Assembly: GCA_000318405.1 (NCBI GenBank)
Contig: KB291745.1
Coordinates: 1 to 47,758 of the forward strand
Length of the DNA stretch: 47,758 bases
Direction of reading: 5' to 3'
From: Brevundimonas diminuta 470-4
Lineage (GTDB): Bacteria > Pseudomonadota > Alphaproteobacteria > Caulobacterales > Caulobacteraceae
Shown piece by piece: positions 1 to 47,758 of the stretch. Under the pieces are notes generated by a model. That model was not told where the DNA came from, did not search any database, and saw only the letters and a list, made by a program, of their open reading frames with translations. Positions within the stretch are counted from its first letter, which is position 1, and each line of letters opens with the position of its first letter. The position numbers were made by a program, and so were the translations under genes.

Positions 1-1
1 G

Positions 2-1834
2 CGCGCCGTCGCCGAGGCCGCCGCCCCGGCCCGCAAGCCGCGCCATCGCCTGCCCGAGGCCGACGACATGGAGGCCGACGGCCCCCTCGCCGCGCCTGCC
101 CAATCTCCGGTTCAGGCCGCCTTCGCACCCCCATCCGAAGCGCACGACGACGCGGACGCCTATGCCGACGAGGCCGACGCCTACACCCCGCCGTGGGAGG
201 ATGCGGCCCCCGCCCCCATCGCCCCGCCCTCGGCCCGACCGAACCGCCCGGCCGAGCCCAAGGTCGCCGCCGTCAAGGCGCCCAAGCCCGTCCGCAGCGA
301 CGCCGACCAGCAGGCCTTCGACTTCGCCAACGAGGGCGGCTTCGAGCTGCCGCCGCTGGGCATTCTGGCTAAGCCCGGCCAGCGCGGCGGCGCCGTCGAC
401 GAGGAATCGCTGAAGGCCAACGCCAAAATGCTGGAGGGCGTGCTTCAGGAATTCGGCGTGCGCGGCCAGATCGACCAGATCCGCCCCGGCCCCGTCGTCA
501 CCCTGTATGAACTGGTCCCCGCGCCCGGCGTGAAGCACGGCCGCGTCGTGGCCCTGGCCGACGACATCGCCCGCTCCATGTCGGCCCGCGCCTGCCGCAT
601 CAGCGTGGTTCAGGGCCGCAACGCCATCGGCATCGAACTGCCCAACGCCAAACGCGAGACCGTCTTCCTGCGCGACCTGCTGGCGTCCGGCGAATACGAC
701 AAGAAGAGCCATCTTCTGCCGCTGGCGCTGGGCGAAACCATCGGCGGAGAGCCCTATGTCGCCGATCTGGCGCGGATGCCCCACCTGCTGATCGCGGGCA
801 CCACCGGCTCGGGCAAGTCGGTCGGGGTCAACGCCATGATCCTGTCGATCCTGTACCGCCATTCGCCCGCCGAGTGCCGTTTCATCATGATCGACCCCAA
901 GATGCTGGAGCTGTCGGTCTATGACGGCATCCCGCACTTGCTGGCGCCGGTCGTGACCGATCCCAAGAAGGCGGTCGTGGCCCTGAAGTGGACCGTGCGC
1001 GAGATGGAGGACCGCTATCGCCGGATGTCCAAGCTCGGCGTCCGCAACGTCGCCAGCTACAACGAGCGCGCCCGCGAGGCCCAGGAAAAGGGCGAGCATT
1101 TCGAGCGCACCGTCCAGACCGGCTTCGACGAACAGGGCCGCCCGGTCTATGAGAGCGAGAAGATCCGGCCCGAGCCCATGCCCTATCTGGTCGTGGTCAT
1201 GGACGAGATGGCCGACCTGATGCTGGTCGCCGGCAAGGATGTGGAAGGCGCGGTGCAGCGTCTGGCCCAGATGGCGCGCGCGGCGGGCATCCACCTGATC
1301 ATGGCGACGCAGCGCCCGTCGGTCGACGTCATCACCGGCACCATCAAGGCCAACTTCCCGACCCGGATCTCCTTCCAGGTCACGTCCAAGATCGACAGCC
1401 GCACCATCCTTGGCGAACAGGGCGGCGAACAGCTGCTGGGTCAGGGCGACATGCTCTATATGGCAGGCGGCGGACGCATCACCCGCCTGCACGGCCCCTT
1501 CGTCGGCGATCAGGAGGTCGAGGACGTCTGCAAACACCTGAAGGCCCAGGCCGAGCCGGAATACCTCGACCTGATCACCGACGAACCGGATGGAGACGGC
1601 GACGGCGCCATGGGCGATGAAAGCGGCGGCACCGGGGACGACCTGTATGACCGCGCCGTGGCCGTGGTCACGCGCGACCGCAAGGCCTCGACCTCCTATG
1701 TCCAGCGCCGCCTGCAGATCGGCTACAACCGCGCCGCCACCCTGATCGAACGCATGGAGCAGGAAGGCGTCGTCAGCCCTGCGAACCATGCCGGCAAGCG
1801 CGAAGTGCTGGCCGGACCGCCTCCTATGGTTTGA
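2..1834 (+). CDS. ftsK: DNA translocase FtsK, C-terminal part (5' end outside window)
   Basis: Hexameric ATP-driven DNA pump that clears and aligns chromosome termini at the division septum. The frame is open from base 2, so the gene starts upstream and its membrane segments and part of the linker are missing. What is visible: an Ala/Pro-rich acidic linker up to about base 330, the alpha/beta motor domains with Walker A GTTGSGKS (near bases 799-822), Walker [12 protein letters not shown] (near 1189-1220), the RecA-like motif [13 protein letters not shown], and the C-terminal winged-helix gamma domain (YDRAVAVV...[16 protein letters not shown]) that reads KOPS-type sites in this family. The stop is TGA at 1832-1834. 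It is followed at once by a two-stem 3' element. The identification is secure; what remains uncertain is only the missing N-terminus. Confidence 0.96.
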
Positions 1835-1850
1835 TAGTCGGCTTCGCCGA

Positions 1851-1891
1851 GGCGCTACGCTCGCGACGCGGTCGCTTGCTGCTTGAGCGCC
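1851..1891 (+). repeat. Two-stem 3'-end element, copy A (after ftsK)
   Basis: First of five copies in the window (others at 21189, 22964, 30127 and 40817). Sense-strand layout: outer arm GGCGCT (1851-1856), inner hairpin GCGAC-GCG-GTCGC (1863-1875), the invariant GCTGCTTGAG (1878-1887), and outer arm AGCGCC (1886-1891). It lies 16 bp after the ftsK stop. No T-tract follows, so it may act by structure rather than as a classic terminator. The function is inferred. Confidence 0.6.
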
Positions 1892-1895
1892 ATTT

Positions 1896-2058
1896 CCTCC
1901 CCACTTTGTGGGGAGGGGGACCGCGTAGCGGTGGAGGGGCTTAACGTCGGCGGGAACAGGAACAACCTTGCCAGCAAAAGCCTAATATCAGCAGAACCAA
2001 GCGGCCCCTCCGTCTCGGCGGCGATGCCGCCGATCCACCTCCCCATAAAATGGGGAGG
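1896..2058. repeat. Nested inverted-repeat (MITE/REP-like) intergenic element
   Basis: The ftsK-lolA gap of 344 bp is filled mainly by this element. Its two ends are inverted copies of one another. The left end carries hairpin CCTCCCCAC-TTT-GTGGGGAGG (1896-1916), a small hairpin ACCGC-GTA-GCGGT (1920-1932) and GGAGGGG. The right end has CCCCTCC, hairpin CGGCGGC-GAT-GCCGCCG (2016-2032) and hairpin CCTCCCCAT-AAA-ATGGGGAGG (2038-2058). About 65 bp of unique sequence lies between them. No transposase is present, so it would be a non-autonomous or REP-type repeat. Copy number elsewhere in the genome cannot be seen from here. Confidence 0.65.
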
Positions 2059-2178
2059 AGAAATGAACACCGCTTCATCGGAGCGCCGGAATATGGTCAG
2101 GCTGGCGTCATCAGCCTGCCGGATGAAGCCCTCATCCTCATAGGGTCGAAAACCGTTCAGAACGGGAGAAGAAAAGAC

Positions 2179-2820
2179 ATGAGCATTTCCCGCCGCGCCT
2201 TCGGCCTCGGCTCGGCCGCCCTGGTCGCGCTCGCCGCCGCCCCCGCCGCCGTGATGGCGCAGGCCGGACTGTCGGCCGATGACCAGGCCGTGCTGCGTCA
2301 GGCCCAGACCTATCTGACGGGCATGACCACGGCTCAGGGGACCTTCGTCGAAACCGGCCCGAACAATCAGCGCCGCACCGGCCGCTATTATCTGCAGCGT
2401 CCCGGCAAGATGCGGTTCGAGTATACCGAGCCTGCGGGCCTGCTGGTCGTCGCCGACGGCAATAACGTCAGCCGCTGGGACCCGCGCCTGAACGTCTTCC
2501 GCCAGGCGCCGCTGGGCCAGACGCCGCTGTCGACCTTCCTGGCGCGCGAGGTCCGGCTGGATCAGGGCGTCAAGATCGACCGCGTGACGCGCATGGACTC
2601 CGGCGCCTTCGCCATCACCGCCCGCGACGCGCGCCGTCCCAATGAGGGGTCGGTCATCCTGGCCTTCGCCGGATCGCCTGTCCGCCTGCAGGAGTGGACC
2701 ATCACCGATGCCCAGGGTTCCCGCACCCGCGTGCAGCTGACCACGCTGGAGCCCGCGCCCGGCCTGGCCGCCAGCCTGTTCCAATTGCGCGATCCGACCC
2801 GTCGCAACCGCCGCAATTGA
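2179..2820 (+). CDS. lolA: Outer-membrane lipoprotein carrier LolA family protein
   Basis: Periplasmic chaperone that takes lipoproteins from LolCDE and carries them to the outer membrane. 213 residues. I chose ATG 2179 because it directly starts an export signal, while the open frame further upstream runs through the repeat element. The signal carries a twin-arginine motif, SRRAFGL (residues 4-10), then a hydrophobic Ala-rich core and a likely AQA cleavage site near residue 29. The mature part shows LolA features: an N-terminal helix, then the segment GTFVETGPNNQRRTGRYYLQRPGKMRFEY and the D-G-N-N-V-S-R-W strand. The order ftsK-lolA-xth is conserved in Caulobacterales. The Tat-like signal is unusual for LolA, which is commonly Sec exported; whether Tat is really used is inferred. 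A strong terminator follows at 2965. Confidence 0.88.
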   Translation: MSISRRAFGLGSAALVALAAAPAAVMAQAGLSADDQAVLRQAQTYLTGMTTAQGTFVETGPNNQRRTGRYYLQRPGKMRFEYTEPAGLLVVADGNNVSRWDPRLNVFRQAPLGQTPLSTFLAREVRLDQGVKIDRVTRMDSGAFAITARDARRPNEGSVILAFAGSPVRLQEWTITDAQGSRTRVQLTTLEPAPGLAASLFQLRDPTRRNRRN

Positions 2821-2884
2821 CCCGCCGTCGCCAGACGAAGCAGGGCGAATTTGTGACGGTTTGACCTTTTTCATCACCCGTGAC

Positions 2885-2994
2885 ACTTTGGGCACAGGAC
2901 GGCGGCGGCCGTCCCGCCCGCCACGGATTCATCCCCGCCTGGCGGCGAGAGAGACGAACTTCATGCGCCCGGACGCTGTTCCGGGCGCTTTTTT
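2885..2994 (+). ncRNA. Possible small RNA or structured lolA 3' UTR
   Basis: The gap between lolA and xth has a hairpin GGACGGC-GGCG-GCCGTCC (2897-2914), an unstructured CATCCCCGCC stretch and a terminator hairpin. A TTGACC box lies at 2861-2866 but I see no convincing -10, so a processed 3' UTR is at least as likely as an independent sRNA. Confidence 0.3.
2965..2994 (+). terminator. Intrinsic terminator after lolA
   Basis: A 9-bp perfect stem (GCGCCCGGA, 2965-2973, with TCCGGGCGC, 2980-2988) and a 6-nt loop are followed directly by six T (2989-2994). A textbook Rho-independent terminator on the plus strand. Confidence 0.88.
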
Positions 2995-3039
2995 CATGGC
3001 GCTTTAGACCCCGGCGGCATGAACTGCTAAGGCCCGGTC

Positions 3040-3837
3040 ATGAGCCTTCGCATCGTCACCTGGAACATCAACTCGGTCCGCCTGCGCATCGATCAGGTCG
3101 CCCGTTTCGTCGCCGAGAACGCCCCGGACGTCCTGTGCCTGCAGGAGATCAAATGCACCGAGGACCAGTTCCCGCGTCAGGCCTTCGTCGACATGGGCCT
3201 GCCCTACCTGCGGATCGGCGGCCAGAAGGGGTGGCACGGGGTAGCCATCGCCAGCCGCCTGCCCATCCTTGACAGCCCCAGGCTGGACGTCTGCCGCGAG
3301 GGTCACGCCCGCTGCGTCTCGGCCGTGGTCGAAGGCGTGGAGGTGCAGAACTTCTACATTCCGGCGGGCGGGGATCTGCCGGATCGGGCGCTGAACCCCA
3401 AGTTCGATCACAAGATGGACTTCTATGAACGGCTGACCGCCGAGATGAAGACCCGCGACCGCCAGCGGCCTCTGGTCCTGGCCGGCGACTTCAACATCGC
3501 GCCGGGCGAGAACGACGTCTGGAACCACCGCTTCATGTCCAAGGTGGTCAGCCACACCCCCGGCGAGGTCGAGACCCTGTATCGGCTTCAGGACGCAGGC
3601 GGATTCACCGACGTGCTGCGTGACCAGATCCCCGACCCCGTCAAACTGGCCAGCTGGTGGAGCTATCGCGCCAAGGATTTCCGCAAGTCGAACCGGGGCC
3701 TGCGGCTGGACCATCTGTGGACCTCGCCCGGCCTGACGCCCGCCGTGGTCAAGGGCAGCGCCCGCATCCTCGACACCGTGCGCGAATGGGAACGGCCCAG
3801 CGACCATGCCCCGGTCGTGATGGATCTGGACGTCTGA
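3040..3837 (+). CDS. xth: Exodeoxyribonuclease III
   Basis: AP endonuclease and 3'-5' exonuclease of base-excision repair, EEP (endonuclease/exonuclease/phosphatase) fold. 265 residues, the usual length. Visible family motifs in order: WNINSVR near the N-terminus (Asn metal ligand), CLQEIKC (catalytic Glu near 35), a Tyr in FYIPAGGD, LAGDFNIAP (Asp/Asn pair), RLDHLW and the C-terminal SDHAPVV (Asp/His pair). ATG 3040 follows the lolA terminator by 45 bp and has only a weak AAGG upstream, so a short or leaderless transcript is possible. It is convergent with the permease that ends at 3845. No anomalies. Confidence 0.95.
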   Translation: MSLRIVTWNINSVRLRIDQVARFVAENAPDVLCLQEIKCTEDQFPRQAFVDMGLPYLRIGGQKGWHGVAIASRLPILDSPRLDVCREGHARCVSAVVEGVEVQNFYIPAGGDLPDRALNPKFDHKMDFYERLTAEMKTRDRQRPLVLAGDFNIAPGENDVWNHRFMSKVVSHTPGEVETLYRLQDAGGFTDVLRDQIPDPVKLASWWSYRAKDFRKSNRGLRLDHLWTSPGLTPAVVKGSARILDTVREWERPSDHAPVVMDLDV

Positions 3838-3844
3838 ACCCGCC

Positions 3845-5236
3845 TCAGAACGGGAAGAAGATCGGGATCGCCGCCATGCCGGTGGCCCAGGTGATCAGGT
3901 TCAGCGGCAGGCCGACCTTCACGAAGTCCATGTAGCTGTAATTGCCCATCTGATAGACGAGCACGTTCGTCTGATAGCTGAAGGGCGTGGCGAAGGCGGC
4001 CGACGCGGCCATCATCACCGCCACCAGAAACGGCCGTGCATCCACCCCCAGCGCCGCCGCAATGGCCACGGCGATCGGCGAAAACAGCACCGCCACCGTG
4101 GCGTTCGACAGAATGTCCGTCGCAAACAGCGTCACGCCGTAAAACACGAACAGCGCCGCCCACGGCCCATAGGGGCGGATCACGTCGATCAGGGCGTCGG
4201 CGCCGGCCTGGGCCAGACCCGTCACCTCCAGCGACGAGCCGATGACCACCATGCCCGCCACCAGAAGCAGGATTTCAGGCCTCAGCCCGGCATAGGCTTC
4301 CTCAGCGGTGATGACCCGCATCAGTATAAGACCCACCGCCCCCGCAAAGGCTGACGCCGCAATGGGCGCCAGGCCGAAGGCTGAGGCGAGGACTACGGCG
4401 ACAAAGACGGCCAGAGACGCCACGGCGCGTTTCAGCTCCAGCGGACGATCCGCGCCTTTTTCATACAGGTCGACATTGCCCAGCACCGCGTCGCCCGACC
4501 CGCCGGGACTGGCGCGCTGTTCCATCAGCCACGGCAGGCGGAAGGACGACAACAGGCTGCGCTTGCCCTTGCCGGCTTCCTCGGCTTCCCGGCGCGCCGC
4601 CATCTCGGCTTCATCGCGCGCGGCGGTCTTCTCCAACACGCGGGAGCCGATGAAATACAGATAAAGGCCGCCGACCGTGGCGATGCACAGGCCCACGCCG
4701 GTGATCTCGAACAGGGAGAAGACCGGCTGCCCCGCATTGCGCGCCATGTCGCTGACCAGCAGATTGGTCGAGGTCCCGATCAGGGTCAGCAGCCCGCCCA
4801 TGATGACCGCATAGCTGAGCGGCATCAGAAACCGTTTGGGCGACAGGCCCAGCGACAGCGCCATGTCGCGGATCACCGGCGCCGCCAGCACCACCACCGG
4901 CGTATTGTTGAGAAAGCCGCCGACCGAGCCGCACAGGCCGATCACGATCCACACGGCGTGTCGCCCGAACACCCGCGTCATGCCCTTGGCCTTGCGGATC
5001 AGCCAGGCCAGCAGGCCCGACAGCTCCATGGCGTAGGCGATGACGAACAGTCCAGCCAGCGCCATGATGGCCGGACTGGCGAAAGCCCCCTGCACCTCGA
5101 CCGGACGCACCACGCCTAACAGCAGCAGGGCCGCCGCGCCGCTGAGCGCCACCACATCGGACCGCAGACGTCCGTGGATCATCACCCCGACCACGACGAC
5201 CAGGACGACGAGAGCGATAATCTGGTCCAGCGTCAC
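3845..5236 (-). CDS. SLC13/DASS-family permease (dicarboxylate- or sulfate-type)
   Basis: Inner-membrane sodium- or anion-coupled carrier of the divalent anion symporter/ion transporter superfamily. 463 residues with about ten to twelve hydrophobic segments. The two re-entrant hairpin signatures are present: NNTPVVVLAAPV then GTSTNLLVSD in the first half, and SNATVAVLFSPI then SYQTNVLVYQMG in the second half. A hydrophilic loop of about 60 residues rich in charge (AARDEAEMAARREAEEAGKGK) separates the halves. The two TrkA_C domains found in many bacterial relatives are absent, so this is the short form. Substrate cannot be told from sequence; C4-dicarboxylate, sulfate and other anions are all possible. 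Divergent from the lipoprotein at 5323. Confidence 0.82.
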   Translation of the reverse strand: MTLDQIIALVVLVVVVGVMIHGRLRSDVVALSGAAALLLLGVVRPVEVQGAFASPAIMALAGLFVIAYAMELSGLLAWLIRKAKGMTRVFGRHAVWIVIGLCGSVGGFLNNTPVVVLAAPVIRDMALSLGLSPKRFLMPLSYAVIMGGLLTLIGTSTNLLVSDMARNAGQPVFSLFEITGVGLCIATVGGLYLYFIGSRVLEKTAARDEAEMAARREAEEAGKGKRSLLSSFRLPWLMEQRASPGGSGDAVLGNVDLYEKGADRPLELKRAVASLAVFVAVVLASAFGLAPIAASAFAGAVGLILMRVITAEEAYAGLRPEILLLVAGMVVIGSSLEVTGLAQAGADALIDVIRPYGPWAALFVFYGVTLFATDILSNATVAVLFSPIAVAIAAALGVDARPFLVAVMMAASAAFATPFSYQTNVLVYQMGNYSYMDFVKVGLPLNLITWATGMAAIPIFFPF

Positions 5237-5322
5237 CCGCGCAAGAGCCCCTGTTCCGCCAGACGCCGGGCCCGTTCGCAGGCCGGAGCGCCAATCCGTC
5301 CTACCCGTGTTAGGCTGCTTCC

Positions 5323-6198
5323 ATGTCGATCACAACGACCCGTCTAGCGCCGATCGCCCTGGCTGCGGCCCTGCCTGTTCTGGCGTCGTGCCAGAAGCCG
5401 TCCGAGCCCGCCGCGCCCGAAGCTCCGGCGCCCGCCCCGCCGACCGTCGTGCTGGACTCCACCCTGAACCGCGCCGCCCTGCTGGCCGCCCTGAGCGAAG
5501 CGAGAACCGCCACGGCGGACGGCCGCCCGCGCGACGCGGCCCTGAGCGGACGGACCGTATCGGTGCGTCTGCCTTTCGGTTGCGACGGCGCAGGATCGAC
5601 CGCGCAGGCGCAGCCGGGCCTGCCGACGCTGGCGCGCGGCGACGACGGCAGCCTGATGCTGAGAGTGTTGCCTGAAGATCTCGCCGCGTCCGACCTGGTC
5701 GTTACAACGGGCGCTGACGGCGCGGCGACTCCCAGTCCCTGGGAAGCGGTCGAAGGCTTCTGGATCGCCCGTCCGTGGAGCGGGCTCGACGCCTGTCGCC
5801 CGGGCGAGCCTGCGCCGATGACCGTTCACACCGCCGAGGAAACCGAAGCCGAAGGCGGGCTCAAGGTCGGCGACGCCGCGTCACCTGCCGGGATCGAACG
5901 CACCTCAGGACTGGCGGCCGTGTTCGAGACGGGCGGTTCGCGCCTGGGCCGCCGCCAGGGACAGGCCTATGTCCATGTCATTCGGGGAGACAAGGGCGTC
6001 GATCCGACGCCGGCGCCGGGCGGCTATGCGCTGCGGCTTGAGGGGCGGTTGACCGCCTTTGCGGACGGAAAAGCCGTCCACTGCGTCCAGAAGGACGCCG
6101 AAAGCCGTCCGGTCTGCGTCGCCGCCCTGCGGCTGGACCGGCTGGCCTTCGAGGATGGAGCCACGGGCGCCCTTCTCAGCGAATGGCGCCCGCGTTGA
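5323..6198 (+). CDS. Putative lipoprotein of unknown function
   Basis: 291 residues that I do not recognise. The N-terminus is a lipoprotein signal with lipobox LASC (Cys23), followed by a Pro/Ala-rich spacer (EPAAPEAPAPAPP) typical of surface or periplasmic lipoproteins. The body contains several cysteines (FGCDGAG, LDACRPG, HCVQKD, RPVCVAA) that could form two disulfides in the periplasm. It starts with ATG 86 bp from the divergent permease gene. No catalytic motif is visible. I infer an envelope protein and cannot assign a role. Confidence 0.7.
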   Translation: MSITTTRLAPIALAAALPVLASCQKPSEPAAPEAPAPAPPTVVLDSTLNRAALLAALSEARTATADGRPRDAALSGRTVSVRLPFGCDGAGSTAQAQPGLPTLARGDDGSLMLRVLPEDLAASDLVVTTGADGAATPSPWEAVEGFWIARPWSGLDACRPGEPAPMTVHTAEETEAEGGLKVGDAASPAGIERTSGLAAVFETGGSRLGRRQGQAYVHVIRGDKGVDPTPAPGGYALRLEGRLTAFADGKAVHCVQKDAESRPVCVAALRLDRLAFEDGATGALLSEWRPR

Positions 6199-6205
6199 GC
6201 TGATG

Positions 6206-6328
6206 TCAGGCAGCGCCCAGAAGGGCGGCGCCAGCCAGGACGCCCAGCAGGATCAGGGTGACGCTGCCGGTGAAGACGACGACGCCTTCGAACGAGAAGC
6301 CCGAAGCGCGGGGATGCACGAGTTTCAT
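6206..6328 (-). CDS. 40-residue single-pass membrane protein
   Basis: A small gene ending 8 bp beyond the convergent lipoprotein gene. ATG at 6328-6326 is preceded at good spacing by a Shine-Dalgarno AAAGGAA (complement of 6336-6342), and a sigma70-type promoter lies at 6368-6396, so it has its own expression signals. The product has a short basic/aromatic N-terminus (MKLVHPRASGFSFEG) and one hydrophobic helix of about 22 residues ending in small residues (VLAGAALLGAA). It lies downstream of cenR and lysR on the same strand. Function unknown; small proteins of this form often bind larger membrane proteins. Confidence 0.6.
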   Translation of the reverse strand: MKLVHPRASGFSFEGVVVFTGSVTLILLGVLAGAALLGAA

Positions 6329-6367
6329 GATTGAGTTCCTTTCGGCGAGGGAGTTCCGAACGGTCTC

Positions 6368-6396
6368 AAGATAGAAAGCGCAACCGTAGAAAACAA
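6368..6396 (-). promoter_or_regulatory. Putative sigma70-type promoter for the small membrane protein
   Basis: On the minus strand: -35 TTGTTT (complement of 6391-6396), exact 17-nt spacer, -10 TATCTT (complement of 6368-6373). The predicted start lies about 30 nt upstream of the ATG at 6328. Confidence 0.45.
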
Positions 6397-6423
6397 ACCA
6401 CGGTTCGGCCGTCTCGAGTGAGC

Positions 6424-7365
6424 TTAGGTCACTTGATCCGCTTCTGCGTCCCGATCCGGCCGCGATTCCGCCACGATCCAGTTGAGGAAGCGGCGCAGCT
6501 TGGGTTCGTCCACGCGTTCGGGCAGGACCACGGCCCAATAGGCCAGGTCATTGGTCAGGGCGTGGTCGACCGGCTGAATCAGCCGCCCCTCGCGAAGCTC
6601 GTCCGCCGCCAGGGGGGCCGAGGTCAGGGCCACGCCCCGCCCCGACAGTGCGGCCTCCAGGGCCAGATGGCTGTGGCTGAAGTGAGGGCCGCGCAGATGG
6701 TTCACGCGCGGATCCTCGACCCCGGCGCTTTCGAACCAGGCCTTCCAGCCCATTCGGTTCGCATAGGGCATGTCGTGCCAGGTCTCGTGGATCAGCACCA
6801 CGTCCAGCAGATCGGCCGGCTGGTTCAACCGCCGCGCGGCGGCGAAGGACGGGGCGCAGACAGGAATCAGACGCTCATTGACCAGCCGCCGCGCCACCTG
6901 GCCCGGATAAGGGCCTTCGCCATAGCGCAACGCCACACCCGCCTCGCCGTTCGACAGGTCGGCGAGGCGGTCCTCGGCGAAGACGATCAGGTCCAGGTCG
7001 GGATTGTCCTCGCTGAACCGATGCAGACGCGGGGACAGCCATTTGCTGGCCAGGGACGGCAGGGCGCTGATCCGCAACTGGCGCGAGCGGCCGGGTCTCA
7101 CGGCGTCCAGGGCGCCTTCCAGGCGCTCGAAGGCGTCGGCGACGCCCTGGGCCAGGCGGGCGCCGTCGGCGGTCAGCCGCACCGAGCGGTTGAAGCGGTC
7201 GAACAGGCGCAGGCCCAGCCGCATCTCCAGGGCCTTCACATGGCGGCTGACGGCGCCGGGGGTGACGCCCAGCTCCTCGGCCGCTTCGCGGAAGCTGCCG
7301 TGGCGAGCCGCCGCGTCGAACGCCCGAAGCGCCACCAGCGGCGGGGTCGGGCGCCGTTCGCTCAT
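6424..7365 (-). CDS. LysR-family transcriptional regulator (GcvA-like)
   Basis: 313 residues. The N-terminal winged helix-turn-helix is clear (LVALRAFDAAARHGSFREAAEELGVTPGAVSRHVKALE, roughly residues 10-46), followed by the LysR linker helix and a two-lobe periplasmic-binding-like effector domain (LRISALPSLASKWL...FSEDNPDLDLIVF). The pattern RAFxAAARHxSFxxAAxELxVTPGAVS places it in the GcvA/AmpR-like group. It starts 7 bp after the cenR stop on the same strand, so it may be read through from cenR. Target and ligand cannot be deduced. Confidence 0.88.
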   Translation of the reverse strand: MSERRPTPPLVALRAFDAAARHGSFREAAEELGVTPGAVSRHVKALEMRLGLRLFDRFNRSVRLTADGARLAQGVADAFERLEGALDAVRPGRSRQLRISALPSLASKWLSPRLHRFSEDNPDLDLIVFAEDRLADLSNGEAGVALRYGEGPYPGQVARRLVNERLIPVCAPSFAAARRLNQPADLLDVVLIHETWHDMPYANRMGWKAWFESAGVEDPRVNHLRGPHFSHSHLALEAALSGRGVALTSAPLAADELREGRLIQPVDHALTNDLAYWAVVLPERVDEPKLRRFLNWIVAESRPDRDAEADQVT

Positions 7366-7372
7366 CGGCGGA

Positions 7373-8059
7373 TCAAGGCTGGAGGCGGTAGCCGCCGGCG
7401 TCGGTCAGCAAAAGCCGCGCCTGACCCGGCTCGGCCTCGATCTTCTGACGCAGGCGGTAGATGTGGGTTTCCAGCGTGTGGGTGGTGACCCCGGCGTTGT
7501 AGCCCCAGACCTCGGTCAGCAGCTCTTCGCGCGACACCGGCTTGGCCCCGGCGCGATAGAGGTACTTCAGGATGTTGGTTTCCTTTTCCGTCAGCCGGAC
7601 CTTCTTGCCCTTGTCGTCCACCATCAGCTTGGAGGCCGGACGGAACTCATAGGGGCCGACCTGGAAGACGGCGTCCTCCGACTGTTCATGGCTGCGCAGG
7701 TGGGCGCGGATGCGCGCCAGCAGGACGGCGAACCGGAACGGCTTGGTGACATAGTCATTGGCCCCGGAGTCGAGGCCCAGAATGGCGTCGGAGTCCGACG
7801 ACTGCGCCGTCAGCATGATGACCGGGGTCGAGATCCCCGCCTTGCGGATCAGGCGACAGGCCTCCCGGCCGTCCATGTCGGGAAGGTCGACGTCCAGCAG
7901 GATGAGGTCGGCGCGCGCCTCCTTGGCCTGACGCACGCCGTCGGTCGCCGTCGCGGCCTGTGCCGGGCGGAATTCCTCGTGAAGCGCCAGCTGCTCGGCC
8001 AGGGCCTCGCGCAGGTCGTCGTCGTCGTCGATGATCAGAATGGTCTTGGGCGTGCGCAT
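7373..8059 (-). CDS. cenR: OmpR-family response regulator, CenR-like
   Basis: 228 residues: receiver domain (acidic pocket DDDDD at 11-15, phospho-acceptor Asp56 in ILLDVDLPDMDG, Thr in VIMLTAQ, Lys in YVTKPF) followed by an OmpR/PhoB winged helix (VRLTEKETNILKYLYR...VWGYNAGVTTHTLETHIYRLRQKIE). The closest family I recall is CenR, the essential Caulobacter regulator that works with the kinase CenK in envelope control. The sequence pattern of receiver and DNA-binding domain and its location beside an ntrZ-like gene, leuS and parAB match that assignment. No cognate kinase gene is adjacent, as is usual for cenR. Another PhoB-like paralogue cannot be fully excluded. Confidence 0.8.
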   Translation of the reverse strand: MRTPKTILIIDDDDDLREALAEQLALHEEFRPAQAATATDGVRQAKEARADLILLDVDLPDMDGREACRLIRKAGISTPVIMLTAQSSDSDAILGLDSGANDYVTKPFRFAVLLARIRAHLRSHEQSEDAVFQVGPYEFRPASKLMVDDKGKKVRLTEKETNILKYLYRAGAKPVSREELLTEVWGYNAGVTTHTLETHIYRLRQKIEAEPGQARLLLTDAGGYRLQP

Positions 8060-8121
8060 GGTCTCTTTAGAATGGCGAGGCTTGGGCCGAACGCCAAGGG
8101 CGCCGGACAGGATATTGCGTT

Positions 8122-8832
8122 CTAAGAGGTCGCCGGCGCCGTATTTCGTTCCCCGAACAGGGCCGAACCGACCCGAACGTGGGTGGCGCCCGCCGAAATC
8201 GCCGTCGGATAATCGCCGCTCATGCCCATCGACAGCACGCTGAGCTCGTTACGCGCGGCGATGGCGGCCAGCAGGGTGAAATGCGGGGCCGGGTCTTCAT
8301 CGGCGGGGGGAATGCACATCAGGCCCTCGACCTTGAGGCCGTATCGGTCGCGCGCGGCGGCGATCAGGGCGTCGGCGTCGCCGGGCAGAACCCCCGCCTT
8401 CTGCGGCTCGGCGCCGGTGTTGACCTGGACCAGCACGCTGGGGCGGCGCCCCGTCCGCGTCATGGCGGCCGCCAGGGCGGCGGCGAGCCGTTCGCGGTCC
8501 AGCGTCTCGATGACGTCGAACAGTTCGACCGCCTCCAGCGCCTTGTTGGTCTGCAAAGGGCCGATCAGGCGCAGTTCCAGATCCGGCAAGGCCGCGCGAC
8601 GGGCGGCCCAGTGGGCTTGCGCCTCCTGCACACGGTTCTCGCCGAACACGCGCTGGCCGGCGTCCAGCGCCGCCTGCAGGGCCTCGGGCCCTTGCGTCTT
8701 GGACACGGCGGTCAGCGCCACTGAGGCCGGGTCGCGGCCCGCCGACTTGGCCGCCTCGGCGATGCGGCCCCGCACCTGGGCGAAGCGGTCAGCGATGGAC
8801 GAAACGGCGGCGGCGGGATTAGGGACGGTCAT
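8122..8832 (-). CDS. YggS/PLPBP-family pyridoxal phosphate homeostasis protein
   Basis: Cytosolic PLP-binding protein with the alanine-racemase-like TIM-barrel fold; it controls the pool of B6 vitamers and is not itself an enzyme. 236 residues from the ATG at 8832-8830. Family motifs: ALTAVSKTQ with the PLP-lysine, VFGENRVQEA, LRLIGPLQTNK, VLVQVNTGAEPQKAG, GLMCIPP, LSMGMSGDYPTAISAGATHVRVGSALFG. A longer open frame upstream would overlap the divergent gene fully and has no family support, so it is left out. Its start codon overlaps that of the divergent ThiE/TenI-like gene. Confidence 0.92.
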   Translation of the reverse strand: MTVPNPAAAVSSIADRFAQVRGRIAEAAKSAGRDPASVALTAVSKTQGPEALQAALDAGQRVFGENRVQEAQAHWAARRAALPDLELRLIGPLQTNKALEAVELFDVIETLDRERLAAALAAAMTRTGRRPSVLVQVNTGAEPQKAGVLPGDADALIAAARDRYGLKVEGLMCIPPADEDPAPHFTLLAAIAARNELSVLSMGMSGDYPTAISAGATHVRVGSALFGERNTAPATS

Positions 8833-9478
8833 GATGCCCCTGTCTGACACCCTGTCTGAAGAAGCGCAAAGCCTGTGGGACGCCGCCCGCGCCCTGGCGC
8901 GCACGGCGCCGCAGGGCGGCCGCACCCTGCCCCCCTTGCTGTTCTTCACCGACCCGGCCCGCACGCCTCGCCCCTGGGAGACGGCCGCGCGCCTGCCTGC
9001 CGGCGCAGGCGTGGTCTTCCGTCACTTCGGCGCCGCGGATCGCCTGGAGACCGGACGGCGCCTGCGCGAGGCGACGCACAGAGCGGGGGTTCGGCTGCTG
9101 GTGGGGCTGGACGCCGAACTGGCCGAGCAGATCGGGGCGGACGGCGTGCACCTGCCCGAACGGGCGCTGTCGGCCGCCTACGGGCTCTCAGGACGACGGC
9201 CGGACTGGTTGCTGACCGGGGCGGCCCATTCCCCGGAAGCCGTGCGGGCGGCGCGGGACGTGCACGCCCTTGTGCTATCGCCAGTCTTTCCGGCGGGCGG
9301 CGCCTCATCGATCAAAGCGCCGCTGGGCCTAGAGGGGTTTTCAGACCTCGCCGCCATGGCCCCCTGCCCGGTCTACGCTTTGGGCGGAATCACGGTGGCC
9401 AATGCGTCGTTGTTGGCGGCGTCGGGCGCGTGCGGTCTTGCGGGGGTGGAAGCGATCCAGACGGCTTTCGCCGGCTAG
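8831..9478 (+). CDS. Thiamine-phosphate synthase family protein (ThiE/TenI-like)
   Basis: 215 residues of the TMP-TENI TIM-barrel family. Visible: the early strand PPLLFFTDPART, the middle segment LLVGLDAELAEQIGADGVHLPERAL, TGAAHSPEAVRAARDVHALVLSPVFP, and the phosphate-binding end YALGGITVANASLLAASGACGLAGVEAI. The family includes true thiamine phosphate synthases and TenI aromatase-like members; the usual pyrophosphate-binding and Mg-binding residues of ThiE (for example QxDLP and GSV/IFG loops) are degenerate, so a TenI-type or divergent role is likely. Two in-frame ATGs (8831 and 8834) are candidates; the first one overlaps the divergent yggS-type start codon. Confidence 0.75.
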   Translation: MMPLSDTLSEEAQSLWDAARALARTAPQGGRTLPPLLFFTDPARTPRPWETAARLPAGAGVVFRHFGAADRLETGRRLREATHRAGVRLLVGLDAELAEQIGADGVHLPERALSAAYGLSGRRPDWLLTGAAHSPEAVRAARDVHALVLSPVFPAGGASSIKAPLGLEGFSDLAAMAPCPVYALGGITVANASLLAASGACGLAGVEAIQTAFAG

Positions 9479-9481
9479 GGC

Positions 9482-9886
9482 TCAGAACTTGAAGATGGTC
9501 TCAAGCCGAACGCGCGGGGCGGCGCGGCGATCAGCGGCGCTTTCGGGCGCGCGGGCCGGGTCGACTTCAGGCGAGGCCAGGTTGGCGGCGGCGCCGACGC
9601 GAAGGCGCGGGCTGAGGCGGTAATAGGCCCCGGCCTCGACATCGCCCCAGTCGGCTTCGCGGCCGACCGGCTGGTTCAGGTTGAAGTTCAGCCCCCAGCG
9701 TCCGTTCTCGTTCCAGCGCAGGCCGCGACGCTGGGCCGGAGTCGCAGGCGTGGTCGAGGACTGAGCGGCGATTTCGCTGAGATTGACGGAAGGGGTGCGG
9801 GCGCGCGTCTGCGCCGAGGCGTCGTTCGCCATCCCGGCCAAGGCCAGGGCGCCCACGCATCCAGCGATGACGGCGACGAAACGCAT
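9482..9886 (-). CDS. NtrZ-like periplasmic protein
   Basis: 134 residues. I prefer the ATG at 9886, which begins a Sec signal (MRFVAVIAG, a hydrophobic core, and ASA near residue 25) and has GGTGGA just upstream; the open frame further 5' lacks family support. The mature protein is a short strand-rich segment: RRGLRWNENGRWGLNFNLNQ, GDVEAGAYYRLSPRLRVGAA, and an aromatic C-terminus ending IFKF, as in outer-membrane-type beta hairpins. NtrZ of Caulobacter is a small periplasmic protein linked to the NtrY-NtrX system and its gene lies close to cenR, which fits this position. The name rests on size, location and pattern, not an alignment. It converges with the ThiE/TenI gene, 3 bp apart. Confidence 0.55.
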   Translation of the reverse strand: MRFVAVIAGCVGALALAGMANDASAQTRARTPSVNLSEIAAQSSTTPATPAQRRGLRWNENGRWGLNFNLNQPVGREADWGDVEAGAYYRLSPRLRVGAAANLASPEVDPARAPESAADRRAAPRVRLETIFKF

Positions 9887-10240
9887 TCCACCTACCCAGA
9901 AAGACCGACTTGAGCCGCCGATCCGTTTATTGACGAGCCGGAACCATCCGACCTGGGGATAAGATATGAAGTCGAGCCCCGCGGTCAACGCATGGAAGCC
10001 CCGCGATCACGGTTGAAGGCGACTCCGGCGGCCCCTGTGGCGCCTGCGTCACGCCGTTCCGACCGTTCGCCGTCGATATTGGCGGCCAGGAACGCCGGAT
10101 CGCCTTGTCATAGCCCCTTTTCAGCGTGTTATAGAGCGTCGCTGCGGCGCGTGCGCGCGCGGTCTCTTTCGATGATCGCCCCTCGGGGGCCTTCGAAGGC
10201 GCCCGGCGTATGTCGTCCACCCCTTTACGGAGACTATGGA
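9887..10240. other. 354-bp divergent intergenic region
   Basis: Holds the 5' regions of the NtrZ-like gene (minus) and the DUF3576 gene (plus). I see one good plus-strand promoter at 10105-10134 and no credible gene; open frames through it are compositional. Confidence 0.5.
10105..10134 (+). promoter_or_regulatory. Putative sigma70-type promoter for the DUF3576 gene (and perhaps leuS)
   Basis: TTGTCA at 10105-10110, 18-nt spacer, TTATAG at 10129-10134. The predicted start lies about 100 nt before the ATG at 10241. The box pair is the best in this intergenic region. Confidence 0.4.
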
Positions 10241-10696
10241 ATGGCTCTTGTTCGCGGCGCTACGGTCGCCCTGATCGCCTCGGGACTGCTGCTCGGCGGC
10301 TGCTCCAGCCTGCCCTTCGTCGGCGGCGGCTCCAAGGCCAAGGGGCCGAGCCTGGAAACCCAGCTGGGTATCGGCGTGAACGCCTATCTGTGGCGCGCCA
10401 CCCTGGACACCCTGTCCTTCATGCCGCTGGCCAGCGCCGACCCCTGGGGCGGCGTGGTCAACTATGACTGGTACGTCAACCCGCAGACGCCGAACGAGCG
10501 TTTCAAGGCGACCGTCTTCATCCTGGACCGCCGTCTGCGCGCCGACGCCCTCAACGTCGCCGTGACCAAGGAAGTCAAGGACGCCTCGGGCGGCTGGGTC
10601 TCGGCCCCCGTCGCGGCCCAGACCGAAACCGATCTGGAGAACGCCATCCTGACCAAGGCGCGCCAACTCAACCTCGCCAACGCGGCCCGTCGCTAA
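10241..10696 (+). CDS. DUF3576 family lipoprotein
   Basis: 151 residues. ATG 10241 is chosen over the long upstream open frame because it has a GGAG at 10229-10232 with 8-nt spacing and opens a lipoprotein signal with lipobox LGGC (Cys21). The conserved body contains GIGVNAYLWRATLDTLSFMPLASADPWGGVVNYDWY and FKATVFILDRRLRADALNVAV, the signature of DUF3576, an alphaproteobacterial envelope family without a known function. The order DUF3576-leuS-lptE-holA is conserved in Caulobacterales. Only 87 bp separate it from leuS, so co-transcription is likely. Confidence 0.85.
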   Translation: MALVRGATVALIASGLLLGGCSSLPFVGGGSKAKGPSLETQLGIGVNAYLWRATLDTLSFMPLASADPWGGVVNYDWYVNPQTPNERFKATVFILDRRLRADALNVAVTKEVKDASGGWVSAPVAAQTETDLENAILTKARQLNLANAARR

Positions 10697-10726
10697 GGAC
10701 CGGCCGCCCCTTACCTTTCGTCTCAA

Positions 10727-10777
10727 ATGCGTCCTCAGGCCCGCCTCAAGCTTTGCGCCTGAGGCGCCGCCTCAGGA
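10727..10777 (+). promoter_or_regulatory. leuS leader: mutually exclusive hairpins and an 11-codon ORF
   Basis: Segments CCTCAGG (10733-10739), CCTGAGG (10758-10764) and CCTCAGG (10770-10776) can pair in two exclusive ways. The second pairing, an 8-bp stem with a GCC loop (10758-10776), buries the leuS AGGA (10774-10777). A tiny ORF, MRPQARLKLCA, ATG 10727 to TGA 10762, has two leucines (CTC and the rare CTT) and stops inside the shared strand. Regulation is inferred. Confidence 0.4.
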
Positions 10778-10783
10778 TACGCC

Positions 10784-13363
10784 GTGGCCCGTTACGAGCC
10801 TAAGACCGCCGAACCCCGCCAGCAGGCCCGATGGGCCGAGGCCGACGCCTTTTCGGTGTCCAACGCCGACACCGGCCGCCCGAAATACTACGTCCTTGAG
10901 ATGTTCCCCTATCCGTCGGGCAACATCCACATGGGCCACGCCCGCAACTATGTGATGGGCGATGTGGTGGCGCGTTGGAAGCGGGCCAGCGGCTATGACG
11001 TGCTGCATCCGATGGGCTGGGACGCCTTCGGCATGCCGGCCGAGAACGCGGCGATGGAGCGCGGCGTCCACCCCGGCGACTGGACCTGGTCCAACATCGC
11101 GACGATGCGCGACCAACTCAAGCTTCTGGGCCTGTCGCTGGACTGGAGCCGCGAGTTCGCCACCTGCGACCCCGAATACTATGGCAAGCAGCAGGAATGG
11201 TTCCTGGAGCTGTTCAAGCGCGGCCTGGTCTATCGTAAGGACGGCGTGGTCAACTGGGACCCGGTCGACAACACCGTCCTGGCCAATGAGCAGGTCATCG
11301 ACGGGCGCGGCTGGCGCTCGGGCGCCGTGGTCGAGAAGCGCAAGCTGAACCAGTGGTTCCTGCGCATTACTCAGTATGCGGACGATCTGATTGACGGCCT
11401 GGCCGAGCTGGAAGGCCGCTGGCCTGAAAAGGTCCGCCTGATGCAGGAAAACTGGATCGGCCGATCCAAGGGCCTGCAGATGAAATGGGCCTGGGCGGGC
11501 GCGGCTCCGGCCGGTTTCGACGACGGGCTGGAGATCTATACCACCCGCCCGGACACCCTGTTCGGCGCCAGCTTCATGGGCCTGGCCCCCGATCATCCGA
11601 TCTCGAAACAGTTGGCCGAGGCCAACCCCAAGGTCGCCGCCTTCGTCGCCGAATGCCGCAAGGGCGGCGCCAGCCAGGCCGACATCGAACAGGCCGAGAA
11701 GATCGGCTGGGACACCGGCCTGAAGGTCGTCCACCCCTTCACCGGCGCCGAGGTCTCGGTGTGGATCGCCAACTTCATTCTGTCCGACTACGGAACGGGC
11801 GCCATCTTCGCCTGCCCGGCGCATGACCAGCGCGACCTGGACTTCGCCCGCAAATACGACCTGCCCGTGATCCCGGTCGTCCGCCCCGAAGGCGCGGGCG
11901 ACGACTTCGCCGTGGCGGACGAGGCCTATACCGGCCCCGGCTCCATCTTCCATTCCGACTTCCTGAACGGTCTGGACATCGAGACCGCCAAGGCCGAGGC
12001 CATCCGCCGCATCGAGGCCGCCGGAACGGGCCAGGGCGCGACCATCTATCGTCTGCGCGACTGGGGCGTCAGCCGCCAGCGCTACTGGGGCTGCCCCATC
12101 CCGGTCATCCACTGCGAGGCCTGCGGCGTCGTGCCGGTTCCGGCCGATCAGTTGCCGGTCGAATTGCCCAAGGACGTCACCTTCGACGTGCCGGGCAACC
12201 CGCTGGACCGTCACCCGACGTGGAAGCACGTCGACTGTCCGTCGTGCGGCGCCAGCGCCCGGCGCGAGACGGACACCCTGGACACCTTCGTCGACAGCTC
12301 CTGGTATTTCGCCCGCTTCGCCGATCCCAAGGCGGCCGAGCCGATCAACCAGGCCGCCGCCGCCAAATGGCTGCCGGTCGATCAGTACATCGGCGGCGTC
12401 GAGCACGCGGTCCTGCACCTGCTCTACGCCCGCTTCATCACCCGCGCCCTGTCGGACGCCGGTCTGATGGACGTGAAGGAGCCGTTCGCGGGTCTGTTCA
12501 CGCAAGGGATGGTGGTCCACGAGACCTATTTCGACGGCCATGAAGACAGCGGCAAGCCGCGCTGGGTCGAGCCGTCCGACGTGCGCATCGAGACGGTGGA
12601 CGGCAAACGGGTCGCCACCCGCCTGTCGACCGGCGCCCCCGTCACGATCGGCGACATCGAAAAGATGTCCAAGTCCAAGAAGAACGTGGTCGCGCCTCAG
12701 GACATCATCGCCGCCTATGGCGTCGACGCCGGTCGCCTGTTCATCCTGTCGGACAGCCCGCCCGAACGCGACATCCAGTGGTCGACAGGGGGCGTCGAGG
12801 GCGCCGCCCGCTTCGTTCAGCGCGTCTGGGGCGAGTACGCCTCGTTCAACCCCGCTGCCCCGGCCAACGCCGATGTGGACGCCGCCCTGATCCGCGAGAC
12901 GCACAAGGCCATCAAGGCCGTCAGCGAGGGCGTCGAGCACTTCCGCTTCAACTCAGCCGTCGCCAAGCTCTACGCCTTCCTGGCCACCATCCGTCAGCAT
13001 GACAAGGCGGGCGCCGAGGCGAAGAAGACCGCCCTGTCCGCCCTGGCGCGGCTGATGGCGCCCTTCACCCCGCACCTGGCCGAGGAATGCTGGACCCAGC
13101 TGGGCGAGGCGGGAATGGTTCTGGACGCGGCCTGGCCCGTCTATGACCCGGCCCTGGCCGCCGACGACCAGGTCACCCTGCCCGTCCAGATCGGCGGCAA
13201 GCGTCGCGGCGAGGTCGTCCTGCCGCGCGGTTCAGACAATGCGACGGTCGAGGCCGCCGCTCTCGCCAATCCGACGGTTCAGGCCTACCTTGCGGCCAAC
13301 AACCTCAGCATCCGCAAGGTGATCGTCGTGCCCGACCGTATCGTCAATCTGGTGGCCGGATGA
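10784..13363 (+). CDS. leuS: Leucyl-tRNA synthetase
   Basis: Class I synthetase that charges tRNA-Leu. 859 residues, the normal bacterial length. Starts at GTG 10784 with AGGA 7 nt upstream. Domains: Rossmann catalytic core with HIGH-type motif HMGH (residues 49-52), the CP1 editing domain ([19 protein letters not shown] then [20 protein letters not shown], which includes the editing Thr-rich and GTG motifs), a zinc-like finger CEACG...CPSCG around residues 445-490, the KMSKS loop (about 627-631), and the anticodon-binding and C-terminal domains. Overlaps lptE by 4 bp (ATGA), which suggests translational coupling in a leuS-lptE-holA operon. Confidence 0.97.
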
Positions 13364-13848
13364 TGCGCGGCGGGCGTCGTCTCCTGCTGGCCCTGGCCGG
13401 GACGGTTCTGCTGTCCGGTTGCGGCTTCACGCCCCTGTATGGCGAGGCCGGCGTCAGCGGCGCCCTGTCGCGCATTGCGGTGACCACCCCCGACGACCGG
13501 CTGGGCTATCGTCTGCGCGAGCAACTGGAGGACGCCTTCGGGCGCGACGGGGCCCAGGCGCCGCTGTACCGTCTGGCGACCGAGGTCGAGCACAAGCGCC
13601 GCCCCCTGGGCCGCCGTATCGACGACACCGCCAGCCGCTATGAACTGACGGTCAGGGCCGCCTGGTCCCTGACCCCCGTGGCGGGCGGCGAAACCCTCAA
13701 GGGCGTGCAGACCACGACGATCACCTACGCCGCCGCGGACCAGCCCTACGCCGCCATCGCCGCCCAGCAGGACGGCGAGGACCGCGCCGCCGCCGATCTG
13801 GCGCGCCTGATCCGCCTGGACATGATGCGCGTCCTGGCGGGGCGCTGA
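13360..13848 (+). CDS. lptE: LPS-assembly lipoprotein LptE
   Basis: Outer-membrane lipoprotein that plugs the LptD barrel and helps place lipopolysaccharide in the outer leaflet. 162 residues with lipobox LSGC (Cys21) directly followed by GFTPLYG, the start typical of LptE mature proteins. The remainder alternates strands and helices ([38 protein letters not shown]) as in the family. Starts inside the leuS stop (4-bp overlap) and is followed by holA 10 bp later; the leuS-lptE-holA order is common across Proteobacteria, which supports the call. Confidence 0.9.
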
Positions 13849-13858
13849 AGGCCGCCGC

Positions 13859-14911
13859 ATGATCCTGTCCCGGCGGCCCGACGTCGACCGCTTCCTGAAG
13901 GCGCCGGACGCCGGCGTCCGCGCCGCCGTCATCCACGGCAAGGACCGTTCGGGCGTGACCGAGCGCGCCCTGACGCTGTGCCGAACGATCACGCCGGACC
14001 TGAACGACCCCTTTAACGTCACCCTGCTGACGGAAGCCGACATCGACAGCGATGCGGTGAGGCTGGAAGAGGCCCTGACGGCGCTCAGCATGATCGGCGG
14101 GCGGCGTCTGGTGCGGGTGCGCATGGGCGACGCCAAGGGCGGCGTCGACAAGGCCGTAGCCGCCGCCCTGAGCGCCCACGCCGAGGGCGCCTACAACCCC
14201 GACGCCATGCTGGTGATCGAAGCCGGGGCGCTGGGTCGCGAATCCGCCCTGCGCAAGGCCGCCGAAAAGGCCCAGGGCGCGGTCGCCATCGCCTGTTATG
14301 AAGACGAGGTCGGCGATGTCGCCCGCATGACGCGCGAGGCCCTGGGCGCCGACAAGGTGGGCCTGACCTCGGACGCGCTGGACCGCTTCGTCGCCCGCCT
14401 GCCCCGCGAGCGCGGCCTGATGCGTCAGGAGATCGAGCGGCTGAGCCTCTACATCGGCCCCGGCTCAGGCCGCACCATCGACGTGGAGGAGTTGGACGCC
14501 CACCTGGGGGTCGAGCCCGACGCCTCCCTGTCCGACGCGGCCTTACAGGCCTTCGGCGGCCGCCCCGGCCCCGCCCAGGCGGGCCTCCGCCGCGCCCTGG
14601 CCGAGGGGGAAAGCGCCGTCATGGCTGTGCGCATGACCTCCCTTCATCTCGGAAAGCTGCGCCGGATCAATATCCTGCAAGCCAACGGCGCCGGCGCCAA
14701 GGAGGCCGCCAAGGCCGCCGGCGTCTTCTGGAAAGAGGAGGCGGAAATGCTGCGCCAGGCGCGCGGCTGGCGGCTGGAACTGCTCGACGAGGTCCAGGAC
14801 AGCGTCAACACCGCCGACGTCATGACCAAGACCACGGGCATGCCCGAGGCCCTCATCGCCGAGCGCCTCCTGCTTGAAATCGCCGCCCGCGCCAAACGCA
14901 TGGGGCTCTGA
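13859..14911 (+). CDS. holA: DNA polymerase III subunit delta
   Basis: Subunit of the clamp loader; its N-terminal wrench opens the beta ring. 350 residues, typical length. Features: N-terminal AAA-like domain starting FLKAPDAGVRAAVIHGKDRSGV, the DPFNVTLL segment, LSMIGGRRLVRVR, the mid-domain FVARLPRERGLMRQEIERLSLY and a C-terminal collar domain with ALAEGESAVMAVRMTSLHLGKL. ATG 13859 lies 10 bp after the lptE stop. The last gene of the leuS operon. Confidence 0.93.
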   Translation: MILSRRPDVDRFLKAPDAGVRAAVIHGKDRSGVTERALTLCRTITPDLNDPFNVTLLTEADIDSDAVRLEEALTALSMIGGRRLVRVRMGDAKGGVDKAVAAALSAHAEGAYNPDAMLVIEAGALGRESALRKAAEKAQGAVAIACYEDEVGDVARMTREALGADKVGLTSDALDRFVARLPRERGLMRQEIERLSLYIGPGSGRTIDVEELDAHLGVEPDASLSDAALQAFGGRPGPAQAGLRRALAEGESAVMAVRMTSLHLGKLRRINILQANGAGAKEAAKAAGVFWKEEAEMLRQARGWRLELLDEVQDSVNTADVMTKTTGMPEALIAERLLLEIAARAKRMGL

Positions 14912-15040
14912 CGCGCTTGCCTCTCACATTTCTAGGCTCATGGCCCCTGATCGTGAGGACGGAAAGACACCTCAGTCCGTGCATCAGCCGCTCCCCCTTT
15001 AAGGCCCGCTGGGCTGCTGATTACGTCAAAACACGCAGTA

Positions 15041-15191
15041 TTGACACAAGCGTATATAAGAGTTTCCTATAGGGAGGATCGGTCGTCGATCATTGATCGG
15101 ATCATCCGGCGCGCTCCCGCCTGCTGGCGTGTCGGCTCCCGCTCTCATCCCCCGACTTACCCGTCCCGGCTCGGCTGTGGACGGGTTTTTT
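15041..15191 (+). ncRNA. Possible small RNA between holA and parB
   Basis: The 291-bp convergent gap holds, on the plus strand, TTGACA (15041-15046), an AT-rich stretch with CTATAG, a palindrome CGATCATTGATCG, a stem GTCGG/CCGAC enclosing a C-rich loop (CTCCCGCTCTCATCCC), and a terminator. Spacing of the promoter boxes is not ideal, so the simple alternative is the 3' UTR of the leuS-lptE-holA operon. Confidence 0.35.
15160..15191 (+). terminator. Intrinsic terminator after holA
   Basis: Stem CCCGTCC (15160-15166) with GGACGGG (15179-15185), 12-nt loop, then six T (15186-15191). It points in the plus direction only; the minus strand has no T-tract for parB. Confidence 0.8.
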
Positions 15192-15202
15192 CGGTCCGTC
15201 GT

Positions 15203-16090
15203 TCAGCCCCGCATCAGACGTCGGCACAGGTCGTCGAGTTGTTCCAGAGTGCCGTATTTGACGGTGATCTCGCCCTTGCCGCCCTTGTCGGCCAGCGACA
15301 CCTTCAGGCCCAGAGCGTCGGACAGATCCTGCTCCAGGGCGGCGATGTCGGCCGCGCCCTCCCCGTTCGGCGCGGGCCGGGCCTTTGGGGTTTTCGGCCC
15401 GTCCGCCGCACGGCGGGCCAAGGCCTCGGTCTGGCGCACGTTCAGGCCCTTGGCGATGACTTCGGTCGCCAACTGCTCGGCGTTCGGCGCCGTGATCAGG
15501 GCGCGCGCGTGCCCCGCCGACAGTTCGCCGCGCACCACATGGTCCCGCACCGCCTCGGGCAGTTGCAGCAGGCGCAGGGTGTTGGCCACATGGCTGCGGC
15601 TCTTGCCCACGACGCCGGCCAGGGCGTCCTGAGTACGGCCGAAACGCTCCATCAGGACGGCGTAGGCGTTGGCCTCTTCCATCGGGTTAAGGTCGGCGCG
15701 CTGGACGTTCTCGATGACGCCGACTTCCAGCACCTCGATGTCGTCCATCTCGCGCACGACGATCGGCACCTGCGTCAGACGCGCGGCCTGGGCGGCGCGC
15801 CAGCGGCGTTCGCCGGCGATGATCTGCCACACGCCCGCTTCGCCCGGCTGAGACCGCACGAGGATCGGTTGCAGGACGCCCTTGTCGCGGATCGACGCCG
15901 TCAGCTCATCCAGATCGGTCTTGGCGAAGATCTTGCGCGGCTGATCCGGATTGGGTTTCAGGGCCTCGATCGGGGCGCGTTGCACGCCCGCGGGCGCCGG
16001 GCCGGTCGCATCGACGGCGACCGCTTCCTGCGCGTTTTCACCCAAGAGCGCCGAGAGACCCCGGCCCAGACCACGCTGACGTTCGGACAA
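15203..16090 (-). CDS. parB: Chromosome partitioning protein ParB (TTG start)
   Basis: CTP-dependent DNA clamp that loads at parS and spreads to form the centromere complex. 295 residues: N-terminal MSERQRGLGRGLSALLG, CTPase motifs (C-rich-box equivalent GVLQPILVR near 71-79, GERRWRAAQ at 93-101, ENVQRADLNPMEEA), the helix-turn-helix that reads parS (GKSRSHVANTLRLL), and the C-terminal dimer domain GEITVKYGTLEQLDDLCRRL. The frame begins with TTG (16090-16088). No ATG or GTG in frame keeps the conserved MSE...GLGRGLSALLG start, so TTG appears to be the true initiator. It follows parA by 30 bp. Five parS or parS-like sites lie nearby. Confidence 0.95.
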   Translation of the reverse strand: MSERQRGLGRGLSALLGENAQEAVAVDATGPAPAGVQRAPIEALKPNPDQPRKIFAKTDLDELTASIRDKGVLQPILVRSQPGEAGVWQIIAGERRWRAAQAARLTQVPIVVREMDDIEVLEVGVIENVQRADLNPMEEANAYAVLMERFGRTQDALAGVVGKSRSHVANTLRLLQLPEAVRDHVVRGELSAGHARALITAPNAEQLATEVIAKGLNVRQTEALARRAADGPKTPKARPAPNGEGAADIAALEQDLSDALGLKVSLADKGGKGEITVKYGTLEQLDDLCRRLMRG

Positions 16091-16120
16091 AATGCTGTTT
16101 CCGTTTACTTATCAGGTTAA

Positions 16121-16957
16121 TCAGGCCGCGACGGCCTGACGACGTTGACGCTCACGCGCCACCAGTTCACGCGCCAGCTTCAGATAGGCCTGACTGCCCG
16201 CGCACTTCAGATCATAGATCAGCGCCGGCTTGCCGAACGACGGCGCCTCCGAAACCCGCACGTTCCGGGGAATGACGCTGTCGTAGACCTTGTCGCCGAA
16301 GTGGGCGCGCACATCGGCCGCCACCTGCCCCGACAGAGCGTTGCGGCGGTCATACATGGTCAGGACAAGACCCTGAATCTCCAGCGCGGGGTTCAGGCTC
16401 TGGCGCACCATGTCGATGGTCCGCATCAACTGGGTCAGGCCTTCCAAGGCGAAAAATTCGCACTGCAGCGGGACCAGAACGGCGTCGGCCGCCGACATGG
16501 CGTTCAAGGTCAACAGGTTCAGCGACGGCGGGCAGTCGATCAGGACATAGTCATACCGGGAATGACCATTGCCCCCCTGCTTCGCCAGAGCGTCGCGCAG
16601 ACGATAGGAGCGCCGGTCCGCCTGGCTCAACTCGATCTCGACCCCCGACATGTCCGGGTCGGCAGCGACGATAAACAGGCCCGGTACGGCGGTCTCGATG
16701 GCCGCCTCATCGACCGGGCGTCCATCGACGATCACATCGTAGATGGTCACTCGCCGTGTTTCACGTGGAACACCCAGGCCGGTGGAGGCATTGCCCTGCG
16801 GGTCCATGTCCACGATCAACACTTTTTCGCCGATCGCAGCGAGCGCCGTGCCGAGGTTGATGGCGGTCGTGGTCTTGCCCACTCCGCCCTTCTGGTTCGA
16901 GACCGCCAGAACGCGGGTGTCACGGGAAGCAGACGACTTTACGGACTCAACGGACAC
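16121..16957 (-). CDS. parA: Chromosome partitioning ATPase ParA
   Basis: Walker-type ATPase that pulls ParB-parS complexes across the nucleoid. 278 residues from GTG 16957, chosen because GGAG lies 8 nt upstream and because homologues begin shortly before the Walker motif; the longer frame would run 80 bp into rsmG. Deviant Walker A KGGVGKTT at 23-30, switch I VDMDPQGNASTGLG, Walker B DYVLIDCPPSLNLLTLNAM, and the C-terminal basic segment AYLKLARELVARERQRR involved in DNA binding. It overlaps rsmG by 11 bp. A parS site lies inside the coding region at 16757-16772. Confidence 0.96.
   Translation of the reverse strand: MSVESVKSSASRDTRVLAVSNQKGGVGKTTTAINLGTALAAIGEKVLIVDMDPQGNASTGLGVPRETRRVTIYDVIVDGRPVDEAAIETAVPGLFIVAADPDMSGVEIELSQADRRSYRLRDALAKQGGNGHSRYDYVLIDCPPSLNLLTLNAMSAADAVLVPLQCEFFALEGLTQLMRTIDMVRQSLNPALEIQGLVLTMYDRRNALSGQVAADVRAHFGDKVYDSVIPRNVRVSEAPSFGKPALIYDLKCAGSQAYLKLARELVARERQRRQAVAA
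16757..16772. promoter_or_regulatory. parS site inside parA (15/16 match)
   Basis: TGTTTCACGTGGAACA, one mismatch from the consensus TGTTTCACGTGAAACA. On the coding strand it is read as Val-Pro-Arg-Glu-Thr. Confidence 0.85.
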
Positions 16958-17567
16958 GGCGAAGGCTCCCCAGTGAAACGATGCGGCCGCGCGGATCGCT
17001 GCGCGAGACCGTAAGCTCGGCTTCAAACTGCCAGACCCGACGGGCCTCTCTCAACTCAACCTCGGCCTTCTCTCCCTTGAGGAACAGGCCTTTTGCACCA
17101 CGTTGGAAGTAGGGCTGTGCATAACCCAGCAGTTTCTCCATCGCCGCCACGGCCCGCGCCGTGACGATATCGACCGTGATCGCCTGCTCCTCGGCCCGGC
17201 CATTGACCACGGTGGCGGGCAAGTCGAGCGTATCGACGATGGTCTGGAGAAAGCGACAGCGCTTGCCCAGGCTGTCCACCAGCCAGACATGCGCCCCGGG
17301 GCGTCCCTTCAAAAGGATGGCCAGAACAACGCCGGGAAAGCCGGCCCCAGCCCCCAGGTCGGCCCAGGTCTTCGCGTCCGGCGCCAGGTCCAGAAGCTGG
17401 GCGCTATCCCAGGCGTGGCGGTTCCAGAAATCAGGAAGGGTGTCCGGCCCGACGAGGTTCATCACCTCATTGGCCTCTGTCAGCATGGCCAGGAAGGTCG
17501 TCAGGTCGGCGATGTTGGCGTCGCTGGCCCCGGTCTGGGCGCGGAAGGCGTCGATGGCGTCCGACAT
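16947..17567 (-). CDS. rsmG: 16S rRNA (guanine-N7) methyltransferase RsmG
   Basis: SAM-dependent enzyme that methylates G527 of 16S rRNA (E. coli numbering); formerly gidB. 206 residues. SAM-binding motif WADLGAGAGFPGVVLAI near residue 70, VWLVDSLGKRCRFLQTI, and VTARAVAAMEKLLGYAQPYF. ATG shares one base with the mnmG stop (TGATG), and the 3' end overlaps the parA start by 11 bp, so mnmG-rsmG-parA-parB form one translationally coupled run. Confidence 0.95.
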   Translation of the reverse strand: MSDAIDAFRAQTGASDANIADLTTFLAMLTEANEVMNLVGPDTLPDFWNRHAWDSAQLLDLAPDAKTWADLGAGAGFPGVVLAILLKGRPGAHVWLVDSLGKRCRFLQTIVDTLDLPATVVNGRAEEQAITVDIVTARAVAAMEKLLGYAQPYFQRGAKGLFLKGEKAEVELREARRVWQFEAELTVSRSDPRGRIVSLGSLRRVR

Positions 17568-19462
17568 CAGGCGACGACCGCCGCGAGATCTGCTTCCACG
17601 CTCTTCACCTTCTTCACATGAGCCAAAAGCGCAGTCAGAGCGCCCGGCGTCATGCCTTCAATACGGCCAGCCTGCCCCAGTGTGAGGGGCCGGATCATGG
17701 ACAGCTTCTCGCGCACTTCGTTCGACAGGGCGCCGATGGCGCCGTAGTCGAGGTCGGCGGGCAGCGACAGCCCCTCCTCCCGCCGCAGCGCCTGGGCGTC
17801 CTGGGCCTGACGGTCCAGATAGCCGGCGTAGACGGCGTCGATCTCGACCTGTTCTCGCACGGTGGCGGGCCAGTCGGCGATTTCCGGGCGGATCGCAATG
17901 AACTGATCCAGCGTCACGTTCGGGAAGGCCAGCAGGTCGCGGATCGAGCGACGCTGACCATCGGCGTTGACCGCGATGCCCAGCGCGCCCGCTTCCTTGG
18001 GCGTGAACTGCGTTTCACGTGAAACACGGTTCGCCCGGTCCAACTGGTCGGCCTTATCCAGCCATACCCGCGCCCGATCCCCACCGACGATCCCCGCTTC
18101 AATCCCGATCGGCGTCAGGCGCTGGTCGGCGTTATCCGCACGGAGCGTCAACCGGTACTCGGCCCGGCTTGTGAACATGCGATAGGGTTCGGTGACGCCC
18201 CGCGTCGCCAGGTCATCAATCATCACGCCGATATAGGCCTGGTCCCGGCCGAGGATCAGCGGGTCAGAACCGGCCGCGGCGCGGGCGGCGTTCAGGCCCG
18301 CGATCAACCCCTGCGCCCCCGCCTCCTCATAGCCGGTCGTGCCGTTGATCTGGCCCGCCAGATACAGGCCGGGCCGCTTCTTGACCTCAAGCGCCGGGGT
18401 CAGCTCGCGCGGGTCGACATAGTCGTACTCAATGGCGTAGCCGAAGCGGAAAACCTCGACCTTCTCCAGACCCGGCATGGTGTGAAGAAAGGCCAGCTGC
18501 GTCGCATCGGACACCGAGGTCGAAATCCCATTCGGATAAACGCTGGGATCATCCAGACCTTCCGGCTCCAGAAAAACCTGGTGGCTGGTCTTGTCGGCGA
18601 AGCGAACCACCTTGTCCTCGATCGAGGGGCAGTAGCGGGGCCCGCGACCCGAAAGCCGCCCGCCATAGACGGCGCTTTCGCCGAGGTTGTCCGCGATGAT
18701 GCGGTGCGTCTCTTCCGTCGTATGGGTAACCCCGCAGGCGATCTGGGGCACCTCGATACGATCCGTCATGAAGCTGAAAGGCACGGGCTGATCGTCCGCC
18801 GCCTGCATCTCCAGTCGGTCCCAGGCGATGGTGCGACCGTCCAGGCGCGCGGGCGTGCCGGTCTTCAGCCGCCCCATCATCAGCTCGGCCGCGTGCAGAT
18901 CGCCCGCCAGACCCGTCGAGGGGTCCTCGCCATAGCGCCCGGCCGGAATGCGCAGATCGCCGCGATGGATGACGCCGTTGAGGAAGGTGCCGGTCGTCAG
19001 CACTACGGCGCCAGCGCAGATCGTCTCCCCTGCCCCTGTCGTCACGCCGACGACGCGGTCGCCGTTCAGGATCAGGCCCTCGGCCGTGCCCGCCATCAGG
19101 GTCAGGTTTGGATAGTTCGCCAGCTCCGCCTGCATGGCTTCGCGATACAGACGGCGGTCGATCTGGCTGCGCGGGCCGCGCACGGCGGCGCCCTTGGAGC
19201 GGTTCAGCATCCGGAACTGGATACCCGACACGTCGGCCAGACGGCCCATGACGCCGTCCAGGGCGTCGATCTCTCGCACCAGATGGCCCTTGCCCAGACC
19301 GCCGATGGCCGGGTTGCAGCTCATCTCGCCGATGGTCTCCAGCTTCTGGGTCAGAAGCAGGGTGCGGGCGCCGGCGCGCGCGGCGGCCGTCGCGGCCTCG
19401 CAACCGGCGTGACCGCCGCCGATGACGACGACGTCGAAGGTGTGATCGGGGCTCGAACTCAT
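17567..19462 (-). CDS. mnmG: tRNA uridine-5-carboxymethylaminomethyl modification enzyme MnmG
   Basis: FAD-dependent partner of MnmE; together they add the cmnm5 group to U34 of certain tRNAs. 631 residues from ATG 19462, chosen because the FAD motif [14 protein letters not shown] must begin about ten residues in; ATGs at 19480 or 19498 would lengthen it slightly. Other motifs: the block ending [47 protein letters not shown] segment [23 protein letters not shown], and the C-terminal helical domain that binds MnmE. It contains a parS site at 18011-18026. Confidence 0.95.
18011..18026. promoter_or_regulatory. parS site inside mnmG (15/16 match)
   Basis: CGTTTCACGTGAAACA; the 14-bp palindromic core GTTTCACGTGAAAC is perfect. 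On the coding strand it is read as Val-Ser-Arg-Glu-Thr, the same frame as the parA site. Confidence 0.9.
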
Positions 19463-19513
19463 GGGGTTCACATAGTCCATCCGGGCCGAAATCGCCACCG
19501 GTCGAGGAACCGT

Positions 19514-19529
19514 TGTTTCACGTGAAACA
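19514..19529. promoter_or_regulatory. parS site between mnmG and mnmE (perfect)
   Basis: TGTTTCACGTGAAACA, a perfect 16-bp palindrome in the 80-bp gap between the mnmE stop and the mnmG start. Confidence 0.95.
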
Positions 19530-19542
19530 GACGAAAGCCGGC

Positions 19543-20856
19543 CTATTTGCCGATGCAGAAAGAGGAGAAAACCTCGCCCAGGATATCCTCGACACCGATG
19601 GCGCCGGTGACCCGACCCAGGGTGTCTGCGGCGCGGCGCAGGTCGTCACCCGCCATCTCCGGCGCCAGATCGAGCGCGCGGCGCCCCGCCTCGACCGCAG
19701 CCAAGGCTTCGGCCAGACGGCGGCGATGGCGTTCGCGCGTCACGGCCGGGAAGTCCGCGCCCGAAAGGTCGCGCGCCAAGCGGGCCGCGATCCAGTCATG
19801 CAGTTCAGCCAGCCCCTGCCCTGTCGTCGTGCTGACGCTCAAGGCTTCGAGGTCCGGCGCCATCGCCACGGCGCCCAGGTCGGCCTTGTTCAGCACCTGA
19901 AGATCGGACGGACGGACGAAGGCGGCGGCGGGATCCTCAGTCCCTTCGGTCGAGGGCGAGCGGACCCACAGGCGCAGGTCCGCCCCCTCGGCGCGGACAC
20001 GGGCGCGGCGAATGCCCTCAGCCTCGACCGGATCGTCGCTGTCGCGCAAACCGGCCGTGTCCGACAGGGTGACGGCGTAACCGCCGATCATGATATCGGC
20101 GTCGAGCACATCGCGCGTCGTCCCGGCGATGGGGGTGACAATGGCCGCCTCACGCGCGACCAGGGCGTTGAACAACGACGACTTGCCCGCATTCGTCTCG
20201 CCGATCAGGACGATGCGATAGCCCTCTCGCACCCGCCGCCCGCGATCGGAATCGGCCAGGGCCGCGCGCAGATCAGCCGCCAGAGCGTCCAGCACCGGCC
20301 CGGCGGTGCGCGCCAGATTGTCGGGCACTTCCTCATCGGGAAAGTCGATCTCGGCCTCGACCAGCGACAGGGCCTTCAGCAGATCGCGACGAAATCCGGC
20401 ATAGGCGGCGGACAGGGCGCCGTCGAGCTGTCCCAGGGCCTGACACTTCTGAGCTTCCGTTTCAGCGTCGATCAGATCGGCGACGGCCTCGGCCTGGGCC
20501 AGGTCCATGCGCCCGTTCTGGAAGGCCCGTCGGGTGAACTCGCCAGGCTCGGCGGGGCGCAGGCCCAGGGCGATCAGGGCGGTGCTGGCCGCCTCGATCA
20601 CGGCGCGACCGCCATGCAGATGCAGTTCGGCCGAATCCTCGCCCGTGTAGGAGCGCGGCGCGACGAAGCGCAGCACCAAGGCCTCGTCGATCAGGCGGCC
20701 GTCGTGGCGCAGGCTGCGCACCGAGGCCAGACGTGGGGTCAGCCCCCCTGCCCCCAACGCCGTCAGCGCGCTTTCGGTGGCTGGGCCGGACAGCCGCAGC
20801 ACCGCGATGGCACCCCGCCCCGGCGGGGTGGCGAGGGCGAAGATGGTGTCGCTCAC
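19543..20856 (-). CDS. mnmE: tRNA modification GTPase MnmE
   Basis: 437 residues. N-terminal tetrahydrofolate-binding domain ([21 protein letters not shown]), central helical domain, inserted G domain (G1 [14 protein letters not shown] near residue 220, G2 GTTRD, G3 DTAGLRDS, G4 LNKADL) and the C-terminal CxGK catalytic motif, here FCIGK at the very end. Works with MnmG, encoded just downstream on the same strand, with a parS site between them. ATG at 20856; 10 bp from the DUF6489 gene stop. Confidence 0.96.
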
Positions 20857-20866
20857 GTCATCAAAC

Positions 20867-21106
20867 TCAGGACTTGGGCGCGCCCGTGACGGCGGCTTCC
20901 ATCAGGCGACGGAACTGGTCCTGGGCCTGAACGCCGAAGCTGGTCCAGGTCTTCATGAGTTCGTCGGGCTGCATGGCGGCCATGTTGGCGTCCATCCGCT
21001 TCTGCATCTCGGCGACCAGATGGTCATTGAGCGGCGTCACATCCGGCAGACCGAGGAAGGCGCGGGCCTCGGCCGGGGTGCAATCGATCTCGATGTTCAG
21101 CTTCAT
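20867..21106 (-). CDS. DUF6489 family small protein
   Basis: 79-residue acidic cytosolic protein with no signal or membrane segment. Conserved family pattern: MKLNIEIDCTPAEARAFLGLPDVTPLNDHLVAEMQKRM...MQPDELMKTW. The ending TSFGVQAQDQFRRLMEAA is helical. Found in many alphaproteobacteria beside mnmE or the polyhydroxyalkanoate-related helix proteins; function not known. It sits 10 bp ahead of mnmE and shares its direction. The ATG at 21106 is followed upstream by a perfect parS at 21119-21134. Confidence 0.8.
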   Translation of the reverse strand: MKLNIEIDCTPAEARAFLGLPDVTPLNDHLVAEMQKRMDANMAAMQPDELMKTWTSFGVQAQDQFRRLMEAAVTGAPKS

Positions 21107-21118
21107 GACCCACGCTCC

Positions 21119-21134
21119 TGTTTCACGTGAAACA
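21119..21134. promoter_or_regulatory. parS site upstream of the DUF6489 gene (perfect)
   Basis: TGTTTCACGTGAAACA, 12 bp before the start codon of the DUF6489 gene and between it and the rho stop. ParB loading here would sit on the 5' end of that small operon. Confidence 0.95.
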
Positions 21135-21188
21135 CGTTCTTTGATCTCTACCGCCGCCCGCGCGGCGGGCGACTGCTTGAGAGACCGC

Positions 21189-21226
21189 CCCTCAAGCAGC
21201 CTCGCGCCGCGTGCGAGGCGTTAGGG
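21189..21226 (-). repeat. Two-stem 3'-end element, copy B (after rho)
   Basis: Sense strand is minus. It lies 6 bp after the rho stop. The inner stem is CCTCGC (21200-21205) with GCGAGG (21213-21218), the outer stem CCCT (21189-21192) with AGGG (21223-21226), and the invariant CTCAAGCAGC (plus-strand reading) is at 21191-21200. A second pairing is possible: CTGCTTGAG at 21173-21181 is complementary to CTCAAGCAG at 21191-21199, which would form an alternative hairpin. Confidence 0.6.
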
Positions 21227-21232
21227 ACCCTA

Positions 21233-22729
<1,497 letters not shown>

Positions 22730-22960
22730 GATGGCGTGCTCGTTCGCGCACCCGGACGCCAGGAAGCGGCCAGGAGCAGAAAGGTCGTAATGGCTTCAGC
22801 CGCAAGGGCCGGGAGGGAGGGTGACGGGCTCCCGCAGGCTCAAACCGGCAGGCGTCGCAAAAAGAGAGGGACCGCGCTGCACGGATCGGCCGCACGGTTC
22901 ACCTCAGCGGAACCACGAAAGACCCGCACGGGTCAAGCGAAAGAAGAAGGCGCCCCTATC
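22730..22960 (-). promoter_or_regulatory. Long pyrimidine-rich rho leader
   Basis: About 230 bp without a gene lie between rho and hemJ. The sense (minus) strand includes a TTGACC box (complement of 22932-22937) and several C/U-rich tracts, such as CCCTCTCTTTTTGC and CACCCTCCCTCCC. Rho leaders are often sites of Rho-dependent autoregulation; that use here is inferred. Confidence 0.35.
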
Positions 22961-22963
22961 GCC

Positions 22964-22998
22964 ATCAAGCAGCGAGCGACCGCGTCGCTCGCGTCAGG
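22964..22998 (-). repeat. Two-stem 3'-end element, copy C (after hemJ)
   Basis: Sense strand is minus. It lies 4 bp after the hemJ stop. Inner stem GCGAGCGAC (22972-22980) with GTCGCTCGC (22984-22992), loop CGC on the plus strand. The conserved TCAAGCAGC (plus) is at 22965-22973. The outer stem is the least regular of the five copies. Confidence 0.55.
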
Positions 22999-23002
22999 GC
23001 CT

Positions 23003-23470
23003 CTAGAACGTCCACTCCAGCGTCACCGACAGCACCATGATGATGGCCAGGACGAACGGAATCTCATTGGTCATGCGCCAGAAGCGGCCGGAGTATTTCG
23101 ACGCGCCCGCCGCAATCTTCTTGCGCTGTCCCGCCAGAAAGCCGTGCCAACCGGCCAGCAGGAAGACGCCGATCAGCTTGGTCACCATCCACGGCTGATG
23201 GGCGAAAGACCAGTCGGCGCCGTCGCCGCTGCGCAGCCACAGCAGCCAGGCGCCGAAGATGAAGGCCAGGATCATGGCCGGATTGATGATGATGCGCAGC
23301 AGCCGCGTCTGCCAGACGCGCAACAGGGCCTGCATTTCGCCGCGCAGGGGTTCGGGTTTGGCGTTCTGCTCGGCGTCATAGGCGAACAGGCGCGGCAGGA
23401 AGAGCATTCCGGCCATCCAGGCGATCACCGCCAGGATGTGAAGCCCGCGGGCCAGATTGTAATAGTCCAT
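23003..23470 (-). CDS. hemJ: Protoporphyrinogen oxidase HemJ
   Basis: Membrane enzyme that oxidises protoporphyrinogen IX in bacteria lacking HemG or HemY. 155 residues with four to five transmembrane helices. Family signature at the N-terminus: YYNLARGLHILAVIAWMAGMLFLPRLFAYD, including the conserved His in the first helix, then the LLRIIINPAMILAFIFGAWL helix, and PWMVTKLIGVFLLAGWHGFLAG with the essential Lys and His, ending RMTNEIPFVLAIIMV. It follows hemH by 10 bp, giving a hemE-hemH-hemJ set that covers the last haem steps except HemF/N. Confidence 0.93.
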   Translation of the reverse strand: MDYYNLARGLHILAVIAWMAGMLFLPRLFAYDAEQNAKPEPLRGEMQALLRVWQTRLLRIIINPAMILAFIFGAWLLWLRSGDGADWSFAHQPWMVTKLIGVFLLAGWHGFLAGQRKKIAAGASKYSGRFWRMTNEIPFVLAIIMVLSVTLEWTF

Positions 23471-23480
23471 ATCGATCCCC

Positions 23481-24560
23481 TCAGGCCGCCCTGGAGCCCT
23501 TTGAACAGCCGGACGGGCAGGCTTTCAAGTGGGCGCATGGTCCACCCTGCGACGCCCCCTGAGGGGCCGTTCCCGGCGTCTCCAGCGCCCGCGCGACCGT
23601 ATCGGCCAGGGCGGTGATGAAAACCGGGTCGGCGCTGACCGTCGGCGCGCGCAGATACGGGGCGCAACCGACCTTATGGGCCAGTTCGCCGTATTCCATG
23701 TCCAGCTCGACCAGCGTCTCGATGTGTTCTGAGACGAAGGCGATCGGCACGATGAGCGCGCCCACGCCGTCTTTGGCCGCCTGTTCGATCGCGTCCGGCG
23801 TGGCAGGCCCCAGCCATTTCAGCGGCCCGACCCGGCTCTGGTAGCAGATGGCCCAGTCGGTCAGGCCCATGCGTTCGACCACGGCCGCGACGGTGGCCTC
23901 CACCTGAGCCTGATAGGGATCGCCGGCCGTGACCAGCTTCTCGGGGATGCCGTGGGCCGAAAACAGCACCCGAACCGGCTTGCCTTCAGCCTTGTCTAGC
24001 GTCTGTCGGATCAAGCGGACCTGGGCCTCGATCAGCCCTTCCGCATCGGGATAGCAGCAGACCACATGGGTCTCGCCGGGGCCGTCGTAGCACTCGGTCC
24101 ACTTCTTCAGCGACGAGGCCGTCGTAGTGGTCGAGAACTGCGGATAGAGGGGCAGAAGGACGATCTGGTCGGGCTGGAAGGCCTTGACCGCCGCCGCCGT
24201 CTCTTCGGTCAGCGGATGCCAGTAGCGCATGGCGATGAAGACCCGGCTGTCGTCGCCCGGCGAAGCGTCCGCCAGGGCGCGCGACAGGGCCTCGGCCTGT
24301 TTCTGCGTCTCGGGCAGCAGGGGCGAGCCGCCGCCCATCAGGGCGTAGTTGGCCTGGGCCGAGGTCTCGCGGCGGCTGGAGATCAGCCTGGCCAGCGGCG
24401 TGCGGAACAGCCCCGGCAGGCCGATGATGGCCGGGTCGTTGAACAGGTTGAACAGAAAGGGTTTGACCGCTTCGGGGCGATCAGGCCCGCCCAGATTGGT
24501 CAGGACGACCGCCACGCGCCGGTTGGGTCGTCCCTCTAGGTTGGTGGCGGTCTGGCTCAT
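23481..24560 (-). CDS. hemH: Ferrochelatase with C-terminal Cys motif (probable [2Fe-2S] type)
   Basis: Inserts iron into protoporphyrin IX. 359 residues; ATG overlaps the hemE stop (ATGA). Motifs: VVLTNLGGPDRPEAVKPFLFNLF at the N-terminus, LLPLYPQFS, the catalytic His in RVLFSAHGIPEK and Glu in VSEHIETLVELDMEY. The C-terminus carries three cysteines (342, 348, 352: PCAHLKACPSGC), with further Cys at ECYDG, VVCCYP and AICYQ. Caulobacter ferrochelatase is known to hold a [2Fe-2S] cluster with Cys near the C-terminus, so a cluster here is likely. An open frame extending upstream into hemE is not needed. Confidence 0.94.
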   Translation of the reverse strand: MSQTATNLEGRPNRRVAVVLTNLGGPDRPEAVKPFLFNLFNDPAIIGLPGLFRTPLARLISSRRETSAQANYALMGGGSPLLPETQKQAEALSRALADASPGDDSRVFIAMRYWHPLTEETAAAVKAFQPDQIVLLPLYPQFSTTTTASSLKKWTECYDGPGETHVVCCYPDAEGLIEAQVRLIRQTLDKAEGKPVRVLFSAHGIPEKLVTAGDPYQAQVEATVAAVVERMGLTDWAICYQSRVGPLKWLGPATPDAIEQAAKDGVGALIVPIAFVSEHIETLVELDMEYGELAHKVGCAPYLRAPTVSADPVFITALADTVARALETPGTAPQGASQGGPCAHLKACPSGCSKGSRAA

Positions 24561-25591
24561 TGGGCGCCGATCCGCTTCAGAACCTGCTCGACATGGGCGA
24601 TCGGCACGTCCGGCAGGATGCCGTGGCCCAGGTTGAAGATCCACGGCCCCTGGCCCCAGGCCTCCATCAGTTGATCGACGCGGCGGTCCAGCGCCTCTCC
24701 GCCCGCGCGCAGCAGCAGAGGGTCCAGCGCGCCCTGGATGGGTTTGATCTTCTGCAGGCGCTGGCCGACTTCCAGCGGACAGGCGGTGTCCAGCGCCACG
24801 CCCTGCACGTCGCAATCGCGCGCATAGCGTTCGGCCAGAGCCGCCGAGCCTCTCGGGAAGCCGATCAGGGGTACGGTGACGCCCAGTTCCCGGGCGCGGG
24901 CGACCAGCTTCTGATGCGGTTTCAGCACCAGGCTTTCGAACAGGTCGTCGGGCAGGCCCTCGGCCCAGCTCTCGAAGATCTTCAGCACCTGGGCGCCGGC
25001 GTCCTGCTGCATCTTCAGATAGTGGGCGGTGGCTTCCACCAGAACGTCCAGCAGACCATAGACGATCTCGGGCTGGGTATAGGCGTAGGTGCGCGCCAGA
25101 CCGCGCTCGCCCTTGCCCATCGTCCGGTGCTCGCCGTCCAGCATATAGGTGGCCACGGTCCACGGCGCGCCCGCAAAGCCGATCAGGGCGCGCTCAGGCT
25201 CCAGTTCCGCGCGCACCAGGCTGAGCGTCTGGCCCACGGCCTTGAGGGCCTCTCCAGCCTGCTGAGCCTTGTCGGCCATCGACTGCACCGACGGCAGGGC
25301 GCCGAGCCGCGGCCCTTCCCCCGCCTCGAACCACACCTTTTGCCCCAGGGCGCCGGGGATCAGCAGGATGTCGGCGAAGACGATGGCGGCGTCGAAGCCG
25401 AAACGGCGCATCGGCTGCAGGGTCGCCTCGGCCGCCATCTCCGGGTTCAGGCAGAAGGCGATGAAGTCCGGCGCCTTGGCCCGAAGCTCACGGTATTCCG
25501 GCAGGTAGCGTCCGGCTTGACGCATGAACCACACAGGCGGGCGAGAAAGGGTTTGGCCCTGGAGAGCCTGGATCAGAAGGGGCGTGCTCAT
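24557..25591 (-). CDS. hemE: Uroporphyrinogen decarboxylase
   Basis: Converts uroporphyrinogen III to coproporphyrinogen III. 344 residues from ATG 25591; the frame begins 36 bp earlier, but homologues start near STPLLIQAL. Signatures: PVWFMRQAGRYLPEYREL (N-terminal, with the conserved Arg pair), FADILLIPGALG, GFAGAPWTVATYMLDG, GFPRGSAALAERYARD and GHGILPDVPIAHVEQVL. First gene of the haem-rho run, with its promoter inside the putative origin. In Caulobacter the hemE promoter region is part of the origin, so this position is informative. Confidence 0.95.
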   Translation of the reverse strand: MSTPLLIQALQGQTLSRPPVWFMRQAGRYLPEYRELRAKAPDFIAFCLNPEMAAEATLQPMRRFGFDAAIVFADILLIPGALGQKVWFEAGEGPRLGALPSVQSMADKAQQAGEALKAVGQTLSLVRAELEPERALIGFAGAPWTVATYMLDGEHRTMGKGERGLARTYAYTQPEIVYGLLDVLVEATAHYLKMQQDAGAQVLKIFESWAEGLPDDLFESLVLKPHQKLVARARELGVTVPLIGFPRGSAALAERYARDCDVQGVALDTACPLEVGQRLQKIKPIQGALDPLLLRAGGEALDRRVDQLMEAWGQGPWIFNLGHGILPDVPIAHVEQVLKRIGAQ

Positions 25592-25631
25592 GTCTTGGGC
25601 TTTAGGATGCACACCCCCAAGCCTCAATCCC

Positions 25632-25663
25632 TATTCAGATTTAAGAATTGAAAGAATTAGAGG
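25632..25663. promoter_or_regulatory. AT-rich segment at the hemE side of the origin
   Basis: About 30 bp composed almost only of A and T (TATTCAGATTTAAGAATT then GAAAGAATTAGAG) in a region that is otherwise GC-rich. Candidate DNA-unwinding element and/or hemE promoter core. Confidence 0.5.
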
Positions 25664-25822
25664 TTGGAAGCAGGGCCGGGGAGCGCGGGGATAACCCTGG
25701 GCCGTCCCGGTTGGACTCCGTCTTGTCCCCGTTTCGCGACGAACGAATCCGAGGCTTGGGCGGCCGGGGTGTGAGTCATGGGGATAAGCCGTGAAACACC
25801 CGCCAGACTCGGGTTTGTCTCT

Positions 25823-26015
25823 GGGCGCCGTTGTGGGTGAATCCACGGGCGCCGAATTTGGACAGGCTCTCCTGCCCACAGCATGGGATGAAACTTCGGC
25901 GCCCAGGCGGACGACTCCGGCGCCGATCGCAACAACGGCGCCCGCGATCCCCGCTCGCGACCGACGACGGGGCTTGCTACAGGATTCGGCGCCCGGTCTT
26001 TCACGAACGGCGCCC
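25823..26015. repeat. Seven GGCGCC-centred repeats in the origin
   Basis: GGCGCC at 25824, 25848, 25898, 25919, 25937, 25988 and 26009. Six share the extended form WWCGGCGCCC (the first two in reverse orientation). They fall in groups with centre spacings of about 18-24 bp, and the groups are 50-51 bp apart, near whole numbers of DNA turns. Confidence 0.7.
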
Positions 26016-26075
26016 CGGCTTTTCAACAGGGCGCGGGGATGATCCGACCGTCGCCCAGAAGGAGACGCCGTCCTC

Positions 26076-26945
26076 ATGAGCCCTGCCCGTCCTCCCGGCG
26101 CTTCGCGTCTGGCCACATATTTTCATGTTCATCTCGTCTCGGATTCGACGGGCGAGACCTTGAACGCCATGGCCAAGGCGGTGATCGCCCGGTTCGACGG
26201 GGTCATTCCCATCGAGCACATCTACGCCCTGGTGCGGTCCAACAAGCAGATGGAGCGGGTGCTGGAAGAAATCGCAGCGGCGCCCGGCGTCGTTCTGCAT
26301 ACGCTGGTCGATCGGGAGCTGCGCGAACAACTGGAGGAAGGCTGTCGCCATCTGCAGATGCCGCAGATCGGGGCGCTGGACCCGCTGGTCGGCGCCCTGT
26401 CGCGCTATCTGGGGGCGGACGTTTCGGCGCGGGTGGGCGCCCAGCACGCCCTGGACACCGGCTATTTCAACCGGATGAGCGCGCTGGACTACGCCATCGC
26501 TCACGATGACGGACAAGGAACGCTGGAGCAGCTGGAACAGGCCGATGTCGTCCTGTGCGGCGTCAGCCGGACGTCCAAGACGCCGACCTGCATCTATCTG
26601 GCGCACCGGGGCATCAGGGCGGCCAATGTGCCGCTGGTTCCGGGGCAGGAAGACGGCGAGCGGCTGACGGCGCTGAAGAACCCGCTGGTGGTCGGCCTGA
26701 CCGTCTCGCCCGACCGCCTGGTGCAGATCCGTCGCAATCGACTGGATGGACTGAACGCAGGCCACGCCTCGGCCTATGTCGACCATGACTCCGTGCGCGA
26801 AGAGACCATCAAGGCGCGGCGCGCCTTCGAACGGCGCGGCTGGCCGACCATCGATGTGACCCGTCGCTCGGTCGAGGAGACGGCCGCCGCCATCATCAAC
26901 CTGTTGAGCGAGCGGCGCAGCCGCAAGCTGGGAGCGCCGATGTGA
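26076..26945 (+). CDS. PPDK/PEP synthase regulatory protein (DUF299 kinase-phosphotransferase)
   Basis: Bifunctional ADP-dependent kinase and Pi-dependent pyrophosphorylase that switches pyruvate phosphate dikinase or PEP synthase off and on. 289 residues. Family motifs: HLVSDSTGETLNAMAKAV at the start, the P-loop-like GVSRTSKTPTCIYLAHRG near residue 160, and NVPLVPG. GGAG at 26061-26064 precedes the ATG. In Caulobacter this gene is the first on the other side of the origin, which anchors the orientation. It overlaps maf by 4 bp (GTGA). Whether the target is PpdK or PpsA cannot be decided. Confidence 0.92.
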   Translation: MSPARPPGASRLATYFHVHLVSDSTGETLNAMAKAVIARFDGVIPIEHIYALVRSNKQMERVLEEIAAAPGVVLHTLVDRELREQLEEGCRHLQMPQIGALDPLVGALSRYLGADVSARVGAQHALDTGYFNRMSALDYAIAHDDGQGTLEQLEQADVVLCGVSRTSKTPTCIYLAHRGIRAANVPLVPGQEDGERLTALKNPLVVGLTVSPDRLVQIRRNRLDGLNAGHASAYVDHDSVREETIKARRAFERRGWPTIDVTRRSVEETAAAIINLLSERRSRKLGAPM

Positions 26946-27541
26946 CCGAGGCCCCCCATGAACGTCTGATCCTGGCCTCCAAGAGCGCAGCCCGCCGGGC
27001 CATGCTGGAAAATGCAGGCGTGCCCTTCGCCGTCCAGGTCGCCGATGTGGACGAGGATGCGCTGAAGACCCCGGGCGTCGATCCGGCTGAGCTGGCGGTG
27101 GAACTGGCGCGGGCCAAGGCGCTGGCGGTGTCGCGCCATGATCCCGAGGCCTGGGTGCTGGGGGCGGACCAGACCCTGGCCTTTGACGGGGGGCTGGTGT
27201 CCAAGGCGCCGACGCTGGCGGCGGCGCGCGCGCGCCTGTCAGCCATGCGAGGCCGCTCGCACAACCTGCATTCGGGCGCGGCTCTGGCGCACAAGGGCCA
27301 GGTGGTGTGGAGCGGGCTGGATACGGCCGAAATGAAGGTCCGCGCCTTCTCCGACGCCTTTCTTGACGCCTATCTGACGGCGGAAGGCGAAGGTCTGCTG
27401 GCCTGTGTCGGCTCCTACCGGCTCGAGGGAATGGGGGCGCAGCTTTTTGACGCAGTGCAAGGCGACTATTTCACGGTTCTCGGATTGCCGTTATGGCCCG
27501 TCCTCACAGAGTTGAGGCGTGTGGGGGTCATTGCGTCATGA
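26942..27541 (+). CDS. Maf family nucleotide pyrophosphatase
   Basis: House-cleaning NTPase fold protein that hydrolyses non-canonical or excess nucleotides (dTTP/UTP or m7GTP type). 199 residues with GTG start overlapping the previous stop. Motifs: LILASKSAARRAMLENAGVPF at the N-terminus, VLGADQTLAFDGG, YLTAEGEGLLACVGSYRLEGMGAQLF, and a C-terminal GLPLWPVLTELR. The SKS and GADQTL motifs suit the YceF-like subgroup more than YhdE, but subfamily is uncertain. The stop overlaps aroE by 4 bp. Confidence 0.9.
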   Translation: MTEAPHERLILASKSAARRAMLENAGVPFAVQVADVDEDALKTPGVDPAELAVELARAKALAVSRHDPEAWVLGADQTLAFDGGLVSKAPTLAAARARLSAMRGRSHNLHSGAALAHKGQVVWSGLDTAEMKVRAFSDAFLDAYLTAEGEGLLACVGSYRLEGMGAQLFDAVQGDYFTVLGLPLWPVLTELRRVGVIAS

Positions 27542-28401
27542 AGATGGAAACGGAACCGGTCGTCCGTCCGGCGCGCATTACGGGGCAGGCGCGGCTGGGC
27601 GGGGTCGTCGGGAATCCGATCGGCCATTCGCTCAGCCCGATCCTGCATAACGCCTGGCTTGAGGCGGGGGCGGTCGACGGCTCCTATGTCGCCTTCCAGC
27701 CGAAAGATCCCAATGGTTTCCGTACCCTGGTCGCCGCCGGGCGTGCGGGCCTGATTCAGGGTCTCAACGTCACGGCGCCGTTCAAGGAGCAGGCCTACGC
27801 CCTGGCGGACGACGTCGCCCCGGCGGCCAAGGCGACCGGTTCAGCCAATATTCTGGTGTTTGAAAACGGCCGGGTCCGCGCCGACAGCGCCGATGGTGCG
27901 GGCGTGCTCTACGCCCTGGCGGAACAGGCGCCGTCGTTTGAGCTGAAGGGGGCCCATGTCGTCATGCTGGGCGCGGGCGGCGCCGCTCGCGCAGTGGCGG
28001 GCGCCCTGGTCGAGGCGGGGGCCCGTCTGTCGATCCTGAACCGCACGCGCAGCCGCGCCGAGGCTCTGGCCGCCGATCTGGGCGCCGGGGTGATGGTCGC
28101 CGAAGACGAAGCGGTCCTTGCGAAGGCCGATCTGGTCATCAACGCCCTGAGCGCGCCGCCGACCATCGACCTCAGCCTCCTGAAGGCCGACGCGGTCGTC
28201 ATGGACATGACCTATAAGCCGGTGCTCACGCCCTTTCTGGCGGCGGCCCAGGCGCGGGGGCTGACCACGGTCGACGGCCTGGCGATGCTGATCGGTCAGG
28301 CCGGACCGTCATTCGAGGCCATTTTCGGCGTCTCGCCGCCGCCGCTGGACCTGCGCGCCGTGGCCATGGCCCATCTGGCGAAGGCGAAAGCGGTCGCATG
28401 A
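27538..28401 (+). CDS. aroE: Shikimate dehydrogenase
   Basis: NADPH-dependent reduction of 3-dehydroshikimate in aromatic amino-acid synthesis. 287 residues from ATG 27538, which overlaps the maf stop (ATGA). Substrate-binding start [20 protein letters not shown], catalytic Lys in [15 protein letters not shown] (NVTxPxK), NADP-binding [33 protein letters not shown] and the C-terminal [18 protein letters not shown]. Fourth-base overlaps on both sides show it is part of one coupled operon with maf and coaE. Confidence 0.95.
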
Positions 28402-29039
28402 TCGTTCTGGGACTGACCGGCTCCATAGGCATGGGAAAGTCCACGACGGCGAAGATGTTCGCCGAGGAAGGCGCTGTGGTGTGGGACGCCGACGCCGCGG
28501 TTCATCGGCTTTATGGGCCGGGCGGACCGGCCGTGCCGCCGCTGGCGGAGGCCTTCCCTGGCGTAGTCGTGGACGGCGCTATCGACCGCGCGCGGCTGGC
28601 CGAGGTTCTGGGACGCGACGAGGACGCCTTTCAACGACTGGAGGCCATTGTTCATCCGTTGGTGGCGGCGGACCGCGCGCAAGCGCTGATGGCTGCAGAG
28701 GTTCAGGGCGCGCGCTTGGCGGTCGTGGACATTCCCCTGCTGTTCGAGACCGGCGGCGACGCCGCCGTAGACGCCGTGGTGGTGGTTACCGCCGAACCCG
28801 AGGTGCAGGCCCGGCGCGTCCTGGCCCGACCCGGCATGACGCGCGAGCGGTTCGAGGCCATCCTGTCGCGCCAGACGCCGGACGCTGAAAAGCGCGCCCG
28901 CGCCGACTTCCTCATCGACACGGGGCGGGGTCTGGACGCGGCGCGCGATCAGGTGCGCCGGATCGTGGGGACAGTGCTGTCGCCGTCATGGACGCCGCCG
29001 CGCGGGCCTCTTTCGTTCGCGACCGATCCCCGGCATTAA
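28398..29039 (+). CDS. coaE: Dephospho-CoA kinase
   Basis: Last step of coenzyme A synthesis. 213 residues. P-loop [17 protein letters not shown] at the N-terminus, [31 protein letters not shown], the lid region [29 protein letters not shown] overlaps the aroE stop by 4 bp. The C-terminal residues after VGTVLSP are variable and Pro-rich. aroE-coaE-dnaQ next to the origin is a common alphaproteobacterial order. Confidence 0.95.
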
Positions 29040-29044
29040 GGGGC

Positions 29045-29770
29045 ATGGCCCGCGAAATCGTCCTCGATACTGAAACCACCGGCTTCGATCCCAAGACGGG
29101 CGACCGGCTGATCGAGGTGGGCTGTATCGAGATCGAGGACCTGCTGCCGACGGGCCGGACCTTTCACCGCTTCATCAACCCCGAACGGTTGATCCCGCCG
29201 GACGCCATCAAGGTGCATGGCATTACAGACGACAAGGTGAAGGACGCGCCCAAGTTTCATGAGGTCGTCGATGACCTGATGGAGTTTCTGGGCGATGCGC
29301 CCCTCATCGCGCACAACGCCAACTTCGACCGAAACTTCATCGACTTTGAGATCGGCCGCATCGGCCGCAAGCCGCCGCCTCAGGACCGATGGATCGACAC
29401 TCTGGCCCTGGCCCAGAAGCGGTTTCCGGGCATGGCCAACTCGCTGGACGCCCTGTGCAAGCGCTACAAGATCAGCCTGGTCGAGCGCACCTTGCACGGC
29501 GCCCTGATCGACGCCCGCCTGCTGGCCGAGGTCTATCTGGAGCTGCGCGGCGGCAAGGAGCGGGCGCTGGACCTGACCTCGACGCGCGGCGGTCCTGCGG
29601 AGACGGCGGTGCGCACCGCCTATGGCGCCCGGCCGCGCCCCCTGCCCTCCTTCGTCACGGCCGAGGAAGACGCGGCGCACCTGGCCTTCCTCAGGGCCAC
29701 CCTCAAGGACTTCAGCCTGTGGGCGGCCTATGGCGTGACGGTCGAGGCCGAGGCTGAAGAAGCCGCTTGA
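29045..29770 (+). CDS. dnaQ: DNA polymerase III epsilon (proofreading 3'-5' exonuclease)
   Basis: 241 residues from ATG 29045, which starts MAREIVLDTETTGFDP; the longer frame from 28988 would overlap coaE and lacks family support. DEDDh exonuclease motifs: Exo I DTETTG, Exo II HNANFDRNFIDFE, Exo III HGALIDARLLAEVY. A C-terminal tail (from about residue 185) would hold the clamp- or alpha-binding segment. It starts 5 bp after coaE. Its 3' end overlaps the convergent monooxygenase-like gene by 43 bp. Confidence 0.95.
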   Translation: MAREIVLDTETTGFDPKTGDRLIEVGCIEIEDLLPTGRTFHRFINPERLIPPDAIKVHGITDDKVKDAPKFHEVVDDLMEFLGDAPLIAHNANFDRNFIDFEIGRIGRKPPPQDRWIDTLALAQKRFPGMANSLDALCKRYKISLVERTLHGALIDARLLAEVYLELRGGKERALDLTSTRGGPAETAVRTAYGARPRPLPSFVTAEEDAAHLAFLRATLKDFSLWAAYGVTVEAEAEEAA

Positions 29771-30069
29771 TCAGCGGATTCCGCCAGGACGGGCTTCATC
29801 AGAATATAGGTTCCCGGCCTGGTCTGGCGGGCGTCGATCTGGGGAACCAGGCGGCGGAAATGTTCGCTGGCGCTATGGGCGTCGAGCGCGGCCTGATCGG
29901 GCCATTCCTCGATGAAAACGAAGTCACCCGGCTGGTTGTGATCCTCGAACAGATCATAGGCCAGGCACAGCGGCTCCCGCCGCGTCAGCCGCACCAGTTC
30001 GGCGTAGAGAGGCCGCACCGTCTCGATATGTTCAGGCTTGATGAAGTCCTCGGCGATGACCTTGAGCAT
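29728..30069 (-). CDS. Antibiotic biosynthesis monooxygenase (ABM) domain protein
   Basis: 113 residues of the dimeric ferredoxin-like alpha+beta fold, as in YgiN-type quinol monooxygenases. ATG 30069 starts MLKVIAEDFIKPEHIETVRPLYAELVRLTRREPLCLAYDLFED; GGGATGGG lies just upstream. Conserved segments FVFIEEWPDQAALDAHSASEHFRRLVPQ carry the usual Glu-Trp and His pair. The substrate is unknown; a role in quinone or reactive-species metabolism is only inferred. The C-terminal 14 codons overlap dnaQ on the other strand. Confidence 0.85.
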   Translation of the reverse strand: MLKVIAEDFIKPEHIETVRPLYAELVRLTRREPLCLAYDLFEDHNQPGDFVFIEEWPDQAALDAHSASEHFRRLVPQIDARQTRPGTYILMKPVLAESADQAASSASASTVTP

Positions 30070-30080
30070 CAACCCATCCC

Positions 30081-30115
30081 TGAAAAGAAAGGGGCGCCCC
30101 TTTAGGACGCCCCTT
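30081..30115 (-). terminator. Intrinsic terminator downstream of secB
   Basis: Minus strand: stem AAGGGGCG (complement of 30108-30115) with CGCCCCTT (complement of 30089-30096), then TTTCTTTTC. It lies after copy D of the two-stem element and ahead of the monooxygenase-like gene. Confidence 0.6.
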
Positions 30116-30126
30116 CCACATAAAAT

Positions 30127-30168
30127 GTCGCTCAAGCAGCAGGACGCCGTGCGTCCTGCGTTAGCGAC
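30127..30168 (-). repeat. Two-stem 3'-end element, copy D (after secB)
   Basis: Sense strand is minus. It lies 7 bp after the secB stop. Outer stem GTCGCT (30127-30132) with AGCGAC (30163-30168), inner stem AGGACGC (30141-30147) with GCGTCCT (30151-30157) and a 3-nt loop, and the conserved CTCAAGCAGC (plus strand) at 30131-30140. ATTTTAT follows in the sense direction. Compared with copies A and E, both stems keep pairing with different bases. Confidence 0.65.
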
Positions 30169-30175
30169 CCTGGCG

Positions 30176-30703
30176 TCAAGCCTGGCCGGTTTCCGCCGGA
30201 GCGCCGGCGATCTGCTGCTGGCGGGCGATGTAGATGGCGGCGAAGTCGATCGGGTCGACCATGAAGGGCGGGTAGAAGCCGCCGTCCGCCGTCGCCTGGG
30301 CGATGATCTGGCGCGCGAAGGGGAAGAGGTAGCGCGGGCACTCGATCAGCAGCAGGGGCTCGATGTCCTGAGGCTGGACGCCCTGCAGGGCGAACAGGCC
30401 GCCGTAGAGGAGTTCCACGTGAAACACCGGCGACTTGTCGTCGGCCGTCGCCTTGATCGACAGCTTCAGGTCCACTTCGAACAGGCCGTCGGGGCGGCCC
30501 TGGGCGTTCATCTCGACGCCCATGTCGATGGCGGGCTTGCCGTCGATGCGCAGGCTGTCCGGCGCCTTGGGGTTCTCGAACGACAGGTCGCGGACGTATT
30601 GGGCCAGGATGCGGAAGCCGGGGCCTTGCGGCTGGCTGTCCTGCGGCTGGGCTTGGTCGGGCGTCTGGCCGTTGGCGTCGGCGGGCGGCGTGGCGTCGGT
30701 CAT
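30176..30703 (-). CDS. secB: Protein-export chaperone SecB
   Basis: Tetrameric chaperone that keeps precursors unfolded for SecA. 175 residues from ATG 30703; the frame further upstream has no family match. A short polar Gln/Pro-rich N-terminus is followed by the SecB fold: [47 protein letters not shown], and [45 protein letters not shown]. Its coding region holds a parS-like site (30411-30426). Divergent from the Tim44-like gene, with 249 bp between them. Confidence 0.95.
30411..30426. promoter_or_regulatory. parS-like site inside secB (14/16 match)
   Basis: AGTTCCACGTGAAACA, two mismatches from consensus with the central CACGTGAAACA half intact. It is the only candidate on the right side of the putative origin in this window. 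Confidence 0.6.
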
Positions 30704-30952
30704 GGGTATGGAAACCGTCTTGCAGAAATGAGGCGTCCCGCTCGTTCGTCGAGCAGGCGTGAGGGGCGGCGGTAGCATGGCGAGACCCTGTGTCGCAACG
30801 TCGAGACCGGCGTTCGCCCCCTGCTTCGCCTTGCGCCCGCCCGGATCGGCCCCTAATCACATTGTACGCCCAGCCTTTTCGCTTGGGAGGAGAGCCTGCC
30901 GGGCGCCCTCTGACGTGCGACAGGCGGCCTGACTAAAATCGAGGAACCCACC

Positions 30953-31576
30953 GTGCCGGTGACCTTTCAGATCGTGATCTTCGCCGTTATCGCGGCGGTT
31001 CTGCTGTTCCAGCTCTATAATGTGCTGGGCAAGAAGGTCGGCCGCCAGCCGGAGGACAATCCCAAGCCGATGGCGGTTCCGGCGGCGCTGGGCGGCGCGG
31101 CCGAGGCGCCCAAGGGGCCGGTCGTCGACCCGGCTCTGACCGCCGCGATCGCGGGGCTGAAGGCGCGCGATCCGAACTTCGACCCCCACCGTTTTCTGGA
31201 GGGCGCGCGTCAGGCCTATGAGACCATTGTGGGCGCCTACGCCAAGGGCGACCGCGAGGCCCTACGCCCCCTGTTGACCGACAAGGTCATGGGCTCGTTC
31301 GAAGCGGGCATCGCCGCTCGTGAGGCGCGCGGCGACGCCGAGAGCGCCGAGCTGGTTCACCCTCCCCGCGCCGATCTTGAGCTGGCCACGGCCGAGGGCG
31401 ACCGCGCCCTGGCCAAGGTGCGCTTTCTGGCCGAGGTGCGCGGCTCCCTGACCCCGTCGGGCGGCGAGACCGTGACCGAAGAGCGCCGCACCGCCGAAAT
31501 CTGGACCTTTGAACGGCGACTGGGCGCCTCCGACCCGAACTGGGCCCTGGCCCGCGTCGAGCCGGCGACCGCCTGA
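30953..31576 (+). CDS. Tim44/TimA-like membrane-anchored protein
   Basis: 207 residues from GTG 30953 (GAGGAA upstream). One N-terminal transmembrane helix (FQIVIFAVIAAVLLFQLYNVL), a Pro/Ala linker, then the Tim44-like domain: NFDPHRFLEGARQAYETIVGAYAKGDREALRPLLTDKVMGSFEAGI. In alphaproteobacteria this relative of mitochondrial Tim44 lies between secB and mltA, as here; its precise role at the inner membrane is not settled. It shares one base with the mltA start (TGATG). Confidence 0.88.
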   Translation: MPVTFQIVIFAVIAAVLLFQLYNVLGKKVGRQPEDNPKPMAVPAALGGAAEAPKGPVVDPALTAAIAGLKARDPNFDPHRFLEGARQAYETIVGAYAKGDREALRPLLTDKVMGSFEAGIAAREARGDAESAELVHPPRADLELATAEGDRALAKVRFLAEVRGSLTPSGGETVTEERRTAEIWTFERRLGASDPNWALARVEPATA

Positions 31577-32697
31577 TGGTCGCCCGGTCCGCGTCCCTCG
31601 ATCAGACGGGCGCGGCCCGTCCCCTTACGGCTCCGCTTTCATGGGCGGGCGTGGCGGCTCTGACCCTGCTGGCGGCGGCCTGCGCTTCCACGCCCCGTCC
31701 GGTCCCGACCCCTGGCCCCACACCGCCGATCGACAGGCCGACGCCCCCGCCGGTGGCGGGTGCCCTCAATCTGGCGGCCCTGCCCGGCTGGGCCGAGGAA
31801 GACCATCTGGCGGCCCTGCGCGCCTATGCCGCCGGTTGCGGTCCGTCGCGCATCGCGGTCGAGACCTGCCGCGACGCCCGCGCCCTGGTCGCCCGCGCCA
31901 ATCCCAGCGACGCCCGCGCCTTCTTCGAAAGCCGTTTTGCGGCGACTGAGGTCCAGACCGACGATGGCGGTCGCGGCCTGCTGACGGCCTATTTCGCGCC
32001 TGAGTATCCGGCCCGGCGCACGCCCGACGCCGAGTTCGACGCGCCGGTGCTCAGCCGGCCGGCCAATCTGGCCAGCGTCGGCGATCGCGCCGCCATCGAG
32101 GCCGGCTCGGCCCAGTCGTCGGTTCTGGCCTGGATGAAGGCGGAGGATCTGTTCTTCCTGCAGATCCAGGGCTCGGGAACCCTGACCTTTCCCGACGGCG
32201 CCCGCCTGCGCGCCGCCTACGCCGCCGACAACGGGGCGAGGTTCGTCGGCATCGCCCGCCCCATGGCGGACCAGGGGCTGCTGCCACGCGACGGCACGTC
32301 CGGAGAGGCCATCCGCGCCTGGCTGGCCGCCCATCGCGGTCCGGAGGCGCGCCGCGTGATGGCGCTGAACCCGCGCTATATCTTCTTCACCACCAAGCCC
32401 GACGACGGCGACGAGGCGACGGGCGCGGCGGGCGTGCCTCTACCGGCGCGGCGCTCGGTGGCGGTGGACCCGTCGCGCTGGGCCTACGGCGAGGCGGCCT
32501 GGATCGAGGCCGACGGCGGCAATCTGCGCGGCGCCCGCGCCAGCTATCGCGGCCTGGTCATGACGCTGGACACCGGCTCGGCCATTCGCGGTCCTGTGCG
32601 CGCGGACCTCTACATCGGCCGGGGCGATGCGGCGGGGCATGAGGCGGGCGCTGTCCGCCACCCCTTGCGGATGTGGCGCCTGATCCCGCGCGGCTGA
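31576..32697 (+). CDS. mltA: Membrane-bound lytic murein transglycosylase A
   Basis: Cuts the glycan strands of peptidoglycan with 1,6-anhydro ring formation. 373 residues. The N-terminus has a hydrophobic stretch ending LLAAACAST, a plausible lipoprotein signal, then a Pro-rich linker. The MltA barrel (GLLTAYFAPEYPARR, FFLQIQGSGTLTFPDG) is followed by the 3D domain near the C-terminus (MTLDTGSAIRGPVRADLYIGRGDAAGHEAG) with the catalytic Asp in the DTG or DLY segment. Starts inside the Tim44-like gene's stop. Converges with the HerA-like gene, 9 bp apart. Confidence 0.93.
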   Translation: MVARSASLDQTGAARPLTAPLSWAGVAALTLLAAACASTPRPVPTPGPTPPIDRPTPPPVAGALNLAALPGWAEEDHLAALRAYAAGCGPSRIAVETCRDARALVARANPSDARAFFESRFAATEVQTDDGGRGLLTAYFAPEYPARRTPDAEFDAPVLSRPANLASVGDRAAIEAGSAQSSVLAWMKAEDLFFLQIQGSGTLTFPDGARLRAAYAADNGARFVGIARPMADQGLLPRDGTSGEAIRAWLAAHRGPEARRVMALNPRYIFFTTKPDDGDEATGAAGVPLPARRSVAVDPSRWAYGEAAWIEADGGNLRGARASYRGLVMTLDTGSAIRGPVRADLYIGRGDAAGHEAGAVRHPLRMWRLIPRG

Positions 32698-32706
32698 GGC
32701 CGGGCC

Positions 32707-34221
32707 CTATCGCTTCTTCAGACTGCCCAGCACGCCGCGCAGCAGTTCGCGGGTGATGGTCGACCCGGCGGTGCGCAGCACGGACTTGGTCAGGGCCTCC
32801 ATCGGCGTCTGCCGGTTGGAGGGGGCGCGAGGGCGCGGCGTGGTCGGAGCGCGCGGAGCCGGGGCCGAACGCGCGGCCTTTTCCGCCGCCTTGGCCTGGG
32901 CTGCGGCGGCGGCCGTGTCGGCTTCGAGGCGGTCGGCCTGGGCGCGGCGGGCCTTCAGCACCTCTTCGGCGGACTCGCGGTTGACGGCGGTGTCATAGAC
33001 CCCGCGCACCGGGCTGGCGGCCATGGTTGCGGCGCGCTCGGCCTCGGTCGCAGGGCCCAGGCGCGAGTCGGGCGGACGGATCTTGGTCTGGGCCACCACG
33101 GTCGGGGCGCCCTTCTCATCCAGAGTTGATACGAGCGCTTCGCCCACGCCCAGCGCCTGAATGGCCTCGGCCGTGTCGAAGGCGGGGTTGGTGCGGAAGC
33201 TCTGGGCGGCGGCGCGCAGACCCTTCTGTTCGGCGGGGGTATAGGCGCGCAGCGCGTGCTGCACCCGGTTGCCCAGCTGGGCCAGGACGCTGTCGGGAAT
33301 GTCGGCCGGGTTCTGGGTGACGAAGTAGACGCCGACGCCCTTGGAGCGGATCAGGCGGACGACCTGCTCGACCTTCTCCAGCAGGCCCTTGGGCGCGTCG
33401 TTGAACAACAGGTGCGCCTCGTCGAAGAAGAAGACCAGGCGCGGCTTCTCCGGGTCGCCGATCTCGGGCAGCTGCTCGAAAAGCTCGCTCAGCAGCCACA
33501 GCAGGAAGGCGGCGTACAGGCGCGGGCTGTTCATCAGCCGCGTGGCGTCCAGCACGTTCACCTGGCCCCGGCCGTCCAGGGCGGTGCGCATCATGTCCTC
33601 AAGCCGCAGGGCCGGTTCGCCGAAGAAGGCCTTGCCCCCCTGTTGCTCAAGCTGAAGCAGGGCGCGCTGGATGGCGGCGATGGACTGGGGCGAGACATTG
33701 CCGACCTCACGGCCGATGGTCTGGGCGTTCTCGCCGACATAGGCCAGCAGGGCGCGCAGATCCTCCAGGTCCAGCAGCAGCAGACCTTCCTTGTCGGCGA
33801 CGTGGAAGGCGACGGTCAGAACCCCCTCCTGCACGTCGTTCAGCTCCAGCATCCGGGCCAGCAGGGTCGGTCCGACGTCGGAAATGGTCGCGCGGATCGG
33901 ATGGCCCTTCTGTCCGTACAGGTCCCAGAAGAGGACGGGCGCCGCCTTGCCGTTCAGCGTCAGCCCCATCTTGCCGGCCCGCTCGGCGAACTTCTCGAGC
34001 CCGCCGTCCTGGCTGATGCCGGACAGGTCGCCCTTCACATCGGCGCAGAAGACCGGCACGCCCGCCTCGGAAAAGCCCTGGGCCATGATCTGAAGGGTCA
34101 CGGTCTTGCCGGTTCCGGTAGCGCCCGCCACGACGCCGTGGCGATTGGCCCGGTTCAGCAGCAGCCGCTCAGGCGCGCCTTCAAAGGACTGTCCGAGAAA
34201 CAGGGCGGGGGCGTCGGTCAT
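32707..34221 (-). CDS. HerA-like ATPase, DUF853 family
   Basis: 504 residues of the FtsK-HerA superfamily, YjgR-type. Walker [19 protein letters not shown] near residue 33, Walker [18 protein letters not shown] near 255, the arginine-finger and sensor regions [32 protein letters not shown]. The C-terminal 120 residues are Ala/Pro/Arg-rich and probably disordered, with a coiled-coil-like stretch of Ala and Lys. No NurA nuclease partner is adjacent. The cellular role of this family is not established. Confidence 0.88.
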
Positions 34222-34337
34222 GAAGCGGGTCTCCTGCGTGACAAACCATGCTTAATCGACCGCGCCGCGGCTGCAAGGCGGAACCTCGGCGGTTTACAGC
34301 GATTGACGCGGGTTCACGCCACGACGACAGTCCCGCC

Positions 34338-35495
34338 ATGAAGCTTCCGATCACCGTCCATCATTCCTCGCCGGCCTCCAATGCGGTGGTGTTGATCGCC
34401 GTCGTGGCGGCGGGCGCGGCCCTGTACTGGCTCAGGGACATCCTGACCCCGCTGGCCATGGCCATGTTCCTGATGATCATGATCGACGGGGTGAAGCGGG
34501 CCATCGAGCGTCGCACGCCGATCCCGCCGCGTTTCGCCGGCGCCGCGGCCCTGATCGTCGTGGTGCTGGGCTTCCTGCTGTCGATCTGGATCATCGTCGA
34601 CGGAGCGGCGGGCTTCTTTACCGACGCCTCGGGCGTGGCGGGCAGCATCGGCCCGCGCATTGACCAGATCAGCCGCGACGTGTCGGGCCTGGTCGGTGTC
34701 AGCGACCCGCCGACCTTCCACGACATGATCGCCGGCATCGACGTGCGCGGCTGGCTGACCAGCGCCGCCTTCCAGGTGCAGGGAGCGGCGACCGGCGCCT
34801 TCTTCGTCATGATCTACCTGGGCTTCCTGCTGGCCTCGCAGGCGGGCTTCCGCAAGAAGATGGTCGGCATGTTCCCCGAGCGCGGCCCGCGTCAGGAGGC
34901 GCTGGAGGTGTTCGAGCGCGTGCGCGGCGGGGTCGAGGGCTATCTGTGGGTCCAGGCCGTGACCGGGGCGATGATCTGCGCCGTCGCCTGGGTGCTGATG
35001 CGGGCCGTGGGGCTCCAGAACGCCGAGTTCTGGACCTTCGTCATCTTCATCGTCGGCTTTATTCCGGTGCTCGGCGGGGCGGTCGCAGGCTGCGCCCCGC
35101 CCCTGTTCGCCCTGGTGCAGTTCGAGAGCTACTGGCCGGCGGCGGTCCTGTTCGTCGGGCTTCAGGTGCTGCTGTTCCTGGTCGGCAATCTGGTGCAGCC
35201 GCGGATGCAGGGCGACAACCAGAACATCGATCCCATCGTGGTGCTGCTGGCCCTGGCCTTCTGGGGCAAACTGTGGGGCGTGGCGGGGATGTTCCTGTCG
35301 ACCCCGCTGGCCGTGATGGCCATGGCGATCCTGGCCGAGTTCAAGGGCTCGCGGTGGATCGCCGTCCTGTTGTCGGGCGATGGGGAGCCCTATGCCCGCA
35401 AGCCGGACAAGGCGCCGAAACCAAAGGGCGGTTCTTCCTGGCTCGGACGGATTTTGGGCCGCGACGTCCCGCCGCAGGATGGAAGCCTGAAATAA
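34338..35495 (+). CDS. AI-2E/PerM family transporter
   Basis: 385 residues from ATG 34338; the longer frame upstream has no family support. About eight hydrophobic segments in two groups, with the conserved central soluble part (RQEALEVFERVRGGVEGYLWVQAVTG) and the signatures FVIFIVGFIPVLGGAVAG and NLVQPRMQGDNQNIDPIVVLLALAFWGKLWGVAGMFLSTPL. The family includes sodium/proton antiporters and the AI-2 exporter TqsA; the substrate here is unknown. Divergent from the HerA-like gene. The sRNA candidate begins about 50 bp after its stop. Confidence 0.88.
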   Translation: MKLPITVHHSSPASNAVVLIAVVAAGAALYWLRDILTPLAMAMFLMIMIDGVKRAIERRTPIPPRFAGAAALIVVVLGFLLSIWIIVDGAAGFFTDASGVAGSIGPRIDQISRDVSGLVGVSDPPTFHDMIAGIDVRGWLTSAAFQVQGAATGAFFVMIYLGFLLASQAGFRKKMVGMFPERGPRQEALEVFERVRGGVEGYLWVQAVTGAMICAVAWVLMRAVGLQNAEFWTFVIFIVGFIPVLGGAVAGCAPPLFALVQFESYWPAAVLFVGLQVLLFLVGNLVQPRMQGDNQNIDPIVVLLALAFWGKLWGVAGMFLSTPLAVMAMAILAEFKGSRWIAVLLSGDGEPYARKPDKAPKPKGGSSWLGRILGRDVPPQDGSLK

Positions 35496-35509
35496 TCCTT
35501 CAATTGTCC

Positions 35510-35537
35510 TTGAAAGGCCGCAATCGCCGCCTATCTC
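35510..35537 (+). promoter_or_regulatory. Putative housekeeping promoter of the sRNA candidate
   Basis: TTGAAAG (35510-35516), 13 bp, CCTATCTC (35530-35537). This fits the Caulobacter sigma73 layout TTGACGS-N10-14-GCTANAWC with a few mismatches and, read as sigma70, has TTGAAA-N16-TATCTC. Predicted start is near 35543. Confidence 0.5.
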
Positions 35538-35542
35538 ATCCT

Positions 35543-35667
35543 CACACGACGCGGCCCTCCCCTCCCCCTCCCGGGCCGCGGCGTCTGAGGCCGGCGCTTC
35601 CCCTCCCCCTCCTGAGCGCCGGACCGAGCAGGCCGTCGGACATCGTTCGACGGCCTTGTTCGTTTTT
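35543..35667 (+). ncRNA. Candidate trans-acting sRNA with twin C-rich hairpin loops
   Basis: Three hairpins in a row. Hairpin 1: GCGGCCC (35551-35557) with GGGCCGC (35573-35579). Hairpin 2: CCGGCGCT (35591-35598) with AGCGCCGG (35615-35622). Both loops contain the same 14-nt TCCCCTCCCCCTCC, which is complementary to ribosome binding sites. Hairpin 3 is a terminator, AGGCCGTCG (35630-35638) with CGACGGCCT (35648-35656), followed by a T-rich tail to 35667. A promoter fits upstream. C-rich anti-Shine-Dalgarno loops are a known feature of alphaproteobacterial sRNAs; it may be an orthologue of a described Caulobacter sRNA. Confidence 0.7.
35630..35667 (+). terminator. Intrinsic terminator of the sRNA candidate / PerM-type gene
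   Basis: A 9-bp perfect stem (35630-35638 with 35648-35656), 9-nt loop, and T-rich tail with five consecutive T at 35663-35667. Confidence 0.75.
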
Positions 35668-35919
35668 GGGGCCATGCCGACCATTTGTCGCCGGGCTGGT
35701 TTCTGTCAGAAGACGGCGGAAATGGGGCTTTTGCTGCTGCAATCCGCGGGGCTGACGCGGAAAACCGTCCACAACTGGGCCTCCAGCGCCACATGGTGCG
35801 CTGCACACTGAAAATCCATGCATTTCGGGGCTCAAGCGGCCTAGCCGTTCTCGCCGGGCGCGCTAAGGTGCCGCAGTTTTCCCCAGCGGTTTTCCACCGC
35901 GCCGTTTGAGACTGTCGTC
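35668..35919 (+). other. gdhZ upstream region
   Basis: 252 bp with no gene. I see a tandem TTTTCCCCAGCGG / TTTTCCACCGC just before the ATG and no confident promoter. Confidence 0.35.
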
Positions 35920-38900
35920 ATGTCCGCTGCTTCGCGCATCGTTCCCGCCGTTCCCGCTGACCTGGGAGCGCTGGAGGCGGCCTATGCGCGGATTGCGGCG
36001 CCGCCGGGGGCGCCGGAAAAGGCGCTGCTGGCCCAGGCTTTCGACGACTACGCCGCCGATGAGACGCCCGAACTGGGCGGCGACGACCTGGCGGTCCTTC
36101 TGGCCGGCGCCTGGCGCGGCGCCCAGGCCCGCAAGGCGGGCGAGCCCGCCCGCATCACCGTCGGTCCTCTGGCCGACGAACACGGCGTCAACACGGGCTA
36201 TGACCAGGTCCTGATCCTGCAGGACGACGGCCCCTTCCTGGTCGACAGCGTGCTGGGCGAACTGGCCGAGGCCGGCGTCACCGTGCGCGCCCTGTTCCAC
36301 CCGATCGTCGAGATCGAGTCCGGCCGCCGCGACTCCCTGATCATCGCCGTCATCGACCCCCTGCCGCAGGAGCGCCGCGACGCCCTGGGCGAAGGTCTGG
36401 CGGCCGCCCTGGCCGATGTCCGCGTCGCCGTGCGCGACCACGGAGCCATGCTGGAGGCGTTGGGCGCCGAGATCTCCCGTCTGGAAGCCCATCCGCCGGT
36501 CGGCGTGGCGAGCGAGGTCCTGGCCGAAAACCTGGCCTTCCTGCGCTGGGTCAAGGACGATCATTTCGTCTTCCTGGGCGCGCGCCAGTACGACTATCCG
36601 CGCAGCGCCGACGGCGCCTATGAGGCCGAGGCGCCTCTGAACCAATCGACCGACGGCCTGGGCGTTCTCAGCGACCCCGAGCGCCGCGTCCTGCGCCGCG
36701 CCAATGAGCCGGCCGTGCTGACCCCCGCCATGCAGGCCCAGCTGAACGAGAGCGAGCCGGTCACCGTGGCCAAGGGCAATATGCGCTCTCGCGTGCACCG
36801 CCGCGCCTATATGGACTACATCGGCGTCAAGCGTTTCGACGATCAGGGTCGGGCTGTTGGCGAGACCCGCTTCGTCGGCCTGTTCACCCATGAAGCCTAT
36901 GACGTCATGGCCCATGAGGTGCCGCTGCTGCGCCGCAAGGTTGAGAACGCCCTGGCGCGCGCCGACAAGGCTCCGGGCAGCCACAACCACAAGCGTCTGC
37001 GCACCATCCTGGAAAACTATCCGCGCGACGAGCTGTTCCAGATCGGCGAGGACGAGCTGCTGGATACGGCGCTGGGCATCCTGCACCTGTATGATCGCCC
37101 GCGCATCCGCTTGTTCACGCGCCGCGACCCGTTCGACCGGTTCGTCTCGGTGCTGTGCTTCGTGCCGCGCGAACGCTACGACGCCGGTCTGCGCCAGCGC
37201 ATCGGCGCCATCCTAGCCCAGGCCTGGGGCGGCCGGGTGTCGGCCGCCTATCCGCAGATGTCGGACCAGCCGCTGACCCGCGTCCACTACATCATCGGCG
37301 TGACGCCGGGCGAGCATCCGACGCCGGACCTCAAGGCGCTGGAGGCCGAGGTGGCCGAGGCCGGCCGCAGCTGGATCGACCGTTTCGAGCGCGCCCTGCG
37401 CCAGGCCGGGGTGGACGAAGCCGCCGTCGGTCCGACCAGCGCCCGCTGGGCCGAGGGCTTCGGCGTCGCCTTCCGCGATCGCTATGACGCGGCCGAGGCC
37501 GTCGCCGATCTGGAGCAGTTCGACCGTCTGAACGACGGTGCAGCCGCCGATGGCGTCCATGCCGAGCCGGTGGCTGTGCGCGCCTTCCGCACCGCCGACG
37601 AGACCAACCTGCAGTTCCGCTTCAAGCTGTATCGTCGCGGCTCGGCCGTGCCCCTGTCGGACGTCCTGCCGATCCTGGCCGACATGGGCCTGAAGACGCT
37701 GGAGGAATCCGACCACGTGGTGCGCGCGATCGGCCAGGAGCCGATCTATATCCACGACTTCCTGCTGGAAGACCCGCACGGCGCCGACCTGGTGTTCGCG
37801 GACCTCAAGACCCCGTTCGAAGAGGCCTTCAAGGCCGTGTGGAACGGCCGCACCGAGAGCGACGGCTTCAACCGTCTGGTGCTGGAGCTGGGCGTCGACT
37901 GGCGCGAGGCGGCTCTGATCCGCACCCTGGCCCGCTATCGTCAGCAGACCGGTCTGGACCCGTCGCAGGCGGTGCAGGAAGCGGCCCTGCGCGAATATCC
38001 CGACGTGGCGCGCGCCATCCTGTCGCTGTTCAAGGCCAAGTTCGATCCTGCCCACGGCGGCTCGGTCGCCGAGCGTGAAGCGGCCGTGGCCGAGCTGGAC
38101 GCCAAGATCGAGACGCTGCTTCAGGACGTGAAGAGCCTGGATCACGACCGCGCCCTGCGCCGGATCGCAGCCCTGATTGACGGGATCAAGCGCACCAACT
38201 TCTATCAGGTCGACGCCGAGGGCCATCCGAAGGCGCACATCTCGATCAAGATCGCCGGTCAGGAGCTGGCCGACCTGCCTCTGCCCAAGCCGTTCCGCGA
38301 AATCTTCGTCTGGGCGCCGCACATCGAGGGCTCGCACCTGCGCTTCGGCCCGGTGGCGCGCGGCGGCCTGCGCTGGTCGGATCGTCGCGACGATTTCCGC
38401 ACCGAGGTCCTGGGTCTGGTGAAGGCCCAGCAGGTCAAGAACTCGGTCATCGTGCCGGTCGGCTCCAAGGGCGGCTTCTATCCCAAGCAGCTGCCGGTCG
38501 GCGGCACGCGCGAGGAAATGCAGGCCGAGGCCATCCGCGCCTATAAGACCTTCCTGTCCGGCATGCTGGACATCACCGACAACATCGTCGGCGACGCCGC
38601 GCCGGTGCGTCCGGCCAACGTCGTGGCCTGGGAAGGCGACGACCCCTATCTGGTCGTGGCCGCCGACAAGGGCACGGCGACCTTCTCCGACATCGCCAAC
38701 GGCGTGAGCCAGTCCTACGGCTTCTGGCTGGACGACGCTTTCGCCAGCGGCGGTTCGGCCGGTTACGACCACAAGGAAATGGGCATCACCGCGCGCGGCG
38801 CCTGGGAGGCGGTCAAGCGCCACTTCCGCGAGGTCGGCAAGGACATCCAGACCGAGCCCTTCACCGTGGTCGGCGTCGGCGACATGTCCGGCGACGTCTT

Positions 38901-40782
38901 CGGCAACGGCATGCTGCTGTCCAAGGCGACCAAGGTCGTGGCGGCCTTCGATCACCGCGACATCTTCATCGACCCGAACCCGGATCCCGCCCGGTCGTGG
39001 GAAGAGCGCATGCGTCTGTTCGAGACCCCGCGCACCAGCTGGCAGGACTATGACAAGAGCCTGATCTCGGAAGGCGGCGGCGTCTTCTCGCGCTCGGCCA
39101 AGTCGATCACCCTGACTCCGCAGATCAAGGACCTGCTGGATATCGAGACCGACACGGTCGACCCGGTCACCCTGATGCAGGCCATCCTCAAGGCCCGCGC
39201 CGAGCTGCTCTACTTCGGCGGCATCGGCACCTACATCAAGGGTTCGGGCGAGACCAACCTGCAGGTCGGCGACAAGGCCAATGACGCCATCCGGATCAAC
39301 GGCGGCGACATCCGCGCCCAGATCATCGGCGAAGGGGCCAACCTGGGCATGACCCAGCTGGGCCGCATCGAGGCGGCGCGCGCGGGCGTGCGTCTGAACA
39401 CCGACGCCATCGACAACTCGGCCGGCGTGGACTCTTCCGACCAGGAGGTGAACATCAAGATCCTGCTGGGCGGCGCCATCGCCTCGGGCCACTTGAAGGC
39501 CGAAGACCGCAACGCCCTGCTGAAGTCGATGACCGATGAAGTCGCCGACAACGTCCTGCGCCACAACTACGACCAGACCCTGGCCCTGACCCTGCAACAG
39601 GCCGAAGGCGCCGATGCGCTGGACGCCCAGCAGGCGTTCATGCAGCACCTAGTCTCGATTGGTAAGCTGAACCGGGCGGTGGAATACCTGCCCGACGACG
39701 CCCGCATGGCCGAGATGAAGCTGCAGGGCCAGCCGCTGTCGCGGCCGGAGCTGGCGGTCCTGACCGCCTATTCCAAGCTGGAACTGTTCGACGAGATCGT
39801 CGCCTCGACGGCGCCGGACGACGCCTTCTTCGAGCGGATGCTGGTCGACTACTTCCCGACCCCGCTGGCCCAGTTCGAAGAGGACATGAAGGGTCACCGC
39901 CTGCGTCGCGACATCATCGCCACCGTGCTGTCGAACGAGATCGTCAACATGGCCGGGCCGACCTTCCCCGACCGCCTGCGCGCGGCGGCGGAATGCGACA
40001 CCGCCGCCATGGTCACGGCCTTCGAGACCGCGCGCCACGTCTTCCGGCTCGATGAGGCTTGGAAGGCGGTCGAGGCCCTAGACCTGAAGATCCCGGCCGA
40101 GGCCCAGACGGCCCTGTATCAGGAGATCGCCCTGGTCCTGCGTCGCCAGACCTTCTGGCTGGCGCGCCGCGCGGCCCGCACCGAGACGACGGTCGGCGGC
40201 ATGATCGCCGCCTATCAGCCCGCCGCCGACGCCCTGCGCGCCGCCGGTCCGGACGTGCTGTCGCGTTACGAGCACGCCCGCTACGAGAGCCGGGTCCAGA
40301 CCTTCATCGGTCTGGGCGCGCCCGAAGAGCTGGCCCGCGACATCGCCATGCTGCGTCCGATGGTGGCCACGGCCGACATCGGCGACCTGGCCGGCGAACT
40401 GGGCTGGGACGCCCCGGCGATGGCCCGCGTCTATCACCAGGTCGGCGCCGCCTTCGACTTCGATCGCCTGCGCGTGGCGGCCGGGTCGGTGCCGTCGGGC
40501 GATCACTTCGATCGCCTGGCCGTGCGTCGCCTGATCCAGGATCTGATGACCGAGCAGCAGCAGCTGACCCGCGCCGTGGCCAAGGCCTCGGCCCAGGCGG
40601 CCGGCGCCGGCGAGGACAGCGCCGAACAGGCGGTCGACGCCTGGATCGGCGCGCGTATGGATCAGGTGGAGGCCCTGCGCGGCTCGGTCGACGAGATCGA
40701 GACCTCGGGCTCCGGCTGGACCTTCGCCAAGCTGACCATCGCCAACGGCGCCATCCGCGAGGTGTTGGCTTCGGCTTCCTAA
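35920..40782 (+). CDS. gdhZ: NAD-specific glutamate dehydrogenase, large (180 kDa) type
   Basis: Deaminates glutamate to 2-oxoglutarate. 1620 residues, the size of the L-GDH180 class. The long N-terminal part has ACT-like regulatory segments, the catalytic core lies around residues 780-1200 (PHIEGSHLRFGPVARGGLRWSDRRDDFRTEVLGLVKAQQVKNSVIVPVGSKGGFYPK with the substrate Lys; VVGVGDMSGDVFGNGMLLS; the nucleotide-binding INGGDIRAQIIGEGANLG), and a helical C-terminus follows. The Caulobacter enzyme GdhZ is also a cell-division factor that promotes FtsZ disassembly; that second role is inferred here from family membership. Followed by copy E of the two-stem element with a T-tract. Confidence 0.95.
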   Translation: MSAASRIVPAVPADLGALEAAYARIAAPPGAPEKALLAQAFDDYAADETPELGGDDLAVLLAGAWRGAQARKAGEPARITVGPLADEHGVNTGYDQVLILQDDGPFLVDSVLGELAEAGVTVRALFHPIVEIESGRRDSLIIAVIDPLPQERRDALGEGLAAALADVRVAVRDHGAMLEALGAEISRLEAHPPVGVASEVLAENLAFLRWVKDDHFVFLGARQYDYPRSADGAYEAEAPLNQSTDGLGVLSDPERRVLRRANEPAVLTPAMQAQLNESEPVTVAKGNMRSRVHRRAYMDYIGVKRFDDQGRAVGETRFVGLFTHEAYDVMAHEVPLLRRKVENALARADKAPGSHNHKRLRTILENYPRDELFQIGEDELLDTALGILHLYDRPRIRLFTRRDPFDRFVSVLCFVPRERYDAGLRQRIGAILAQAWGGRVSAAYPQMSDQPLTRVHYIIGVTPGEHPTPDLKALEAEVAEAGRSWIDRFERALRQAGVDEAAVGPTSARWAEGFGVAFRDRYDAAEAVADLEQFDRLNDGAAADGVHAEPVAVRAFRTADETNLQFRFKLYRRGSAVPLSDVLPILADMGLKTLEESDHVVRAIGQEPIYIHDFLLEDPHGADLVFADLKTPFEEAFKAVWNGRTESDGFNRLVLELGVDWREAALIRTLARYRQQTGLDPSQAVQEAALREYPDVARAILSLFKAKFDPAHGGSVAEREAAVAELDAKIETLLQDVKSLDHDRALRRIAALIDGIKRTNFYQVDAEGHPKAHISIKIAGQELADLPLPKPFREIFVWAPHIEGSHLRFGPVARGGLRWSDRRDDFRTEVLGLVKAQQVKNSVIVPVGSKGGFYPKQLPVGGTREEMQAEAIRAYKTFLSGMLDITDNIVGDAAPVRPANVVAWEGDDPYLVVAADKGTATFSDIANGVSQSYGFWLDDAFASGGSAGYDHKEMGITARGAWEAVKRHFREVGKDIQTEPFTVVGVGDMSGDVFGNGMLLSKATKVVAAFDHRDIFIDPNPDPARSWEERMRLFETPRTSWQDYDKSLISEGGGVFSRSAKSITLTPQIKDLLDIETDTVDPVTLMQAILKARAELLYFGGIGTYIKGSGETNLQVGDKANDAIRINGGDIRAQIIGEGANLGMTQLGRIEAARAGVRLNTDAIDNSAGVDSSDQEVNIKILLGGAIASGHLKAEDRNALLKSMTDEVADNVLRHNYDQTLALTLQQAEGADALDAQQAFMQHLVSIGKLNRAVEYLPDDARMAEMKLQGQPLSRPELAVLTAYSKLELFDEIVASTAPDDAFFERMLVDYFPTPLAQFEEDMKGHRLRRDIIATVLSNEIVNMAGPTFPDRLRAAAECDTAAMVTAFETARHVFRLDEAWKAVEALDLKIPAEAQTALYQEIALVLRRQTFWLARRAARTETTVGGMIAAYQPAADALRAAGPDVLSRYEHARYESRVQTFIGLGAPEELARDIAMLRPMVATADIGDLAGELGWDAPAMARVYHQVGAAFDFDRLRVAAGSVPSGDHFDRLAVRRLIQDLMTEQQQLTRAVAKASAQAAGAGEDSAEQAVDAWIGARMDQVEALRGSVDEIETSGSGWTFAKLTIANGAIREVLASAS

Positions 40783-40816
40783 GTAGTGGTGACGCCGGGC
40801 TGCGGCCCGGCGTCAC

Positions 40817-40861
40817 GCGCTAACGCTCGCCGCGCGGCGGCTTGCTGCTTGAGCGCTTTTT
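40817..40861 (+). terminator. Two-stem 3'-end element, copy E, with T-tract (after gdhZ)
   Basis: Outer stem GCGCT (40817-40821) with AGCGC (40852-40856), inner hairpin GCCGC-GCG-GCGGC (40829-40841), invariant GCTGCTTGAG (40844-40853), then TTTTT (40857-40861). This copy looks like a working Rho-independent terminator and is the best clue to the function of the family. Confidence 0.7.
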
Positions 40862-40991
40862 GGAACGCGATCATTCGCTGCATCGCAATCAGGGCCCGTC
40901 CGTTTCGTCGTGTGGCGAGACGGGCGGGCCTTGGCGTTTGGGGCGGGGTCGGTTTAGGTGGCGCCTTGCTGTTCAGTGAACCGGAGGGCCC

Positions 40992-41459
40992 ATGCCCAGG
41001 AAGTTCCTCGTCGTCGTCGACGACAGTCCCGAGCTGGGCGCCGCCCTGGCTTACGCCTCGCGACGCGCCCGCTCGACCGGGGGTCATGTGGTGCTGCTGC
41101 GCGCCCTGCCCGGCGGCTCGGACGAGCACTGGTCCGGCGTCCGTGATGAAATCCGCCGTCAGCAGCGCGAAGAGGCGGAAAGCCTGCTGACCCGGCTTGG
41201 CGAGAAGGTGGCCGAAACTTCGGGCGCCCCGCCCGTCTATCTGATCGAGGAGGGCGATCCCCAGGCCGCCATCCGCAAGGCGGTCGGCGACGACCCCGAC
41301 ATCAAGATCCTGATTCTCGCCGCCGGGGCCAACGGTCGCGGTCCCGGCCCGCTGATCTCGGCGGTGCTGAAGCAGGGCGCGGCCTTCACCGGCCGCAAAC
41401 TGCCCGTCACCATCGTGCCCGGCGAACTGACCGAAGAAGAGATTCAGGACCTGGCCTGA
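40992..41459 (+). CDS. Universal stress protein (UspA family)
   Basis: 155 residues, single Usp domain. Starts MPRKFLVVVDDSPELGAALAYASRRAR; GGAGGG is 8 nt upstream. The strand VVLLRALPG, the helix VRDEIRRQQREEAESLLTRLGEK, and IKILILAAGANGRGPGPLISAVL follow; the ATP-binding G-x2-G-x9-G(S/T) motif is only partly kept (GANGRGPGPLI), so nucleotide binding is uncertain. The stop is 5 bp before the sugar dehydrogenase gene, suggesting a shared transcript. Confidence 0.85.
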   Translation: MPRKFLVVVDDSPELGAALAYASRRARSTGGHVVLLRALPGGSDEHWSGVRDEIRRQQREEAESLLTRLGEKVAETSGAPPVYLIEEGDPQAAIRKAVGDDPDIKILILAAGANGRGPGPLISAVLKQGAAFTGRKLPVTIVPGELTEEEIQDLA

Positions 41460-41464
41460 CCGTC

Positions 41465-42778
41465 ATGAAAACCCGTCTGATCGCCGCCGCCGTTCTGTTG
41501 TCGCTGGCGACCTTCGCCCCTGACGCCTGGGCGCAATCGGGGGCGCCGTCGGCGGCGCGAAGCTATGCGGTTCAGGGCGACTGCGACGGCCGCCCGGCGA
41601 CGCAGGTGCGTATGGCGCCGGGCTATTGCCTCGGACTGGTCTGGCAGGGAGGCGGGCAGGACGGCCCGCGTATGCCGCGGGGCCTGCTGCCGCTGGAGAA
41701 CGGCGACTGGCTGGTCACCGATCTGGGCGCGTGGGAGGCGGGCAAGGGGGCGGTGTGGCGCCTGTCGTTCGCAGCTGACGGCGCGGCGCGCTGGCGACGA
41801 CTGGCTGGGGGGCTGTCCATGCCGCACACGGTCAAGCGCGGGCCGGACGGGCGCATCTATGTGTCCGAGATGAACCGCATCCTGACGCTGGACCCTGACG
41901 GCGCCGATGCGCAGGCCAGCGTCCGCACCGTCATCGGCGACCTGCCGGACAACCGGCTGCACGACAATCGCCACCCCCTGTCCAGCTTCGTCTTCGACGG
42001 GAACGGCGACCTGCTGGTCAATGTCGGGGCGCCCAGCGACCGCTGTCTCGACGCGGCGGGCAAGCTGAAGGCGGATGCGCGCGGGGCCTGCGTCGAGGAC
42101 GCCGAAACGGCGCAGGTGCGGCGCCACGCCTATCGGGGGAACGGCCGCTGGGCCGAGGACAGCACCGTCTTCGCCTCAGGCTTGAGGAACTCCATCGCCC
42201 TGGTGCGGCACCCGTCAGGAACGGTGCTTCAGGCCGAGAATTCGGTCGATCTGGAGACGCCGGATCATCCCTATGACGAGATCAACGTCCTGACGCAGGG
42301 GCGCCATTACGGCTGGCCCTATTGCGTCGATCTGGTCACGCCCCTGCCCGGCTGGCCTGCGCGTCAGGCGCGCTGCAATGAGCGGGAGAAGCCGATCGCC
42401 CTGTTGCCCCCGCACGCGGCCCCGCTGGACCTGATCTATTACGAAGGCGCGATGTTCCCCGAACTTCGGGGACGGCTGCTGATGACCTGGCACGGTTTCC
42501 GCCGCACGGCCGGGCGTATCGTGGCGGTCGAGACGGATGAGGCGGGGCGGCCCCTGACCGACATCGGCGGACGTTACGCCATCTATCCGCGCGGCGCCCT
42601 GCCCTACCCCGCCGGCGCGCCCAGCGTGAACGGCAAGGTGCTGACGCCGGGCTGGGACAGGATCGCCGGCCGCCATCCGCGCGGCTCTCCTGTGACGATG
42701 GCGACGGCGCCGGACGGCTCCATCTGGGTCACGGATGACAGAAGCCGGGCGATCCTGAGAATCGCCCGGCCCCGGTAG
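41465..42778 (+). CDS. PQQ-dependent sugar dehydrogenase family protein, periplasmic
   Basis: 437 residues with a Sec signal (cleavage near residue 23, AWA). Six-bladed beta-propeller of the soluble glucose/sorbosone dehydrogenase type: RMPRGLLPLENGDWLVTDLG, LSMPHTVKRGPDGRIYVSEMNRI, SFVFDGNGDLLVNVGAPSD, the family motif ENSVDLETPDHPYDEINVLTQGRHYGWPYC, and SPVTMATAPDGSIWVTDDRSRAILRI. It would oxidise aldoses in the periplasm if PQQ is present. Two cysteine pairs suggest disulfides. No pqq synthesis genes are in the window, so the cofactor source is unknown. A hairpin lies in its last codons. Confidence 0.82.
   Translation: MKTRLIAAAVLLSLATFAPDAWAQSGAPSAARSYAVQGDCDGRPATQVRMAPGYCLGLVWQGGGQDGPRMPRGLLPLENGDWLVTDLGAWEAGKGAVWRLSFAADGAARWRRLAGGLSMPHTVKRGPDGRIYVSEMNRILTLDPDGADAQASVRTVIGDLPDNRLHDNRHPLSSFVFDGNGDLLVNVGAPSDRCLDAAGKLKADARGACVEDAETAQVRRHAYRGNGRWAEDSTVFASGLRNSIALVRHPSGTVLQAENSVDLETPDHPYDEINVLTQGRHYGWPYCVDLVTPLPGWPARQARCNEREKPIALLPPHAAPLDLIYYEGAMFPELRGRLLMTWHGFRRTAGRIVAVETDEAGRPLTDIGGRYAIYPRGALPYPAGAPSVNGKVLTPGWDRIAGRHPRGSPVTMATAPDGSIWVTDDRSRAILRIARPR
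42744..42770 (+). terminator. Hairpin inside the 3' end of the sugar dehydrogenase gene
   Basis: GCCGGGCGAT (42744-42753) with ATCGCCCGGC (42761-42770), 7-nt loop; a perfect 10-bp stem within the last codons. TTTT follows at 42785-42788, so it may act as a terminator or limit read-through into convergent argG. Confidence 0.4.
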
Positions 42779-42800
42779 GCTTGGGTTTTAAGAGGGCGGC

Positions 42801-44030
42801 TTAGCCCTTCTGGCCGTCCCGCTTGGCCAGGACGCGCAGGCGCAGGGCGTTCAGCTTGATGAACCCTTCCGCGTCCTTGTGGTCATAGGCCTGGACGCCT
42901 TCCTCGAAGGTCACCAGGTCCTGGTCGTACAGGCTGTTGGGGCTCTCGCGGCCGATGATGGTGACGTTGCCCTTGTAGAGCTTGACGCGAATCACGCCCG
43001 AAACCTTCTCTTGGCTCTTGTCGATGGCGGCCTGCAGCATCTCGCGCTCCGGGCTGAACCAGAAGCCGTTGTAGATGAGCGAGGCGTATTTCGGCATCAA
43101 CTCGTCCTTCAGGTGCATGGCGCCGCGATCCAGAGTGATCGACTCCATGCCGCGGTGGGCGGCCAGCATGATCGTGCCGCCGGGGGTCTCATAGACGCCG
43201 CGCGACTTCATGCCGATGAAGCGGTTCTCGACCATGTCCAGACGGCCGATCCCGTTGTCGTGGCCCAGCTGGTTCAGCTTCGTCAGCAGGGCGGCGGGCG
43301 ACAGGGCCTCGCCGTCGATGGCGACCGGATCGCCCTTTTCATAGGCGATGGTGATGATGGTCGGCGTATCCGGCGCGTCTTCCGGGGCGATGGTGCGCTG
43401 GTGCACGAACTCGGGCGCCTCGACGGCCGGGTCTTCCAGCACCTTGCCCTCGGACGAGGAGTGCAGAAGGTTGGCGTCCACCGAGAAAGGGGCCTCGCCG
43501 CGCTTGTCCTTGGAGATCGGGATCTGGTGCTTCTCGGCGAAGTCCAGCAGGGCCTCGCGGGACTTGAAGTCCCACTCGCGCCACGGGGCGACGACGCGGA
43601 TGTCGGGCTCCAGCGCATAATAGCCCAGCTCGAAGCGGACCTGGTCGTTGCCCTTGCCGGTTGCCCCGTGGCACACGGCATCCGCGCCGACCTGACGCGC
43701 GATCTCGATCTGGCGCTTGGAGATCAGCGGGCGGGCGATCGAGGTGCCCAGCAGATACTGGCCCTCATAGACGGTGTTGGCGCGGAACATCGGGAAGACG
43801 AAGTCGCGCACGAACTCTTCGCGCAGGTCGTCGATGAAGATGTTCTCGGGCTTGATGCCCAGCTTCAGCGCCTTCTCCTTGGCGGGCGCCAGCTCCTCGC
43901 CCTGACCCAGGTCGGCGGTGAAGGTCACCACCTCGGCGTTATATTCCGTCTGAAGCCACTTCAGGATGATCGACGTGTCCAGCCCGCCCGAATAGGCGAG
44001 GACGACTTTCTTGGGGGCGGGCTTGCTCAT
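42801..44030 (-). CDS. argG: Argininosuccinate synthase
   Basis: Joins citrulline and aspartate in arginine synthesis. 409 residues from ATG 44030; the frame upstream of it is not conserved. PP-loop [19 protein letters not shown] at residues 8-26, [38 protein letters not shown], the Asp/Arg segment [33 protein letters not shown] lies upstream. Monocistronic by its position between a convergent gene and metK (187 bp). No anomalies. Confidence 0.96.
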
Positions 44031-44217
44031 CGGTCGGGAATTCCTTTCAACAGGATGCGTATCGGCGCATTCGGCGCGCTTAAAGGACCAGACGCGCCGC
44101 GATGCAAGGGCATGATTACGGCGCCGCGCCGCGAACCGCCGCTCCAAGCAGGAAGGGCGCCGCGATCCAGCCCGCAGCGCCCTCGTTTCAACCTGACTTT
44201 TCAGCCGTTTAGGCGCT

Positions 44218-45417
44218 TCAGGCGGCCAAGGCTTTGAGCGCGTCCACCAGGTCGGTCTTTTCCCACGAGAACCCGCCGTCGGCGTCGGGCGTCCGGCCGA
44301 AATGGCCATAGGCGGCGCTGCGGCGATAGATGGGCTTGTTCAGGCCAAGATGTTCGCGGATGGCGCGCGGCGAGGCGCCGCCGATCAGCTTGGGCAGTTC
44401 GCGCTCCAGCACCGCCTCGTCGATCTTGCCCGTGCCGTGCAGGTCGACGTGGACCGACAGAGGCTTGGACACGCCGATGGCGTAGCTGATCTGGATGGTG
44501 CAGCGGTCGGCCAGACCCGCCGCGACGACGTTCTTGGCCAGGTAGCGGCAGGCATAGGCGGCCGAACGGTCGACCTTCGTCGGATCCTTACCCGAGAAGG
44601 CGCCGCCGCCGTGCGGGGCCGCGCCGCCGTAGGTGTCGACGATGATCTTGCGCCCGGTCAGCCCGGCGTCGCCGTCCGGTCCGCCGATGACGAAGGTGCC
44701 GGTCGGGTTGATGTGCCACTCGGTGTCGGCGGTGATGAAGCCTTCCGGCAGCACCTGTTCGACATAGGGCTTCACGATGGCCGCAACCTGGGCCTGGCTC
44801 AGGTTGGCCTTGTGCTGGGTCGAGACGACGATGGAGGTCGCGCGCACCGGACGTCCATTTTCGTAGTGCAGAGTCACCTGGCTCTTGGCGTCGGGCTCAA
44901 GGCCCGGCTCCTTGCCCGAGTGACGGGCCTCGGCCAGGGCCTTCAGGATGTTGTGGCTGTAGGCCAGGGTGGCCGGCATCAGCTCCGGCGTCTCGTTCGA
45001 GGCGTAGCCGAACATGATGCCCTGATCGCCCGCGCCCTCGTCCTTGTCGGCGGCGGCGTCGACGCCCTGGGCGATGTGGGCCGACTGCGGGTGCAGGTGG
45101 TTCTGGAACTCCAGCGTCTTCCAGTGGAAGCCGTCCTGCTCATAGCCGATGTCGCGCACGACGCCGCGAACCGCAGCTTCGATTTCCTGTTCGACGCCGG
45201 GGGCCCAGTTGCCCTCCGTGTCCATGATGCCTTCGCCGCGGATTTCGCCGGCCAGCACCACCAGATTGGTCGTCGTCAGGGTTTCACAGGCCACCCGCGC
45301 CTCGGGGTCCTTGGACAGGAACAGGTCGACGATGGCGTCCGAGATCTGATCGGCGACCTTGTCGGGGTGGCCTTCCGAGACGCTCTCGGAGGTGAAGAGG
45401 AACGACGAACGGGCCAA
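44218..45417 (-). CDS. metK: S-adenosylmethionine synthetase (TTG start)
   Basis: Makes SAM from methionine and ATP. 399 residues. I place the start at TTG 45417-45415 because an AGGAG lies 6 nt upstream and the product then begins [31 protein letters not shown], as homologues do; the frame runs on upstream to 45585 but that part is not conserved. Motifs: GHPDK (16-20), [32 protein letters not shown] and [13 protein letters not shown] see no SAM-II riboswitch in the leader. An AT-rich palindromic operator candidate lies about 40-55 bp upstream of the start codon. Confidence 0.95.
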
Positions 45418-45453
45418 GGCAGGCTCCTGGGTGAGGGCAGGTCGGCCAAGACA

Positions 45454-45471
45454 TATAAAGATATGCTTATA
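45454..45471 (-). promoter_or_regulatory. AT-rich near-palindrome upstream of metK (operator candidate)
   Basis: TATAAAG-ATATG-CTTATA, inverted arms with one bulged A. ArsR-type SAM or SAH regulators of alphaproteobacterial met genes are known to bind AT-rich palindromes of this general look; the specific match is from memory and untested. On the metK strand TATAAG could also be the -10. Confidence 0.4.
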
Positions 45472-45544
45472 CCTGCAAGATGGCTCCACGTCTTTGCCGT
45501 CCCGCCGACGCCTGGGGCGGGCGAAATCCGGAGCCTTCGCACAT

Positions 45545-45605
45545 GCAAGATAGTTCTTGCGCCGCAGCATCTCCCGTGTCAGCAAATTCTAGTTCTTCGT
45601 GAACT
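45545..45605. promoter_or_regulatory. Inverted and direct repeats between metK and the second GDH
   Basis: GCAAGA-TAGT-TCTTGC (45545-45560) is a perfect inverted repeat; AGTTC-TTCGT-GAACT (45591-45605) is a second one. TAGTTCTT recurs at 45551 and 45590, 39 bp apart, and a half-site GCAAGA lies at 45475. They lie upstream of the dehydrogenase promoter candidate (TTGACC at 45624-45629), where an activator or repressor would bind. Confidence 0.4.
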
Positions 45606-45659
45606 GAGTACAATTTCGTTCTTTTGACCTGAGTAATTGCCTAGACGTTTGGAAAAATA

Positions 45660-46922
45660 ATGCCCAACCCGAACATTCTCGACTCGGCTTTGACGCGCCT
45701 TGATGAGGCGGCCCGCCACGTTCAGATCGACAGCGACGTGCTGGAGAAACTGAAATACCCGCGCGAGACGATGAAGGTTCGGTTGCTGATCCGCAAGGAC
45801 GACGGGTCGCGCAAATCCTTCCTGGCGTGGCGATGTCGCTATGACGACACGCGCGGCCCGACCAAGGGCGGCATCCGTTTCCACCCCGACTCCACGGTGG
45901 AAGAGGTCGAGACCCTCGCCTTCTGGATGACGGTGAAGTGCGCGGTGACCAACCTGCCCTATGGCGGCGGCAAGGGGGCGGTGCAGGTCGACCCCAAGAG
46001 CCTGTCCAAGGCTGAGCTGGAGCGGCTGTCGCGCGCCTATGTCCAGGCTTTCGCGGGCATTATCGGGCCGGATCGCGATATCCCGGCCCCCGACGTCTAC
46101 ACCAACGCCATGATCATGGGCTGGATGGCCGATGAGTACGCCTCCATCCAGGGGCAGGCGGCGCCTGCCGTAATCACCGGCAAGCCGATTGCGCTGGGCG
46201 GTTCGGTCGGGCGTGAGGACGCGACGGCGCGTGGCGGCTTTTACCTGACCTGTCATCTGACCGAGCGGCTGGGGCTGCCGACCGAAGGCCTGCGCGTGGC
46301 GGTTCAGGGCTTCGGCAATGCGGGTCAGCACGTGGCGCGCCTGTTCCGCAGCGTGGGCGCCAAGATCGTCGCCGTGTCGGACTCGGGCGGCGCCGTTCAT
46401 GCGGCCTCCGGCCTCGACGTGGACGCCCTGCTGGCGGCCAAGGCGGCCGGCCAGTCGGTGGTTCAGGCCGAACACGGCGGCAAGGTCATCTCCCCGGAGG
46501 AACTGGTCGCCGTCGAATGCGATGTCCTGGCCCCCTCGGCGATGGAGGACATGATCCATGACGGCAACGCGGGCTCTGTCCGGGCCAAGGTCGTGCTGGA
46601 ACTGGCCAACGGCCCGATCACGCCCGAAGGCGACCGCATTCTGGTGGACAAGGGCGTGATCGTCCTGCCGGATATCCTGGCCAACGCCGGCGGCGTGACG
46701 GTGTCCTATTTCGAATGGGTCCAGAACCGCCAAGGCTATTACTGGACGCTGGACGAGGTGCAGTCGCGCCTCAAGACCATCATCGAGACCGAGGGCGACG
46801 CCGTCTGGTCCATCGCTGAGGACAAGGGCGTCACGCTGCGCACGGCGGCCTATATCCACGCGCTCGGCCGCCTGGCCGCCGCCATCGAGGCGCACGGCAC
46901 CCAGCAATTCTTCGCCAGCTAG
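45660..46922 (+). CDS. Glu/Leu/Phe/Val dehydrogenase family protein (small hexameric glutamate dehydrogenase type)
   Basis: 420 residues. N-terminal catalytic domain with YDDTRGPTKGGIRFHPD and NLPYGGGKGAVQVDP (catalytic Lys pair and the PTKGG segment), then Asp in DIPAPDVYTNA, a Rossmann domain with VAVQGFGNAGQHVARLF, and LPDILANAGGVTVSYFEWVQN. Size and motifs fit the GudB/GdhA-like class, but substrate specificity (Glu or branched amino acids) cannot be fixed by eye. It is divergent from metK. With gdhZ this gives two glutamate dehydrogenase-like enzymes of unrelated size within 10 kb. ATG 45660 lies close to the predicted transcription start, so the leader is very short. Confidence 0.9.
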   Translation: MPNPNILDSALTRLDEAARHVQIDSDVLEKLKYPRETMKVRLLIRKDDGSRKSFLAWRCRYDDTRGPTKGGIRFHPDSTVEEVETLAFWMTVKCAVTNLPYGGGKGAVQVDPKSLSKAELERLSRAYVQAFAGIIGPDRDIPAPDVYTNAMIMGWMADEYASIQGQAAPAVITGKPIALGGSVGREDATARGGFYLTCHLTERLGLPTEGLRVAVQGFGNAGQHVARLFRSVGAKIVAVSDSGGAVHAASGLDVDALLAAKAAGQSVVQAEHGGKVISPEELVAVECDVLAPSAMEDMIHDGNAGSVRAKVVLELANGPITPEGDRILVDKGVIVLPDILANAGGVTVSYFEWVQNRQGYYWTLDEVQSRLKTIIETEGDAVWSIAEDKGVTLRTAAYIHALGRLAAAIEAHGTQQFFAS

Positions 46923-46958
46923 GCCGCTTCAGGCACGGCTTAGATTTCTCCAAAGCGT

Positions 46959-47025
46959 CGCACTTCCAACCGCTTCCCTGTCATCCGTCTTCGGCAAGGG
47001 ACGTCGACCGAAGGTTGGGAGTGCG
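46959..47025 (+). promoter_or_regulatory. Start-site-sequestering leader hairpin
   Basis: A 13-bp stem, CGCACTTCCAACC (46959-46971) with GGTTGGGAGTGCG (47013-47025), has a single G-U pair. Inner pairing is possible: TCCCT/AGGGA and CCG-TCTT-CGG. The likely Shine-Dalgarno GGGAG (47017-47021) is inside the stem and the ATG is 4 nt after it. Candidate cis-regulatory RNA for the next ORF. Confidence 0.55.
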
Positions 47026-47028
47026 CCC

Positions 47029-47253
47029 ATGGACGTCTTCTACTGTCTGATCCACACGCCCGAGGCGATCACGCCCGAGCTGTGCGTCCTGCCTGGTTTT
47101 ACTGAAATCGAAGCTGTGCGCGGGGTGAATGAGGTCGCGCGAGACTGGCCGCGACTGGAGCGCATCGACCTCTATCGCGGGAACAACGAAGTCCGCAGCT
47201 TCGCCCCGGCCGACCTCTCGCCGGCTCGGCCTAGCGGCGCCCTGGCGGCCTGA
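47029..47253 (+). CDS. Hypothetical protein, 74 residues
   Basis: I do not recognise this protein. No signal or membrane helix; it has an acidic/aromatic N-terminal half (MDVFYCLIHTPEAITPELCVLPGFTEIEAVRGVNEVARDWPRLERIDLYRG) that looks foldable and a disordered Ala/Pro/Ser tail. A GGGAG lies 7 nt before the ATG but inside a strong hairpin, which supports both a real gene and controlled translation. It stands alone between the dehydrogenase and a tRNA gene. Confidence 0.5.
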   Translation: MDVFYCLIHTPEAITPELCVLPGFTEIEAVRGVNEVARDWPRLERIDLYRGNNEVRSFAPADLSPARPSGALAA

Positions 47254-47307
47254 TATCCGCTCTTAGAGCGGCGCCGTCGGCGTGATGATTATGGGCAAAA
47301 AAGGAAG

Positions 47308-47383
47308 TGGTGCCGCTTAGGTGACTCGAACACCTGACCCCCTCATTACGAATGAGGTGCTCTACCAGCTGAGCTAAAGCGGC
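47308..47383 (-). tRNA. tRNA-Thr(CGT)
   Basis: 76 nt on the minus strand with CCA encoded. Acceptor stem GCCGCTT (complement of 47377-47383) with AAGCGGC (complement of 47312-47318). D-loop AGCTCAGCTGGTAGAGC, anticodon stem-loop CCTCATTCGTAATGAGG with anticodon CGT, and T-loop GTTCGAGTC are all present. It reads ACG. TTTTTT follows its 3' end within 10 bp. Confidence 0.96.
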
Positions 47384-47430
47384 CCCGGCGTCGTTCGCGC
47401 GTGGAGGCGCGAGCGAGCGAGGAGGGCTCT

Positions 47431-47758
47431 TTATACGGGCGCGGCGGGCTTGCCAAGAGCCGATAGCATCGCCGGTTCGTCGGGGGCGGCGGCGATGCGG
47501 ATTTCCGTGAAATCAAAGGGGCGCAGGGGCGCGGCGGCCGCTTCGGAGATGCAGATGGCGATGCGGCCGGATGAGGCGGCGCGCGGCAGATCGGCGGCCA
47601 GGCTCGAGGCAAGGGCGCGGGCGGCGCGGGGGGAGTGGAGCATGACGGCGTCAAAGGGCTTGGGCGCGGGCGCGTGGGTCTCGAAGGCGGCGTAGACGGG
47701 CAGGCGCCGGACCGGGCGGTCGGGCAGGAGGGCGGGCAGGTCGCCCGCCGGCTCGCGG
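47431..47758 (-). CDS. hemD: Uroporphyrinogen-III synthase, C-terminal part (5' end outside window)
   Basis: The minus frame is open to the window's right end. The visible 108 residues include a strand ending RLPVYAAFETHAP, then FDAVMLHSPRAARALASSL, GRIAICISEAAAAPLRPFDFTEIRIAAAPDEPAMLSAL. These match the second domain of HemD, where V-x-HSP-R-A and CIS (phosphate or substrate-binding loop) are family features. HemD closes hydroxymethylbilane into uroporphyrinogen III, the HemE substrate. HemD is poorly conserved, so the call is good but not certain. The stop TAA is at 47433-47431, 47 bp before the tRNA. Confidence 0.72.
   Translation of the reverse strand, partial: REPAGDLPALLPDRPVRRLPVYAAFETHAPAPKPFDAVMLHSPRAARALASSLAADLPRAASSGRIAICISEAAAAPLRPFDFTEIRIAAAPDEPAMLSALGKPAAPV

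Follow-up and report, generated by a model that had tools for sequence, protein, structure and literature searches.

A conserved array of GGCGCC sites in the presumptive origin region of a Brevundimonas clade without CtrA boxes at this locus

In the textbook account of Caulobacter-type bacteria, CtrA bound at the origin prevents one of the two daughters from replicating, and in E. coli the GATC sites are served by a solitary methylase, Dam. According to the sections of PMC7987155 considered here, the Caulobacter crescentus enzyme CCNA_03741 methylates cytosine in GGCGCC and has no partner nuclease. Its orthologue in Brevundimonas subvibrioides is Bresu_0174, and in this species neither a partner nuclease nor GGCGCC methylation was detected, the method used being blind to m5C. 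The corresponding sections of PMC12907096 list CCNA_03741 among two solitary cytosine methylases, the second of which, ScmA, methylates YGCCGGCR. Here, we describe a cluster of seven GGCGCC sites in the presumptive replication origin of Brevundimonas diminuta 470-4, of which we found no description in the portions of the open-access literature that our search covered.

The origin region and its seven GGCGCC sites

The analysed window is a stretch of 47,758 nucleotides, contig C28 of the B. diminuta 470-4 genome (3.34 Mb, 79 contigs). The intergenic gap that carries the sites is flanked, according to Pfam, by a URO-D gene (PF01208, hemE), whose ATG start lies at 25591 on the minus strand, and by a Kinase-PPPase gene (PF03618, DUF299). 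Beyond the DUF299 kinase/pyrophosphorylase gene, Pfam identified genes with Maf, shikimate dehydrogenase, CoaE, and exonuclease domains, and to the left of the gap lie genes with Rho, TrmE, GidA, GidB, ParA, and ParB domains. Two exact parS sites are present in the window, at 19514 and 21119, together with further ones at one to two mismatches, and no dnaA was found among the ORFs of at least 330 aa at 29.7–37.0 kb of the window. GC skew within the window itself is weak, with its minimum near 20 kb; in a close relative, B. diminuta ATCC 11568, cumulative GC skew over 400 kb is lowest at 2,440,388, about 5 kb away from the array. With parAB/parS and the GC-skew minimum nearby, the hemE–DUF299 gap fits a Caulobacter-type origin region, an assignment that takes the C. 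crescentus gene order around Cori as its reference.

The original prediction had placed seven GGCGCC copies within 191 bp of this gap, and all seven positions were confirmed (Table 1). Six of them are exact copies of WWCGGCGCCC, as had been proposed, sites 3, 5, 6, and 7 on the plus strand and sites 1 and 2 inverted, and the seventh, at 25919, has the minus-strand sequence ATCGGCGCCG and falls outside the exact WWCGGCGCCC form. The orientations are therefore mixed, with four plus and three minus sites, and the intervals range from 18 to 51 bp. The motif at 25976..25983 resembles the −10 consensus. The repeat, written as WWYGGCGCCC, does not match the DnaA box TTATNCACA, and the weak DnaA-like sites of the gap are separate from it; in the terrae group, the counterpart of the site at 26020..26028 is TTTTCCACA. 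The W-box consensus was taken from the part of PMC4285127 considered here. As a side observation, GANTC sites average 5.5 per origin in the array origins defined below vs 2.4 in 67 others, with only two to three in the terrae group.

Table 1. Features of the hemE–DUF299 gap (window coordinates).
Feature	Position	Strand	Remark
Intergenic gap, Cori-type origin region	25592..26075	.	hemE to DUF299 start
Site 1, GGCGCC in AACGGCGCCC	25824..25829	-	
Site 2, GGCGCC in TTCGGCGCCC	25848..25853	-	similar spacing recurs outside the clade
Site 3, GGCGCC in TTCGGCGCCC	25898..25903	+	
Site 4, GGCGCC in ATCGGCGCCG	25919..25924	-	sole site broken in a relative (L002)
Site 5, GGCGCC in AACGGCGCCC	25937..25942	+	
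Site 6, GGCGCC in TTCGGCGCCC	25988..25993	+	just after GATTC (GANTC) and the GCTACA −10-like motif; recurs outside the clade
Site 7, GGCGCC in AACGGCGCCC	26009..26014	+	similar spacing recurs outside the clade
DnaA-box-like TTATCCCCA	25779..25787	-	1 mismatch to TTATNCACA; contains the W-box core TCCCCA
Weak DnaA-box-like TTTTCAACA	26020..26028	+	2 mismatches to TTATNCACA
−10-like motif GCTACAGG (GCTACA), possible DUF299 promoter	25976..25983	+	
Seven GANTC sites, CcrM-type target	25714, 25745, 25773, 25806, 25839, 25913, 25983	.	

The word GGCGCC is common in this DNA, with 149 copies in the window vs a shuffle mean of 79, so that a single copy means nothing. However, nowhere else in the window, nor in 400 kb of ATCC 11568, do copies lie as densely as the seven in these 191 bp; in both, the runner-up among separate stretches of equal length has four. 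When the 448-bp gap segment 25628–26075 was shuffled with its dinucleotides preserved, at most five copies arose, and none of 20,000 shuffles reached seven, which bears out the earlier claim that the repeats exceed chance expectation. Among the 64 six-base palindromes, GGCGCC ranks first by far in the array origins (8.4 per origin) and also first in the other Brevundimonas origins (2.3 per origin). Its clustering in the origin is well above background, a feature that methylase targets display in origins of the Dam/SeqA type.

The proposed spacing near whole DNA turns, on the other hand, did not withstand analysis: at 10.5 bp per turn, the intervals correspond to 2.29, 4.76, 2.00, 1.71, 4.86, and 2.00 turns, and the phase coherence (R = 0.22) was equaled by random placement in 72% of draws. 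Coherence of 0.66–0.68 was obtained at an assumed repeat of 10.0–10.25 bp, among 11 values scanned. An iteron array with one orientation and whole-turn spacing was consequently rejected (four plus and three minus sites, R = 0.22, P = 0.72). In the B. diminuta 470-4 genome, a tight direct pair of the long form (3–33 bp between) occurs six times, three of them in this array; the other three lie inside long ORFs, and the six include no intergenic second operator. The triple pattern of GGCGCC sites has 58 matches in the same genome. Separately, a GGCGCC-containing unit of about 45 bp was observed head to tail at G000:C44:101453-101548.

Conservation of the array and loss of CtrA boxes at the origin

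For comparison, 81 origins were assembled from the window and the best 80 of 263 loci, a choice that over-represents relatives of the window. Origins were labeled as array-bearing by register and not by count alone; the origin of L017, which holds seven GGCGCC in a different layout plus one CtrA box, was thus scored as non-array. The array was identified in 14 of the 81 sampled origins, all in one clade, which comprises the diminuta group (the window and L001–L006), the bullata group (L007, L010, L018), the terrae group (L065, L079, L080), and L030. In a hemE–DUF299–Maf protein tree, computed by a quick method with five further genomes, the array maps to one change, and the 14-row clade has an SH-aLRT value of 100. 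L002, a MAG labeled Bordetella, is placed within the B. diminuta group and is likely mislabeled.

Over the 14 array origins, 97 of the 98 hexamer copies are intact (the exception being site 4 of L002) and 40 of the 42 hexamer columns are invariant. Mean pairwise identity is 0.993 for the hexamers and falls to 0.67 for their 4-base flanks and to 0.64 for the spacers. The 24-50-21-18-51-21 spacing is retained in ten of the 14, including L002 without its site 4, and L018 and L030 deviate from it by a single base; L007 and L010 are one base off and additionally carry 11- or 22-bp inserts with further GGCGCC. The flanks of the canonical sites are biased, with W at −3 and −2 in more than 90%, Y at −1 in 98%, and C at +1 in 82%. 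Eight of the 14 origins contain extra GGCGCC, 20 copies in all, of which three possess the WWY flank. The alignment that the original prediction had suggested as a check therefore turned out as expected for a real array in close relatives, where the hexamers are kept and the bases between them vary, though within one clade only. There is good support for the array as an origin element under selection. Of the further suggestion of a lineage-specific iteron-like array, the selected array and the restriction of most of it to one lineage (14 of 81 origins) stand, and the regular iteron layout does not. In L007, L010, and L018, near −235 to −225 from the DUF299 start, we further observed extra GGCGCC within an inverted repeat (e.g. 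GATAAGGCGCCTTATC) that joins it to TTATC half sites.

Parts of the layout are found beyond the clade. Relative to random placement, the distance between sites 2 and 7 recurs in 27 of the 67 non-array origins (2.0 expected), the distance between sites 2 and 6 in 18 of 67 (2.2 expected), and the 21-bp step from site 6 to site 7 in 15 of 67 (0.3 expected); sites 2, 6, and 7 predate the array. In a family-wide sample of 40 further genomes, out of 116 with a DUF299 match, WWCGGCGCC is present in seven of the 40 origins. Two GGCGCC, one of them within TTCGGCGCCC, are also present in the origin of G096, a Caulobacter-like genome with a CtrA that matches the typed C. crescentus protein at every residue. 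Together, the recurrence of these three sites and the GGCGCC of family-wide and Caulobacter-like origins identify the array as the expansion of an older motif.

The array origins also differ in their CtrA boxes, defined as TTAA-N7-TTAA with up to one mismatch within 460 bp in the 81 origins. Such a box is absent from all 14 array origins and present in 66 of the 67 other Brevundimonas origins, the exception being L022. With a CtrA matrix that was built from the very non-array origins it then scores, these 66 non-array origins reach 15.5–27.7, and no array origin exceeds 2.7, against a 95th percentile of 4.9 for shuffled array origins. CtrA boxes were likewise missing from all 13 array loci of 4.9–6.9 kb (the window is not among them), and across the family a box lies within 550 bp of 38 of the 40 origins. 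A CtrA-controlled Cori was thus rejected for the array clade on its 0/14 boxes and its matrix scores below the shuffled 95th percentile. As a separate observation, the genome of L022 is a Brevundimonas MAG whose origin has neither array nor CtrA box.

CtrA itself is encoded in 13 of the 14 array genomes, the missing one being a 2.2-Mb assembly, and is 87–89% identical to C. crescentus CtrA, with zero to three differences in the DNA-binding domain from the copy of B. diminuta 470-4. A CtrA box lies 170–172 bp upstream of ctrA in 13 of 13 loci from array genomes (L214–L226); this upstream box sits amid GANTC sites and was present in only three of the seven non-array genomes tested. CtrA has therefore been kept, and its origin boxes were lost on the branch where the array appears, although the exceptions L017 and L022 indicate that gain of the array and loss of the boxes are not strictly tied. 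From the shared branch and place, we infer that the array took over from CtrA; the GGCGCC array, together with the missing CtrA sites, suggests that the clade likely controls its origin by a different switch.

Candidate GGCGCC methyltransferases

The original prediction knew of no described origin-binding protein for this site. A reader of GGCGCC, CCNA_03741, has in fact been described (PMC7987155); the sections of that report considered here mention no origin role for it. The genome of B. diminuta 470-4 encodes two m5C methyltransferases, on contigs C6 and C32. The C6 enzyme (G000:C6:18508-19665) belongs to group A, one supported tree group that also includes a Caulobacter-like enzyme encoded 131 kb before the end of an origin-numbered contig; 1 of the 40 rows of this tree (alba_L015) was dropped as too short. 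By its position, the Caulobacter-like enzyme fits CCNA_03741, following a gene-number argument. The B. diminuta enzyme is a member of the orthologue group in a solitary setting, and its predicted GGCGCC specificity is taken from the report on the Caulobacter relative. In support of its solitary nature, Pfam revealed no restriction enzyme among the tested ORFs within about 4.5 kb of the C6 gene, whose neighbors are YdbH-like, acyltransferase, CHAP, tryptophan dioxygenase, and DUF2383 genes. The C32 enzyme (L146) lies beside a gene resembling the C-terminal part of TmtA and may belong to a defense system.

Grouped by identity to the B. diminuta enzyme (group A, at least 64%; group B, 44–56%; some are fragments, L033 and L008), the enzymes of the 81 genomes divide into 37 with A and 42 with B, five genomes carrying both and seven neither. 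Joint occurrence in five genomes compares with about 19 expected if A and B were independent, a figure that ignores kinship; the two sister groups appear to replace each other across Brevundimonas. Every one of the 14 array genomes encodes an enzyme of group A or B, and in six it is B alone. Within the presumed target-recognition region, the end is conserved among A, B, and Caulobacter (identity 0.65–0.68, vs 0.46–0.53 for the whole protein), and the earlier part is more divergent at 0.31–0.41 (A vs B 0.31, compared with 0.65 at the end). The nearest solved structure, by the catalytic part of the B. diminuta enzyme, is M.HhaI, and HhaI recognizes GCGC.

Enzyme and origin sites are associated across the sample: WWYGGCGCC is present in 65 and absent from nine origins of genomes with an A or B enzyme, vs two and five of those without (Fisher p 0.001). 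Four independent tree pairs contributed none for and none against this association. L032 and L035 have the enzyme and no GGCGCC in the origin, and L024 has three GGCGCC in the origin and no enzyme. SeqA (PF03925) was found in none of the five genomes searched, with a positive E. coli control.

Possible modes of action and comparison with known systems

We tentatively favor, with less than even confidence, a reading in which the array serves as a platform methylated by the solitary m5C methyltransferase, whose methylation state would time initiation by DnaA. In one ancestor, as the pattern on one branch suggests, about three older sites may have grown to seven, and the origin CtrA boxes were lost, in either order. 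The predicted enzyme would methylate both strands of each GGCGCC, and after passage of the fork, the seven sites would stay hemimethylated until the enzyme returns. The methylation state could then alter binding of DnaA or of a reader over the intervening weak DnaA-like sites, or could act directly through duplex stability, and the altered binding would gate re-initiation, the task of CtrA in the sister species. This reading is favored by the specificity reported for the Caulobacter relative, by conservation that ends sharply at the hexamer, and by the presence of an enzyme in each array genome. Likewise, 17 of the 20 extra copies lack the long-form flank, as if the hexamer alone counted. The kept flanks of the seven sites argue for an additional or different reader, since A/T at two flank bases, a preceding Y, and a mostly following C are more than a hexamer methylase should need. 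Also counting against methylation are the six array genomes that have only paralogue B, of putative specificity and close to A only at the end of the presumed target-recognition region, the enzyme/site mismatches of L032, L035, and L024, the absence of support from the four tree pairs, the lack of SeqA in the five genomes searched, the exceptions L017 and L022, and the negative B. subvibrioides result of PMC7987155, obtained by a method blind to m5C. The more specific proposal that the clade swapped CtrA for cytosine methylation as origin brake, with the hemimethylated array being read much as GATC sites are under Dam and SeqA in E. coli and the enzyme replaceable by its paralogue, appears rather unlikely.

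Alternatively, and this we regard as quite possible if still doubtful, a sequence-specific protein might bind WWYGGCGCCC directly, in line with the original prediction, and have taken over origin control from CtrA, any methylation being incidental. The flanks of the canonical sites, which are biased, oriented, and kept, speak for such a binder, as do the lack of the WWY flank in the 17 extra copies and the fixed distances of sites 2, 6, and 7 in other Brevundimonas (2–7 in 27/67, 6–7 in 15/67). The six flank columns, however, are far more variable than the hexamer, and outside the origin the tight direct pair is confined to ORFs, so that this single pattern reveals no second operator such as an autoregulated promoter; we know of no WWYGGCGCCC-binding protein of such kind. 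A role outside replication, in which sites 6 and 7 would serve the DUF299 promoter as operators or as early-transcribed elements and the other sites would act in promoter or leader-RNA control, seems improbable to us. The GCTACA −10-like motif does lie 5 bp before site 6, and many relatives have GCTATAG at the −10-like position; yet sites 1–5 are upstream of this motif, and three terrae-group origins keep the hexamers and lose the motif. The single strand also folds better than shuffles (z −3.9), but such folding comes naturally to any palindromic hexamer that recurs in both orientations, and the covariation term was +0.43 with changes on both sides in two of 39 pairs, so that RNA structure was rejected for want of covariation support. 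A minus-strand match to the ZMP/ZTP riboswitch (20.7 bits vs a cut-off of 39, E 0.47) was taken as chance.

Chance, a coding background, or the trace of an unannotated ORF can be given hardly any credence and is already contradicted. The hexamer is about twice as common in the window as in shuffled DNA, and a 161-codon open frame does cross the gap on the minus strand; nevertheless, the shuffled gaps never yielded seven copies, GGCGCC leads all six-base palindromes in the origins, and conservation stops at the hexamer edge. A hidden ORF was rejected because no reading frame would survive the indels of 1, 11, and 22 bp that occur between sites.

A clade that has CtrA without origin boxes implies that control of the origin by CtrA is exchangeable and offers a natural experiment on how this happens. 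Should the array be a replacement that works via methylation, cytosine-5 methylation would acquire a role in origin control in bacteria, and if the methylation reading is true, a widespread solitary methyltransferase would gain a function.

Like plasmid iterons and other oriC regulator arrays, the GGCGCC array consists of short repeats with conserved spacing inside an origin. Unlike iterons, it is mixed in orientation, uneven in spacing, and without helical phase, and we know of no initiator gene linked to it, as iteron systems have. With the GATC sites of E. coli oriC, as presented in the part of PMC4285127 considered here, it shares the crowding of many copies of a short palindrome, here a putative methylase target, around DnaA sites, and the candidate enzyme would be solitary like Dam; in contrast to GATC, Dam, and SeqA, the target here is GGCGCC, the predicted methylase is a cytosine-5 enzyme, and SeqA was not found in five of five genomes. 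As in C. crescentus with CCNA_03741, the B. diminuta genome contains a member of the CCNA_03741-type orthologue group without a neighboring nuclease, and for neither CCNA_03741 nor ScmA (YGCCGGCR) do the considered sections of PMC7987155 and PMC12907096 describe an origin role. The hemE–DUF299 neighborhood and the weak DnaA-like sites resemble C. crescentus Cori, which has CtrA boxes, G-boxes, and W-boxes, whereas the array clade has no CtrA boxes; GGCGCC itself is shared with a Caulobacter-like Cori, as two copies there and as seven in a fixed layout in the array clade.
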